From Prorocentrum cordatum (Eukaryota; Sar; Dinophyceae; Prorocentrales; Prorocentraceae), in assembly GCA_963575745.1 (NCBI GenBank), contig CAUYUJ010017797.1, positions 131,253 through 195,252 on the forward strand: 64,000 bases of DNA, in the 5' to 3' direction. The notes under the pieces were generated by a model that made no database searches, was not told the DNA's origin, and saw only the letters and a program-made list of their open reading frames with translations. Made by a program: the position numbers and the translations under genes. Shown one piece after another: positions 1 to 64,000 of the stretch. Each line of letters opens with the position of its first letter. Within the stretch, counting starts at the first letter, position 1.

Positions 1-390
1 ATCCAAGACCACACTGGCACCCTGGCACCTCCACCGAGAGACGGCAGAATGCTGGAATCGCCCAGGCGTGTCCATTTCTCCATACTTATTCATAGCAGTT
101 CAAACTGTCATGCTGCACGACGCCGTCGACTCGCTACACCTGGACGAGGAGCCCGGATACGTGGTCACCTGGGATGCTCTTTATGCCGACGACGCATTGT
201 TAGCCTCCCAATACCAGTCCAACCTCCAGAACATGTTGAGCGCTATCGTTGACGAGGGGCGCAAATATGGTTTGGAGCTTAACTGGGGGAAGACCGTACA
301 AACGCAGATCTCCACGAATCAAAAAAGTACGACACCAAGTGGTGGTGACATTAAGACTGTACGGGACGCTGTATATTTGGAGGTCTGCTT
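1..390 (+). pseudogene. LINE (non-LTR retrotransposon) reverse transcriptase fragment, central RT domain, frameshifted
   Basis: The translation carries hallmark LINE reverse-transcriptase blocks. Up to about position 74, frame 3 reads NAGIAQACP. From position 68, frame 2 reads SPYLFIAVQTVMLHDAV, then YADDALLAS (catalytic YADD, about 186-197), then GLELNWGKT. In an intact element the first two blocks would be one motif (AGIAQGCPLSPYLF); here they lie in different frames, so one base appears to be missing near 75-77. The enzyme would have copied element RNA into DNA at the target site. The fragment is cut off by the window start, and homology stops near 380, where an inverted piece of a similar element begins. 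RT assignment is confident from the motifs; the clade is not determined. A dead copy. Confidence 0.8.
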
Positions 391-620
391 ACATGCGCGA
401 CAATCTTCTCGTACAGCTTCATTTGTCTACCAGCCAGAACTTGCGATAGCGGTTCCACCCCAGCCTGGCCCAGAACGTTTTCGTTGCTGACACGTGATAT
501 GAAAGAATGTGGAATCCTAAGAATGCGTCGCAAACATCGGCAACGGAAGGCATCGAGCCAGCATCTGTCTGCTTTCAGCAACCACAACTAATCCAAATCT
601 TATCATAGCTTGCTCAAGAC
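387..620 (-). pseudogene. LINE reverse transcriptase C-terminal fragment, inverted relative to the preceding one
   Basis: Read on the minus strand, the stretch gives LWLLKADRCWLDAFRCRCLRR, then ILRIPHSFISRVSNENVL and PLSQVLAGRQMKLYEKIVAH. This is the typical region after the RT domain in LINE polyproteins (a 'rLDaFq.rcLRrIL.i' block followed by 'RQL.l..ki'). Upstream of the Trp, the same frame contains closely spaced TGA, TAA and TAG within a recognisable SKL..DL..LWLLKA context, so the copy is dead. It meets the plus-strand RT fragment tail-to-tail near 380-390. Family assignment is by motif recognition only. Confidence 0.65.
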
Positions 621-1144
621 AAGGCTGTCGTAGATTTTGTGCTTCCGTCTCCATCCAAGAGATGCGCGCGGCTAAAGCTTGCTCAGTTGCTTGAACAGCT
701 TACCTGCCTCTCCCAATCTTCTGCATAGCTCCGCCGACGCTCTGCCGTCACATGGGCATGCAGCTTTGGTGCACCGGGCTCCCTGCAATGGCGATGGGTC
801 GCCGAAGAATTGGGCTTGCAAGCGCAGACGCGCACAACAGAGACAACAATGGGCGTCTTCAGTTTACAAGTTGTTGCAACATGTGTGAGCAGGTGAGCGG
901 ATCTTTCACCGTCGTCTTCAAGCCGCTGCAATTCCCAGGTGTGGCGGTTAGTCACGCCCCCGTGCTTCGCATGGTACGTGTGGCGTTTGGCTACATTACT
1001 TTTCCTGACAACGCGTCCACCTGGACGCAAGGCTTTCTTGCTTGCTTGCTTGCGCAAGGCGGCACAACCGTAGTAAACATTAGCCTGGCGAGACACCCGA
1101 CCATCTGCAGCCTTGGGCACCGTCGTTGTATGCACCGCGTTCGG
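621..1144. other. No recognisable gene or repeat
   Basis: Moderately GC-rich sequence. Open frames exist on both strands (for example 683-1135 minus), but their translations show no family motif and no biased composition that I recognise. Confidence 0.4.
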
Positions 1145-3150
1145 TGGAGCTCCCTATGGGGCTACCAAACGTGTGAAGGGATGTGCCAGAATGGGTGCGG
1201 TGGGTACATGCGAAGGTTGGCATGTGGGCCTTCGGTGGGGCTCCCTATGGGGCCACGCAATGTGTGAGGGGCGTGCCAAAATGGGTGCGGTGGGCGCATG
1301 CGAAGGCTGGGACTTGGGCTTTCGGTAGGGCTCCCCGTGGGGCCACGAAACGTGTGAGGGGTGCGCCAAAATGGGTGCGGTGGGCGCATGCGAACGCTGG
1401 GATTTGGGCCTTCGGAAAAAGGCTCCCTGTGGGGTCACGAAACGTGTGAAGGGTGTGCAAACAAATGGGTGTGGTGGGCTCATGCGAACGCTGGCAGTTG
1501 GGCCTTCGGTGGGGCTCCCTGTGGGGCCACGACACGTGTGAGGGGCGTGTCAAATAAGTGCGGTGGGCGCATGCGACCGCTGCCATGTGGGCCATGGGTA
1601 AGGCTCGCTGTACGGTCATGAATCGTGCGAAGGGTGTGCCCAAATGAGCGCGGTGGGCGCATGCGAACGCTGGCATTTGGGCCTTCGGTGGGGCTCCCTA
1701 TGGGTTCACGAAAGGTGTGAAGGGTGTGCCCAAATGGGCGCGGTGGACACATGCGACCGCTGGCACGTGGGCCTTCGATAAGGCTCCCTGTAAGGTTACG
1801 AAACGTGTGAAAGTTGTGCCCAAATGGGCGCGGTGGGCGCATGCGAACGCTGGCATTTGGGCCTTCGGTGGGGCCCCATGAGGCCACACGATGTGTGAGG
1901 GGCGTGCCAAAACGGATGCGGTGGGCGCATGTGACCCCTGGCATGTGGGCCTCGGGTAAGGCTCCCTGTAGGGTCACGAAACGTGTGCGGGGTGTGCCAC
2001 AATGGGTGCGGTGAGCGCATGCGAACGCTGGCATTTGGGCCTTCGGTGGGGCTCCCTATGGGGCCACGAAGCGTGTGAGCGGTGTGCCAAAATGGGCGCG
2101 ATGGGTGCATGCGAACGCTGGCATTTGGGCCTTCGGTGGGGCCACGAAGCCTGTGAGGGGCGTGCCAAAATGGGTGCGGTGGGCGGGCGCATGCGACCCC
2201 TGACACGTGGGCCTTCGGGAAGGCTCCCTGTAGGGTCACGAAACGTATGAAGGGTGTGCCCAAATGGGCGCGGTGGGCGCATGCGAGCGCTGGCATGTGG
2301 GCCTTCGGTGGGCCCCCTATGGGCCCACGAAACGTGTGAAGGGTGTGCCAAAACTGGTGCGATGGGTGCTGCGAACGCTGGCACTTAGGTCTTCGGTGGG
2401 GCTCGCTATGGGGCGACGAAGCGTGTGAGGGGCGTGCCAAAGAAGGTTTGGTGGGCGCATGCGAACGCTGGCATGTTGGCCTTCGGTGTGGCTCCTCAGT
2501 TGGCCCCGAAGCGTGTGAGTGGCGTGCCAACATGGGTGGCGTGGGCGCGTGCGAACGCTTGCATTTGGGCTTTCGGTAAGGCTCCCTTCAGGGCAACGAA
2601 ACGTGTGAGGGGTGTGCCAAAATGGGTGCGGCGGACGCATGCGACCGCTGGCATTTGGGCCTTCGGTGGAGCTCCCTGTGGGGCCACGAAACGTGCGGTG
2701 GGCGCATGCGAACTCTTGCATTTGGGCCCTTCGGCAGGCTCCCTGTGGGCCCACGAAACGTGTGAAGGGTGTGCAAACAAATGGGTGTGGTGGGCTCATG
2801 CGAACGCTGGCAGTTGGGCCTTCGGTGGGGCTCCCTGTGGGGCCACGACACGTGTGAGGGGCGTGTCAAAATAAGTGCGGTGGGCGCATGCGACCGCTGC
2901 CATGTGGGCCATGGGTAAGGCTCCCTGTACGGTCATGAATCGTGCGAAGGGTGTGCCCAAATGAGCGCGGTGGGCGCATGCGAACGCTGGCATTTGGGCC
3001 TTCGGAAAGGCTTCCTCTGGGCCCCGAAACGTGTGAGGGGTGTGCCAAAATGGGTGCGGTGGGCGCATGCCAACGCTGGCATTTGGGCCTTCGGTGGGGC
3101 TCCCAATGGGCCCACGAAACGTGTGAGGGGTATGCCAAAATGGGTGACTG
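1145..3150. repeat. 90-bp tandem array, about 22 imperfect units
   Basis: The unit contains GGGGCTCCCTATGGGGCCAC, then ACGAAACGTGTGAGGGGTGT, GCCAAAATGGGTGCGGTGGG and CGCATGCGAACGCTGGCAT, followed by TTGGGCCTTCGGT. It is 90 bp (30 codons), so several frames stay open across it on both strands; these frames are by-products of the period. Units differ by point changes and small indels. The array ends at 3150, where a purine-rich tract and a hairpin module begin. Related 90-bp arrays lie at 27.75-29.15 kb and 34.8-35.0 kb. Confidence 0.9.
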
Positions 3151-3300
3151 ATTCGGAGGGCAGAGGCAGGGATCGGAGGAGCAATGGGAGGGGGCAGCGG
3201 GAGGGGGAGGAGGAGGAGGAGGAGGAGGAGGAGGAGGAGGAACGCCGGGCGCTGTCCTTTCAAAGCGAGGACCCAACACCACAGGATGGTCGGGAAAAAA
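3151..3300 (-). repeat. Hairpin plus pyrimidine-tract module, copy a (minus orientation)
   Basis: On the minus strand this reads TTTTTCCCGACCATCCTGTG, then GTGTTGGGTCCTCGCTTTG (3259-3300), followed by a pure CCT tract (complement of 3197-3240) and then the 90-bp array. It corresponds to the plus-strand hairpin modules at 4.63, 4.74, 36.4, 38.95 and 41.4 kb (CCCAACC...GGTTGGGTAYTCGTTTTGAAT). Confidence 0.7.
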
Positions 3301-3560
3301 TCTGAGCGGGCATGCGATGGACACACAAAAACACACACACACACACAAACATACGGTTTCGGAGGGCTGCCCGGATTTCGTGGATCGGCGCTGGATCTCC
3401 CTCCCTAGCCCGCGGAGCGCGCCAGGGGCGGCGCCTGAGGCAACGCCAGGGGGGCACCACCGCAGATCCGAGAAGTCCGCGCGGAGCTCCAAACATGTAT
3501 GTTCACAGCGCTTTTTCTTACTCGAGTGCACTGGAGGCGCTCGCAACCAGCGTTGAGCCC
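3301..3560. other. Short (CA)n tract and GC-rich spacer, no gene
   Basis: A CA-rich microsatellite (about 3318-3352) is followed by unique GC-rich DNA with no convincing coding frame. Confidence 0.4.
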
Positions 3561-3734
3561 GGGGGGAGAAGTGAGAAGGGGCGGGCCTTCTCGGAAGGCT
3601 CGGAAGTCTCCCAATCTTCTGAGAGAAATTTGCTGAGCGTTCCCCGAAGACACGGAAACCTCTCAGAAGGCGCTCGGGTTTCTAAGAAACCCAGCCGCCT
3701 TCTGAGAGGGCCTTCTCCTTCTCGCTTCCCCCCC
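3561..3734. mobile_element. Foldback/MITE-like element with long terminal inverted repeats, copy 1
   Basis: It begins GGGGGGAGAAGTGAGAAGGG and ends near CCTTCTCCTTCTCGCTTCCC, so the termini are imperfect inverted repeats. Internally it is built of palindromic pieces such as CTTCTGAGAG and CCTTCTCGGAAGGC. Clear homologues occur at 50455-50629 and 57720-57894, upstream of the tandem genes. At all three sites the element is preceded by GAGCCC. Confidence 0.6.
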
Positions 3735-4460
3735 TCGCTGGCCGCCGACTGGAGGCGCCTACAAGGCGGTGGCGCCAGGGGGTGAGCTTCTGAGAAGGAC
3801 GCGGGGCTTCTTGGAAGGCCGCCGCCCCGACCCCCCCGCGCCAGGCCCTTCTGAGGCGGCCCCCGCCTTCCAAGGAGGCAACCCGCCCTCTCGGAAGCCC
3901 GCCCCCCTCGCACCATCCCCTGATGGGCGCCGCCAAAAACAGCTGACGTCCCCCGATCACAGGAACGCTGGTGGGGAAACCAGGAGGCACCGATGCCGCT
4001 TCTATCTGGACCTCTCTGGGGGTGCGCCCGGACCAGAACTTCCAGGCGAACTCAGCGGTGACGACGAGGGCCTCCCGGGAGGCCCGAGAAGACGCAGACG
4101 AGGGAGGGGTAGCGGCATCGGTGCCGCTGCCTCCTGTGAGCCCCTTATGGGTGTCGCCAAGGCACAAGTCTGGCTGCTGAAAGAGAGAACGCTGAATCAG
4201 GAACGAAGCCCATTCTTGGCACCGTAAGAGCCTGGGTGCACGAGGAAGGCTCGAGGAACAGCCTCGAAGGGACCCAGGGAGCGTCCAGCCCCTTCCGAGC
4301 CCAAACTGCTCATTGTATTTCAGCGCCTTGGCTGTGCAGCTGACGCCCCCCGAGCAGGGGCGAAGGGTCGTCGAGGCCGCCGCGGAGCTTCGCGCGCAAG
4401 GGGGGTAGCGGGCCGGCCGTTCCCACGGGGAAAGCTGCTCGGAGCGGGCCGCCCCTCAGA
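3735..4460. other. GC-rich intergenic DNA with more CTTCTGAGAAGG-type palindromes
   Basis: Positions 3780-3920 carry further copies of the palindromic motifs of the preceding foldback element. 3920-4460 holds no motif or coding frame that I can support. Confidence 0.35.
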
Positions 4461-4462
4461 GC

Positions 4463-4585
4463 CAGTGGAGTGCGGTCGTCGGCGTCGGCGTCGACGTTGG
4501 TGTCGGCGTCGGCGTCGGCGGCGGCGGCGTCGTCGTCGTCGTCGCCGTCGTTGTCGTCGTCGCCGTCGTCGTCGTCGAGGTCCTC
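4463..4585. repeat. (GTC/GGC)n trinucleotide microsatellite
   Basis: Runs of GTCGGC and GTCGTC; low complexity. Confidence 0.9.
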
Positions 4586-4628
4586 AGGCCCCCTCGGGTC
4601 ATGAACAAATCACGACAGAGAGCATTCG

Positions 4629-4800
4629 TTCCCAACCCTCCTTGGTTGGGTATTCGTTACAATGGAAACTGTAGTCTCCACGTCCTCCTCTTCCTCCCGC
4701 CTCCCTCCTCCTGCCTCCTCCTGTCCTTGCCTCTCGCTTTATTCCCAACCGTGCTTGATTGGGTACTCGTTTTGAATAGTGCACCGTGGTCGCCGGGGGG
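4629..4800 (+). repeat. Two hairpin plus pyrimidine-tract modules (copies b and c)
   Basis: Copy b (4630-4660) contains CCCAACCCTCCTTGGTTGGG followed by TATTCGTT. Copy c (4742-4780) contains CCCAACCGTGCTTGATTGGG followed by TACTCGTTTTGAATAG. A pyrimidine tract of CCTCCT type (4681-4735) lies between them, and the ~101-bp array starts just after copy c. The order hairpin, pyrimidine tract, array is the same as at 36.4, 38.95 and 41.4 kb. Confidence 0.75.
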
Positions 4801-4844
4801 TCCCAGCGGAGTGACGTCTTACCGAATTTCCGATGAAACCTCGC

Positions 4845-5345
4845 CGTCTTTGGGGGGCTGCGATCTGCGAAACTGTCGCAACTTCCGAGGGCTGCTGGGG
4901 GGGCAGCATGGCGACGTCCTACCCAGATTCAGATTCGACTTCGCCGTCATTGGGGGCTGCGATCTGCGAACCTGTCGCCACTTTCGAAGGCTGCTGTGGG
5001 GGCTAGCATAGTGACTACCCAGATTCTGATTAGACCTCGCCATCCTTGGGGGGCTGCGATCTGTAAAACTGTCGCCACTTTCGAGGGCTGCTGGGGAGGG
5101 CAGCATAGTGACGTCCTACCCAAATTCATATTTAACCTCGCCATCCTTGGGGGGCTGTGATCTGCGAAGCTGTCGCCACTTTCGAGGGCTGCTGGGGGGT
5201 CCAGCGTCGTGACATCCGACCCAGATTCACATTATACCTCGTCGTACTTGGGGGGCTGCGATCTGCGAGCCTGTCACCACTTTCGAGGGCTGCGGGTGGG
5301 TGGGGTGGGGGGGGGCAGCATAGTGACGTCCTACCCAGACTCAGA
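4845..5345 (+). repeat. ~100-bp tandem array (variant D), about 5 units
   Basis: The core GGGGGGCTGCGATCTG is followed by CGAAACTGTCGCCACTTTCG and AGGGCTGCTGGGG, recurring about every 100 bp. The same core forms the much larger arrays at 36.5-43.0 kb, with different inter-core sequence. Confidence 0.85.
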
Positions 5346-5860
5346 TTAGACCTGCGTCGCGGGCGTCGCGGACCAGCCCGTCGGCGGCGCACAGCGCCGC
5401 GGGCGCCCTGCCAACCTTGTCCTGTTAGCCCTCGCCCGTTCCCCCCTCAACCCAGGGAGCTAACTAGTCACCTCTACAAAACATTTGTCCCTTGATCGGT
5501 GCCCTGCGAGTCGCGCAGTTCGCGAGCCTCCCGAATGTCGTTCACAGAAACAGATACCTCCTTGCCACGTTACCACACCCTTTAAAAGACACCCAGCTAT
5601 GATGGTCATGCGTTGCGCAAGGATTGGGTACGTCGTCATGGTAATTTGTATTTCCGGCCTGCGGGAAGCCTCGCTGGGCCTCGGGACCGTCAAAAAACGA
5701 AACGGGGCGAAAAGCTGGTCTCATAGAGCCACGTTCTGGAATCGGCGAAGATGCCACAGGGCTGGTTTGGCATGTCGAGTTGAAGCGAGGCGCAAGATGA
5801 ATGTGAACAACACCCAAGTGTGGCATCTACTGCGGACGAGGGTCTCGCACATGTCAAATT
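5346..5860. repeat. Distal-end segment shared with 38.57-38.78 kb and 63.78-64.0 kb
   Basis: 5460-5650 aligns by eye with 38590-38770: a CCTGCGAGTC...TCCCGAAT block, a TTTAAAA or TTATAAAG block, and TTGGGTACGTCG followed by GGTAATTTGT. It therefore seems to be the far end of the composite repeat that starts with the hairpin module. Positions 5655-5700 also resemble 19415-19470 (GGGCCTCGGGACCGTCA). No gene seen. Confidence 0.5.
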
Positions 5861-6560
5861 CTAGGGGTGGAAGCGGAGGAGGGAGGGGGCGAGGAGGCGA
5901 ATTGGGGAAGCGTGAACAGCACACGTGGCAAGGAAGGGAAGGAATGTCATCCCACTCTCCCCGCTCTCCCGCCTCCAGGTCCCCAAGCATCCGTCCTCCA
6001 TCTCCTCTCCTCGACTCCCCCCCCTTTTGCTGTTCCTCCTCCTTCTCCTCCTCCTCCTTCTCCTCCTCCTCCTCCTCCTCCATCCCTTGTCCTTGCAAAG
6101 AACAGCAAATATCTCCTCCTTGGCGCACCCCCAGACGTGTTGGTAGGGCAGGCCGGGCGTTTCGCCTGACACTTCCTCACCATCTATGATCCTGAAGCTT
6201 GTGTGCAAAAGCTTCACGGATGGAGTTTGCAACACCTTCACGGAGGTAGGGCGGGTGGTTTTCAACACGTGACTCTGACCTCCCGCCGTCGCTCAGACGC
6301 TCAAGCGTCCATTCCCTGTGCATGCTGCGGTTTCGCGCGTGTTTTTGTTAGCCCGATGGTCGAGGATGCTCCTTGAAGGCCCTCGCCGAGAAAAAATGCA
6401 CACGTTCGAGCGATGCCAAGGCCTTCGCGCCGCGCACCTTCCTCTTCAAAACCTGCAAAGGTGTCACGGATGGATGGAGATTCCCCAAAATTTGGCTCTC
6501 GCCGTCGCGCGCCGCGCACACTCCTCTTACAAGAATTTACCGCAGCACGCCGCCGCCGTC
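5861..6560. repeat. Purine/pyrimidine-rich microsatellite and unassigned DNA
   Basis: 5862-5905 is GGAGG-rich, and 6000-6085 is a CTCCTC tract that opens artificial Ser/Pro- and Glu-rich frames. 6101-6560 shows nothing recognisable. Confidence 0.5.
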
Positions 6561-7700
6561 TACGTTGCTTCCCGAGCGAATAGCACAGACCTCTCCAAGC
6601 GGCTCTACCCCAGCTGCTCCAACAGCGCTGACCACGACGGAGGTAGCCTGGCGGCGGCGGTGAGGGCCCACAACGCAGTCGCGCGGGACGCCGACAAGGT
6701 GGTGTTCGACCACGCCCAGCACAGCAACCAGAAAACCCTCTCCGACGCGGTGGACAGCGCCACGCTCGAAGGGCTCCTGGCGGGCGCCACCCTGGCCGGC
6801 AAGGCGCACCTCTCCCTGGCGCAGGCCCCGGGCGCCGCCGTGTGGCTCCAGGCGCCGCCCTGCGAGGCCACCGGCACCGCCTTCCCGCGCGGTCTCATGC
6901 AGGTCGGCCTGCGGAGGCGGCTGCGAGTCCAGCTCTTGCAGGAGGAGTGATTCTGCCCAGCCTGTGGCGAGGTGATGGGCGTCTACTGCGACCGCGCCTT
7001 GGTCTGCGCTTGCCGCGGCGACAGGACCAAACGCCACGGCGCCCTGCGCAACCAGGCCTTCTTCGACGCCCTGGCCGCTGGTCACGCCGGGGCTGAGTTG
7101 GAGCGCCCGGGGCTGCTACCCACGCGCCCCGCCGGGGAGGCCACCCCCGGTGGCGAGCAGGGCGGATCCCAGGTGGACGACAACGGCCGCCGCCCCGCCG
7201 ACGTCTACCTACCGAGGTGGCGCAACGGCACGGCGGCCGCCTGGGACTTTGCCGCCGCGTCCGGGTTGCGCGCCGATCTCCTCGCCGCGTCGGCCGCGTC
7301 GCCCAGCGCGCCGACGGAACGATGCGAGGAATTCAAGAGGCAGCACCAGGACACAGCGCGGCTGTGCGCGGAGCAGGGCTTCACCTTCACCCCCATGGCG
7401 GTGGAGGCCCATGGCGGCGGGTGGGGCTGCGAGGCGCGCGGGGCCTTCGGGGCCCTGGCCAAGCGGGTGGCTGACGCCACGGGGGAAGACGCCGCTCTGG
7501 TAGCGGGCCAACACGCCCAGCGACTCTCCGTCTCCCTGCACAGGGCGAGAACGCGCGGGCGGTGTTGCGGCGCCTCCAGACACAGTCTGGAGGGGCGGGA
7601 GTGGTCGTGGCCCGCCTGGCCACGGCCACGGCGGCCTCCACGGCGGACGCCGTGCGAGCGCCGCCGGGCGCTGCTCAACGCCCCCTGCCCACTACCCCCG
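6561..7700 (+). pseudogene. C-terminal part of a reverse-transcriptase-type retroelement protein (zinc-binding plus RPADVYLPRW region), with stop and frameshift
   Basis: Frame 3 reads AVRAHNAVARDADKVVFDHA and LEGLLAGATLAGKAHLSLAQ, then APGAAVWLQAPPCEATGTAF. It continues with FCPACGEVM...CRGDRTKRHGALRN, ERPGLLPTRPAGE and RRPADVYLPRWRNG. This order matches the C-terminal tails of algal non-LTR retroelement proteins that I know: AWL-P, a Cys/His knuckle, GDR..RHN-LR, GLLP, RPADV-LP. The last motif resembles a restriction-endonuclease-like core. One in-frame TGA (6948-6950) interrupts it just before the zinc knuckle. A +1 shift near 7540 moves the homology (GENARAVLRRLQ) to another frame. No RT domain precedes it, so the copy is 5'-truncated. 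It differs in type from the YADD fragment at 1-390. Family by recognition only. Confidence 0.55.
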
Positions 7701-8525
7701 TCCTGGCTGGGCAGCACGGGCGCCTCCCCAGTGCCCTTTCTCGCGGATGGCATGCCGGCGCCCCCCCGCACTGCCGGCAGCCCCTTCCTCGGCGGGGCGG
7801 TGGGTGATACCGCAGAGGCCCCCTCCCCACCAAGCCGCAGCGTGCTGGGTTCGGTCAGGCCCCCCCCCCGACGCCCCTCCCGACGCCCTTCCCGACGCCT
7901 TTCCCGACGCCCACGGCCGACCCCGCTGACGCCCGTCCCGACGCCCTTACGACCACGACCCCCCCCCGACGCCTTCCCCGACGCCCGCGCCGGCCCCCCT
8001 GTCGCTGCCGTAGTGCCCGTAGGTTCGTCGCGGGTGGCCTTTCCCTCCTGGCCCCTGGCCCGGCCCTGCTGCTGCTGCTGCTGCTGTTGCTGCGGCTGCT
8101 GCTGCTGCTGCTGCTGCTCCTCCTCCTCCTCCTCCTCCTCCTCCTCTTCCTCCCCCTTGCTTTCCCTCCGCTTCTGTTCGTTGCTTCCCTCCCTTTCCTT
8201 TTCCTCCTGTCTCCTGCCTGCTGTTTCCGCCTGGCCCGTTTTCTGCCTGCCCGCCCGCCCCGCCGGCCCTGGCCTCCCGCCTGGGCGTTCGTCGTCGTCT
8301 GCCTGCTTCTCCCCTCCTCGCCCCCTTCCGCTGGACCGCGCTGCCTGCCCGGAACCACGAGGCGCTCAGGGTTTGCTCTGGTCACTTCTGCGGCTGATCG
8401 AATTGATTTCATCATCGCCATTTGCACCTCAAGTGCAACGGGATGAAAAGGTGAGGGCGCAAGGGTCATCTCATTCTGCTGGGCACAGGAAAGGTAGATC
8501 ATCCTGTGCTGGGACGCCCAAAGGC
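7701..8525. repeat. Low-complexity block: CCCGACGCC minisatellite, CTG and CTC microsatellites
   Basis: 7855-8000 repeats C(C)CGACGCC with variations. 8066-8150 is CTG then CTC triplets; on both strands this gives artificial poly-Leu, poly-Cys or poly-Ser frames. 8150-8525 shows no gene. Confidence 0.7.
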
Positions 8526-8529
8526 CGAG

Positions 8530-10130
8530 AGGTTTGGAACGAGATCAGCTCGTGTTTCTCGGGGTTGTGGTGTCGTGGGAGACCTTCTCAGACAGGAAAA
8601 ACTGGTCTCCCATCAGGAACCGAAATGTTTTTGACACGATGAACGCGGCAGCACTCCCCGCTGCATCGATGACGAGGTAGTCGCCAGACCAGCGCCCGCC
8701 AGAGTGTAGGTGGCAACCCATGAACAAACCTTCTCGAGTAGTCTCGTCAAACTTCACCGCGGACTTTGTTGAGGTCCACGTTGGGGCATTTCCAAAATGT
8801 ACAAGTACCAAATCGAACCAGATGTCCTCTGAAGGACTCTCCGAAGATAAACTTCACGCGAAGAGACGTCGGTGCATGCATCCATAGCCCTGCATGGCAG
8901 ACTTGACCGCGCGCTCGGCCATGCCGCTTGTATGTGGCCGATGTGGTGTGCTGGCATCATGGCGCTATCCCAACTGTCGGCATGTTTTTGTAGTTGCCCA
9001 GATTTGTCCATGTAAATGTGTTTGACCTCATCATTGGGTGCAAGGAACTCCAGGAACGATGCCCTGGTGGTCTCGGCGTCTTTATGCTTCGTTGGGTCTG
9101 CCATGATCGTGCCCGCAAGCTTGTCCAGCACAACGAGAGCGCACTTGTCGCCGTACTTGTCGGCCGCCTCGTCCGCAGCAAGTACGATGTGGTCTGCAGT
9201 CAGAGCCTCGCCGAATCACCGTGGTACAACAGCTTCATGCTGGACGTCGTCGGCGGTAGGGTCACGAGGTGGATTCGGGCGGCGCTGTCGTCGACACGGC
9301 GTGTTGTGTACCGGGATCCGCGCACAAATCTCACATTCTGGATGCTTCGGAGTATGTGTGATGTAGTGCAAAGGGTCGATGGGAGGACGCGGTCTGCCTG
9401 GCAATGCAGGTGTGGCCACCGGCTCAGTCGTCGGAGCCTGGTGGTGGTCGCGCGTAGTTGTCTGCAGCGTCGGTGCTGGTGTAGCCACCTGCGCTGCGGT
9501 GTTTACCACCGGCAAAAATGGGCCCTCCTGTGTAGTGGACGCCAATAACGGTGAACAACATCGCGGTGCGGGAAGTGACATATGCAAGTCGGGGGGCGGA
9601 AATATTCTGCACATTGTGAGTGTCGAGCTCTGGGGTTCGGTTGTTGACATGAGCTCTGCACCATTGACCGCGAGGGTCTTGTAGTAGGTAACCTGTCTGA
9701 CGCCATCTTCCTGAGCCAATTGTCCAACTGATAGCACCGATGGGCAACCCGTCATAACCAGGGCCGAACTGGAGAGACCAATCTGCGGCAAATTGAACTT
9801 GATGTGCTCGTTGACGGCTCGGTCGCCGTTGGCAGTCTCGAGGATGTGTTCGCGCCCTTGCCGTACTCGGGTAGTCTCGTGCGATAGCAGGTCAGACTTG
9901 TCTTGGATATGATGGGCAGAGCCACTGTCCAATATCCATGTGCGTGAGAGCGCAGCCGTGGACCGCGGGGCGTCGGTGCGGGTGTTGCCACCGACGCGGG
10001 GGCTGCTGTAGGCGGTGTGGTGATATCGTCGTACAACCGCTGGGGGTCCTCCAGTGCGGCACGGAGCGCACGCGTACTGGCCTGTAACCACCACTATGGT
10101 AAGACATCAAGAACGTCGACCTTGTCACCT
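8530..10130 (-). pseudogene. Copia-type retrotransposon Pol remnant: protease and integrase, no RT/RNase H
   Basis: Reading right to left, the protease active site is WILDSGSAHHI (Asp about 9929). The integrase zinc finger follows as HTPKHPECEIC with upstream His. The integrase core runs FGEALTADHIVLAADEA (first catalytic Asp), then IYMDKSGQLQKH (second Asp) and, in another frame, TSGMAERAVKSAMQG (catalytic Glu, codons near 8913-8921). The end is KFDETTREGLFMGCHL and HSGGRWSGDYLVID. The element would have cut and integrated its cDNA. Lesions are an in-frame TGA at 9216-9218 just before the integrase core and frameshifts near 8950. Homology stops near 8540, so reverse transcriptase and RNase H are absent and no LTR is visible. 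A 3'-truncated, dead copy. The GRWSGDYL block is one I associate with dinoflagellate Copia elements. Confidence 0.85.
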
Positions 10131-12850
10131 CTACGTAGTAATGTCCACGTTGTCAAGGTCAAATCTGATCTCCCGCTTCGCTGAATCAGATAGGATCAGA
10201 GTCCGTTCGCGTGAGACAGCGGCGCGGTCGCGTCGTCGATCGTAGGTGCCCGCAGCAGGTGACCGAACACGATCGCGAGTAGACGGTGAGCGGCTGTGGT
10301 GTCTGAATGAGGAGCGGCCGTTCGCCCTGTCCCTCCTGGTAGGAGAGCGGCCACGGGAAGAATCCCGGTGGGATGTCCTAGACGTTGAACGTGAACGTTG
10401 TGGAAGACGCGGTGACCATCCGCGACGCACGGGAGAGCGCGAGTCGCGTCGCCCCTCGCGCTGTGGAGACGGTGACCCTCGTTGTGACCAACGAGTGCCC
10501 CCCGGACTGTGGGAGCACTGTCGGTTCTTGTAGGGCGACTGCCTCCTGCGCCCCGCGCGCCGCGGTGGGGGCGTCCTGTTTCGGCTGTCCTTGCTGCGTT
10601 GCCAAACAGGGCTCCGGTCAGGGGTCTCAGTGTTGCGATTGATGCGAGCGTCGCGGCACCGGTCGCCGCGCTTGCAGGTTTGCTTCGGGTCTGCGTAGAA
10701 GGTGCATGCTGGTAGGTGGGGGTGCGTGCGACGACTTTTCTTGGGACAGGATCCAGTCTTGGCGAAAGCGAAGCAGAAATTCTGCCGAGCTTTGTCTTTC
10801 GTCCTTGGTCCGGTAGAGCGACCAGTAGAGGATCGTCTGTCGTGGTGGTCACGGGCAGATGACCGTGGAGTTGGTCGAGTAGTCGGACGACTGCTGGAGC
10901 CTGCGCGGAGCATCTTGCACCTTTCCCCATTCTTGCACCTCCCAGATTTGAACGCTGCACATATCACAAGATCGTGTCTGCTCGATTCGTTATGGAGGTT
11001 GTGCTGGTTGCGCTCAAGCTGGCGGAACTCGAGGTTGTGCAGAGCTCGTTGCCGAAGCCAGTCGTGCGTTCTATTCGGGTCGTTGGGAGTCACTTTGTTG
11101 TAGTCGTGTATATCCTGCTTCATCAAGTAGTGTATTCGTATCTGAGCTCGGAATAGTGACTCCAATATTCTCGTGTCGGGTGGTTCGCGGCAGTCCAATA
11201 GTAGATTGTCCCAGTCCACAATCAACCGTTGTAGGTCATCGTCCCGCATGCGTAGTAGCTGCAGACGCTCAAAGTCGTGCGGGTTTGAAAGACTGTAGTA
11301 TCGTCCAGTAGATTTGTCTGCCCTTGAGCATGCGGCCGGCTTGGTGCTCCTGAGCCGTGGGGTTATTGATGCGATAGCGTAGCGCAGAATTCAAAACGGC
11401 AGTGAGTCCGGCTGCGAGTTTGCAGTCGGCACTCTCGAAGTGACCGCTGTCCTGAAGGTCCTCGTAGGTCGTTGTGGGTTGTTCTGCAATGCAGAGGAAT
11501 GCGTAAGCCTTGGCAGGGCGCCCAGAGGCACTGCCAAAGCTGTTGCGAACCGTCTGCTGCCACTCTTGTAGACGTGTGCTTCGCGGCAGTTGTGGTACGC
11601 ATACGGTGTCAGACTCCTCGATAGGAGTTGCGGCGGTAGCAGAGACGGGTGATAACGTCTGCGAAGGAACCGGTTGCGTTGGAGATGGAGGTCGCATAGG
11701 AGAAACGTGACGCGTCTGAGCAGGAGGCCGCGGCTGAAGCGGCACCTGGCGAGGTGCGTCGTGCATGGCCTGCGCGGATGTCACCATCGGCGCGCGTAGG
11801 AGCGCGTCGATGGTCTGGAGGTTGGTGGTGGAGCTCGGCGTTGCTGACGTGTGAGGCCAGTGTAGATTAGTTGGTCGTAACGCTGTGCTGCATTTGTTGG
11901 GCGCTCTGTTGGGGACCACGTATCTCGACGTTGGTATCATGGGTCCGCTGGGAGTACCTGTCAAACCTGCGCTCAAGGTCTCGGAGTCGTTGGTTGTGTG
12001 CTTCGTGCTCTTGTTCCAAACGGGTTAGGATTGAGTCGGCCCGTGCTTTTTCAGCGTCTCTTTCCTGGGAGATCTGGGTAAATCGTAACTGCGCGCGGCC
12101 CGCCGCCTGCCGCGCCTCGGCCGCGCCGGCTTCGAGGGGGGCGAAATCGCATGTCGAAGTCGGGGCGCCCAGCTGATCAATCTGGGCCCGCACCAAACGC
12201 AACTCAGCCAGCGCAGTCCGTAATTCGGGGATCTGCTGCCCAACCTGGGAGACTCGGTTCTCGAGCGTTGGCGCACGTCCTTCGAAAGCTGCAAGACGGC
12301 GAGTGAGGGCCGTCTCGGCACAGCGCAGCTTACCATCTAACTCGGACGTGAGGGTGGCACGGGTGGGGTGCATCGTAGCAGCGCGCTGGTGGACCTGGGT
12401 GCATAGCGTATCCACGTACCTCCATAGGTGGGGTCTGTCGCACCATCAGGAGCTCATCGTGTAATGTCCTGGCAGCAGCAATGCCTGTATCCCTGACGGT
12501 CACCATGTGTGCCTCCATCCGTGGGAGGTAGTCGTGAAGCGTCTGGATCGTTCTGGAGTCGGCACCTCGGTGTGACTCCATCTGGGCGCCCTGGGATTGG
12601 ACCTGAGAGATGATCGATCGATCCTCGGCGATCCTAGCATCGACCAAGGCGAGAGCATGTAGCCGTCTGAGCGGCCAGACCCGATAGCTGCTTGGTCGTG
12701 CATGTTTCAACCTGGTCTCGGAGCTCTGCCAGATCGCCGGCAGTTGGGGGGGATTGCGCTACGAGGTTGCTCTGCTGAGAGCCCTGCCGGGAACGCCGTT
12801 GCGAGGGGCTGCGGCTGGCTTCTCGAGTAGCAGAACGAAAGTGGCACCTT
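10131..12850 (-). pseudogene. Copia-type Gag remnant with coiled coil, CCCH zinc fingers and RS-rich tail
   Basis: Four successive frames make up one degraded Gag. From about 12850 to 12420: SQRRSRQGSQQS, then LAELRDQVETCTTKQL. At 12415-11867 there is a coiled-coil stretch rich in Ala/Glu/Arg heptads. At 11976-11269 there is a Pro/Ser linker ending GRQIYWTILQSFKPA. At 11249-10131, RLIVDWDNLLLDCREPPDT introduces the Gag core. Three CCCH-like fingers follow: CAAFKSGRCKNGERC near 10960, CFAFAKTGSCPKK near 10780, and CTFYADPKQTCKRGDRC near 10710. The C-terminal ~150 residues are Arg/Ser-rich (RSPVRR, RSTSRTSHRDSSRGRSP). Gag would package element RNA. At least three frameshifts separate the parts, and a stop lies between Gag and Pol. 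Confidence 0.75.
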
Positions 12851-13640
12851 TCAGGAACCTGTCGCTGAGACGTCCGTCCAGCGCTCCTCTCTATGACGCG
12901 CGCGTGTTCTGAGACGGAGACATTTGTTGGCGACGGAACCTTGGCCCAGCGGCGGCTGCGAGCGAGAGCAGCGCCAAGGGGCGCGGTCGCGGCGCGCTGG
13001 CCGCTGCGGGCGTGGCCAACGACGCCGGTGTCAGCAAGGGTGGGCGGGCAGGCAGTAGGCGCAGTGAAGCCAGTGTCGTCTCCGACTACAGACGTGACAA
13101 CTGCGGGCGTGGCCACCGACGGGCGGGGCGCATCGGGCTCCGCGGGGGGCGAATCTAGCCGCTGTCGCGAAGGTCGGGGCGCGCGAGCACGCTGGGGCGG
13201 CGGAAGCGCCGGAGAGTAGGGTGAGAGTTCTCCGAGAGCCGCCGCGAAAGACGCAGCGCTGCCGTCACCTGAGAGGGGGGAAATGAGCATCAGTTTCTCG
13301 TGCCCTCTCCATGATGCCGCTGCTATCACGCGCCGTCGGGGGAATCGCACGCCTGCGGGCAGCGCGACGAAGTTGTGACGCCAAGCGGCGGAACCCAAGA
13401 TAACACGAATTGCAACAGTAAAGAGCAGGTAAGAAAAGGCTGATAACCTGCGAGTGCAGGGGGACGGCCGAGGGGCCCTTCCTGCACGGGGTCCGTAGGT
13501 AAAGGCAAGGAAGAGGACTCCTTTTCCAAGGCACTGCGCAGCGTGCAATGTTCTGTGGTGAGCAAGCCAATACCTGAGCCAATACAGATGCGGAAGGGAT
13601 GTCGTAGGGAAATGAACGGACTTCACACACAGAGCAAGGC
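12851..13640. other. GC-rich DNA between the Copia remnant and a degenerate repeat; no gene recognised
   Basis: A long minus-strand open frame runs through (14451-12634), but its composition is Arg/Ala/Pro-rich and repetitive. Only its last ~60 codons belong to the Copia Gag. No LTR could be found. Confidence 0.35.
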
Positions 13641-14540
13641 GCCGAGGGGGGTGCTCGACCGCGTCAAGGCGGACGCCAAGGCACTGCTCAACCGCGCAGA
13701 GCTGGAAGCCATGCAGTGTGCGAGCGTGTCCACGCGGGCACTGTGGCACTGCTCGACCCCGCCGTGCCAGCCACCAGAAAAGTGCCCGCGCACGTTGCGC
13801 TGGACACCGTGGTGCTGCTCGACCCCGCTGAGGCAGATGCCGACGGGTGCTCGGCCACGCAGTCACCGTGGTAGGCCTCGTCATCGACCGCCATGAGTTG
13901 GGCTCCGTTGTACTCGCCCGACTCCGCCGCACGGATGCCACCAGGGTCCTCGAACGCCTCGAACTGGACTCCGCGGCGCGGCTGGACAACGCGCTGCCAG
14001 ACCCAAGCGGGGTCCGCGACCGCGTCGAGGTGACGTCGAAATACAGCTCGTCTGCGTAAAGCCTTGCGCCCGCGCGATGCTTGACCGCATCAAGACGGGG
14101 ACCGCGGTGCTGGTCGACTCCGCCGGACCAGATCCCAGCTGGCGCTCGAGCGCGTCGTGCTGCGCGCCGTGGTCTTGATCGAGCCTGAAGCGCGGGGCGC
14201 CAAAGAAAGGCTCGATTTCGCCGGGGCGCGCACCGTGGCACTGCTCGACGGAAGCGTGCTGGACACCGACCATGCCGAGAGGGCTCCGTAACATTGCTCG
14301 ACTCCGCCGTGCCCGATGCCAGCGGGGTGCTCGAGCAGGCAATGCTGGATTCCTTGGTGCTGCTCGACTCCGTGGGGCAGGGCGCTGACGGAGTGCTCGA
14401 ATACGTCGAGGGGGACGCCGTGGCACTGCGCGCCAGCGTGGCCCTGGACAACGGCGCAGTGTGCGACTACGCCGAAGTGCGCACCGCGGTGCTGCTCCAC
14501 CCTCTCGCCTGTAGCCGAATGCCGAGCCGCCGCTCATGTC
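13641..14540 (+). repeat. Degenerate tandem repeat built on a 'GGTGCTGCTCGACnCCG' motif
   Basis: The motif GTGG(C/T)(A/G)CTGCTCGACnCCGC recurs irregularly, giving fragmentary VLLDS-type translations in several frames. Unit borders are too eroded to give one period. Confidence 0.5.
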
Positions 14541-14547
14541 CAGAGCG

Positions 14548-15095
14548 GCGGGGCCTGACTCAGCTGCGCCACGTCGAGGGCCGCGCACCCGACCGGCACT
14601 CAGACCGAACAGGTCGCACTCCCGTGGCTACGCGCCGCCCCAGCGACTCGCTCAGACCTTGAAGCGACACGCTTGATTGTCGTACGCCTGCTGGGCGCGG
14701 CGCTGCAGCACTGGAGGCCCTCAGCTCGCAGCGGGGCCCGACTCGGCTGCGCCAGCGCGAGGGCCGCGCACCCGCCCGGCGCACAAACCGAACAGGTCGC
14801 ACTCCCGTGGTTAAACGCCGCCACAGTGACACGCTCAGATCTCGAAGCAACACGTTCGATTGTCGTGCGCCTGCTGGATACGGCGCTGCAACTTCCGAGG
14901 CTTCCGGCTCGCGGCGGGGCCCGACTCGGCTGCGCCAGCGCGAGGGCCGAGCACACGACGAGCGCAGAGACCGAACTGGTCGTACTCACGTGGTTAAGCG
15001 CCGCCCCAGCGACGCGCTCAGACCTTGAAGCGACAAGCTTGATTGTCGTGCGCTTGCTGGGCGCGGCGCTGCAGCTCCGGAGGCCCTCGGCCCAG
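14548..15095 (+). repeat. 183-bp tandem repeat, three units
   Basis: GCGGGGCCCGACTCGGCTGC starts at about 14731 and again at 14914, and a diverged copy starts at about 14548: a spacing of 183 bp (61 codons). Each unit contains ACCGAACAGGTCGCACTCC and GATTGTCGTGCGCCTGCTGG. The frames opened by the period have no recognised domain. Confidence 0.75.
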
Positions 15096-15469
15096 CGAGC
15101 CGTGTCCCCCGCCCCCTCAAGCGTCACGCTGCGGCCCCGCGGGCTTCACCGACGGCACCCGAGCCCATGGGGTAACGCATCCGCTCGCGAGCGGGACAAG
15201 TCGCCCGCGTAGGCGGACCCGGGAATTCGCGCCTATGGCGCACGCTGGCAGCGCCGCAGGCGCATGGCACCCCAGGCGTGTGGCGAGGCGGCTGTGGGTG
15301 GGAGGAGGGAAAGCCTCCTCTACTGCAGTGCCGCCGCGACGGAGACGGGACGCTGCGCCCGCAGCCGTTTTGGGCCCAACTTGAGCCTAAACAACTGCGG
15401 AAGAAACCGTCGAGTTCCCTCAAACGTTTCCCGCCATACTCCCGTGCAATATGGCAAACAAAGGGCACA

Positions 15470-15470
<1 letters not shown>
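15096..15470. other. Spacer without recognisable features
   Basis: GC-rich sequence immediately before a large microsatellite. No coding frame that I can support. Confidence 0.35.
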
Positions 15471-15471
<1 letters not shown>

Positions 15472-15524
<53 letters not shown>

Positions 15525-15543
15525 GCATCAGCATCAGCATCAA

Positions 15544-15618
<75 letters not shown>

Positions 15619-15641
15619 GATCATGATCATCATCGTCATCC

Positions 15642-15677
<36 letters not shown>

Positions 15678-15915
15678 ACATCAGCATCAGCATCAGCATC
15701 AGCATCAGCATCAGCATCAGCATCAGCATCAGCATCAGCATCAGCATTAGCATCATCATCGTCACCATCACCATCACCATCACCATCACCATCATCATCA
15801 TCATCATCATCATGAACATCAGCATCAGCATCAGCATCAGCATCATAATCATCGACATCATCATCATAATCACCATCACCATCACCATCACCATCACCAT
15901 CACCATCACCATCAC

Positions 15916-15953
<38 letters not shown>

Positions 15954-15955
15954 CC
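15472..15955 (+). repeat. (CAT)n microsatellite about 480 bp with CATCAG and CACCAT sub-blocks
   Basis: Nearly pure ATC/CAT triplets, with internal blocks of CATCAG (15680-15750) and CATCACCATCAC (15766-15795 and 15865-15915). All six frames are open and low-complexity (His, Ile, Ser or Asp, Met, Val), so none is a gene. Confidence 0.95.
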
Positions 15956-16735
15956 GCCACCACACCAACCCACCCACCCCTCCTTCCTCTTCTCCTCCTC
16001 CTCCTCCCTGCCCATGTTCCTCCTGCCCCTCCCACTCTTCAAACCCTGATGACGAACGACGACGAACGCCGATGAGCGACGACGACGACGACAAACTGCG
16101 GACGCCCCCTGGGGGGGGGGCCGGGGCGCGCAAGGCCTGGCGACGACGACGACGACGACGAAGACGACGACCGACGACGGCGTCGACGAGGACGAACCAC
16201 CGACGAAACTGCGGATGCCGCATCGGGGGGGGGGGGGGTTGCCGAGTGGGTGGGTGCGGAAATAAAATGCTCAACGCAAGTCGCATTCCGCATTTTTATT
16301 GGCGGAGTGACGGTGGGTGTCGAAAACTCGAAAACACTGCCGCTGACCAATGCCCAAACTTTTGCCGCAATTTTCTGGCCCCGCGGAGGGAGGGCAGAGG
16401 GTGGGTGTTACAAAAATAAAATGGAACGTTTCCCCGCGAGGCACGCTGGCCGCAGGGTGGGTGGGTTCAAAAAAGCAAGCGGATTTTCCCCGGAGTTCGC
16501 CAGGGACGTAAAGCCTCTCGACCCCCTCGTTCCGTTTTTTCTTCCTCTAGCTGTTCGTCCCTGCCTCCGTCCCTCCCTCTCTCCCTCCTTCCCTCCCTGC
16601 CGCCCTCCCTCCCTCCCTCCCGACGACGACGGCAACGACCACCACCACCACGACGACGACGACGACCACCACCACCACCACCACCACCACGACCACGACC
16701 ACGACGACGACGACCACGCCGAGGCGGCGGGCGAG
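15956..16735. repeat. (GAC)n blocks and a GGGTGGGTG...AAAATAAAATG short repeat
   Basis: 16064-16200 is GACGAC-rich, and 16618-16735 mixes GAC and CAC triplets. Between them, GTGGGTGGGTG followed by AAATAAAATG appears at about 16235 and 16398, with a partial third copy at 16457. 16540-16620 is a CCCT tract. No gene. Confidence 0.7.
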
Positions 16736-16935
16736 GGCGCCATCCTCGGTGAGCAGCGGCTGGCACAACTGCGCCCCCTCGTGCTCGGGCGGCAGCCGGT
16801 TCTTGGCGCGGCGGGGCGTTGACGTCGGCGCGAGACGTCGGCGCTTCGAGGTCGACGGCGGGGGTAGGGATCGTCGAGGCCCAGGTCGAAGATCGAGGAT
16901 TGGCAGCAGGAAGGAGAAGGAAGGGGGTGGGGGGA
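16736..16935. other. Short non-repetitive stretch
   Basis: Unassigned GC-rich DNA between microsatellites. Confidence 0.3.
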
Positions 16936-17012
16936 GAAGGAAGGGGGAGGAGGAGGAGGAGAGGAGGAGGAGGAGGAGGAGGAGGAGGAGGAGGAGGAGG
17001 AGGAGGAGGAGG

Positions 17013-17091
<79 letters not shown>

Positions 17092-17132
17092 GGAGGAGGA
17101 GGAGGAGGAGGAGGAGGAGGAGGAGGAGGACG
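16936..17132 (+). repeat. (GAG)n-(GAT)n-(GAG)n composite microsatellite
   Basis: GAG triplets (16945-17015), about 25 GAT triplets (17016-17090), then GAG again. The block is almost purely purine on one strand at its ends. Confidence 0.95.
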
Positions 17133-17678
17133 GCGACGAGGAGGAAGAGGCGCCGGGAGTGGTGCCTCCGAAGGCGGCCGGGGCCGCTGCGGCGGAGGCG
17201 CGCTGGCGGGCAGCGGGGCGCGGAGGGCGCGGCAGGCGGCGTGCGGGGGCGCGCCCGGGCTGCGGCGGCAGGCACGGCGCGCCAGGCCGCGGCGTCGGGC
17301 TGGGCAGCTGCGGCGGAGGCGCGTTGCCTGCGGGGTGAGGCAAGCTGGGCGCAACTGCGCTGCGCGGTGCAGGCGGCGGCGGCGGTGGCGGGACGCCTGC
17401 TGGCAGCGGCGGCGCGCGGCGGCCACGGGCGCACGGCCGGCGGCGCTGCTGCGGGAGGCTCCGGGGGGGGGGCGACGGCGGGCGACTGGCTACCGGGTCG
17501 CGCGGGTCCCCGCGGCGTTCCGGGTAGATGGGCCCTGACAGGCGCACCCCAGGGAGCGGCCGCCTTTTGCGCGTCGCTCTCGGGGGAACCATCCCGTTTG
17601 AGGGAAGGTGGGGGAATGCGCCGGCTCCTGATCAACGAGCCGTAACCCGCGCAGGGAAGACTCGCGGCCGCCTGCTGC
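17133..17678. other. GC-rich unique sequence, no recognised gene
   Basis: Very high GC with GGCGGC-rich runs. Long frames are open on both strands but contain only Ala/Arg/Pro/Gly-biased residues. Confidence 0.4.
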
Positions 17679-18125
17679 TGGAGGAGGAGGAGGAGGAGGA
17701 GGAGGAGGAGGAGAGGAGGGGATGGAGGAGGAGAGGAGGAGGAGGAGGGAGGAGGAGGAGGAGGAGGGAGGCGGAGGAGGGAGGAGGAGGAGGAGGAGGA
17801 GGAGGAGGGGGAGGGGAGGGGCAGGGGGAGGGGCAGGGGCAGGGGCAGGGGGAGGGGGAGGGGGAGGGGGAGGCAGGAAGGATGGAAGGAAGGAAGGAGG
17901 GAAGGAAGGCAGGAAGGAAGGCAGGAAGGAAGAATGGAAAGAAGGAGGAGGAGGAGGAGGAGGAGATGAAGGAGGAGGATGAGGATGAGGATGAGGATGA
18001 GGAGGAGGAGGAGGACGAGGAGATGAAGGAGGAGGATGAGGATGAGGATGAGGAGGAGGATGAGGATGAGGAGGAGGATGAGGAGGATGAGGAGACACGA
18101 GGAGGAGGGAGGAGAAGGAGGAGGA
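17679..18125 (+). repeat. Purine-only (GGA/GAT/GGAAG) microsatellite about 450 bp
   Basis: Nearly uninterrupted purines on the plus strand: GGAGGA, GGGGCA-type, GGAAGG and GATGAG blocks in series. Confidence 0.95.
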
Positions 18126-19675
18126 GGAACCAGGAACCAGCAGGAGGAGCGAGGTTAACGACTGGAATCCTCTCATGGGTTTCATTCGTTAGCGTCACTA
18201 TCGGCCTTGACATTCACGTCTGCCTTTACCTCGATCCTCCTGCTGTCGCAACAGCCACTGTCACGGGAGAGCCCAGATCGCGGCAAGGTCATTGAATTTG
18301 TCTCTTGTTGACCTGGTACATGTCCCCTCGACAGTCCCTCCCCCAGCCATCCCTTCATCGGGCATGCTACCGTACTCCCCCTTTCCCCTCCTCCCTCGTT
18401 GACCTCTTTTCTCCCTCCCTTCCTCCCTCGATACCTCCCCCTCGCTCACCCCCCCTCCCTCGCCTCCAGCCCCCACACCTCCTCTCCCTCGCTGACCTTT
18501 CCCCCTCCCCATCCCTTCTCTCTTCCCATCTCCGTCTTTCCCACAGCGCTCCTACGAAAACGACGAACGAGCAGCGAAAATGCATACTTTCTTTTACTAG
18601 CTAAGTCGTCCAACTTCGCGCATCCCACCCCGCGATGCGCGACGCGCGCTCATCTTCGCGCCCTCGCGAAGCGACCTTGACGAAGGGCAACTCTCCGGCC
18701 CAGGCTGCGACGCGCGAAGCACCGCTATCTTCGCACCCCTGCGGCTGATCTAGATTTTTGTTGGGGGGAGGGGGGAGATGGGAGCGGACACCTCCAAGCA
18801 GCGATGACGGTGAGGCCAGCGTGTGACCGCAGTGCGATCAGCAAGAGGCGACGCATCCTGCCAACCTGGCCGAATGGCGCAGAATAGGTTAGAGGAAGGG
18901 AGAACTAACGGGGAGACGCAAGACCCGGGTTCGGGGGACTCGGGTTGGCCTGAGGGGGCCGTCAGGAAAATGACGAGACCCACTCCAAAACTTGACGCGT
19001 GCTCCCGCTGCAAGCATCCCACGAAAACTGGACAGTCAACATCCAGAACGCGCTCGTCGAAAAGCGTCGGCAAACCCGAGCTCCGGCGCACTCGAGCCTT
19101 ACGTCTCTCCGTGCGTCTCCCCGAGAGGAGGGGAGGCACTGAGGATGGGCTCTCCCCCCCGACCCCGCCTGCCGTTGCATCCCCCCGGGCAGAGGTCGCG
19201 GGGAGCGCGCGGCCTTCACTATGACGAGGTGCCCCGAGGCGGGCTTGGCGCCTGGCGCGGGGAGGAGGCACGCCCGCGGCTCCCGGGCCCCACGCCCAGG
19301 AGGGAGGGCGATGCAGGAGCAGGGAGGGAGGGAGGGTCTCAGAGATCCGGCGCTCCCCCAAACAATGGGGGCCAAGGGGGCGGCGGGTTTGGGGTTGTTT
19401 TCGAAATCCGGGAGCCCTCGCCGGGCCTCGGGACCGTCAGAGAACGACTCGGGACGGAAAACCGGCCCCAGGGAAGTGGTCAAGACCGCCAGTATCGAAA
19501 GAATTGAAGCGGTCTGGGGAGAAGGGAGGGAGGAGGGAGGAAGGGGAGGAGGAGGGCCTGGCTGGTCCCAGGAGTAGCGGATGCCGATGTGCATGTAGCC
19601 GATGCTCCGGTCGGCCTAGATGTGGGTGGGGGGGGGCTGGACGCGAGGACCACTGGGGGGCTGCGGTAGCGGGCG
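18126..19675. other. About 1.5 kb without recognisable gene
   Basis: 18360-18530 is CTCCCT-rich. 19400-19470 shares a short block with 5655-5700. The rest shows no family motif on either strand. Confidence 0.4.
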
Positions 19676-19805
19676 GAGCACGACGAGGAGGGAAGGGGGG
19701 AGGGAGGGAGGGAAGGGGGAAGGGAGGGAGGGAGGGAAGGGGGAAGGGAGGGAGGGAGGGAAGGGGGAGAGGGAAGGGAAAGAGGGGGGAGGGAGGGAGG
19801 AAGTC
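19676..19805 (+). repeat. (GGGA)n-type microsatellite with ~30-bp internal period
   Basis: GGGAGGGAGGGAAGGGGGAA recurs three times. Confidence 0.9.
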
Positions 19806-20034
19806 ACGTCCTTCGGGTGCAGGGAGGCGGGCAGCAACTAATCAATAAGCAACAGAGCGGTCAGACCAAAGACACCACGGCGTGCTGGTGGAGTGAATAT
19901 GTGCGCGTGATCTGCACGGCGAGGGGCGGGGAAAAAGACAGAAAGAAAGAGAGAGAAGGAAGAGGGGACGGAAGCAGAGGAGGAGGACGACGAAGAGGCG
20001 GAGCCGGCATGCATGATATTTGGTGGAACGGTCG

Positions 20035-20895
20035 TACAGACATACACGCATACATACCTACATACCCACCTACCTACTTATCTACCTACCTACCTACCTG
20101 CCTACATACATACACACACATACACATACATACACATACACATACACACACATACACACAGACATACATACATACATACATACATACATACATACATACA
20201 TACATACATACATACATACACACATCCGTCCATCCATCCATTCATCCATCCTTCCCTCCCTCCCTTCCTCCGTCCGTCCGTCCGTCCATCCATCCATCCA
20301 CCTATACATACATACATACATACATGCCTGCATGCATACATACGTACAAACATACATACACGCACACATATACACATACATACATACATCCATCCATCCA
20401 TCCATCCATCCATCCATCCATCCATCCATCCATCCATACATACATACATACATACATACATACATACACACAGACAGACAGACAGACATACATACATACA
20501 TACATACATGCATGCATGCATGCATACACACATACATACATACATACATACACATACATGCATACATACATACATACATACATACATACACACACATACA
20601 CACATGCATGCATGCATACATACATATATACACACATACATACATACATACATACAGACAGGCAGACAGACATACAGACATGCATGCATGCGTGCATGCC
20701 TACATACCTACCTGCATACATCCATCCATCCATCCATCCATACATGTCTCAATTCATCCGTCCATTCATCCGTACGTACGTACATACATACAGACAGACT
20801 TGCATACATACATACATACATACATACATACATACATACATACATACATACATACATACACACATGCATACATACATACAAACATACGTACATAC

Positions 20896-20934
<39 letters not shown>

Positions 20935-20960
20935 TACAGACACACGGACATACAGATTTG
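20035..20960 (+). repeat. (CATA)n/(CCAT)n/(CAGA)n tetranucleotide satellite about 0.93 kb
   Basis: Mostly CATA with CCAT, CAGA and CATG blocks. The three plus-strand frames are all open for 350 or more codons (His/Thr/Tyr/Ile), which shows they are by-products of the repeat. Confidence 0.97.
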
Positions 20961-22440
20961 TGTGCATATGCATATACAACTATGTATATATGTGAATTTA
21001 CACATGAATATAGAGAGAGACGACAACGACAACGACGACGGCGACAACGAGGCGCGCCTTAAACTTCTGGAAGAGCACGCTCAAGTCCCTGCGAGGGTCC
21101 TCCGCCAGGCTGGCGCCCCAGACCTCTGACGACTGGACTCTCTCTAATCGACGGCCCAACGGGGCTCCCGAGACCAGCTGGATCACACTCTCGGCTCTCT
21201 TGGGCCTCCAGTCTCCGACGGCTCCTGCGGACCTCCAGAGACCCTTGGAGACCTCTGGAGACCTCTAGGCTCTAGGGGGGATGCCAGGACAGGCTTTCCC
21301 GTACGACTCTGACACATACGGCACCACAGTACAGCGAAGGTCCGACGCGCGATTTGAACTCTTTGTCGCGCTCTCGCGCGTGACCTTGCAACCTTGCCAC
21401 TGAATACGTACCGCCCGCAGGGTACGCTTGACAACATCTGGTATCCCCTCAACTCCGGGCTGAGCGTGCGCGCGCCGAAATGGAGGGAAAAACCTGCGGC
21501 GCGATTTGCGTGTTGCCAAGTGGTCTGGGCCCCGGCATACATGCCTACTAAGCAAACGCGACGGGAGGAGCATCGGCAGCTCAGCGCTGCGAGCGGCCTG
21601 AAGCAGCCCCTGGCAGCTGAAATCGACTCTACTGCACGTACGTTCTATCGCTCTTCCTCCTGCTCCTGCTCCACCTCCTCTCGGGCTCTCGGACTCGGCA
21701 CGCCCAGGACACTCCTGGAGAACGAGGGGCGCGATGAAGAAATAATGATTTGGACAAGCCACGCAACTATGGTCAATGGAAGCATAATCCAATCAACAAC
21801 AACTCCCCGGACAAGCCCCCAAACCCCTTGGACAACCCAGCGGAAACACAGACACCCCCCCTGGGCAACTCCTGCTGGAAAAGCCTCCAAGGGATTTTTC
21901 TCTCATAAGACATACGAGAACCATTCAACAAGGGCGAGGGGGCCAAAACGCCCCTCGAGAGGCGATCAGATGGGAGGTGCACCCGGAATCATGGTCGCGG
22001 CCTCACCCTGAGACTTTGAGGGACCTCGCTGAGTCTGAACGCATTTGGGCTCGGCTGTTGCAGGTGCTGCCGCTTCCATGGGCACAGCACGCCCGAGACT
22101 TCGAGTACTTGGAGCGGGCACGCAACATCTGAACTCCATTGTCTCTGCCTGCTGCTCTTGCGCTGGCCGTTTCCACTTCGGCCACTCCCCTCCCGTCTCG
22201 GGGACGCACACCCCCGGGTCAGCGCAAACCTGGGTCAGCCCGGCCCCTGTCGCGACGCCAGGCCGGCCGCTGAAGACGAAGCCAGTAGGATACAATCGGG
22301 TGAAGATACGTCGAGATTCTCTGAGATCCGGCGGCTCGGGAAAATGTCTCGGATGCCGCGGCCCTCTCGGAACGTTCCGCAACGCTCTGAGAGCGCTCTG
22401 GAACGGATCTATTCTCTCCTCCTAGCCCCGTCCGACTCTG
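20961..22440. other. About 1.5 kb without recognisable gene
   Basis: 21225-21275 has a short GGAGACCTCT repeat. The remainder is non-repetitive, with open frames on both strands but no motif that I can name. Confidence 0.4.
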
Positions 22441-22447
22441 ACCCGGA

Positions 22448-22670
22448 ACGCGACGCGCGAGGCGCGGTTGATCTTCAGGCAAGCGCCCGCGATGGAGAAC
22501 AGTCTGGGCTGGCGGAAGGGGCACAGCGATCAGCTGAGGGCGTGTCTCTGGCCCAGGACGCGACGCGCGAGGCGCGGTTTATCATCAGGCAAGCGCCCGC
22601 GATGGAGAACAGTGTGGGCTGGCGGAAGGGGCGCAGCGATCAGTTGAGGGCATGTCTCTGGCCCAGAACG
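22448..22670 (+). repeat. 110-bp direct tandem duplication
   Basis: CGACGCGCGAGGCGCGGTT begins at 22451 and again at 22561. The intervening sequence, including GCGATGGAGAACAGT and GGCGGAAGGGGC, repeats with few changes. Confidence 0.9.
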
Positions 22671-22675
22671 CGACG

Positions 22676-23065
22676 ATGTTCGGGGCACTCGATTTTGAAA
22701 TCCCTGCGACACCTAAGGTGTTTGAAAGATTTCCGCATGAGCGCGCGACGACGCGCGCGCCTGCACGTCGTCCCGTTTTGTGCAAGGGGTTATTGCGACA
22801 GCACGCGCTTAAGGGCGTTCGAGCGATTTTGACGTGCGCGAGAGGCACGTTTGGAAGCATTTCATGAAACTGCTGACGAAACTTATGGTATTCTGAAGAA
22901 TATGCAAGAGCGCGAGCGTATTCTTTCTTGAAAATCATTATTGCGGAGCCATGCTTGTTTATGTTACTGGGGCACTCGATTTTGAAATCCTTACGAAACC
23001 TAAGGTTATTGAACGATTTCGGCATGCGCGCGCAACGACGCGCGCGTGTGCACGTCGTCCCATCT
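22676..23065 (-). repeat. Dimer of a ~290-bp hairpin-bearing dispersed repeat
   Basis: Two units start near 22686 and 22975. On the minus strand each reads a CGCGCGCGTCGT...CGCGC palindrome, GCATGCCGAAATC, a hairpin (AAATC...AAACCT...AGGTTTC...GATTTCAAAATCG) and then a TTCGCAATA...TTTTCAA block. The same dimer occurs in plus orientation inside each 7.26-kb tandem unit (45.5-45.96, 52.73-53.17, 60.02-60.44 kb). Confidence 0.65.
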
Positions 23066-23391
23066 GTTGCAAGGAACTCTTGAAAACTGATGATTCGTGA
23101 AAAACGAGTGCGTACGCATAGTACGACATTGCAACGCGCGGAAGGGGCCCCTGAAGTCATGGGGGGAGGGGGAGATCCGATTACTTTTCTAGAAAGGAAA
23201 AATCTACGCGGTTTGTTCTATGCGGTTCAACCTGTGCGGTGTACGGCGACGAGGGCGGCGACGGCGACAACATAGCAGCCAGACCGACAAACACGCCCAG
23301 TTCCCTTAGACAAACGAGCAAAACACCCTAAGTGCAAGCACCGTTTGGCAAGTGAGAATCACTAGGTGCAAGCACTGTCTGGGGAAGATGA

Positions 23392-24088
23392 TCCGCCGCC
23401 GTGCCCCCTGGCACGTTGAGACGTGGTAGGATGCCAAGCTGTGTCTGGCAGGGATTCTGCACTGCCCCCCCCCCTCCACCAGCATCCAGTCGCACGCATC
23501 CGTCCCTCTCCCGAGGCACCCCGGGCGGCCCGACGCCACCGTGGCGCTCTTCAGGGCATCCAAGACGCCCAAGATGGCTCGGCCCAAGCAGGCCATCAGA
23601 GGCTGCCGACGTGGCCCAAGATGCCTCCATGACGGCCCAAGATGGACTCAAAACGGCCCAAGAAGGCTCCAAGAGAACCTCAAGGAGCGCCCGAAGAAGC
23701 CAAGATCATTATGTGGCTGATGGGTCTTCGTATTCCAAACTTTCTGGGCTTCCGTCAGATCAAGAGGCCAAAGAAGCCTCCAAAATGATCCAAGATGGCC
23801 TCAAGACGGCCCACGAGGGCCTCAAAACGGCCCCACCCAAGACGGCCCTCAAGAGGACGACGGCCCAAAAAGTGCCCTCACACGGTCCGGGCCACCGAGG
23901 CGCCCCCAAGGCGCTGCCAAGAGACCCCCAAGAGGCTCCCAAGCGGCCCCAAAGAGACACCCACCAGGCTCCCAAAACCCTTCAAAAGGCCTGAGGTGTG
24001 CCACGTGACGGCCTCCCGTGAACCCTCGAATAGTCACCTCCAGAATGCTGGACTGGCACGGTGGCAGGACTTGCCGCAGGCAGCTGGA
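23392..24088 (+). mobile_element. Non-autonomous TIR element of the same family as the tandem gene's intron
   Basis: The left end, TCCGCCGCCGTGCC, is followed by ACGTGGTAGGATGCCAAGCT. This matches the left end of the gene intron at 47546 (TCCGCCACCGTGCC...GTCGTGGCAGAATGCCACAG). The right end, GAATGCTGGACTGGCACGGT then GGCAGGACTTGCCGCAGGCA and GCTGGA, matches the intron's right end at 49590-49634. The interior is AAGANGGCC-type repeat, like the intron interior at 47.7-48.2 kb, but there is no CAT microsatellite. An 11-bp direct repeat (GATCCGCCGCC) starts at 23390 and at 24087. No transposase is encoded, and I see no exon beside it. Confidence 0.65.
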
Positions 24089-25590
24089 TCCGCCGCCCCG
24101 TTGATTCATCACAGGGATGCCCGGCGTGCTGAACCCTTTCGGTTTTGTTTTTGGTTCTTTTTCCAAAAGAACTCCCCCTGGGGCTTCGGCGCGTCCCGCC
24201 TTCGGGTCCAAGACGACCAGAAATCTGCACAACGCCGCCTCCAAGACGGCCAAGATGACCCAAGATGGCCTCCAAGTTCGCCCAAGACGGAGAAGATGGC
24301 CCCAAGAGAGCCCAAGATGGCCTCAAGATGTTTCCAAGACGGCCCAAGATGCCCCCAAGATGGCCAAAGATGGCCTCAAGATGGCCCAATACGGCCCACG
24401 AGGCCCCCAAGACGACCGAATAGACCTCCAAGAGGGACCTCCAGGAAGGCCCGAATAGGTAAAAGTCCTTGATTTTCAATGGTTTTTGAAGGATTCTGGC
24501 TTTTCGGCTTTCCGACGGCCCAAGACAGTCCAAGAGGCTCCCAAGATGTCCCCTAAAAGCGTCAAAGAGGCCTCCAAGATGGCTCCCTGACGGCCCAAGA
24601 GGTCCCCAATACGGCATCAAGAGGGCCCCAAGACGGCCCAGGAGACCTCGAAGGCGCTCAAGATGGCCTCCAAGACGGCCCTGAAGGGCGCTAAGAAGGC
24701 CTCACGTCGGCCCAGGGAGGCCCCCCAGACGGCCTCCGACGAGTCAGGAGCGCCCAAGACGAAGGACAATTACACAACGGCCGCCCAGGCCCAAGGAGGC
24801 CCCAAAGAGGCCTCGAAGAGGCCCCCAAGAAGCTCACAGCAGGCCAGCAGGCCCCAAGGGTGCCCCAAGAGACCCCCAAGAAGCCTCATCCTCCTACTCT
24901 TGCCCTCTTCCTCTTCCTCTTCATGTTCATTATCCCCCAAATGTTCCCCGAAAGCTTTCCAAACCGACTCGGGGAACTCATGGTCCGACAGCTTGGCCAA
25001 GCTCTAGCCCAACTCTCGGCCACATAATTACCGTAGGCGCTTCCCCAAAAGGCAGGGGCGGCGGTGATTCGCCGTAGGCGTCTTCGATACAAGTGGCACG
25101 TGTGCCATGGCTCTTGCGCAAAAAGGAAGGGGGAGGAGGAGGAGGTGGAGGAGGAGGGGGGAAGAGGGGGCCAGACATCGCAGAAGGAGTGAACAAACAG
25201 GGCCGCAAGAGGAGGTTCAGAGGGCGAGCTCGAAGAGACGTCAAGGGGCGCCCCCCGCAAGATGGACCCAAAGACCTTTAACAGGCTCCCAGGAAACCTC
25301 CAACAGACACCCGAGAAGCCTACAGAGGGTTCCAAGAGGAGGCCTCCAGGGTCCAAGGAGGGCCGGAAGAAATTACTCTGGTGACCTAGCTGTTGGAGGC
25401 TCGCGGTGCAAAGTGCGTTGCGGCCTTGTGCTGGGAACGCTTGTCTACGGCAGGCGTTTTGCACACAGTCTGTCGGGTGTATTCTCAGGGGCCGGCTACG
25501 CGCCACTTGAATAGGGGCCTCTCCCACAGTCCAGACTTCCGGCCCGAGCCGTTTCGCTCGCTCACACCGGAGCGTTCAGGAGTGGGGAGG
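24089..25590. repeat. AAGATGGCC-type low-complexity repeat, then unassigned DNA
   Basis: 24230-24880 repeats variations of CCAAGATGGCC(T)CC at roughly 10-12-bp intervals, as also seen inside the TIR elements. 25130-25175 is GGAGG-rich. 25260-25590 shows no gene. Confidence 0.6.
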
Positions 25591-27140
25591 CCCCACTGGT
25601 GGGGGCGCTGGGGGCCACTGGGGGGCGCTGGGGAGGTCCCACTGGGGAGGGGAGGGGGGGCAGGGGAGGCCCCACTGGGGGGCGCTGGGGGCCACTGGGG
25701 GCGCTGGGAGGTCCAATGGGGGGGGGCGGGGTTGCATCGTCCCACCCCCCCCCCCTGAAAAATAAAATCGTCGGGCGGAGGGGGCACTGGGCCGGTGGGG
25801 GGGGCCCACTGGGGGGCGCTGGGGACACTGGGGGCGCTGGGGAAAGTCCCACTGGTAGGGGGGAAGGGGTTGCGTCGCGAAAAATTAAATAGTCGGGGCG
25901 GAGGGGCACTGGGAGTTCCCACTGGGGGGGGGGTGGGGGGGGGGGTGCGTCGCGAAAAATTAAATCGTCGGGGCGGAGGGGGCACTGGGCGCGGCTGGGG
26001 AGGCCCCACTGGGGGGCGCTGGGGGCCACTCGGGGGCGCTGGGGAGGTCCCACTGGGGGGGGGGGGGTGCGTCGCGAAAGATAAAATCGTCGGGGCGGAG
26101 GGGGCACTGGGCGCGGCTGGGGGGGCCCGACTGGGGGGCGCCGGGGACCACTGGGGGGCGCTGGGGAGGCCCCACTGGGAGGGGGGAGGGGGTGGTCGCG
26201 AAAAATAAAATCGTCGGGGCGGAGGGGGCACTGGGCGCGGCTGGGGAGGCCCCACTGGGGGGCGCTGGGGACCACTGGGGGGCGCTGGGGAGGTCCCACT
26301 GGGAGGGAGGGAGGGATGCGTCGCGAAAAATAAAATCGTCGGGGCGGAGGGGGCACTGGGCGCGGCTGGGGGGGCCCCACTGGGGGGCGCTGGGGACCAC
26401 TGGGGGGCGCTGGGGAGGTCCCACTGGGGGGGGGGAAGGTGTGCGCCGCGAAAAATGAAATCGTCGGGGCGGAGGGGGCACTGGGCGCGGCTGGGGAGGC
26501 CCCACTGGGGGGCGCTGGGGACCACTGGGGAGCGCTGGGGAGGTCCCACTGGGGGAGGGGAGGGGGGCGTCGCGAAGAAAAAAACCGTCGGAGCGGAAGG
26601 GGCACTGGGCGCGGCGGGGGAAGCCCTCGCCCCGACGGAGGGGGAAGGGAGTGCGTCCCCCGCCCCCCCGAAAAAATTAAATTCGTTAGGTGCGGAAGTG
26701 GGCACTGGGCGCGGCTGGGGAGGCCCCACTGGGGGGCGCTGGGGACCACTGGGGGGCGCTGGGGAGGTCCCACTGGGGGGAGGAGGGGTGCGTCGCGAAA
26801 AATTCAATCGTCGGCGCGGATGGGGGCACTGGGCGCGGCTGGGGAGGCCCGACTGGGGGGCGCTGGGGGCCTCTTGGGGGCGCTGGGGAGGTCCCACTGG
26901 GGGTGGGGGGAGGGGCGCGTCGCGAAACATTAAATCGTCGGGGCGGAGGGGGCACTGGGCGCGGCTGGGGAGGCCCCACTGGGGGGCGCTGGGGACCACT
27001 GGGGAGCGCCGGGGAGGTCCCACTGGGGGGGGAGGGGTGCGTCGCGAAACATAAAATCGCCGGGGCGGAGGTCCCACTGGGGGGCGCTGTGGGCAGAAGT
27101 CCCGCTGGGGGAGGGGTGCGTCGCGAAAAATAAAACGGTC
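25591..27140. repeat. ~121-bp tandem array, about 13 units
   Basis: Each unit has GCGTCGCGAAAAATAAAATC, then GTCGGGGCGGAGGGGGCACT, GGGCGCGGCTGGGGAGGCCC and repeated CACTGGGGGGCGCTGGGG. It is G-rich on the plus strand, so Pro-rich frames (PPSGPQRPPVGPPQ) open on the minus strand; I treat them as artefacts. The unit starting near 26680 carries a T insertion in the AT block. Confidence 0.9.
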
Positions 27141-27744
27141 GGAGCTCTAGACACCCTGTGCAAGAGAACAAGGATGGGGGTACGTGTGTTACAACATAGC
27201 TCTGCTTGCATTCAAAAATAAACTTTTGACTGAATCCCTGGCTCTCGAGGAGCACGGGACAACCACAGGACAATCGCGGAACAGACCACAAGACAGCCCA
27301 CGGGACAACAGCAAGACAACCACGGGGGCAACGCGCGAGGCACAGGGGGCAATCTGCTGAAATGCCTCCCACAAGGCAGTCACACACCCTCGCCTCGCCC
27401 ACACGCACGGCACGTACCAAAAGCGATGTTCTGGTCTAAGTCTCTTCGTTCTCGCCCCCAACCTTCGCTTTGTCATCGCCATCACTATTACCACCGCCGC
27501 CGCCGCCACCATGCCATCATCCCCGTCCTTGTCATAGTCCTTCTCCTTCTCCTCCTCCTTCTCCTCCTCACATTCCTCTGTGTAGTCCCACTTCGCTCTG
27601 CTGCTTACCAATCGCTCGCCGATTCGACCATCGCGCCCAGGGGAACCAAGATTTTTCCACACACACACACACACAAAACAAATCAGCCTTGCGAAGAACC
27701 CAACCATATGCAGTTGTCAGTACCGCAGCTGCGGGTTTCATCTT
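27141..27744. other. Spacer with CT-rich and (CA)n tracts, no gene
   Basis: 27535-27575 is CTCCTC-rich, and 27660-27676 is (AC)n. No coding evidence. Confidence 0.4.
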
Positions 27745-29150
27745 CAGTGGAACTCCCCATAGGACCACGGAACGTGTGAGGGGTGTGCCGAGATGGGTGC
27801 CACTGGGGCATTCGGTGAAGCTCCCTATGGGGACATGAAACACGCGCGGGGCGTGCCGAAATGGGTGGCGGAAACGCATGTGAGGGCCGCCGCTGGGGCC
27901 TCCAGTGGAGTTCCCTTTGGGTCCCCGAAACATGATGCTGCTGCGGGGGGGGGGGCCGGGATGGGTGGCGGAGACGCATGTAAGCGCCGCTACTGGGGCC
28001 TTCTGTGGAGCTCCCTATGGGGCCACGAAGCGCGTGAGGGGTGTACTGGGATGTGTGGCGGGGACGCATATGGGCGCCGCCACTGAGGCCTTCGGTGCAG
28101 CTCCCTATGGGGCCACGAAACGTGTGAGGGGTGTGCCGAATTGGGTGCGGGTGGTGACGCATGCGGGCGGTGCCAGTGGGGCCTTCGGTGGAGCTCACTA
28201 TGGGGCCACGAAACCTGTTGTTGTGAGGGGCGTGCCAGGATGGGTGGCGGGGGCGCGTGTGAGCGCGGCCGCTGGGGCTTTCGGTGGAGCTCCTATGGGG
28301 CCACGGAACGTGTGAGGGGTGTGCCCAATTGGGTGGGTGTGGGTGACGCATGTGAGCGCCGCCACTGGGGCCTCCGGTGGATGATGGGGCCACGAAACCT
28401 GTGAAGGATGTGCCGAAATGGGTGTGCGGGACGCATGCGCATGTGAGCGCCGCCACTGGGGCCTTCGGCGGGGCTCCTTATGGAGCCACGAAACGTGTGA
28501 GGGGTGTGCCGAATTGGGTGTGGGTGACGCATGCGGGCGGCAGCACTGGGGCCTTCGGTGGAGCTCCCTATGGAGGCACGAACCCGAAACGTTTCGGTGT
28601 GACGGGGTGTGCCGAAATGTGTGGGGGTGACGCATGCGGGCGCAATGGGGACTGGGCCTTCACGGGGAGCTCCCTATGGAGCACGAAGCGTGTGTGGGGT
28701 GTGCCGAAATGGGTGTGGGTGACGCATGCGGCCGCGGGCACTGGGGCCTTCGGTGGAGCTCCCTATGGAGCCACGAAGCGTGTGAGGGGTGTGCCGAAAT
28801 GGGTGTGGGTGACGCATGCGGGCGCGGGCACTGAGGCCTTCGGTGGAGCTCCCTATGGAGCCACGAAGCGTGTGAGGAGTGTGCCGAAATGGGTGTGAGT
28901 GACGCATGCGGGCGCGGACACTAAGGCCTTCGGTGGAGCTCCTTATAAAGCCACGAAACGTGTGAGGGGTGTGCCGAAATGGGTGTGGGTGACGCATGCG
29001 GGCGCGGGCACTGGGGCCTTCGGTGGAGCTCCCTATGGAGCCACGAACGTGTGAGGGGTGTGCCGAAATGGGTGTGGGTGACGCATGCGGGCGCTGGCAC
29101 TGGGGCCTTCGGTGGAGCTCCCTATGGAGCCACGAAGCGGTGTACTGGGT
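27745..29150. repeat. 90-bp tandem array, second copy (related to 1.1-3.1 kb)
   Basis: The unit contains CTTCGGTGGAGCTCCCTATG, GAGCCACGAAGCGTGTGAGG, GGTGTGCCGAAATGGGTGTG and GGTGACGCATGCGGGCG. It has the same period and shared core as the first array. Its right half is more homogeneous than its left half. Confidence 0.9.
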
Positions 29151-29310
29151 GGGTGAAAAGGAGAGGAGGAGAGGAGGGGAGGAGAGGAGGAGAGGAGAGG
29201 AGAGGAGAGGAGAGGAGAGGAGAGGAGAGGAGAGGAGAGGAGAGGAGAGGAACGCGGGGAACCGTCTCTTCAAAACGAGGACCCAACACCACAGGATGGT
29301 TGGGAAAAAG
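29151..29310 (-). repeat. Hairpin plus pyrimidine-tract module, copy d (minus orientation)
   Basis: 29158-29250 is a GAGGA purine tract. 29265-29305 is CAAAACGAGGACCCAACACC followed by ACAGGATGGTTGGGAAAAA, the reverse complement of the hairpin module. Confidence 0.75.
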
Positions 29311-29675
29311 AAGACCTTTCGAGAAGCCTCACACAACGCACACATCAGCTGGCACTGCGAGACAACTCGACCAGAACGAGGAGGCAGAAGGACGAGGACA
29401 AGGGACAACGGAGAGTAGGCATCAGCGTGGTTGCCAAAAGTGGCTGCCACGATTGCCGCTGCTTCACACCTCGGCGAAGGCCACAAGTAAGAAGCCATCT
29501 ATATTCGCTCATCTCCAGACCCATCAGGGGGTGCTCCTTGACCAGAGGGTCCGAGGCGCACCCGGCCGCGCCGACGAGAGGCACCCGGGAGGCCCATTGA
29601 GAGGCGGAACAAAAAAAAGAAGGGCAATATGCCTCTCTCCTCGAGGCCCAGGTGCAGGAGGGCGACGAAATCTAT
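29311..29675. other. Spacer, no gene recognised
   Basis: Non-repetitive. A possible frameshifted continuation of the next feature lies at about 29590-29675 (minus; DYIDFVALLHLGLEERGIL). Confidence 0.3.
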
Positions 29676-29677
29676 AT

Positions 29678-29940
29678 AATCCATTGCTCCCTGGCCAGGC
29701 CCATCCTGAACCGGGCAGCGGCGTATACGCTACGCCCTTCTAGCTTCGCCAGCAGCGGCGTATACACAGCTCCGGGAAGGGCCCAGCCAAAGTTTTCGTC
29801 GCGCGATGCAGCGTCCTCTGGGTCGTAGAAGGAGGCGATCTTGAGGTCCTTCGCGACCTCTGGGGGCGACGAGAGGCGAGGGCCAGGCGGACCAGGACGC
29901 ACGCACGGCGCCGGCTCTCGCCCTGCGCACGCCCCCTCTG
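29678..29940 (-). CDS. Possible internal exon of an unrecognised protein, starting exactly at a TIR end
   Basis: The minus strand immediately after GGCACGGTGGCGGA (29954 down to 29941) opens a non-repetitive frame of about 87 codons. It includes EVAKDLKIASFYDPEDAAS, RDENFGWALPGAVYTPLLAK and LEGRSVYAAARFRMGLAREQ, ending at QWII then TAG. Another frame continues with DYIDFVALLHLGLEERG, which would need a 1-base shift or a splice. I do not recognise the family. The mixed composition (Phe, Tyr, Trp, Asp, Lys) contrasts with the biased frames around it and is the main support. It may instead be a pseudo-exon or chance. No partner exon was found. Confidence 0.3.
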
Positions 29941-29954
29941 TCCGCCACCGTGCC
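29941..29954 (-). repeat. TIR-like end of an intron-type element
   Basis: TCCGCCACCGTGCC on the plus strand, identical to the left end of the tandem gene introns at 47546, 54809 and 62001. No clear matching right end was found to the right of it. Confidence 0.5.
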
Positions 29955-31039
29955 CGCACTCCAACAGGGGAAGGAAGAGCCCTGGAGATCTAGTCAAGCC
30001 AGGGCACTGGTGAGCACATCATCTCTACAAGAAGGGGGCTCTCGGTTTGGGGTGAGGCCCCTGGACAAACGACTGAGATCCTCGGCCCCCGCCTTGGTGG
30101 GGGCCACTGGGAGGACATTCCTTGCTCAAGTCGCGCACGTTCATCATGCCAAAACGCCTGCAAGTTCCACATGACAAAATGCCACAGGAGGGGGAGTGGA
30201 GAGGGACGCGGAGAAAGGAAGGAGGAGGAGCACTTGGTCGGGCGCGGGCTAAAATCGAGCGCTCGCTTCCTGACAAAACAATCGGGAAACGCAACGAAGA
30301 AGGAACCGACGGGGGCCCGAAAGGCGAACGAACCGATGGCCAACGGAAGACACGAGCGGAGGACTGACCGAGGAGGAACCGACGCCCGAAACCACGCAGG
30401 GACACGAAAGCAATCAAGCAGCACAATTAAAACAGCGCAACCACACTGCAGACTGGAGGAAGAGCGGGAGAAAGAGGGAGGGAGTGTGACAAGTCTTACC
30501 AGATGTCTGGAAGGGCGCCCATGGATTTTGGAGGGCGACCCCCTTCTCGACGCGACCACCCTTTGAAAACAATGGTCTCCCCGGCGCCCTCGTCGTGCCT
30601 GGTGAGGCCTTGACACGGCCCAGGAAAGCTTGAACATGCCCGAAGACCAGCCCAAGGCGGCTTAACAACGCCTCAGAGGCTCCAAGATGTCCGCGTGAGG
30701 CCTGAAGAGGCCGCAGCAGAAGCCCCCAAGAGACGCCCAAATAGATCTCAAGCGAGGCCCGAAGATGCAACAAACCATGAGCAACCCTGCGCGACCCCAA
30801 ATCCGCCACAGTGCCACGAAGCATTGACTGGAATGTCCCCAGGTCCTTCGAATTCCTTGCATCGGAGGTTAGGGGGTGTGAACGGAAATGGCCCCAACTG
30901 GGAAATCGGTTTCGGTTTCGGTTAATGTCGTGCGTGCGGGCGAGGCGAAGCTGCGCGAGTTCCTGCAGCTGTAGAGGCCACATGGAGCCCAAAAGGTCGC
31001 CCGCCCCCCCGCCCCCCGGGGCCGGGCGCGGCCCCCCAT
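29955..31039. other. No gene; includes AAGANGGCC-type repeat at 30590-30780
   Basis: If 29941 is a true element end, this DNA would be element interior; 30590-30780 carries the same low-complexity repeat found in the TIR elements. The rest is unassigned. Confidence 0.4.
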
Positions 31040-34000
31040 GGTTGTCCCGCGGGTTGTCTTGATGGTTGTCCCGATGGTTGTCTCGATGGTTGTCCCGGTG
31101 GGTGTCCCGACGGTTGTCCCGATGGTGTTGTCCCGATGGTAGTCCCGATGGTTGTCCCGATGGTGTTGTCCCGATGGCGTTGTCCCGATGGCGTTGTCCC
31201 GATGGTGTTGTCCCGATGGCGTTGTCCCGATGGCGTTGTCCCGATGGTGTTGTCCCGATGGTTGTCCCGATGGTTGTCCCGATGGTTGTCCGATGGGTGT
31301 CTCGATGGTTGTCCCGATGGTTGTCCCGATGGTTGTCCCGATGGTTGCCCCGATGGTTGTCCCGATAGTTGTCCCAGTGGGTGTCCCGATGGTGGTTGTC
31401 CCGATGGTGGTTGTCCCGATGGATATCCCGATGGTTGTCCCAGTGGGTGTCCCGATGGTTGTCCCGATGGTTGTCCCGATGGTTGCCCCGATGGTTGTCC
31501 TGATGGTTGTCCCGATGGTTGTCCCGATGGTTGTCCCGGTGGGTGTCCCGACGGTTGTCCCGATGGTATTGTCCCGATGGATGTCCCGATGGTAGTCCCG
31601 ATGGTTGTCCCGATGGTGTTGTCCCGATGGTGTTGTCCCGATGGTGTTGTCCCGATGGTTGTCCCGATGGTTGTCCCGATGGGTGTCCGATGGGTGTCCC
31701 GATGGTTGTCCCGATGGTTGTCCCGATGGTTGTCCCGATGGTTTCCTGATGGTTGTCCGATTTGTGGTTGTCCCGATGGGGTTGTTTTGCCCCGATGGAT
31801 ATCCGATGGTTGTCCCTATGTGGGGTGTCCCGGATGGTTGTCCCGATGGTATGTCCCGATGGTTGCCCCGATGGTTTGTCTGATGGTTGTCCCGTGGTTG
31901 TTCACGATGGTTGTCGGTGGTGTCCCGAAGGTATGTCCCGATGGTTGCCCAGATGGTTGTCCCGGATGGTAGTCCCGATGGTTGTCCCGATGGTGTTGTT
32001 CCGATGATATTCCTGGTCCCGATGGTGGCCCCCCTATGGAATGTCCCGATGGGGTGTCCGATGGGTGTCCCGATGGCTGTCCCGATGGTTGCCCCGATGG
32101 TGCGCCCGATGGTTGTCCCGATGGGTGTCCCGATGGGTGTCCCGATGGGTGTCCCGATGGTTGTCTGGACGGTTGTCCCGATGGTGGTTCCGATGGTGTT
32201 GCCCCGATGGTGTTGTCCCGACGGTTGTCCCGATGGTGTTGCCCCGATGGTGTTGTCCCGATGGCTGTCCCGATGGTGTTGTCCCGATGGTGGTCCCGAT
32301 GTTGTCCCGATGGGTTGTCCTGATAGTTGTCCGATGGTGTTGTCCCGATGGTGGTTGTCCCGATGGATATCCCGATGGTTGTCCCAGTGGGTGTCCCGAT
32401 GGTGGTTGTCCCGATGGTGGTTGTCCCGATGGATATCCCGATGGTTGTCCCAGTGGGTGTCCCGATGGTTGTCCCGATGGTTGTCCCGATGGATGGTTGT
32501 CCTGATGGTTGTCCCGATGGTTGTCCCGATGGTTGTCCCGGTGGGTGTCCCGACGGTTGTCCCGATGGTATTGTCCGATGGATGTCCCGATGGTAGTCCG
32601 ATGGTTGTCCCGATGGTGTTGTCCCGATGGTGTTGTCCCGATGGTGTTGTCCCGATGGTTGTCCCGATGGTTGTCCCGATGGGTGTCCGATGGGTGTCCC
32701 GATGGTTGTCCCGATGGTTGTCCCGATGGTTGTCCCGATGCTTGTCCCGATGGTTGTCCCGATGGTTGTCCTGATGGTTGTCCCGATGGTGGTTGTCCCG
32801 ATGGTGGTTGTCCCGATGGATATCCCGATGGTTGTCCCAGTGGGTGTCCCGATGGTTGTCTCGATGGTTGTCCCGATGGTTGCCCCGATGGTTGTCCTGA
32901 TGGTTGTCCCGATGGTTGTCCCGATGGTTGTCCCGGTGGGTGTCCCGACGGTTGTCCCGATGGTTGCCCAGATGGTTGTCCCGATGGTAGTCCCGATGGT
33001 TGTCCCGATGGTGTTGTCCCGATGGTATTGTCCCGATGGTGTTGTCCCGATGGATGTCCCGATGGGTGTCCGATGGGTGTCCCGATGGTGGTTGTCCCGA
33101 TGGTTGTCCCGATGGTTGTCCCGATGGTTGCCCCGATGGTTGTCCCGATGGTTGTCCTGATAGTTGTCCCGATGGTGGTTGTCCCGATGGTGGTTGTCCC
33201 GATGGATATCCCGATGGTTGTCCCAGTGGGTGTCCCGATGATTGTCCCGATGGTTGTCCCGATGGTTGCCCCGATGGTTGTCCTGATGGTTGTCCCGATG
33301 GTTGTCCCGATGGTGGCTGTCCCGATGGATTCCCGATGATTGTCCCGGTGGTTGCCCCGATGGTTGTCCCGATGGTTGTCCCGATGGTTGCCCCGATGGT
33401 TGTCCCGATGGTTGTCCCGATGGTTGTCCCGATGGTTGTCCCGATGGTTGTCCCGATGGTTGTCCCGACGGTTGTCCCGATGGTTGTCCCGATGGTTGTC
33501 CCGATGGGTGTCCGATGGGTGTCTCGATGGTTGTCCCGACGGTTGTCCCGTTGGTGTTGTCCCGATGGTGTTGTCCCGATGGTTGTCACGTTTGGTTGTC
33601 CCGATGGGTGTCCCGATGGTTGTCCCGATGGTCGTCCCGATGGTTGTCCCGATGGTTGCCCCGATGGTTGTCCTGATGGTTGTCCTGATGGTTGTCCCGA
33701 TAGATGTCCCGATGGTGGCTGTCCCGATGGATGTCCCGATGGTTGTCCCGATGGTTGTCCCGATGGTTGTCCCGATCATTGTCCCGACGGCCGCCCGATG
33801 GTTGTCCCGATGGTTGTCCCAATGAGTGTCCCGATGGGTGTCCCGATGGTTGTCTCGATGGTTGTCCCGATGGTTGTCCCGATGTTGTCCCGATGGTGTT
33901 GTCCCGATGGTGTTGTCCCCATGGTGTTGTCCCGATGGTTGTCCCGATGGTTGTCGCGATGGTGTTGTCACGATGGGTGTCCGATGGTTGTCCCGATGGT

Positions 34001-34540
34001 TGTCCCGATGGTTGCCCCGATGGTTGCCCCGATGGTTGTCCCGATGGTTGTCCTGATGGTTGTCCCGATGGTTGTCCCGATGGTGGCTGTCCCGATGGAT
34101 GCCCCGATGGTTGTCCCGATGGTTGTCCCGATGGTTGCCCCGATGGTTGTCCCGATGGTTGTCCTGATAATTATCCCGATGGTAGTCCCGATGGTGTTGT
34201 CCCGATGGTTGTCCCGATCGTTGTCCCGGTGGTTGCCCCAATGGTTGTCCCGATGGTTGTCCCGATGGTTGCCCCGATGGTGTGCCCGACGGCTGTCCCG
34301 ATGGTTATCCGGATGGTTGTCCCGATGGTTGCCCCGATGGTTGTCCCGATGGTTGTCTCGGCGGTTGTCCCAATGGTTGTCCCAATGGTTGTCCCGACGG
34401 TTGTCCCGATGGTTGTCCCGATGGTTGTCCCGATGGTTGTCCCGATGGTTGTCCCGATGGCTGCCCCGATGGTTGTCCCGATAGTTGTCCCGATGGTTGC
34501 CCCGATGGTTGTCCCGATGGTTGCCCCGATGGTTGTCCCG
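31040..34540. repeat. 12-bp minisatellite (GGTTGTCCCGAT)n, about 3.5 kb
   Basis: Nearly 290 copies of GGTTGTCCCGAT with variants GGTGTTGTCCCGAT, GGTTGCCCCGAT, GGATATCCCGAT and GGGTGTCCCGAT. The variants form higher-order blocks: for example GGTGGTTGTCCCGATGG before GGATATCCCGATGG recurs at 31390, 32345, 32400, 32790 and 33175. Because 12 is divisible by 3, all six frames are open for hundreds of codons (CPDG, VPMV, SRWL; TIGT, GQPS, DNHR). I annotate none as a gene. Confidence 0.95.
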
Positions 34541-34785
34541 ATAGATGGGTAGGTAGATAGGTAGATAGACAGACAGACAGAAAGATAGGTGGGCGTCCTG
34601 AATAGATTGAAGAAACCACCACAAAGCCCTGAACCATTGCAAATCGACCGCCTCCCCCTCCCCCCCCCCAACCTCCTTGTCACCCGAAGGGTGGTCCTAT
34701 CGGTACGGGTACCCAACATGTTCCGTAAGCGCCACTGACCCCAGATCCCCGGAATGATCGGGCGCCCCTTGGCGCTCTTGGGTTC
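34541..34785. other. GGTA/GACA microsatellite and spacer
   Basis: 34545-34590 has GGTAGATAGGTA and GACAGACAGACA runs. The rest is unassigned. Confidence 0.5.
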
Positions 34786-35118
34786 CTGCTGGGGCAACGA
34801 AGCGTGCGAGGGGTGTGCCGAAATGGGTAAGGACCCCTCCTGCAAACGTGAAGCTCCCCATGGGCCACCGAAAAGTGTGAGGGGTGTGCCCCTCAGACAA
34901 ACGTGGCCATTGGGGCTCTCTCGGTGAAGCTCGCTATGGGGCAAACAAGTGCGAGGACACCTCATGAAAACGTAGCCACTGGGGCCCGCGGTGGAGCTTC
35001 CTATGGGGCGGAGGGCAGAGGCAGGAGGGAAGAGGGAGAGGAAGGAGAAGTGGGACGCGGGGCACTGCGGATTCACAGCAAGGACCACACTCGCCACATG
35101 ATGGTTGAGAAAAACAAT
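34786..35118 (-). repeat. Short, eroded 90-bp array plus hairpin module (copy e)
   Basis: 34786-35010 has about 2.5 diverged units (ACGAAGCGTGCGAGGGGTGT, GCCGAAATGGG). 35010-35055 is purine-rich. 35071-35115 contains AAGGACCACACTCGCCACAT followed by GATGGTTGAGAAAAAC, a decayed reverse complement of the hairpin module. Confidence 0.55.
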
Positions 35119-35599
35119 CACAGGGATGGAGGGCTGGTCGTTTTGAAATGCGGCAATCGCCTTAGCGCCACGAACACTCGGTTGAAAAATTTGTCCGACG
35201 GCTACAAAAATCGAACCTGGCACGTGTCCGAAATGCGGGTGTCGCTCGAAACTACATCATAATGCCACGACCTGAGGTTCTTGCGCAATAGCTACACGCT
35301 GGACGGTGGCTCCTTTTCAACATGGGGCTCTCGCTTCAGACTTCCTCAAGTATTGGGAACCAAACTTTTAATTAGTTGAACACTAACGCAGGTAGAAGAC
35401 TGTTCATCTGAAAGGTGGCCTATCCCTTGACACTTCTTTGAACCTTATTGTCCTCCATGCTTACGTTTCTTTCAGCTAGAAGGGTGGAGGGCAGATCCGC
35501 ACTAGGCAATAGCAGTGCATAGCGATGCAAAGTACCAGATAGCATAGCAGGATATATAACTGCATGTCATAGCATGGCATGGCATGGCATGGCATTCCG
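35119..35599. other. Unique DNA ending in a (GGCAT)n microsatellite
   Basis: 35572-35596 is GGCATGGCATGGCATGGCAT. No gene is recognised in 35119-35570. Confidence 0.4.
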
Positions 35600-35800
35600 T
35601 CGCTCAGCATGGCACAACCTTGTGCAACTGGCGTAGCATTGCTTAGGAAGACAAAGTAACCAAATGTTATGCCAAGTTGTGCAAACGTTGCAGAGCACGC
35701 CAACAAAAACACAAAGCAACGACAAACTGGCGCAGGGGCCGCGGTTGACGCACCCGACGACGGCTCCGCGGCAGCATACTTCCTTTCCCAAAGCGAATCA
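35600..35800 (-). CDS. Possible exon with a hydrophobic segment, starting exactly at a TIR end
   Basis: Immediately after GGCACGGTGGCGGA on the minus strand (35814 down to 35801) the frame reads DDSLWERKYAAAEPSSGAS, TAAPAPVCRCFVFLLACSA and TFAQLGITFGYFVFLSNATP, then VAQGCAML. It runs into a GGCAT microsatellite, where coding sense is lost. The CFVFLLACSATFAQLGITFG stretch could be a membrane span or signal anchor. The phase relative to the TIR end is the same as in the tandem gene's exon 2 (GTG GCG GAT versus GTG GCG GAC). I do not recognise the protein; it could be chance. Confidence 0.25.
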
Positions 35801-35814
35801 TCCGCCACCGTGCC
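35801..35814 (-). repeat. TIR-like end of an intron-type element
   Basis: TCCGCCACCGTGCC, followed on the plus strand by ACGTAGTGGAGTGTCCCAAG. This resembles the subterminal block of the gene intron (GTCGTGGCAGAATGCCACAG). No matching right end was found downstream. Confidence 0.5.
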
Positions 35815-36413
35815 TTCAGCACGTAGTGGAGTGTCCCAAGGCTCCTGCAGCCCTGAGACTTGAGAGGCGACCTGAGAGGCAGAGGGGTTGCAAGGTTCGT
35901 GAGGGCCCAGCCGCTCCTGGGAGCTCCCGGGAATTCCCGGGAATTCCTGGGAGCTCCTGGGAGCTCCCCGGAGCGGTTCTTAATGGCCCAAACCCCACTT
36001 TCCCAAACGCTCCTGGGAGTTCCCTTGGATTCCTGGCAGTTCCCGGGAGTTCTTCGGAGCTCTTTGAATCGAAAAGACCAAAGAGGGCCCAGATTCGCCG
36101 AAAGATCGCTGACAACCGACGGCCTCAAACGCCTCCAAGGAGACCGGTGTGGGACTTCCATGGAATCCCCCAGGAACCCTCCGAAAAACACCCGAGAAAA
36201 CCCCAAATGGAACACCCGAGAAAACCCCAAATGGAAGGGTTTTCGAAGGGTGTCCCCTCCCGTCCCAGGGGGGGCGGGGAGGGGGGAGCTTGCTTTTTTG
36301 GGGGGGTCCAGAGGCCCACGTCGAAAAACAGTACGATTTCGGATCCCCCCCCCCAAAAAAAAACCCACCCCTCTCACAAAAACGACAAAACAACAGTAAA
36401 ACCCAAATGGGTT
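35815..36413. repeat. GGGAGCTCCC/GGGAATTCCC palindrome cluster and spacer
   Basis: 35915-36065 holds many near-palindromic decamers of GGGAGCTCC and GGGAATTCC type. 36190-36235 contains a 26-bp direct duplication (CACCCGAGAAAACCCCAAAT). No gene. Confidence 0.6.
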
Positions 36414-36524
36414 TTTCCCAACCCTCCTTGGTTGGGTATTCGTTTGGAATAGAGCAGTGTGGTCTCCACTCCTTTCTTCCTTCCCGTCCCGCCTCCCTCT
36501 TGCCTCCTCCTGGCTTGCCTGCGG
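36414..36524 (+). repeat. Hairpin plus pyrimidine-tract module, copy f
   Basis: TTCCCAACCCTCCTTGGTTG then GGTATTCGTTTGGAATAGAG (36415-36454), followed by a CTCC/TTCC tract (36465-36512) and then the 101-bp array. Confidence 0.8.
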
Positions 36525-37787
36525 GGGGCTGCGATCTGTGAAACTGTCGCCACTTTCGAGGCCTGCTGGGGGGCCCAGCACAGTGACGCCACGGGCGGAT
36601 TCAAATTAGACCTCGCCATGCCTGGGGGGCTGCGATCTGTGAAAATGTCGCCACTTTCGAGGCCTGCTGGGGGGCCCAGCACAGTGACGCCACGGGCGGA
36701 TTCAAATTAGACCTCGCCATCCCTGGGGGGCTGCGATCTGTGAAACTGTCGCCACTTTCGAGGCCTGCTGGGGGGCCCAGCACAGTGACGCCACGCGCGG
36801 ACCCAAATTAGACCTCGCCATCCCTGGGGGGCTGCGATCTGTGAAACTGTCGCCACTTTCGAGGCCTGCTGGGGGGCCCAGCACAGTGACGCCACGGGCG
36901 GATTCCAAATTAGACCTCGCCATCCCTGGGGGGCTGCGATCTGTGAAACTGTCGCCACTTTCGAGGCCTGCTGGGGGGCCCAGCACAGTGACGCCACGGG
37001 CGGATTCAAATTAGACCTCGCCATCCCTGGGGGGCTGCGATCTGTGAAACTGTCGCCACTTTCGAGGCCTGCTGGGGGGCCCAGCACAGTGACGCCACGG
37101 GCGGACCCAAATTAGACCTCGCCATCCCTGGGGGGCTGCGATCTGTGAAACTGTCGCCACTTTCGAGGCCTGCTGGGGGGCCCAGCACAGTGACGCCACG
37201 CGCGGACCCAAATTAGACCTCGCCATCCCTGGGGGGCTGCGATCTGTGAAACTGTCGCCACTTTCGAGGCCTGCTGGGGGGCCCAGCACAGTGACGCCAC
37301 GGGCGGACCCAAATTAGACCTCGCCATCCCTGGGGGGCTGCGATCTGTGAAACTGTCGCCACTTTCGAGGCCTGCTGGGGGGCCCAGCACAGTGACGCCA
37401 CGGGCGGACCCAAATTAGACCTCGCCATCCCTGGGGGGCTGCGATCTGTGAAACTGTCGCCACTTTCGAGGCCTGCTGGGGGGCCCAGCACAGTGACGCC
37501 GCGGCGGACCCAAATTAGACCTCGCCATCCCTGGGGGGCTGCGATCTGTGAAACTGTCGCCACTTTCGAGGCCTGCTGGGGGGCCCAGCACAGTGACGCC
37601 ACGCGCGGACCCAAATTAGACCTCGCCATCCCTGGGGGGCTGCGATCTGTGAAACTGTCGCCACTTTCGAGGCCTGCTGGGGGGCCCAGCACAGTGACGC
37701 CCCGGGCGGATTCAAATCAGACCTTGCCATCCCTGTACACCTTGCGATCTGTGAAACTGTCGCCACTTTCGAGGCCTGCTGGGGTGC
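36525..37787 (+). repeat. 101-bp tandem array (variant A), about 12.5 units
   Basis: Each unit has GGGGGGCTGCGATCTGTGAA, ACTGTCGCCACTTTCGAGGC, CTGCTGGGGGGCCCAGCACA, GTGACGCCACGGGCGGACCC and AAATTAGACCTCGCCATCCC. Units are almost identical, indicating recent homogenisation. Since 101 is not divisible by 3, the minus-strand frames rotate through all registers; they are not genes. Confidence 0.95.
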
Positions 37788-38783
37788 CCAGAGCTAGCGT
37801 CACAGGCACCACCTCGTTGAGTCCCCGCACACCGCCCGCAGCGGGTGCAACGCGGGTCTACAACTTGTTTCCTGACTTTGTGGGCTGCGCACGGAGCGTC
37901 TGCGATTTTCAATCCCGATTCCAAGCCCTTTTGTGTTCTTGTGCCCGTCACACGGAAGATTGGTTGAATACTATCTTACCCTGGCTGCCGTTCGTCTTTC
38001 ATCCTCTCCGTGGGTGCCGAAACTGGCGTGGCTTGTTTTGTCTCCTATTATCCTCCCTCCCCCTTTCCTCCCCTCCCTCTTCCCTCCGTTTCCTTTCCTC
38101 TCTTGCACGCAATTGTTTTTAAGCAGCCAACATACATTGTTTTTTAATATTTTGCTTGCCTGAGCGCGGACTTGGTGAGAGAAATTGCATAGCGGGATAG
38201 GCCGGAAAAATAAACGTCTGCTTCTTCATGGAGAATTTTGGCGTGGTTCGTGGAGCGAGGCAAATTCAGTGCTTCTTTGCAACAATGCTTTTGGTACCGA
38301 CAACATATCAGAGCTTGACGCCACGCGCGGACCCAAATTAGACCTCGCCATCCCTGGGGGGCTGCGATCTGTGAAACTGTCGCCACTTTCGAGGCCTGCT
38401 GGGGGGCCCAGCATAGTGACGCCACGCGCGGACCCAAATTAGACCTCGCCATCCCTGGGGGGCTGCGATCTGTGAAACTGTCGCCACTTTCGAGGCCTGC
38501 TGGGGGGCCCAGCACAGTGACGCCACGCGCGGACCCAAATTAGAGCTCTGAGATCCCCGCTTTCGAAGTGGCTAGGGTTGCTCAGGGATTGTAACTAATC
38601 AGTTTGATCTAGTCCTTGTCCTGTAGCCAGTGTCCTGCGAGTCTCCCGAATTCCGTCTGCAGACATGTGTAACCCTCGCTCCGTCGTCGCCCCCCTTATA
38701 AAGTGTCCTAAACTATTTGCGCCCCGCGTTTGCGCAGGGGTTGGGTACGTCGCCAAGGTAATTTGTTTCGCAGAAATTGTCGG
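37788..38783 (+). repeat. ~1-kb dispersed segment, copy 1 (again at 63016-64000; first ~365 bp also at 41044)
   Basis: It contains CAGGCACCACCTCGTTGAGT near the start, a CT-rich tract (38045-38105), AACATACATTGTTTTTTAAT, then about 2.5 units of the 101-bp repeat (38318-38550). Its distal end has TTATAAAGTGTCC and GGTTGGGTACGTCG. The segment is colinear with the last kilobase of the window, with only scattered differences. Confidence 0.85.
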
Positions 38784-38949
38784 AGGATTTCCAGGAGCGA
38801 CCGGGCAGAACCTTTCAACTCGCGATTCTGGATAATCCCCCAGGAATCCCTTATTGGGTTTCTGTTTTTGTGTTTCTTTCGGCTGTGTTTTTTCAAAGGT
38901 TTTTCCAGGTGCTGAACCCCCAGGGAAACAAAACAAACTTTTGTTGTTG
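38784..38949. other. Spacer, no gene
   Basis: T-rich sequence leading into the hairpin module. Confidence 0.3.
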
Positions 38950-39047
38950 TTCCCAACCCTCCTTGGTTGGGTATTCGTTTTGAATAGAGGGGTGTGGCCG
39001 CGTCCTCCTCCTCCCGCCTCCCGCCTCCTCCTGCCCTCTCTTCGCCG
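38950..39047 (+). repeat. Hairpin plus pyrimidine-tract module, copy g
   Basis: TTCCCAACCCTCCTTGGTTG then GGTATTCGTTTTGAATAGAG, followed by CTCCTCCTCCCGCC-type sequence to 39040. Confidence 0.8.
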
Positions 39048-41043
39048 ACGATGGGGGCTGCGATCTGCGAAACTGTCGCCACTTTCGAGGGCTGCTGGTG
39101 GGTCCTACGGAGTGAGGCACCGCGCAGATCTTAGCAAGACCTCGCCGTCCCTGGGGGGCTGCGATCTGCGAAACTGTCGCCACTTTTTCGAGGGCTGCTG
39201 GTGGGTCCTGCGGAGTGAGGCACCGCGCAGATCTGAGGGGGACCTCGCCTTGCCTGGGGGGCTGCGATCTGCGAAACTGTCGCTACTTTCGAGGGCTGCT
39301 GGTGGGTCCTGCTGAGTGGGGCACCGCGCAGATCTGAGCGGGACCTCGCCATCCCTGGGGGGCTGCGATCTGCGAAACTGTCGCCACTGTCGAGGGCTGC
39401 TGGTGGGTCCTGCGGAGTGAGGCACCGCGCAGATCTGAGCGGGACCTCGCTGTCCCTGGGGGGCTGCGATCTGCGAAACTGTCGCCACTTTCGAGGGCTG
39501 CTGATGGGTCCTGCGGAGTGAGGCACCGCGCAATCCTGAGCGGGACCTCGCCGTGCCTGGGGGGCTGCGATCTGCGAACTGTCGCCACTTTCGAGGGCTG
39601 CTGGTGGGTCCTGCGGAGTGAGGCACCGCGCAAATCTGAGCGGGACCTCGCCGTCCCTGGGGGGCTGCGATCTGCGCCACTTTCGAGGGCTGCTGGTGGG
39701 TCCTGCGGAGTGAGCCACCGCGCAGATCTGAGCGGGACCTCGCCGTGCCTGGGGGGCTGCGATCTGCGAAACTGTCGCCACTTTCGAGGGCTGCTGGTGG
39801 GTCCTGCGGAGTGAGGCACCGCGCAGATCTTAGCAAGACCTCGCCGTCCCTGGGGGGCTGCGATCTGCGAAACTGTCGCCACTTTCGAGGGCTGCTGGTG
39901 GGTCCTGCGGAGTGAGGCACCGCGCAGATTTGAGCGGGACCTCGCAATCCCTGGGGGGCTGCGATCTGCGAAACTGTCGCTACTTTCGAGGGCTGCTGCT
40001 GGTGGGTCCAGCGGGGTGAGGCACAGCCCAGATCTGAACGGGACCTCGCAATCCCTGGGGGGCTGAGATCTGCGAAACTGTCGCCACTTTTTCGAGGGCT
40101 GCTGGTGGGTCCTGGGGAGTGAGGCACCGCGCAACTCTGAGCGGGACCTCGCCGTCCCTGGGGGGCTGCGATCTGCGAAACTGTCGCCACTTTCGAGGGC
40201 TGCTGGTGGGTCCTGCGGAGTGAGGCACCGCGCACATCTGAGCGGGACCTCGCCGTCCCTGGGGGGTTGCGATCTGCGAAACTGTCGCCAACTTCGAGGG
40301 CTGCTGGTGGGCCCAGCGGAGTGAGGCACCACGCAGATCTGAGCGGGACCTCGCCATGCCTGGGGGCTGCGATCTGTGAAACTGTCGCCACTTTCGAGGC
40401 CTGCTGGGGGGCCCAGCACAGTGACGCCACGGGCGGACCCAAATTAGACCTCGCCATCCCTGGGGGGCTGCGATCTGTGAAACTGTCGCCACTTTCGAGG
40501 CCTGCTGGGGGGCCCAGCACAGTGACGCCACGGGCGGACCCAAATTAGACCTCGCCATCCCTGGGGGGCTGCGATCTGTGAAACTGTCGCCACTTTCGAG
40601 GCCTGCTGGGGGGCCCAGCACAGTGACGCCACGCGCGGACCCAAATTAGACCTCGCCATCCCTGGGGGGGCGACCTGTGAAACTGTCGCCACTTTCGAGT
40701 CCTGCTGGGGGGCCCAGCACACTGACGCCACGGGCGGATTCAAATTAGACCTTGCAATCCCTGGGGGGCTGCGATCTGTGAAACTGTCGCCACTTTCGAG
40801 GCCTGCCCTCCAGGTGGTGTCGTCGCTGCCTGTTGGGGGGCCCAACACAATGACGCCACGCGCGGACCCAAATTAGACCTCGCCATCCCTGGGGGGCTGC
40901 GATATGTGAAACTGTCGCCACTTTCGAGGCCTGCTGGGGGGCCCAGCACAGTGACGCCACGCGCGGACCCAAATTAGACCTCGCCATCCCTGTACACCTT
41001 GCGATCTGTGAAACTGTCGCCACTTTCGAGGCCTGCTGGGGTG
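39048..41043 (+). repeat. 101-bp tandem array: variant B (39048-40365), then variant A (40366-41043)
   Basis: Variant B shares the GCTGCGATCTGCGAAACTGT and CGCCACTTTCGAGGGCTGCT core but continues GGTGGGTCCTGCGGAGTGAG, GCACCGCGCAGATCTGAGCG. The switch to variant A at about 40365 is abrupt, within the core. One unit near 40800 has an extra CCTCCAGGTGGTGTCGTCGC insert. Confidence 0.9.
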
Positions 41044-41408
41044 CCCAGAGCTAGCGTCACAGGCACCACCTCGTTGAGTCCCCGCACACCGCCCGCAGCG
41101 GGCGCAACGCGGGTCTACAACTTGTTTCCTGACTTTGTGGGCTGCGCACAGAGAGTCTGCGATTTTCAATTCCGATTCCAGGCCCTTTTGCGTTCTTGTG
41201 CCCGTCACACCGAAAATTGGTTGAATGTTATCTTACCCCGGCTGCCGTTCGCCTTTCATCCTCTCCGTGGGTGCCGAAACTGGCGTGGCTTGTTTTGTCT
41301 CCTATTATCCTCCCTCCCCCTTTCCTCCCCTCCCTCTTCCCTCCGTTTCCTTTCCTCTTTTGCACGCAACTGTTTTTAAACAGCCAACATACCTTGTTTT
41401 TTAATATT
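41044..41408 (+). repeat. Dispersed ~365-bp segment, copy 2
   Basis: Matches 37788-38150 and 63016-63370 to TTTTTTAATATTT, where it joins a hairpin module directly. A frame (VYNLFPDFVGCAQRVCDFQF) stays open in all three copies, but the copies differ mainly by amino-acid-changing substitutions, so I do not call a gene. Confidence 0.85.
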
Positions 41409-41584
41409 TCCCAACGCTCCTGCGTTGGGTACTCGTTTTGAATAGAGCACTGCGGTCTCCGTTCTCCTCCTCCCGCCCCCTCTCCTCCTCTATTCGTTCC
41501 TGCTCTCCTCTCTTGCTTCCCTTCTCCTCCTCTCTTTGCTCGTCCTCTTTTCGCTTGCCTTTTACCTAGCCTGCCCCTCGCCAT
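41409..41584 (+). repeat. Hairpin plus pyrimidine-tract module, copy h
   Basis: TTCCCAACGCTCCTGCGTTG then GGTACTCGTTTTGAATAGAG. The loop and inner stem bases differ from the other copies, but pairing is kept (CCCAACGC/GCGTTGGG). CTCCTC-rich to 41575. Confidence 0.8.
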
Positions 41585-42990
41585 CCCTGGGGGGCGGCGA
41601 TCTGCGAGACCGTCGTCACTTTCGAGGGCTGCTGGGGTGGCCAGCGGAGTGGCGCCCCACGGGAACTCAGATTAGACCTCGCCATCCCTGGGGGGCTGCG
41701 ATCTGTGAAACTGTTGCCACTTTCGAGGACTGCTGGGGTGGCCAGCGGAATGACGCCCTAGGTACGGGGACTCAGATTAGACCTCGCCATCCCTGGGGGG
41801 CTGCGATCTGCGAAACTGTCGCCGCTTTCGAGGGCTGCTGGGGTGGCCAGCGGAGTGATGCCCTACGGGGACTCAGATTAGACCTCGCCATCCCTGGGGG
41901 GCTGCGATCTGTGAAACTGTCGCCACTTTCGAGCCTGCTGGGGTGGCCAGCGGAGTGACGCCCTACGGGGACTCAGATTAGACCTCGCCATCCCTGGGGG
42001 GCTGCGATCTGTGAAACTGTCGCCACTTTCGAAGGCTGCTGGGGTGGCCAGCGGAGCGACGCCCCACGGGGACTTAGATTAGACCTCGCCATCTCTGGGG
42101 GGCTGCGATATGCGAAACTGTCGCCACTTTCGAGGGCTGCTGGGGTGGCCAGCGGAGTGACGCCCTACGGGGACTCAGATTAGACCTCGCCATCCCTGGG
42201 GGGCTGCGATCTGTGAAACTGTCGCCACTTTCGAGGCTGCTGGGGGGCCCAGCGGAGTGACGCCCTACGGGGATTCAGATTAGACCTCGCCATCCCTGGG
42301 GGGCTGCGATCTGTGAAACTGTCGCCACTTTCGAGGCTGCTGGGGGGCCCAGCGGAGTGACGCCCTACGGGGATTCAGATTAGACCTCGCCATCCCTGGG
42401 GGGCTGCGATCTGTGAAACTGTCGCCACTTTCGAGGGCTGCTGGGGGGCCCAGCGGAGTGACGCCCTACGGGGACTCAGATTAGACCTCGCCATCCCTGG
42501 GGGGCTGCGATCTGTGAAACTGTCGCCACTTTCGAGGGCTGCTGGGGGGCCCAGCGGAGTGACGCCCTACGGGGATTCAGATTAGACCTCGCCATCCCTG
42601 GGGGGCTGCGATCTGTGAAACTGTCGCCACTTTCGAGGGCTGCTGGGGGGCCCAGCGGAGTGACGCCCTACGGGGATTCAGATTAGACCTCGCCATCCCT
42701 GGGGGGCTGCGATCTGTGAAACTGTCGCCACTTTCGAAGGCTGCGTGGGGGGCCCAGCGGAGTGACGCCCTACGGGGATACAGATTAGACCTCGCCATCC
42801 CTGGGGGGCTGCGATCTGTGAAACTGTCGCCACTTTCGAAGGCTGCTGGGGGGCCAGCGGAGTGACGTCCTACGGGGACTCAGATTAGACCTCGCCAGCG
42901 CTGGGGGGCTACGATCTGTGAAACTGTCGCCACTTTCGAGGGCTGCTGTGGGGCCCATGAAACTGTCGCCACTTTCGAGACCTGCTGCGG
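41585..42990 (+). repeat. ~100-bp tandem array (variant C), about 14 units
   Basis: The core is as above, followed by GCTGGGGTGGCCAGCGGAGT (left half) or GCTGGGGGGCCCAGCGGAGT (right half) and GACGCCCTACGGGGACTCAG. The change between half-types lies near 42240. The last unit is partly duplicated (42940-42990). Confidence 0.9.
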
Positions 42991-43130
42991 GGTCCAGCAT
43001 AGTGACGTCCTACGCGGACGCAGATTGGACCCGTCATTCTACTTCGATTATCCCGCATCTGCGATCGACTGTATGTGTGCGAGGAACTAGACATGGAGTG
43101 GTCTGGCACTGACTGACGTCAAATCGTTGT
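42991..43130. other. Array-flanking spacer
   Basis: No feature recognised. Confidence 0.3.
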
Positions 43131-43869
43131 GTGCCAGTGTCTCCTGGGGTGTTGCCTGATGTGGATGCAGCTCGTCGGCGCTGCGACTCGAGCTGGCGGT
43201 CGTCCTTCGGACCCGCAGAAACATCTGCTGAGCTCGATGAGCTAGGGGAACTACAGGAAAGAAGTGCAGGAAACGGAGGTCGGTCATGCACTCGCCGATA
43301 CCTCGTTGCTCTGTCATCGTCTTTGCTGTTGCATGATCCTTATCTGGCCTGCCGGCGCCGCGGCTCGAGCTGGCGGTCGCCCTTCGGGCCCGCGGGAACA
43401 TCTTCTGAGACAAGTGGACGCCGCCGCCTTACTTGCAGGCAGCGCATTGCATTCGCGGACAGCAGCATGGCAGACCGCAGTGAGATCCTCAGTCGCGTGG
43501 TGTTGCCAAGCCTGGTGGAGACGCGCGTGATCGACCTGAAGTCCCAATCGCGCGTGCACTGTCCCTGCGTGGCGTTCAGGCACGCGCGTGATGCTGCTCG
43601 CTCCGCGTTCAACCAGTACGTCGCCAGTGCAACTTTGGACGATGGACAACCGATTGATGATACGCGACCCCGGCCTTGAGTTTCTTTCCCGCGGGCCGCC
43701 CGCAGACCTGGCGGCGCGCCTGCGAGCGTTCAGCTCCCGCGCTGAAATGTGCGGGAAGGAGGCGGAGAAGCTAGCGGGCGAGCTACGCCTCGCTCGTTCC
43801 TTGCACCTAAACAAGTTTTATCATGTGGAACTCTGCGACGACATGGCGCAGGCAGCGCTGCGGGTTTAG
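43131..43869 (+). CDS. Unrecognised open frames, possibly a decayed host gene
   Basis: Frame 43131-43679 contains two similar blocks, RRRCDSSWRSSFGPAETS and CRRRGSSWRSPFGPAGTS, about 185 bp apart, and later MADRSEILSRVVLPSLVETR and AFRHARDAARSAFNQYVAS. An overlapping frame, 43588-43869, reads ADLAARLRAFSSRAEMCGKE and AEKLAGELRLARSLHLNKF, then YHVELCDDMAQAALRV and stop, and looks helical. They could be two parts of one protein separated by a shift near 43600. I do not recognise either. Composition is less biased than in most frames here, but there is no independent support. Confidence 0.2.
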
Positions 43870-44191
43870 CTCGCACTTGAAAAACGCGGCAGTCTTCTGT
43901 CTCCTCCCGCCACTTTCATCGTCGTCCTATTCCCCGCCTCACCTTCTCCATGCATGCTGCTGCTTCCGCGATGGCCTTTCGCCCCCCCCGCCCTCCATTC
44001 CATCCCTCTCCTACCCCTCGTTCCCGTGCCCGTTCTTCTTCGATCCTGGGGCCTCAAGCCTCGTTCTTTCGATCGTCGTCCTGTGAATCGTGCAACGCAT
44101 GCGCATCCCATGTAGCTTGCACAGCAAATCGCCGCGTCTACACTGTCGCTGTTCCTGCTAATGTTGGCATACTCCTCTTGCCATTTGTTGC
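43870..44191. other. Spacer before the tandem gene array
   Basis: No gene. The left border of the 7.26-kb repeat falls at about 44192. Confidence 0.4.
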
Positions 44192-44196
44192 ACGAC

Positions 44197-44540
44197 GCCG
44201 ACGATCACGACGACGATAACGACGACGACGCCGTCGAGAAGGACGACGACGACGACCACAACGACGACGACGACGACCACCACAACGACGACGACGACGA
44301 CGAGGACGACGATGGCGTTTACGACTACGACGACGGCCGCACTTCAAGATCTCCAGACGTCTCCGGAGGCCTCAGCAGGTTTGCGGAAGTCTCTGGAGGC
44401 GTCTGGAGGCCCTACCAGACCTCCACCGGCGACGACGACGACGACGACGAGGACGACGATGAAGACGACGATGACGACAAGAACGAGGACGAGGATGAGG
44501 ACGAGGATGGAGACGAGGCCGACGACGACGACGACGACGA
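44197..44540 (+). repeat. (GAC)n microsatellite with a GGAGGCCTCAGCAGGT-type insert
   Basis: GAC/GAT triplets are interrupted at 44345-44430 by a GTCTCCGGAGGCCTCAGCAG block, which recurs as a diverged copy at 51370-51440. Repeated in units B (51460-51780) and C (58725-59070). Confidence 0.85.
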
Positions 44541-45504
44541 GGACGACAAAGAGGAACAGGATGACGAATGTCGCAAAACCATATTAAAACACATGGTTTC
44601 GCAACATCAAGTTTCACAAAACCCTGTGCTCGCGCTTTTGCAAATCTGTGGGAAAACCATACGTTCTGTAACACGTTCATTGACTTGTCGGAAGCGCCTC
44701 TCGCGTCGCACGCCGAAATCATTCGAACGCCCTTGTGCGCGTGTTGGGGGGGGCACGATCCGTGTCAAATAAAACCACGCGGGCCACTCTCGCGCGTCGG
44801 CCGCGCGCACATGTCGAACTCCTTCCAAAACCTTCATCACCGACGTGATGACGCCGTCATCGTCGCTGGCATGATCAGCATCGGCGCCGTCACTGGCCGT
44901 GCCGTCGCGTTCCCCAACATCGTCACCAGCACCGCTACTATCATCATCGTGTCTACCTTTACGGACGTTGCCATGATACCGCGGTCGCGTCGATCGCGCC
45001 AAACTAGCTGGCCGCTGCGCGCGCGATCATGCGCGGGCTAGCGCGGCCGCAGAGATGCACCAGCCAACACCAAGCACTCATCACAATCGCTTCCGCATGA
45101 GTTTTGCAGACCAAAGTGCGGGTGGGTGGGTGGGATGATTGCGCGAGCACTGGAGTCGACAATTTCACGTTCGGCATGGAGAATTGCACCACGTAGGTTG
45201 AACCACGTAAAGTGTCCCACAGTGCTTGCACAACATATAGTGCACAACAGAGATGGCACATCATCTATCCCCCCTTCTGAAACAAAAAATAAGTTGTACC
45301 CCCCCCCCCCGGGGTTAAAACCCCCCGGGGGACCCATGCAAAACACATTGGGTGCTGACCCAATGTCCATCCTACCTGTGAATTCATACTATCCCAGCCA
45401 AACCGGTATCGCCACCCCCCCATCCTCTGCAAAAAACAAGTAGCGCGCACACTCGTTTATCACAAACCATAAGTTTTCAAGGAGGATCCCTCACAACAGA
45501 TGGT

Positions 45505-45960
45505 GCGAAGTGGGCGCGCGCGTTGTCGCGCGCGCGTGCCGATATATTTCAAAAAACCTTCGGTTTCGGAAGGATTTCAACATCAACTTCCCAAACAAAT
45601 AGAACAACACAAGGTTTGGCAATACTGATGTTCTAAAAAAGCTTACGCGCGCACTTTTGCGACATCTTCAGCAAACCATGCATTCTTCAATTTTGTCAAA
45701 GGAATACTACCAAACTGGCTTCGCGCGTGCATGTCGAAATCGTTCGAACGCCCTTGCGCGCGGGCCGTCGCGAGAATCCTTTGCAAAAGAACAAAAAGAA
45801 GTGAACGCGCGCGCGTCGTCGCGCGCGCGCATGCCGACATCCTTCAAAACCTACGCTTTCGGAAGGATTTCAAAATCGAGTGTCAAAAAAACATAGAAAA
45901 ACACCGGGTTTCGCAACACGTATTCTCAACAAAAATGTGCGCACGCGCTCTGGCGTCGTC
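45505..45960 (+). repeat. Dimer of the ~290-bp hairpin-bearing repeat (unit A copy)
   Basis: Two copies (about 45507 and 45801) each have a GCGCGCGCGTCGTCGCGCGC-type palindrome followed by the stem-loop ATCCTTCAAAACCTACG...TTCGGAAGGAT. Homologues lie at 52735-53170 and 60020-60440 (plus) and 22676-23065 (minus). Confidence 0.7.
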
Positions 45961-45993
45961 GTCGTCGTCGTCGTCGCCGTCCCTCCTCCCTCA

Positions 45994-46028
<35 letters not shown>

Positions 46029-46545
46029 CTCTGTCTTTCCTTGTCGCCGTCGTCCTCTTTGGCGTCGTCGTCATTTCCGTCGTCGTTGTCGCCGTGGTCG
46101 TCATTCATCCTCTCTCGTCGTCGTCGTCCGTCGTCGTCACCTCGTCGACGTCCCTCTTGTTTCGTCGCCGTCGTCGTCGTCGTCGTCGTCGTCTTCCCTC
46201 CTCCCTCGTCATCGTCGTCGTCGGCGTCGCCGTCCTCCCTCCTTCTTCGTCGTTCGCGTCGTCGCCGTCCTCCCTCCTCCCTCGTCGTTGTCGCCGTCGT
46301 CGTCCTCCATCCTCCCTCGTCGTCGTCGTCGTCGTCGTCGTCTTCGTTGGCGATGTCGTCGTCGGCGTCGGCGTCGTCGTCGTCGGCGTTGTCATCGTCG
46401 TCGTCGGCGTTGTCGGCGTCATCGTCGTCGTCGGTGTCGTCTTCGTCGTCGTCGGTGTCGTCGTCGTCGTCGAAGTCGTTGGAGACGCCGTCGGTGTCGT
46501 CGTCGTCGTCGTTGTCGCTGCCGTCGTCGGCGTCGGTGTCGTTGT
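45955..46545 (+). repeat. (GTC)n/(CCTCCCTCGTC)n microsatellite
   Basis: GTCGTC with CCTCC interruptions. Recurs at 53170-53810 and 60450-61090. Confidence 0.9.
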
Positions 46546-47244
46546 CAAGTGCAATTTGGTACCTACCGTCACGGTCTTAAGAAATATTGCGACCAGGTTG
46601 CGGGTGGGAGGGTGGGATGTTTGCACGAGCAGTGGAGAGGACAGCTTCAAGTTGAGCAAGTGATTGGTTGCACCACGCAGGTTTCACCACATGGATTGCT
46701 CCACAGAGACAGCACAACATAGATTGCCAGAAACGTACTGTTGGGGTCCACGCTGGCCAACATTCTCTTCTCCAAGAAGTCAGAAGAGCCCTCTACGCAG
46801 GCCCAGTCCTGGCTCAGGGGCTGCGGGTCTGAGTCGGGGGCTGCGGCCTGGGTCAGGGGCTGCGCCCCCATCTGGGTCTGGGTCAGGCTTCGACTGGAGC
46901 CCTGGGTTCCACCTTTTCGCGGTGCCCCTCGAGCCGGATCGATCTGCGAGTGCCACGCAAGCCCAGTTAAGGCAAAAGGCCCACTCCCCGTTCCCATCAC
47001 CTCCACTTCCGTGCCCATCTGCTTCTCCCCAGTGCAGGCAAAATTTTTACGGACAGCGCAAACGTACGGCGAGGCGCCGATGACAAAATCAGCAAAAGTT
47101 TGGTTTCCAGCTATTTCGCCACGGAGATCGCGCATTATATAACGATCTCGGGCCCCACATGCTGGAAGCTTCCCCAGTGGGGGGGTTGAACGTCGCAAGG
47201 TTATTCGCTGAATGTGGCAGAACGATGCGCCATGCCGATCACGT
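46546..47244 (-). other. Gene 3' flank, unit A
   Basis: Contains a GGGGCTGCG-type short repeat (46815-46870) and an inverted repeat GAGATCG...CGATCTC around TTATATAA (47125-47150). A minus frame (46647-47198) is open here, but unit B lacks one base near 54085, which breaks it. I therefore read this as non-coding or UTR. Homologues are 53810-54507 and, with a ~72-bp deletion, 61090-61699. Confidence 0.5.
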
Positions 47245-49292
47245 CTAAGGCGCTAAATGTCGCAGATCGATGCGCCTGTGGCAATCCTCCGGAGGAATCT
47301 GCTCTGCGCCGTGCTCGTCCTCGCCTAGCAAGCCTCCGACGGGAAACCCTGCGCGCACCAGGTTCTTGACGTAAAAGTTCAAAAAACCGGTGCCTTCGGG
47401 CGTGCGCCCATGGGCGACTTTCAACTGAACGTTCCCCAGACTGAGCCACTGAGGGCGCTCACCGCCACCGCCCTGCGCGTGGAAGCGAAAACCGCCGGGG
47501 CGTTTAGCCTCCGCCCATGCCCCTGTGACGTTCAGTTCTTGGAAGTCCGCCACCGTGCCTTGTGCAGGTCGCGTCGTGGCAGAATGCCACAGGGCTGTCT
47601 TGCAAGGATTCGCTGTTCTATTCCGCCGCGTGGCCGCGATCCCTCGCTAGAGAACGATTGGGCCGCGCTCCCGAGGCCCGATCCCTCGTAAAACGCAGTG
47701 GAGATGCGTCCCGAGCTTCCAAGACGGCCCATGCAGGCAACCAGGGACACCAAGATGGCCCAAGATGCCTCGAAAACTGCCCGAGAAGGCCCCAACGCGG
47801 CTCACTACGGCCGCAAGATAGCCCAGGATACATCCGAGACCCCGGAAACGACCACAAGAGGGCCACCAACTAGGTCGGCAGAAACCTACAACATAAACCC
47901 TCCGGGGTAATTGAATGAGCTTCGCACCCTCGACATTTCGGCAAGGTCAGCTCAAGACACCACAGGAAGCCTCCACGATAGCCCCAAGACGGCCCAAGAG
48001 GCCCCCAAGACGATCCCAAGATGGACAAAGAGGTCCCACGACTGCCAAAGAAGCATCCCAGACGGCCCCAAGACGGCCCAAGAGGCCCTCCCGTCGGACC
48101 CAAGACGGCCTTAGAAGGACCCCAGACACTTGCCATACGGCCAAGAGGGCCCAGAGATTCCAAAACAGAGAGCCCCCAGACGGCATAAGAGGGCCCCACG
48201 ACGGCCCAAGAAAACCCCAAGGACCACCCAGGACTGGTTCACATGAGGCCAAGAAAACCCCAATGGTCCGAACGAGCTCCATGAGAACTGCACAATCAAT
48301 GAAGCGGAAGCGTGTCGAAAGTGACGGCCTTACTCGTCCTCCTGCTCCTCCTCATGTTACTGCTCCTTCTCATCCTCCTCCGCCTCCTCCTTCTCCTCCC
48401 CCTCATCATCAACATCAGCATCATCACCATCAGCACCAGCATCATCGTCATCATAATCATCGTCGTTATCATCATCGGCAGCAACATCGCCATCAGCAGC
48501 ATCATCAGCATCATCAGTATCGTCGTCATCGTCGTCATCATTATTAGAATCATCATCAGCAGCATCAACAGTATCGCCACCACCATCACCGCCACCACCA
48601 CCACCATCACCATCGTTGTCAACAGCACCGTCATCATCACCATCATCATCAGCATGATCAGCATCACCACCATTATCATCAACATCATCATCATGGGTAT
48701 CATCCACCATTATCATCATCATGATCAGCATCATCATCACCAGCATCATCATCCCACAACCACCATCACCACCACAACCACCCCCACGATCATCATCATC
48801 ATCAGCAGCAGCAGCAGGATCAATAACGTCATCATCGTCATCATCATCCTCATCATCACGACATTCGTCATCGTTGTCATCATCACCACCACCATCATGC
48901 ATCATCAGCAGCATCATAGTCAGCAGCAGCATCAATATCCTCATCAGCATCATCACCATTGTCATCGCCATCATCATTATCGTCATCATCATCATGATCA
49001 CGATCATCCTGATCATGACCATCATCATCGTCATTGTCATCGTCATCCGCATCATCATTGTCATCATAATCAACATCATAATTATCCTCACCATCGACAT
49101 CATCTCCATCATCATGATCATGATCATGATCATCCTCATCATCATCATCATCATCATCATGATCAGTATCACTATCATCGTCATCATCATCATCATCATC
49201 GTCATCATCGTCGCTATCGTCCTGGTCATCGCCATCATCGTCGTCGTCCTCATCCTCATCATCATCCTCATCGTCACCCGTATCCCCAGCCA

Positions 49293-49327
<35 letters not shown>

Positions 49328-50308
49328 ACATCATCATCATCATCATCGTCATCGTCATCGGCATCGTCATCACCAGTATCATCATCATCAACACCGTCAT
49401 CGTCATCCACTTACTTTTCCTCCTCCTCATCAACATCATCACCACCATCACCAACACCATCATCACCAATACCAACATCATCCCCATCATCCTTACCAAC
49501 GTCATCCTCATCACAATTCTGTCCATCCTGTAGACACAAAGTGGCGCACATAACGGCCTCTCGTGTCCCCTTGGAAAGTCGCCACCCGGAATGCTGGGCT
49601 GGCACGGTGGCGGGGCTTGCGACAAGCAACTGGATATATGTCAGCACACTGTCCACCCAACCTCTCCGCGTCTGCGTCTACTCGAAGCAGCGTGTTCTCA
49701 ACGTTTCCCTTTGGGACGTTGATGAGAACGTGCCTGCCTGTCTTCATCAGGTCGAAGCGCTGTCCGTAGATGTTTTGCAGATGCGGATCTCCAACTGCGG
49801 AAGCAGACGCCGGGCGGGTGATCCTGGTGCAGCCCACTGGTAATGAAAACCCCGCCGTCGTATCCCCGATGTTCGTGGGGTTGCCAAGAAACTGCTGGCT
49901 CCAATCGGAAATGACCCCTGGATCGGGGCCGCCGTAGCCGACGTACAAAACGCAACACTTGCCTCCACACACATGGTGATTGTTCCGTGAGAGCGCCTCG
50001 CACCACGAGAACCCCTCGCAGGCAGCCTTGCACTCGTCGTCGCTCATGGCGCCTCCCGCAGCGCCGTTGTAGTAGCGCAGGGGGGTCACCCCCGAGGAGG
50101 TGAGACAGTCTCCCGAGCCCAGACTGGTCCACGAGGCGGCTGGCGTGGCCCCGCGGGCGGCGAGGGTGCTGGAGTTGGTGTCGGCGCTGCCGCTGTCGAA
50201 GAGACTGCTGAGCTCCTGGTCGAGGTCCGAGCTCCTGGCGGAGAGGGCGGTGGCGCGCCGGTCGGCGCAGCAGCAGAGCAGGACGAGGGCCCGCACGGAG
50301 CACCGCAT
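47245..50308 (-). CDS. Secreted PAN-like/VWD-like protein, gene copy 1 (two exons, one intron)
   Basis: Exon 1 runs 50308 to about 49635 and exon 2 from about 47545 to 47245 (TAG). Joined, they give about 324 residues. Residues 1-22 form a signal peptide (MRCSVRALVLLCCC...). Residues 66-165 are a Cys-rich PAN/apple-like region (Cys 68, 93, 97, 103, 114, 118, 119, 160). From 171, SAVGDPHLQNIYGQRFDLMK marks a VWD-like module. Exon 2 continues it with FQELNVTGAWAE, LKVAHGRT, LNFYVKNLVRAG and VGGLLGEDEH. I recall this GDPH...FQ.lNvTG.w...GGLLGEDdH architecture from many dinoflagellate secreted proteins of unknown function; it probably acts extracellularly or at the surface. The ATG at 50308 was chosen because the signal peptide starts there; the upstream open frame is likely 5' leader. 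Splice borders are discussed under the intron. Confidence 0.75.
47546..49634 (-). mobile_element. Intron of gene copy 1 = TIR-bearing introner-like element, 2089 bp
   Basis: Plus-strand left end: TCCGCCACCGTGCC (47546). Near the right end, GGCACGGTGGCGGG (49601-49614) is its inverted repeat, then 20 bp further to CTGGA (49634). Both ends match the free-standing element at 23392-24088. The interior is an AAGACGGCC-type repeat (47720-48250), then a CAT microsatellite (48400-49520). Removing exactly TCC...GGA joins GAC ATA TA to C TTC CAA, in frame (DIYFQE). The alternative GT-AG intron (about 49647 to 47559) is also in frame and gives CTVADFQE. Which is used cannot be told from DNA. Confidence 0.7.
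48400..49520 (+). repeat. (CAT)n microsatellite inside the intron of gene copy 1
   Basis: About 1.1 kb of CAT/CAC/CAG triplets with GTC interruptions, conserved in position in unit B (55665-56790). In unit C the array breaks at about 63016. Confidence 0.95.
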
Positions 50309-50345
50309 GTCGCCTCTGGCGGCCCGCGGCCGGCGGACAAAAAAA
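50309..50345 (-). promoter_or_regulatory. Candidate trans-splice acceptor and poly-T tract upstream of gene copy 1
   Basis: On the minus strand, CACACACTTTTTTTGTCCGC is followed by GGGCCGCCAG and then AGGCGACATG. An AG eight nucleotides before the ATG, preceded by a T tract, would suit spliced-leader addition, which dinoflagellate mRNAs are known to receive. In copy 2 the T tract is interrupted (ACTTTCTTAG). Confidence 0.3.
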
Positions 50346-50454
50346 GTGTGTGATACGTAGGCTGTAGGTGGGCGGGGTGGGTGGCTATGCGTAGAGTGCT
50401 CGGGCCCATGCACACGGAGCACGAAGATGACGACGATGACTCGGCGGCGAGCCC

Positions 50455-50629
50455 GGGGGGGAGCGAGAAGGGGCGGGCCTTCCCAGAAGGCTCGGAAGCC
50501 CCCCGGCCTTCTGAGAAGCGTTCTAAGCCTTCCCCGTAAGCACCAGCAACTTCTCAGAAGGCCAGAGGGCTTCCGAGAAGACCCGCCGCCTGCTGCGAAG
50601 GCCTTCCCCTTCTCACTTCCCCCCCCCCC
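50455..50629. mobile_element. Foldback/MITE-like element, copy 2, 5' of gene copy 1
   Basis: It begins GGGGGGGAGCGAGAAGGGGC and ends GGCCTTCCCCTTCTCACTTC plus a C run; the termini are inverted repeats. The interior is rich in CTTCTGAGAAG palindromes. A perfect 26-bp direct repeat (starting CGGAGCACGAAGATGACGAC) lies on either side, at 50415-50440 and 50654-50679. Located about 150-320 bp upstream of the ATG. Confidence 0.65.
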
Positions 50630-50679
50630 TCGCCCGCCGCCGAATCGTGCTCGCGGAGCACGAAGATGACGACGATGAC

Positions 50680-51143
50680 GAATACGACGATGGCGACGTC
50701 AGTTGGCACACCCGGAGTGGGGACGGCAACGGCTGGGAGCGATGCCCAAACCGACTGCCCCCATCGCTGGGCAGATGACGCTCGCCCCAAATACGGAGAA
50801 CGCCCGCGGCGCCACAGGGCGGCGAATGCCCTGCTCAGAGGGGGCGAACACCGCTGTCGGGCACCGGCCCCGTCGTCTCCGTGCTGCTCTGGCCGACTCC
50901 TGAAACCGGCTGCACGTGAGAGTGACCCTAGGCCAGGGTGACCTGTGGTGCGCGACGTTCGGGGGCCGCGGGGAGGCCGGCCTGGAGCGCGCGCGCAAGC
51001 CGCTGCTGTCGCATCGCGTTGGACCATCTGTGGGCCCCACTGTGCCAGCGTCTATGGGCCCCATCTGCACGACGACGGCGACGACCACGACGACGACCAC
51101 GACGTCGACCACGACCACGACCACGACCACGACGACGACGGTC

Positions 51144-51175
<32 letters not shown>

Positions 51176-51449
51176 CGGCCGCCCCTGACGGTCTCCCTGG
51201 GGCTTCCACGACGAAGACGACGATGACGGCGACGACGATAACGACGACGGCGTCGACGACGACCACGACGACGACGAGGATTACGACGACGACCACGACG
51301 ACGACGACGACAATGACGACGACAACGACGACAACGACGACAGTGACGAAAACGACGGCCACCACAGGACTCGAAAGGTCTAAGAGGCCTCAGAAGGTCT
51401 GCAGAAGCCTCTGAGGGCAGCTGGAGGCCCTTCGAGGCCCTCGGACAGG
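50680..51449. other. Gene 5' flank and (GAC)n microsatellite, unit A
   Basis: 50690-51060 is unique and 51070-51345 is GAC/ACC triplets. 51360-51449 is a GGTCT/GGCCTC block. No second gene seen. Confidence 0.5.
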
Positions 51450-54400
51450 ACGACGCCGACGATCACGACGACGATACCGACGACGACGCCGTCGAGAAGG
51501 TTGACGACGACGACCACAACGACGACGACGACGACCACCACAACGACGACGACGACGATGGCGTTTACGACTACGACGACGGCCGCATTTCAAGATCTCC
51601 AGACGTCCCCGGAGGCCTCAGCAGGTCTGCGGAAGCCTCTGGAGGCGCCTGGAAGCCCTACCAGACCTCCACCGGCGACGACGACGACGACGAGGACGAC
51701 GATGAAGACGACGATGACGACAAGAACGAGGACGAGGATGGAGACGAGGCCGACGACGACGACGAGGACGACAAAGAGGAACAGGATGACGAATGTCGCA
51801 AAACCATATGAAAACACATGGTTTCGCAACGTCAAGTTTCACAAAACCCTGCGCTCGCGCATTTGCGAATCTGTGAGAAAACCATGTCTTGCAACACGTT
51901 CATTGACTTGTCGGAAGGGCCTCTCGCGTCTCACGCCGAAATCATTCGAACTTCCTTGTGCGCGTGCTGGGGGGGGGCACGATCCGTGTCAAAAGAAACA
52001 CACGGGCCACTGTCGCGCGTCGGCCGCGCGCACATGTCGAACTCCTTCCAAAACCTTCATCACCGACGTGATGACGCCGTCATCGTCGCCGGCATGATCC
52101 GCACGCATCGGCGCCGTCACTGGCCGTGCCGTCGTCGTTCCCCAACATCGTCACCAGCACCGCTACTACCATCATCGTGTCTACCTCTACGGACGTAGCC
52201 ATGATACCGCGTTCGCGTCGATCGCGCCAAACTAGCTGGCCGCTGCGCGCGCGAGCACGCGCGGGCTAGCGCGGCCGCAGAGATGCACCAGCCAACACCA
52301 AGCACTCATCACAATCGCCTCCGCATGAGTTTTGCAGACCAAGTTGCGGGTGGGTGGGTGGGATGATTACGCGAGCACTGGAGTCGACAATTTCACGTTC
52401 GGCATGGAGAAATGCACCACATAGGCTGAACCACGCGGAGTGTTCCACAATGTTTGCACAACATATAGTGCACAACAGAGATGGCACATCATCTATTCCC
52501 TTTCTAAACCAAGAAAAGAGGTTGTACCACCCTCCCCCCCGGGGATAAAAAACCCCGGGGAACCCATGCAAAACACATAGGGTGCTGACCCAATGTCCAT
52601 CCTACCTGTGAATTCAAGCTATCCCAGCCAAACTGGCATCGCCCCCCCCATCCTCTGCAAAAAACAAATAGCGCGCACACTCGTTTATCACAAATCATAA
52701 GTTTTCGAGAATCCCTTGCAACAAATGGTGCGAAGTGGGCGCGCGCGCGTTGTCGCGCGCGCACGCCGAAATATTTCAAAAACCTTCGGTTCCGGAAGGG
52801 TTTCAAGATCGAGCTTCCAAGAAACATAGAACAACACAAGGTTTCGCAATACTGATGTTCAAAAAAAGCTTACGCGCGCACTTCTGCGGAAGCTTCAGCA
52901 AACCATAGTTTCTTCAATTTTGTCAAAAAACTACCAAACGGGCTTCGCGCGCGCATGTCGAAATCGTTCGAACGCCCTTGCGCGCGTGCCGTCGCGAGAA
53001 CCCTTTGCAAAAGAGAAAAAAGTGAACGCGCGCGCGTCGTCGCGCGCGCATGCCGAAATCCTTCAAAACCTACGGTTTCGGAAGGATTTCAAAATCGAGT
53101 GTCAAAAAAACATAGAAAAACACCGGGTTTCGCAACACGTATTTTCAACAAAAATGTGCGCCCGCGCTCTGGCGTCGTCGTCGTCGTCGCCGTCCCTCCT
53201 CCCTCATCGTCGTCGTCGTCGCCGTCGTCGTCCTCTGTTTTTCCTCGTCGTCGTCGTCCTCTTTGGCGTCGTCGTCATTTCCGTCGTCGCTGTCGCCGTG
53301 GTCGTCATTCCTCCTCCCTCGTCGTCGTCGTCCATCGTCGGCATCTCGCCGTCGTCCCTCCTGTTTCGTCGCCGTCGTCGTCGTCGTCTTCCCTCCTCCC
53401 TCGTCATCGTCGTCGTCCGCGTCGCCGTCCTCCCTCCTTCTTCGTCGTTCGCGTCGTCGCCGTCCTCCCTCCTCCCTCGTCGTTGTCACCGTCGTCGTCC
53501 TCCATCCTCCCTCGTCGTCGTCGTCTTCGTTGGCGACGTCGTCGTCGTCGTCGTCGGCGTCGTCGTCGGCGTCGTCGTCGTCGTCGTCGGCGTCGGCGTC
53601 GTCGTCGTCGTCGGCGTCGGCGTCGTCGTCGTCGGCGTTGTCATCGTCGTCGTCGGCGTTGTCGGCGTCGTCGTCGTCGTCGGTGTCGTCGTCGTCGTTG
53701 TCGGTGTCGTCGTCGTCGAAGTCGTTGGAGACGCCGTCGGTATCGTCGTAGTCGTTGTCGGCGGCGTCGTCGTCGTTGTCGCTGCCGTCGTCGGCGTCGG
53801 TGCCGTTTTCATGTGCAATTTGGTACCTACCGTCACGGTCTTAAGAAATATTGCGACCAAGTTGCGGGTGGGAGGGTGGGATGTTTGCACGAGCAGTGTA
53901 GAGGACAGCTTCAAGTTGAGCAAGTGATTGGTTGCACCACGCAGGTTTCACCACATGGATTGCTCCACAGAGACAGCACAACATAGATTGCCAGAAACGT
54001 ACTGTTGGGGTCCACGCTGGCCAACATTCTCCTCTCCAAGAAGTCAGATGAGACCTCTACGCAGGCCCAGTCCTGGCTCAGGGGCTGGGGTCGGAGTCGG
54101 GGGCTGCGGCCTGGGTCAGGGGCTGCGCCCCCATCTGGGTCTGGGTCAGGCTTCGACTGGAGCCCTGGGTTCCATCTTTTCGCGGTGCCCCTCGAGCCGG
54201 ATAGATCTGCGAGTGCCACGCAAGCCCAGTTAAGGCAAAAGGCCCACTCCCCGTTCCCATCACCTCCACTTCCGTGCCCATCTGCTTCTCCTCAGTGCAG
54301 GCAAAATTTTTACGGACAGCGCAAACGTACGGCGAGGCGCCGATGACAAAATCAGCAAAAGTTTGGTCTCCAGCTGTTTCGCCACGGAGATCGCGCATTA

Positions 54401-54507
54401 TATAACGATCTCGGGCCCCACATGCTCGGAGCTTCCCCAGCGGGGGGGTTGAACGTCGCAAGATTATTCGCTGAATGTGGCAGAACGATGCGCCATGCCG
54501 ATCACGG

Positions 54508-56406
54508 CTAAGGCGCTAAACGTCGCAGATCGATGCGCCTGTGGCAATCCTCCGGAGGAATCTGCTCTGCGCCGTGCTCGTCCTCGCCTAGCAAGCCTCC
54601 GACGGGAAACCCTGCGCGCACCAGGTTCTTGACGTAAAAGTTCAAAAAACAGGTGCCGTCGGGCGTGCGCCCATGGGCGACTTTCAACTGAACGTTCCCC
54701 AGACTGAGCCACTGAGGGCGCTCACCGCCACCGCCCTGCGCGTGGAAGCGAAAACCGCCGGGGCGTTTAGCCTCCGCCCATGCCCCTGTGACGTTCAGTT
54801 CTTGGAAGTCCGCCACCGTGCCTTGTGCAGGTCGCGTCGTGGCAGAATGCCACAGGGCTGTCTTGCAAGGATTCGCTGTTCTATTCCGCCGCGTGGCCGC
54901 GATCCCTCGCTAGAGAACGATTGGGCCGCGCTCCCGAGGCCCGATCCCTCGTAAAACGCAGTGGAGATGCGTCCCGAGCTTCCGAGACGGCCCATGCAGG
55001 CAACCAGGGACACCAAGATGGCCCAAGATGCCTCGAAAACTGCCCGAGAAGGCCCCAACGCGGCTCACTACGGCCGCAAGATAGCCCAGGATACATCCGA
55101 GACCCCGGAAACGACCACAAGAGGGCCACCAACTAGGTCGGCAGAAACCTACAACATAAACCCTCCGGGGTAATTGAATGAGCTTCGCACCCTCGACATT
55201 TCGGCAAGGTCAGCTCAAGACACCCCAGGAAGCCTCCACGATAGCCCCAAGACGGCCCAAGAGGCAAGAGGCCCCCAAGACGATCCCAAGATGGACAAAG
55301 AGGTCCCACGACTGCCAAAGAAGCATCCCAGACGGCCCCAAGACGGCCCAAGAGGCCCTCCCGTCGGACCCAAGACGGCCTTAGAAAGCCCCCAGACACT
55401 TGCCATACGGCCAAGAGGGCCCAGAGATTCCAAAACAGAGAGCCCCCAGACGGCATAAGAGGGCCCCACGACGGCCCAAGAAAACCCCAAGGACCACCCA
55501 GGACTGGTTCACATGAGGCCAAGAACACCCCAATGGTCCGAACGAGCTCCATGAGAACTGCACAATCAATGAAGCGGAAGCGTGTCGAAAGTGACGGCCT
55601 TACTCGTCCTCCTGCTCCTCCTCATGTTGCTGCTCCTTCTCATCCTCCTCCGCCTCCTCCTTCTCCTCCCCCTCATCATCAACATCAGCATCATCACCAT
55701 CAGCACCAGCATCATCGTCATCATAATCATCGTCGTTATCATCATCGGCAGCAACATCGCCATCAGCAGCATCATCAGCATCATCAGTATCGTCGTCATC
55801 GTCGTCATCATTCTTAGAATCATCATCAGCAGCATCAACAGTATCGCCACCACCATCACCGCCACCACCACCACCATCACCATCGTTGTCAACAGCACCG
55901 TCATCATCACCATCATCATCAGCATGATCAGCATCACCACCATTATCATCAACATCATCATCATGGGTATCATCCACCATTGTCATCATCATGATCAGCA
56001 TCATCATCACCAGCATCATCATCACCACAACCACCATCACCACCACAACCACCCCCACGATCATCATCATCATCAGCAGCAGCAGGATCAATAACGTCAT
56101 CATCGTCATCATCATCCTCATCATCACGACATTCGTCATCGTTGTCATCATCACCACCACCATCATGCATCATCAGCAGCATCATAGTCAGCAGCAGCAT
56201 CAATATCCTCATCAGCATCATCACCATTGTCATCGCCATCATCATTATCGTCATCATCATCATGATCACGATCATCCTGATCATGACCATCATCATCGTC
56301 ATTGTCATCGTCATCCGCATCATCATCGTCATCATAATCAACATCATAATTATCCTCACCATCGACATCATTTCCATCATCATGATCATGATCATGATCA
56401 TCCTCC

Positions 56407-56440
<34 letters not shown>

Positions 56441-57573
56441 GATCATTATCACTATCATCGTCATCATCATCATCATCATCGTCATCATCGTCGCTATCGT
56501 CCTGGTCATCGCCATCATCGTCGTCGTCCTCATCCTCATCATCATCCTCATCGTCACCCGTATCCCCAGCCACATCATCATCATCATCATCATCAGCATC
56601 ATCATCATCGTCATCGTCATCGGCATCGTCATCACCAGTATCATCATCATCAACATCGTCATCGTCATCCACTTACTTTTCCTCCTCCTCCTCATCAACA
56701 TCATCACCACCATCACCAACACCATCATCACCAATACCAACATCATCCCCATCATCCTTACCAACGTCATCCTCATCACAATTCTGTCCATCCTGTAGAC
56801 ACAAAGTGGCGCACATAACGGCCTCCCGTGTCCCCTTGGAAAGTCGCCACCCGGAATGCTGGGCTGGCACGGTGGCGGGGCTTGCGACAAGCAACTGGAT
56901 ATATGTCAGCACACTGTCCACCCAACCTCTCCGCGTCTGCGTCTACTCGAAGCAGCGTGTTCTCAACGTTTCCCTTTGGGACGTTGAGGAGAACGTGCCT
57001 GCCTGTCTTCATCAGGTCGAAGCGCTGTCCGTAGATGTTCTGCAGATGCGGATCTCCAACTGCGGAAGCAGACGCCGGGCGGGTGATCCTGGTGCAGCCC
57101 ACTGGTAATGAACCCCCCGCCGTCGTATCCCCGATGTTCGTGGGGTTGCCAACCAACTGCTGGCCCCAACCGGAAATGACCCCTGGATCGGGGCCGTCGT
57201 AACCGACGTACAGAACGCAACACTTGCCTCCACACACCTGGTGATTGTTCCGTGAGAGCGCCTCGCACCACGAGAACCCCTCGCAGGCAGCCTTGCACTC
57301 GTCGTCGCTCATGGCGCCTCCCGCAGCGCCGTTGTAGTAGCGCAGGGGGGTCACCCCCGAGGAGGTGAGACAGTCTCCCGAGCCCAGACTGGTCCACGAG
57401 GCGGCCGGCGTGGCCCCGCGGGCGGCGAGGGTGCTGGAGTTGGTGTCAGCGCTGCCGCTGTCGAAGAGACTGCTGCGCTCCTGGTCGAGGTCCGAGCTCC
57501 TGGCGGAGAGGGCGGTGGCGCGCCGGTCGGCGCAGCAGCAGAGCAGGACGAGGGCCCGCACGGAGCACCGCAT
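54508..57573 (-). CDS. Secreted PAN-like/VWD-like protein, gene copy 2
   Basis: Same structure as copy 1: exon 1 from 57573 to about 56900, exon 2 from about 54808 to 54508, about 324 residues. Signal peptide, all Cys residues, GDPH and GGLLGEDEH are kept. Replacements relative to copy 1 cluster in residues 125-154: YDGPDPGVISGWGQQLVGNP against YGGPDPGVISDWSQQFLGNP, then AGGS against AGFS. In exon 2, TPDGTCFLNF replaces TPEGTGFLNF, adding a Cys. Neighbours and likely control are as for copy 1. Both copies have intact frames, so both could be expressed. Confidence 0.75.
54809..56899 (-). mobile_element. Intron of gene copy 2 = TIR-bearing introner-like element, 2091 bp
   Basis: Ends are identical to those of copy 1 (TCCGCCACCGTGCC at 54809; GGCACGGTGGCGGG at 56866; CTGGA ending 56899). 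The interior has the same repeat and microsatellite order. Confidence 0.7.
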
Positions 57574-57612
57574 GTCGCCTCTGGCGGCCCGCGGCCGGTG
57601 GACTAAGAAAGT
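57574..57612 (-). promoter_or_regulatory. Candidate trans-splice acceptor upstream of gene copy 2
   Basis: The GGGCCGCCAG|AGGCGACATG context is kept exactly, while the T tract is changed relative to copy 1. Confidence 0.25.
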
Positions 57613-57719
57613 GTGTGATACGTAGGCTGTAGGTGGGCGGGGTGGGTGGCTATGCGTAGAGTGCTCGAGCCCATGCACACGGAGCACGAAGATGACGACG
57701 ATGACTCGGCGGCGAGCCC

Positions 57720-57894
57720 GGGGGGGAGTGAGAAGGGGCGGGCCTTCCCAGAAGGCTCGGAAGCCCCCCGGCCTTCTGAGAAGCGTTCTAAGCCTTCCCC
57801 GTAAGCACCAGCAACTTCTCAGAAGGCCAGAGGGCTTCCGAGAAGACCCGCCGCCTGCTGCGAAGGCCTTCCCCTTCTCACTTCCCCCCCCCCC
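57720..57894. mobile_element. Foldback/MITE-like element, copy 3, 5' of gene copy 2
   Basis: Begins GGGGGGGAGTGAGAAGGGGC and ends CCTTCTCACTTCCCCC, a better terminal inverted repeat than in copy 2. The long flanking direct repeat is also present. Confidence 0.65.
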
Positions 57895-58408
57895 TCGCCC
57901 GCCGCCGAATCATGCTCGCGGAGCACGAAGATGACGACGATGACGAATACGACGATGGCGACGTCAGTTGGCACACCCGGAGTGGGGACGGCAACGGCTG
58001 GGAACGATGCCCAAACCGACTGCCCCCATCGCTGGGCAGATGACGCTCGCCCCAAATACGGAGAACGCCCGCGGCGCCACAGGGCGGCGAATGCCCTGCT
58101 CAGAGGGGGCGAACACCGCTGTCGGGCACCGGCCCCGTCGTCTCCGTGCTGCTCTGGCCGACTCCTGAAACCGGCTGCACGTGAGAGTGACCCTAGGCCA
58201 GGGTGACCTGTGGTGCGCGACGTTCGGGGGCCGCGGGGAGGCCGGCCTGGAGCGCGCGCGCAAGCCGCTGCTGTCGCATCGCGTTGGACCATCTGTGGGC
58301 CCCACTGTGCCAGCGTCTATGGGCCCCATCTGCACGACGACGGCGACGACCACGACGACGACCACGACGTCGACCACGACCACGACCACGACCACGACGA
58401 CGACGGTC

Positions 58409-58440
<32 letters not shown>

Positions 58441-58717
58441 CGGCCGCCCCTGACGGTCTCCCTGGGGCTTCCACGACGAAGACGACGATGACGGCGACGA
58501 CGATAACGACGACGGCGTCGACGACGACGACCACGACGACGACGAGGATTACGACGACGACCACGACGACGACGACGACAATGACGACGACAACGACGAC
58601 AACGACGACAGTGACGAAAACGACGGCCACCACAGGACTCGAAAGGTCTAAGAGGCCTCAGAAGGTCTGCAGAAGCCTCTGAAGGCAGCTGGAGGCCCTT
58701 CGAGGCCCTCGGACAGG

Positions 58718-61700
58718 ACGACGCCGACGATCACGACGACGATAACGACGACGACGCCGTCGAAAAGGACGACGACGACGACCACAACGACGACGACGAC
58801 GACGACCACCACAACGACGACGACGACGACGACGATGGCGTTTACGACTACGACGACGGCCGCATTTCAAGATCTCCAGACGTCCCCGGAGGCCTCAGCA
58901 GGTCTGCGGAAGCCTCTGGAGGCGCCTGGAAGCCCTACCAGACCTCCACCGGCGACGGCGACGACGACGAGGACGACGATGAAGACGACGATGACGACAA
59001 AAACGAGGACGAGGATGAGGACGAGGATGGAGACGAGGCCGACGACGACGACGAGGACGACAAAGAGGAACAGGATGACGAATGTCGCAAAACCATATGA
59101 AAACACATGGTTTCGCAACGTCAAGTTTCACAAAACCCTGCGCTCGCGCATTTGCGAATCTGTGAGAAAACCATGTTTTGCAACACGTTCATTGACTTGT
59201 CGGAAGGGCCTCTCGCGTCGCACGCCGAAATCATTCGAACTTCCTTGTGCGCGTGCTGGGGAGGGCACGATCCGTGTCAAAAGAAACACACGGGCCACTG
59301 TCGCGCGTCGGCCGCGCGCACATGTCGAACTCCTTCCAAAACCTTTATCACCGACGTGATGACGCCGTCATCGTCGCCGGCATGATCCGCACGCATCGGC
59401 GCCGTCACTGGCCGTGCCGTCGTCGTTCCCCAACATCGTCACCAGCACCGCTACTATCATCATCGTGTCTACCTCTACGGACGTAGCCATGATACCGCGT
59501 TCGCGTCGATCGCGCCAAACTAGCTGGCCGCTGCGCGCGCGAGCACGCGCGGGCTAGCGCGGCCGCAGAGATGCACCAGCCAACACCAAGCACTCATCAC
59601 AATCGCCTCCGCATGAGTTTTGCAGACCAAGTTGCGGGTGGGTGGGTGGGATGATTACGCGAGCACTGGAGTCGACAATTTCACGTTCGGCATGGAGACA
59701 TGCACCACATAGGCTGAACCACGCGGAGTGTTCCACAATGTTTGCACAACATATAGTGCACAACAGAGATGGCACATCATTTTCCCTTTCTAAAACAAGA
59801 AAAAAGGTTGTACCACCCTCCCCCCCGGGGATAAAAACCCCCGGGGAACCCATGCAAAACACATAGGGTGCTGACCCAATGTCCATCCTACCTGTGAATT
59901 CAAACTATCCCAGCCAAACTGGCATCGCCCCCCCCATCCTCTGCAAAAAACGAATAGCGCGCACACTCGTGTATCACAAATCATAAGTTTTCGAGAATCC
60001 CTTGCAACAAATGGTGCGAAGTGGGCGCGCGCGCGTTGTCGCGCGCACGTCGAAATATTTCAAAAACCTTCGGTTCCGGAAGGGTTTCAAGATCGAGCTT
60101 CCAAGAAACATAGAACAACACAAGGTTTCGCAATACTGATGTTCAAAAAAAGCTTACGCGCGCACTTCTGCGAAATCTTCAGCAAACCATAGTTTCTTCA
60201 ATTTTGTCAAAAAACTACCAAACTGGCTTCGCGCGCGCATGTCGAAATCGTTCGAACGCCCTTGCGCGCGTGCCGTCGCGAGAACCCTTTGCAAAAGAAA
60301 AAAAGTGAACGCGCGCGCGTCGTCGCGCGCGCATGCCGAAATCCTTCAAAACCTACGGTTACGGAAGGATTTCAAAATCGAGTGTCAAAAAAACATAGAA
60401 AAACACCGGGTTTCGCAACACGTATTTTCAACAAAAATGTGCGCCCGCGCTCTGGCGTCGTCTTCGTCGCCGTCCCTCCTCCCTCATCGTCGTCGTCGTC
60501 GCCGTCGTCGTCCTCTGTTTTTCCTCGTCGTCGTCGTCCTCGTTGGCGTCGTCGTCATTTCCGTCGTCGCTGTCGCCGTGGTCGTCATTCCTCCTCCCTC
60601 GTCGTCGTCGTCCATCGTCGGCATCTCGCCGTCGTCCCTCCTGTTTCGTCGCCGTCGTCGTCGTCGTCTTCCCTCCTCCCTCGTCATCGTCGTCGTCCGC
60701 GTCGCCGTCCTCCCTCCTTCTTCGTCGTTCGCGTCGTCGCCGTCCTCCCTCCTCCCTCGTCGTTGTCACCGTCGTCGTCCTCCATCCTCCCTCGTCGTCG
60801 TCGTCTTCGTTGGCGACGTCGTCGTCGTCGTCGTCGGCGTCGTCGTCGGCGTCGTCGTCGTCGTCGTCGGCGTCGGCGTCGTCGTCGTCGTCGGCGTCGG
60901 CGTCGTCGTCGTCGGCGTTGTCATCGTCGTCGTCGGCGTTGTCGGCGTCGTCGTCGTCGTCGGTGTCGTCGTCGTCGTTGTCGGTGTCGTCGTCGTCGAA
61001 GTCGTTGGAGACGCCGTCGGTATCGTCGTAGTCGTTGTCGGCGGCGTCGTCGTCGTTGTCGCTGCCGTCGTCGGCGTCGGTGCCGTTTTCATGTGCAATT
61101 TGGTACCTACCGTCACGGTCTTAAGAAATATTGCGACCAAGTTGCGGGTGGGAGGGTGGGATGTTTGCACGAGCAGTGTAGAGGACAGCTTCAAGTTGAG
61201 CAAGTGATTGGTTGCACCACGTAGGTTTCACCACATGGATTGCTCCACAGAGACAGCACAACATAGATTGCCAGAAACGTACTGTTGGGGTCCACGCTGG
61301 CCAACATTCTCCTCTCCAAGAAGTCAGAAGAGACCTCTGCGCAGGCCCAGTCCTGTCTCAGGGGCTGCGGGTCGGAGTCGGGGGCTGCGGCCTGGGTCAG
61401 GGGCTGCGCCCCCATCTGGGTCTGGGTCAGGCTTCGACTGGAGCCCTGGGTTCCATCTTTTCGCGGTGCCCCTCGAGCCGGATCGATCTGCGAGTGCCAC
61501 GCAAGCCCAGTTAAGGCAAAAGGCCCACTCCCCGTTCCCATCACCTCCACTTCCGTGCCCATCTGCTTCTCCTCAGTGCAGGCAAAAGTTTTACGGACAG
61601 CGCAAACGTACGGCGAGGCGCCGATGACAAAATCAGCAAAAGTTACGTCGCAAGATTGTTCGCTGAATGTGGCAGAACGATGCGCCATGCCGATCACGTC

Positions 61701-63016
61701 TAAGGCGCTAAATGTCGCAAATCGATGCGCCTGTGGCAATCCTCCGGAGGAATCTGCTCTGCGCCGTGCTCGTCCTCGCCTAGCAAGCCTCCGACGGGAA
61801 ACCCTGCGCGCACCAGGTTCTTGACGTAAAAGTTCAAAAAACTGGTGCCTTCGGGCGTGCGCCCATGGGCGACTTTCAACTGAACGTTCCCCAGACTGAG
61901 CCACTGAGGGCGCTCACCGCCACCGCCCTGCGCGTGGAAGCGAAAACCGCCGGGGCGTTTAGCCTGCGCCCATGCCCCTGTGACGTTCAGTTCTTGGAAG
62001 TCCGCCACCGTGCCTTGTGCAGGTCGCGTCGTGGCAGAATGCCACAGGGCTGTCTTGCAAGGATTCGCTGTTCTATTCCGCCGCGTGGCCGCGATCCCTC
62101 GCTAGAGAACGATTGGGCCGCGCTCCCGAGGCCCGATCCCTCGTAAAACGCAGTGGAGATGCGTCCCGAGCTTCCGAGACGGCCCATGCAGGCAACCAGG
62201 GACACCAAGATGGCCCAAGATGCCTCGAAAACTGCCCGAGAAGGCCCCAACGCGGCTCACTACGGCCGCAAGATAGCCCAGGATACATCCGAGACCCCGG
62301 AAACGACCACAAGAGGGCCACCAACTAGGTCGGCAGAAACCTACAACATAAACCCTCCGGGGTAATTGAATGAGCTTCGCACCCTCGACATTTCGGCAAG
62401 GTCAGCTCAAGACACCCCAGGAAGCCTCCACGATAGCCCCAAGACGGCCCAAGAGGCCCCCAAGACGATCCCCAAGATGGACAAAGAGGTCCCACGACTG
62501 CCAAAGAGGCATCCCAGACGGCCCCAAGACGGCCCAAGAGGCCCTCCCGTCGGACCCAAGACGGCCTTAGAAGGCCCCCAGACACTTGCCATACGGCCAA
62601 GAGGGCCCAGAGATTCCAAAACAGAGAGCCCCCAGACGGCATAAGAGGGCCCCACGACGGCCCAAGAAAACCCCAAGGACCACCCAGGACTGGTTCACAT
62701 GAGGCCAAGAAAACCCCAATGGTCCGAACGAGCTCCATGAGAACTGCACAATCAATGAAGCGGAAGCGTGTCGAAAGTGACGGCCTTACTCGTCCTCCTG
62801 CTCCTCCTCATGTTGCTGCTCCTTCTCATCCTCCTCCGCCTCCTCCTTCTCCTCCCCCTCATCATCAACATCAGCATCATCACCATCAGCACCAGCATCA
62901 TCGTCATCATAATCATCGTCGTTATCATCATCGGCAGCAACATCGCCATCAGCAGCATCATCAGCATCATCAGTATCGTCGTCATCGTCGTCATCATTAT
63001 TAGAATCATCATCAGC
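58718..63016 (-). repeat. Tandem unit C, truncated inside the gene intron
   Basis: Follows unit B to about 63010, then switches within the CAT microsatellite to the dispersed segment that also starts at 37788. About 72 bp are missing relative to A and B between AGCAAAAGTT and ACGTCGCAAG (junction near 61644). Confidence 0.9.
61700..62000 (-). pseudogene. Gene copy 3, exon 2 only
   Basis: Encodes FQELNVTGAWAQAKRPGG through GGLLGEDEHGAEQIPPEDC to the TAG at 61700, intact. Exon 1, with signal peptide and PAN-like region, and the promoter are lost, because the unit ends in the intron at about 63016. The remaining intron part (62001-63016) keeps the TCCGCCACCGTGCC end. Replacements relative to copy 1 include TPEGTSFLNF. 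Without exon 1 it cannot make the normal protein, unless the junction is an assembly error. Confidence 0.75.
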
Positions 63017-64000
63017 ACGACAGTCACAGGCACCACCTCGTTGAGTCCCCGCACACCGCCCGCAGCGGGCGCAACGCGGGTCTACAACTTGTTTCCTGAC
63101 TTTGTGGGCTGCGCACAGAGAGTCTGCGATTTTCAATTCCGATTCCAGGCCCTTTTGCGTTCTTGTGCCCGTCACACCGAAGATTGGTTGAATACTATCT
63201 TACCCCGGCTGCCGTTCGCCTTTCATCCTCTCCGTGGGTGCCGAAACTGGCGTGGCTTGTTTGTCTCCTATTCTCCTCCCTCCCCCTTTCCTCCCCTCCC
63301 TCTTCCCTCCGTTTCCTTTCCTCTTTTGCACGCAACTGTTTTTAAACAGCCAACATACCTTGTTTTTTAATATTTTGCTTGCCTGAGCGCGGAGTTGGTG
63401 AGAGAAATTGCATAGCGGGATAGGCCGAAAAAAAAACGTCTGCTTCTTCATGGAAAATATTGGCGTGGTTCGTGGAGCGAGGCAAATTCAGTGCTTCTTT
63501 GCAACAATGCTTTTGGTGCCGACGACATATCAGAGCTTGACGCCACGCGCGGACCCAAATTAGACCTCGCCATCCCTGGGGGGCTGCGATTTGTGAAACT
63601 GTCGCCACTTTCGAGGCCTGCTGGGGGGCCCAGCATAGTGACGCCACGCGCGGACCCAAATTAGACCTCGCCATCCCTGGGGGCTGCGATCTGTGAAACT
63701 GTCGCCGCTTTCGATGCCTGCTGGGGGGCCCAGCACAGTGACGCCACGCGCGGACCCAAATCAGACCTCTGAGATCCCCGCTTTCGAAGTGGCTAGGGTT
63801 GCTCAGGGATTGTAACTAATCAGTTTGATCTAGTCCTTGTCCTGCAGCCAGTGTCCTGCGAGTCTCCCGAATTCCGTCTGCAGACATATGTAACCCTCGC
63901 TCCGTCGTCGCCCCCCTTATAAAGTGTCCTAAACTATTTGCGCCCCGCGTTTGCGCAGGGGTTGGGTACGTCGCCAAGGTAATTTGTTTCGGAGAAATTG
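63017..64000 (+). repeat. ~1-kb dispersed segment, copy 3 (runs off the window)
   Basis: Colinear with 37788-38783, including about 2 units of the 101-bp repeat (63540-63770) and the TTATAAAGTGTCC and GGTTGGGTACGTCG distal end. Confidence 0.9.

Follow-up and report, generated by a model that had tools for sequence, protein, structure and literature searches.

Helitron2-like elements as candidate introns removed exactly at their ends in two genes of the dinoflagellate Prorocentrum cordatum

We describe two protein-coding genes of Prorocentrum cordatum that are each interrupted by a member of the same mobile element family, one in the 64,000-nt stretch of contig CAUYUJ010017797.1 analysed here (the window) and the other the vitamin B6 gene PdxS. 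Comparison of both genes with uninterrupted protein sequences suggests that these non-autonomous, Helitron2-like coding insertions are cut from the RNA exactly at the element ends, without GT/GC/GA...AG borders, a reading to which we assign a probability of roughly 0.7. The family is large, with 10,206 exact copies of its end motif in the assembly, and we propose more tentatively that its coding insertions are excised precisely under the guidance of their terminal structures and independently of GT-AG. The features on which the argument rests are as follows.

47245..47545, minus strand: exon 2 of the window gene (stop codon 47247-47245; P0001 matches to its last residue)
47546..49634, minus strand for the gene, the element itself reading plus: intron consisting of the entire Helitron-like element (placed by element ends, P0001 junction and border scan)
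47546..47559, plus strand: inverted repeat TCCGCCACCGTGCC, flush with the element 5' end
49601..49613, plus strand: inner repeat copy GGCACGGTGGCGG, 21 nt inside the element 3' end (49634)
49615..49627, plus strand: hairpin GCTTG-CGA-CAAGC, between the inner repeat and the element 3' end (read from the sequence)
49635..50308, minus strand: exon 1 of the tandem gene (open frame, ATG 50308-50306)
54809..56899, minus strand: tandem copy 2, same intron, 2091 nt
62001..63017, minus strand: tandem copy 3, element start only (read by eye and by 14-mer match)
23392..24088, plus strand: free-standing relative of 697 nt with both ends as in the window intron
Locus L049, 4150-4386: element intron of PdxS, 237 nt, exactly between GVFVGSGI and FKSTEPEKR

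The spliced window gene (50308-49635 joined to 47545-47245, minus strand) has two exons and 324 residues, and its 2089-nt intron displays TC...GA borders on the gene strand, or AT...GG after a one-base slide. The protein matches no Pfam family at thresholds up to E 1, and has 478 homologues at E values up to 0.001, the best 120 of which are considered below. Aligned with it over 2068 positions, copy 2 of the intron shows 14 substitutions, and the alignment has a further 44 gap columns. In copy 3 the gene is truncated within the element, at about 63017, from where unrelated sequence begins. By eye, the intron interior (window 48370-49520) is mostly an ATC/CAT-type simple repeat, which accounts for much of the intron length.

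A first-pass annotation, prepared from the letters of the window, had drawn the intron borders by homology to the element at 23392-24088 and claimed that its exact deletion keeps the reading frame. Both ends are indeed shared by the two elements, and deletion of 47546-49634 yields in-frame GGQCADIYFQELNVTG. The same annotation had noted a competing GT-AG intron, 49647-47559, which proved likewise to be in frame, with a product that differs at the junction (GGQCTVADFQELN). The discriminating test it offered, CADIY against CTVAD, could be carried out on P0001, a protein predicted from MMETSP transcriptome data and spanning residues 88-324 of the spliced product: it carries CADIY, reading GGQCADIYFQELN and GGQCADIYFQELNVTG across the junction. 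P0001 is identical to the element-exact product at 234/237 positions and to the GT-AG product at 230/237, where the four junction residues additionally fail. A comparison of homologues at this site, also suggested there, points the same way. The junction motif is recognisable in 100 of the 120 homologues listed (the best 120 of 478; it is absent in 20, including P0002), and in these 100 the second and fourth junction residues, D and Y, are invariant and match the element-exact product, while the GT-AG product (TVAD) has neither at its position. A spliceosomal GT-AG intron at 49647-47559, with the product CTVADFQELN, keeps the frame and would use borders known in the P. cordatum genome (PMC10666404), but P0001 is without the four residues that it predicts and it would lose both residues invariant in the 100 homologues; being contradicted by the transcript-derived P0001, this border was rejected for the window gene, and we regard it as extremely improbable.

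A scan of border pairs around the window intron (donors within 40 nt, acceptors from -60 to +40 nt) obtained the P0001 peptide from TC-GA, AT-GG and CC-AC only, and none of the GT/GC/GA-AG pairs scanned yields it. TC-GA is the element-exact pair; AT-GG lies one base earlier and gives an identical mRNA; CC-AC lies one base later and is synonymous. As judged from the predicted protein, TC-GA and AT-GG are indistinguishable, and CC-AC also fits the window gene taken alone. The element-exact junction would have ...GACATATA on the exon 1 side and CTTCC on the exon 2 side. Searched with up to 3 mismatches allowed, a 35-mer joined across it yields 0 matches in the assembly, and the unspliced donor junction, searched in the window, was found at both complete copies. 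An intronless copy as the source of the window transcript was rejected on the grounds that the joined junction is without a match in the assembly. The NCBI model of this gene in P. cordatum, P0002, agrees with exon 1 at every one of 225 residues and terminates ...CADIYPN. This end would fit, for example, a GT donor at 49630, 4 nt inside the element, joined to an AG at 47538, 8 nt past it, from which we infer that the model represents annotation forced onto GT-AG.

PdxS was met at locus L049 while sampling other copies of the element. Its element intron likewise appears to be removed exactly at the element ends, without GT/GC/GA-AG borders. The insertion point is gapless in both PDB alignments shown, and SG[IV]FKS runs across it in 120/120 listed homologues (100 SGIFKS, 20 SGVFKS). 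P0121, an environmental JGI protein of 323 residues (29 members, 3 contigs up to 1828 nt), is continuous at the element site and matches 99 percent of a 249-residue query covering exons 2 to 5 at 100 percent identity; exon 6 is also matched in it, and exon 1 at L049 shows slight differences. Because all five introns are missing from such short contigs, P0121 is probably cDNA-derived. The element-exact junction would read ...AGCGGCA and then TATTC. Ordinary-border solutions are available for the other four introns (intron 1 GC-AG, intron 2 GT-AG, intron 3 GA-AG, intron 5 GT-AG), whereas the same border scan has no GT/GC/GA-AG solution for the element intron, its solutions being GC-GC, CA-CG, AT-GG, TC-GA, CT-AT, TA-TA and AG-AT. 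TC-GA and AT-GG are the solutions common to the window gene and PdxS. This contrast of borders within one gene is the strongest single result of the study. The 3' end of the PdxS element has 6/35 mismatches to its type, which suggests an old insertion, and the 4.5 kb searched upstream contain no tandem copy of PdxS. The annotation's central suggestion, element-exact removal in a dinoflagellate gene, thus receives support, at the protein level, from P0001 and from PdxS.

The element itself is defined by its ends. Inverted repeats are present in the window intron where they had been reported, TCCGCCACCGTGCC at 47546-47559 and its 14-nt inverse GGCACGGTGGCGGG at 49601-49614, and they are asymmetric, one lying flush at 47546 and the other 21 nt within the 49634 end, after which comes a small hairpin; the last 28 nt fold at -6.9 kcal/mol. 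The 14-mer, with up to 2 mismatches, occurs 11 times in the window against 1.6 expected from shuffles, and its exact copies number 5216 and 4990 on the two strands of the assembly (4,128,499,153 bases, 21,875 contigs) against 40 and 45 for a reversed control. We fetched 60 stretches around exact 14-mers, taking the first listed without selection for genes; 31 elements with both ends recognisable, window included, constitute the sample (29/31 lie outside the window), and the other stretches contain no recognisable partner end within their length. Also left out of the 31 are L016 and L038, both of which could be paired, and L052, as degenerate or in microsatellite sequence, and window copy 2 was not recounted.

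The sampled elements, which were picked by the exact 5' motif and had their 3' ends placed by hand after the hairpin, have the 14-mer flush with the 5' end and a 13-mer inner repeat some 20 nt short of the 3' end, followed by the hairpin. They fall into two types with the 5' end TCCGCCACCGTGCC common to both, and the type 2 consensus has a visible CGTGCC/GGCACG pairing. In every one of the 31 the ends fold, at raw, unshuffled energies of -5.8 to -23.2 kcal/mol for the first 40 nt and -3.3 to -10.2 kcal/mol for the last 28 nt. An A precedes the element in 27/31 copies and a T follows it in 23/31, with both present in 20/31. A target-site duplication was rejected, as none of at least 4 bases occurs in the 31 copies: flank pairs sharing at least 4 bases number 0/31 against 0.58 expected from shuffled pairs, and those sharing 3 number 2/31. 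To our knowledge, Helitron2 and Helentron elements are not known as introns.

In Helitron2 elements the terminal inverted repeats, 8-15 bp long, are placed asymmetrically: the 5' copy lies 0-2 bp from its end, and the 3' copy lies about 20-30 bp inside the other end and has a hairpin behind it. A second hairpin, at the 5' end, includes the 5' repeat, and target-site duplications are absent (PMC3627910). The asymmetric repeats, the 3' hairpin and the lack of duplication typical of Helitron2/Helentron elements (PMC3627910, PMC4067079) all recur here, the difference being that the present elements target A|T, like canonical Helitrons. By their ends and flanks the elements resemble Helitron2, and a RepHel partner is putative. 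A cut-and-paste TIR transposon or MITE would equally possess inverted repeats of 13-14 nt, and RepHel is only putative in the family; however, the asymmetry of the repeats, the hairpin outboard of the inner one, the A|T flanks of 20/31 copies and the want of any flank pair sharing at least 4 bases (0.58 expected in 31) make such an origin rather unlikely. Of the "TIR element" in the first-pass annotation, therefore, the terminal inverted repeats survive and the classic TIR/MITE identity probably does not.

Our preferred explanation of the present genes is as follows. A non-autonomous Helitron2-like (rolling-circle) element would have inserted into the coding sequence of the window gene without target-site duplication, and before the tandem duplication of that gene. 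The entire element would then leave the RNA precisely at its ends, at TC...GA borders (or AT...GG by the one-base slide) rather than GT/GC/GA...AG, restoring the reading frame. The smaller PdxS copy would be removed likewise, and the elements would constitute a non-canonical introner family. It is conceivable that excision is guided by the termini, that is, by the inverted repeats and the hairpin next to the 5' border on the gene strand, in the manner of SOS splicing or of euglenid introns. SOS splicing depends on the inverted repeats of the transposon. We put forward termini-guided excision tentatively, with a permissive spliceosome as its close rival. The element ends are complementary over 13 bp (-32.3 kcal/mol), and relative to shuffles the end-to-end duplex scores z -4.1 in the window gene and z -4.0 in copy 2; in PdxS it scores z -1.4, and the four ordinary introns of that gene score z -1.4 to 0.3. 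The terminal stem is not formed in the minimum-energy folds of the window gene or PdxS. Hence the earlier idea that the inverted repeats could join the intron ends is favoured by the strong pairing in the window gene but not by PdxS or by the folds, and the weak PdxS pairing together with the missing terminal stem keeps structure-guided excision a conjecture.

The alternative in which a permissive U2-type spliceosome, and not end pairing, performs the exact removal on AT-GG or TC-GA borders is a serious one, though we would not place it at even odds. Dinoflagellates already tolerate GC and GA at the 5' site (PMC10666404), the pairing of the ends is weak in PdxS, and on the gene strand both introns start alike in the sliding reading, with ATCCAGTTGC and ATCTAGGTGC. 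Yet such a spliceosome would have to accept two non-canonical borders at once in a gene whose four other introns end in AG, and it leaves aside the coincidence of the junction with the element ends in both genes. A different objection is that strains or copies lacking the insertions supplied the transcripts, the element-bearing alleles being dead or unspliced. As exact removal recreates the empty site, the protein of an uninserted allele would look no different; moreover, P0001 is listed without species or strain, P0121 is environmental, and further PdxS copies in the genome are conceivable. Against this stand the lack of the joined window junction in the assembly by the 35-mer search, the insertion shared by the tandem copies, the PdxS exons that are intact on either side of the element and match P0121, and the eroded PdxS element 3' end (6/35 mismatches), which suggests age; the same coincidence would in addition be required in two genes. 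We therefore consider an insertion-free source unlikely, and retain excision at the element ends as the preferred reading.

Several known systems invite comparison. In Amoebophrya (PMC7789003), introners lack GT-AG and have inverted repeats of 8-20 nt at both ends, a hairpin being proposed to join the junctions; direct repeats of 3-5 nt overlap the borders, and the splice sites vary relative to the repeats. The dinoflagellate lineage, the repeated introns, the end inverted repeats and the absence of GT-AG are likenesses, whereas the present elements have Helitron-like ends, no target duplication and removal at element ends in two genes. Border-overlapping direct repeats of 3-5 nt were not found in the 31 copies, the two 3-base flank matches being the only ones. 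The introners of Symbiodinium and others have TIRs and TSDs, the latter lacking in some families, and use GY-AG splice sites borne by the element or recruited from the target (PMC9860276); they too are mobile elements making introns, but no use of GY-AG fits here. As with introners, introns of the present family stand in several unrelated genes, the window gene and PdxS and probably L066. Dinoflagellate introners are also the subject of Roy et al. 2023, as cited in PMC11453091. In SOS splicing, animal DNA transposons are removed from mRNA outside the GT-AG rule, with ligation by RTCB (review PMC13247085); the likeness lies in a transposon cut from mRNA without that rule, and the difference in its being an animal system for which RTCB is reported. 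Euglenid nonconventional introns have no conserved borders, paired ends and a proposed MITE-like origin (PMC6221363); they belong to another lineage, and in P. cordatum a source element family can be identified, while a role for end pairing is conjectural. Introners are reported for P. cordatum, whose introns are enriched in inverted repeats at both ends (PMC10666404); the donor table of that study includes GT, GC and GA only, so that it would overlook or misplace a TC-GA intron that is element-exact, and its main text does not mention Helitrons. In a literature drawn mostly from outside subscription journals, we found no report of introns made of Helitron-like elements and excised precisely at the element ends.

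The present observations link non-GT-AG introns to mobile elements of an identifiable kind; element ends and RNA junctions are independently defined and coincide in two genes. Removal of non-canonical introns thereby becomes open to testing in a strain that is in culture and for which RNA-seq is published. Gene models limited to GT/GC/GA-AG can break such genes, as in the NCBI model of the window gene, which halts just within the intron. If the more tentative, structure-guided reading is true, insertions into coding sequence would be almost silent, and the annotation may lack or misdraw hundreds of introns of this sort. P. cordatum is a red-tide alga, and one of the two affected genes, PdxS, makes vitamin B6.

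Among the 29 sampled elements outside the window, one intron, that of PdxS, is shown and one more, at L066, is likely. At L066, together with L071 and L072 (G000:C81:172000-176035), a 389-codon open frame enters a 1283-nt element whose first bases create a stop, and coding-like MFPELLKPPPVHV continues directly past the element; this is probably a third element intron, judging from the open frames. At L053 (G000:C59:298583-300433) a strongly coding-like exon, LDKAEQTNVDPGDG..., starts at the element 5' end, and an AG acceptor about 10 nt downstream fits as well. A single query of the L066 and L053 peptides, joined by an X linker, had no homologues, and the Pfam matches of both are under the curated cut-offs. 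L028 (899-1500, G000:C8) has a minus-strand exon that resembles CNG channels (PDB E 2e-5) and starts flush with an element 5' end; both element-exact removal and an AG acceptor 8 nt downstream fit there, and the upstream exon is absent from the 5 kb searched, up to the contig end. A codon-usage score of the flanks separates poorly: the three window copies, and the flank of PdxS too, fall short of the 95th percentile of the background. At L016 (minus, at 8521), L039 (201) and L050 (351) the element end has an identical GAC-repeat flank, this insertion having probably been duplicated together with its host sequence. Just after the element, a sequence beginning TCCGCC or GCCCGCC and CCCCCTG... 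is shared by the copies at window 24089, L011, L045, L046, L057 and L061, so that some of these may be composite insertions or lie inside another repeat.
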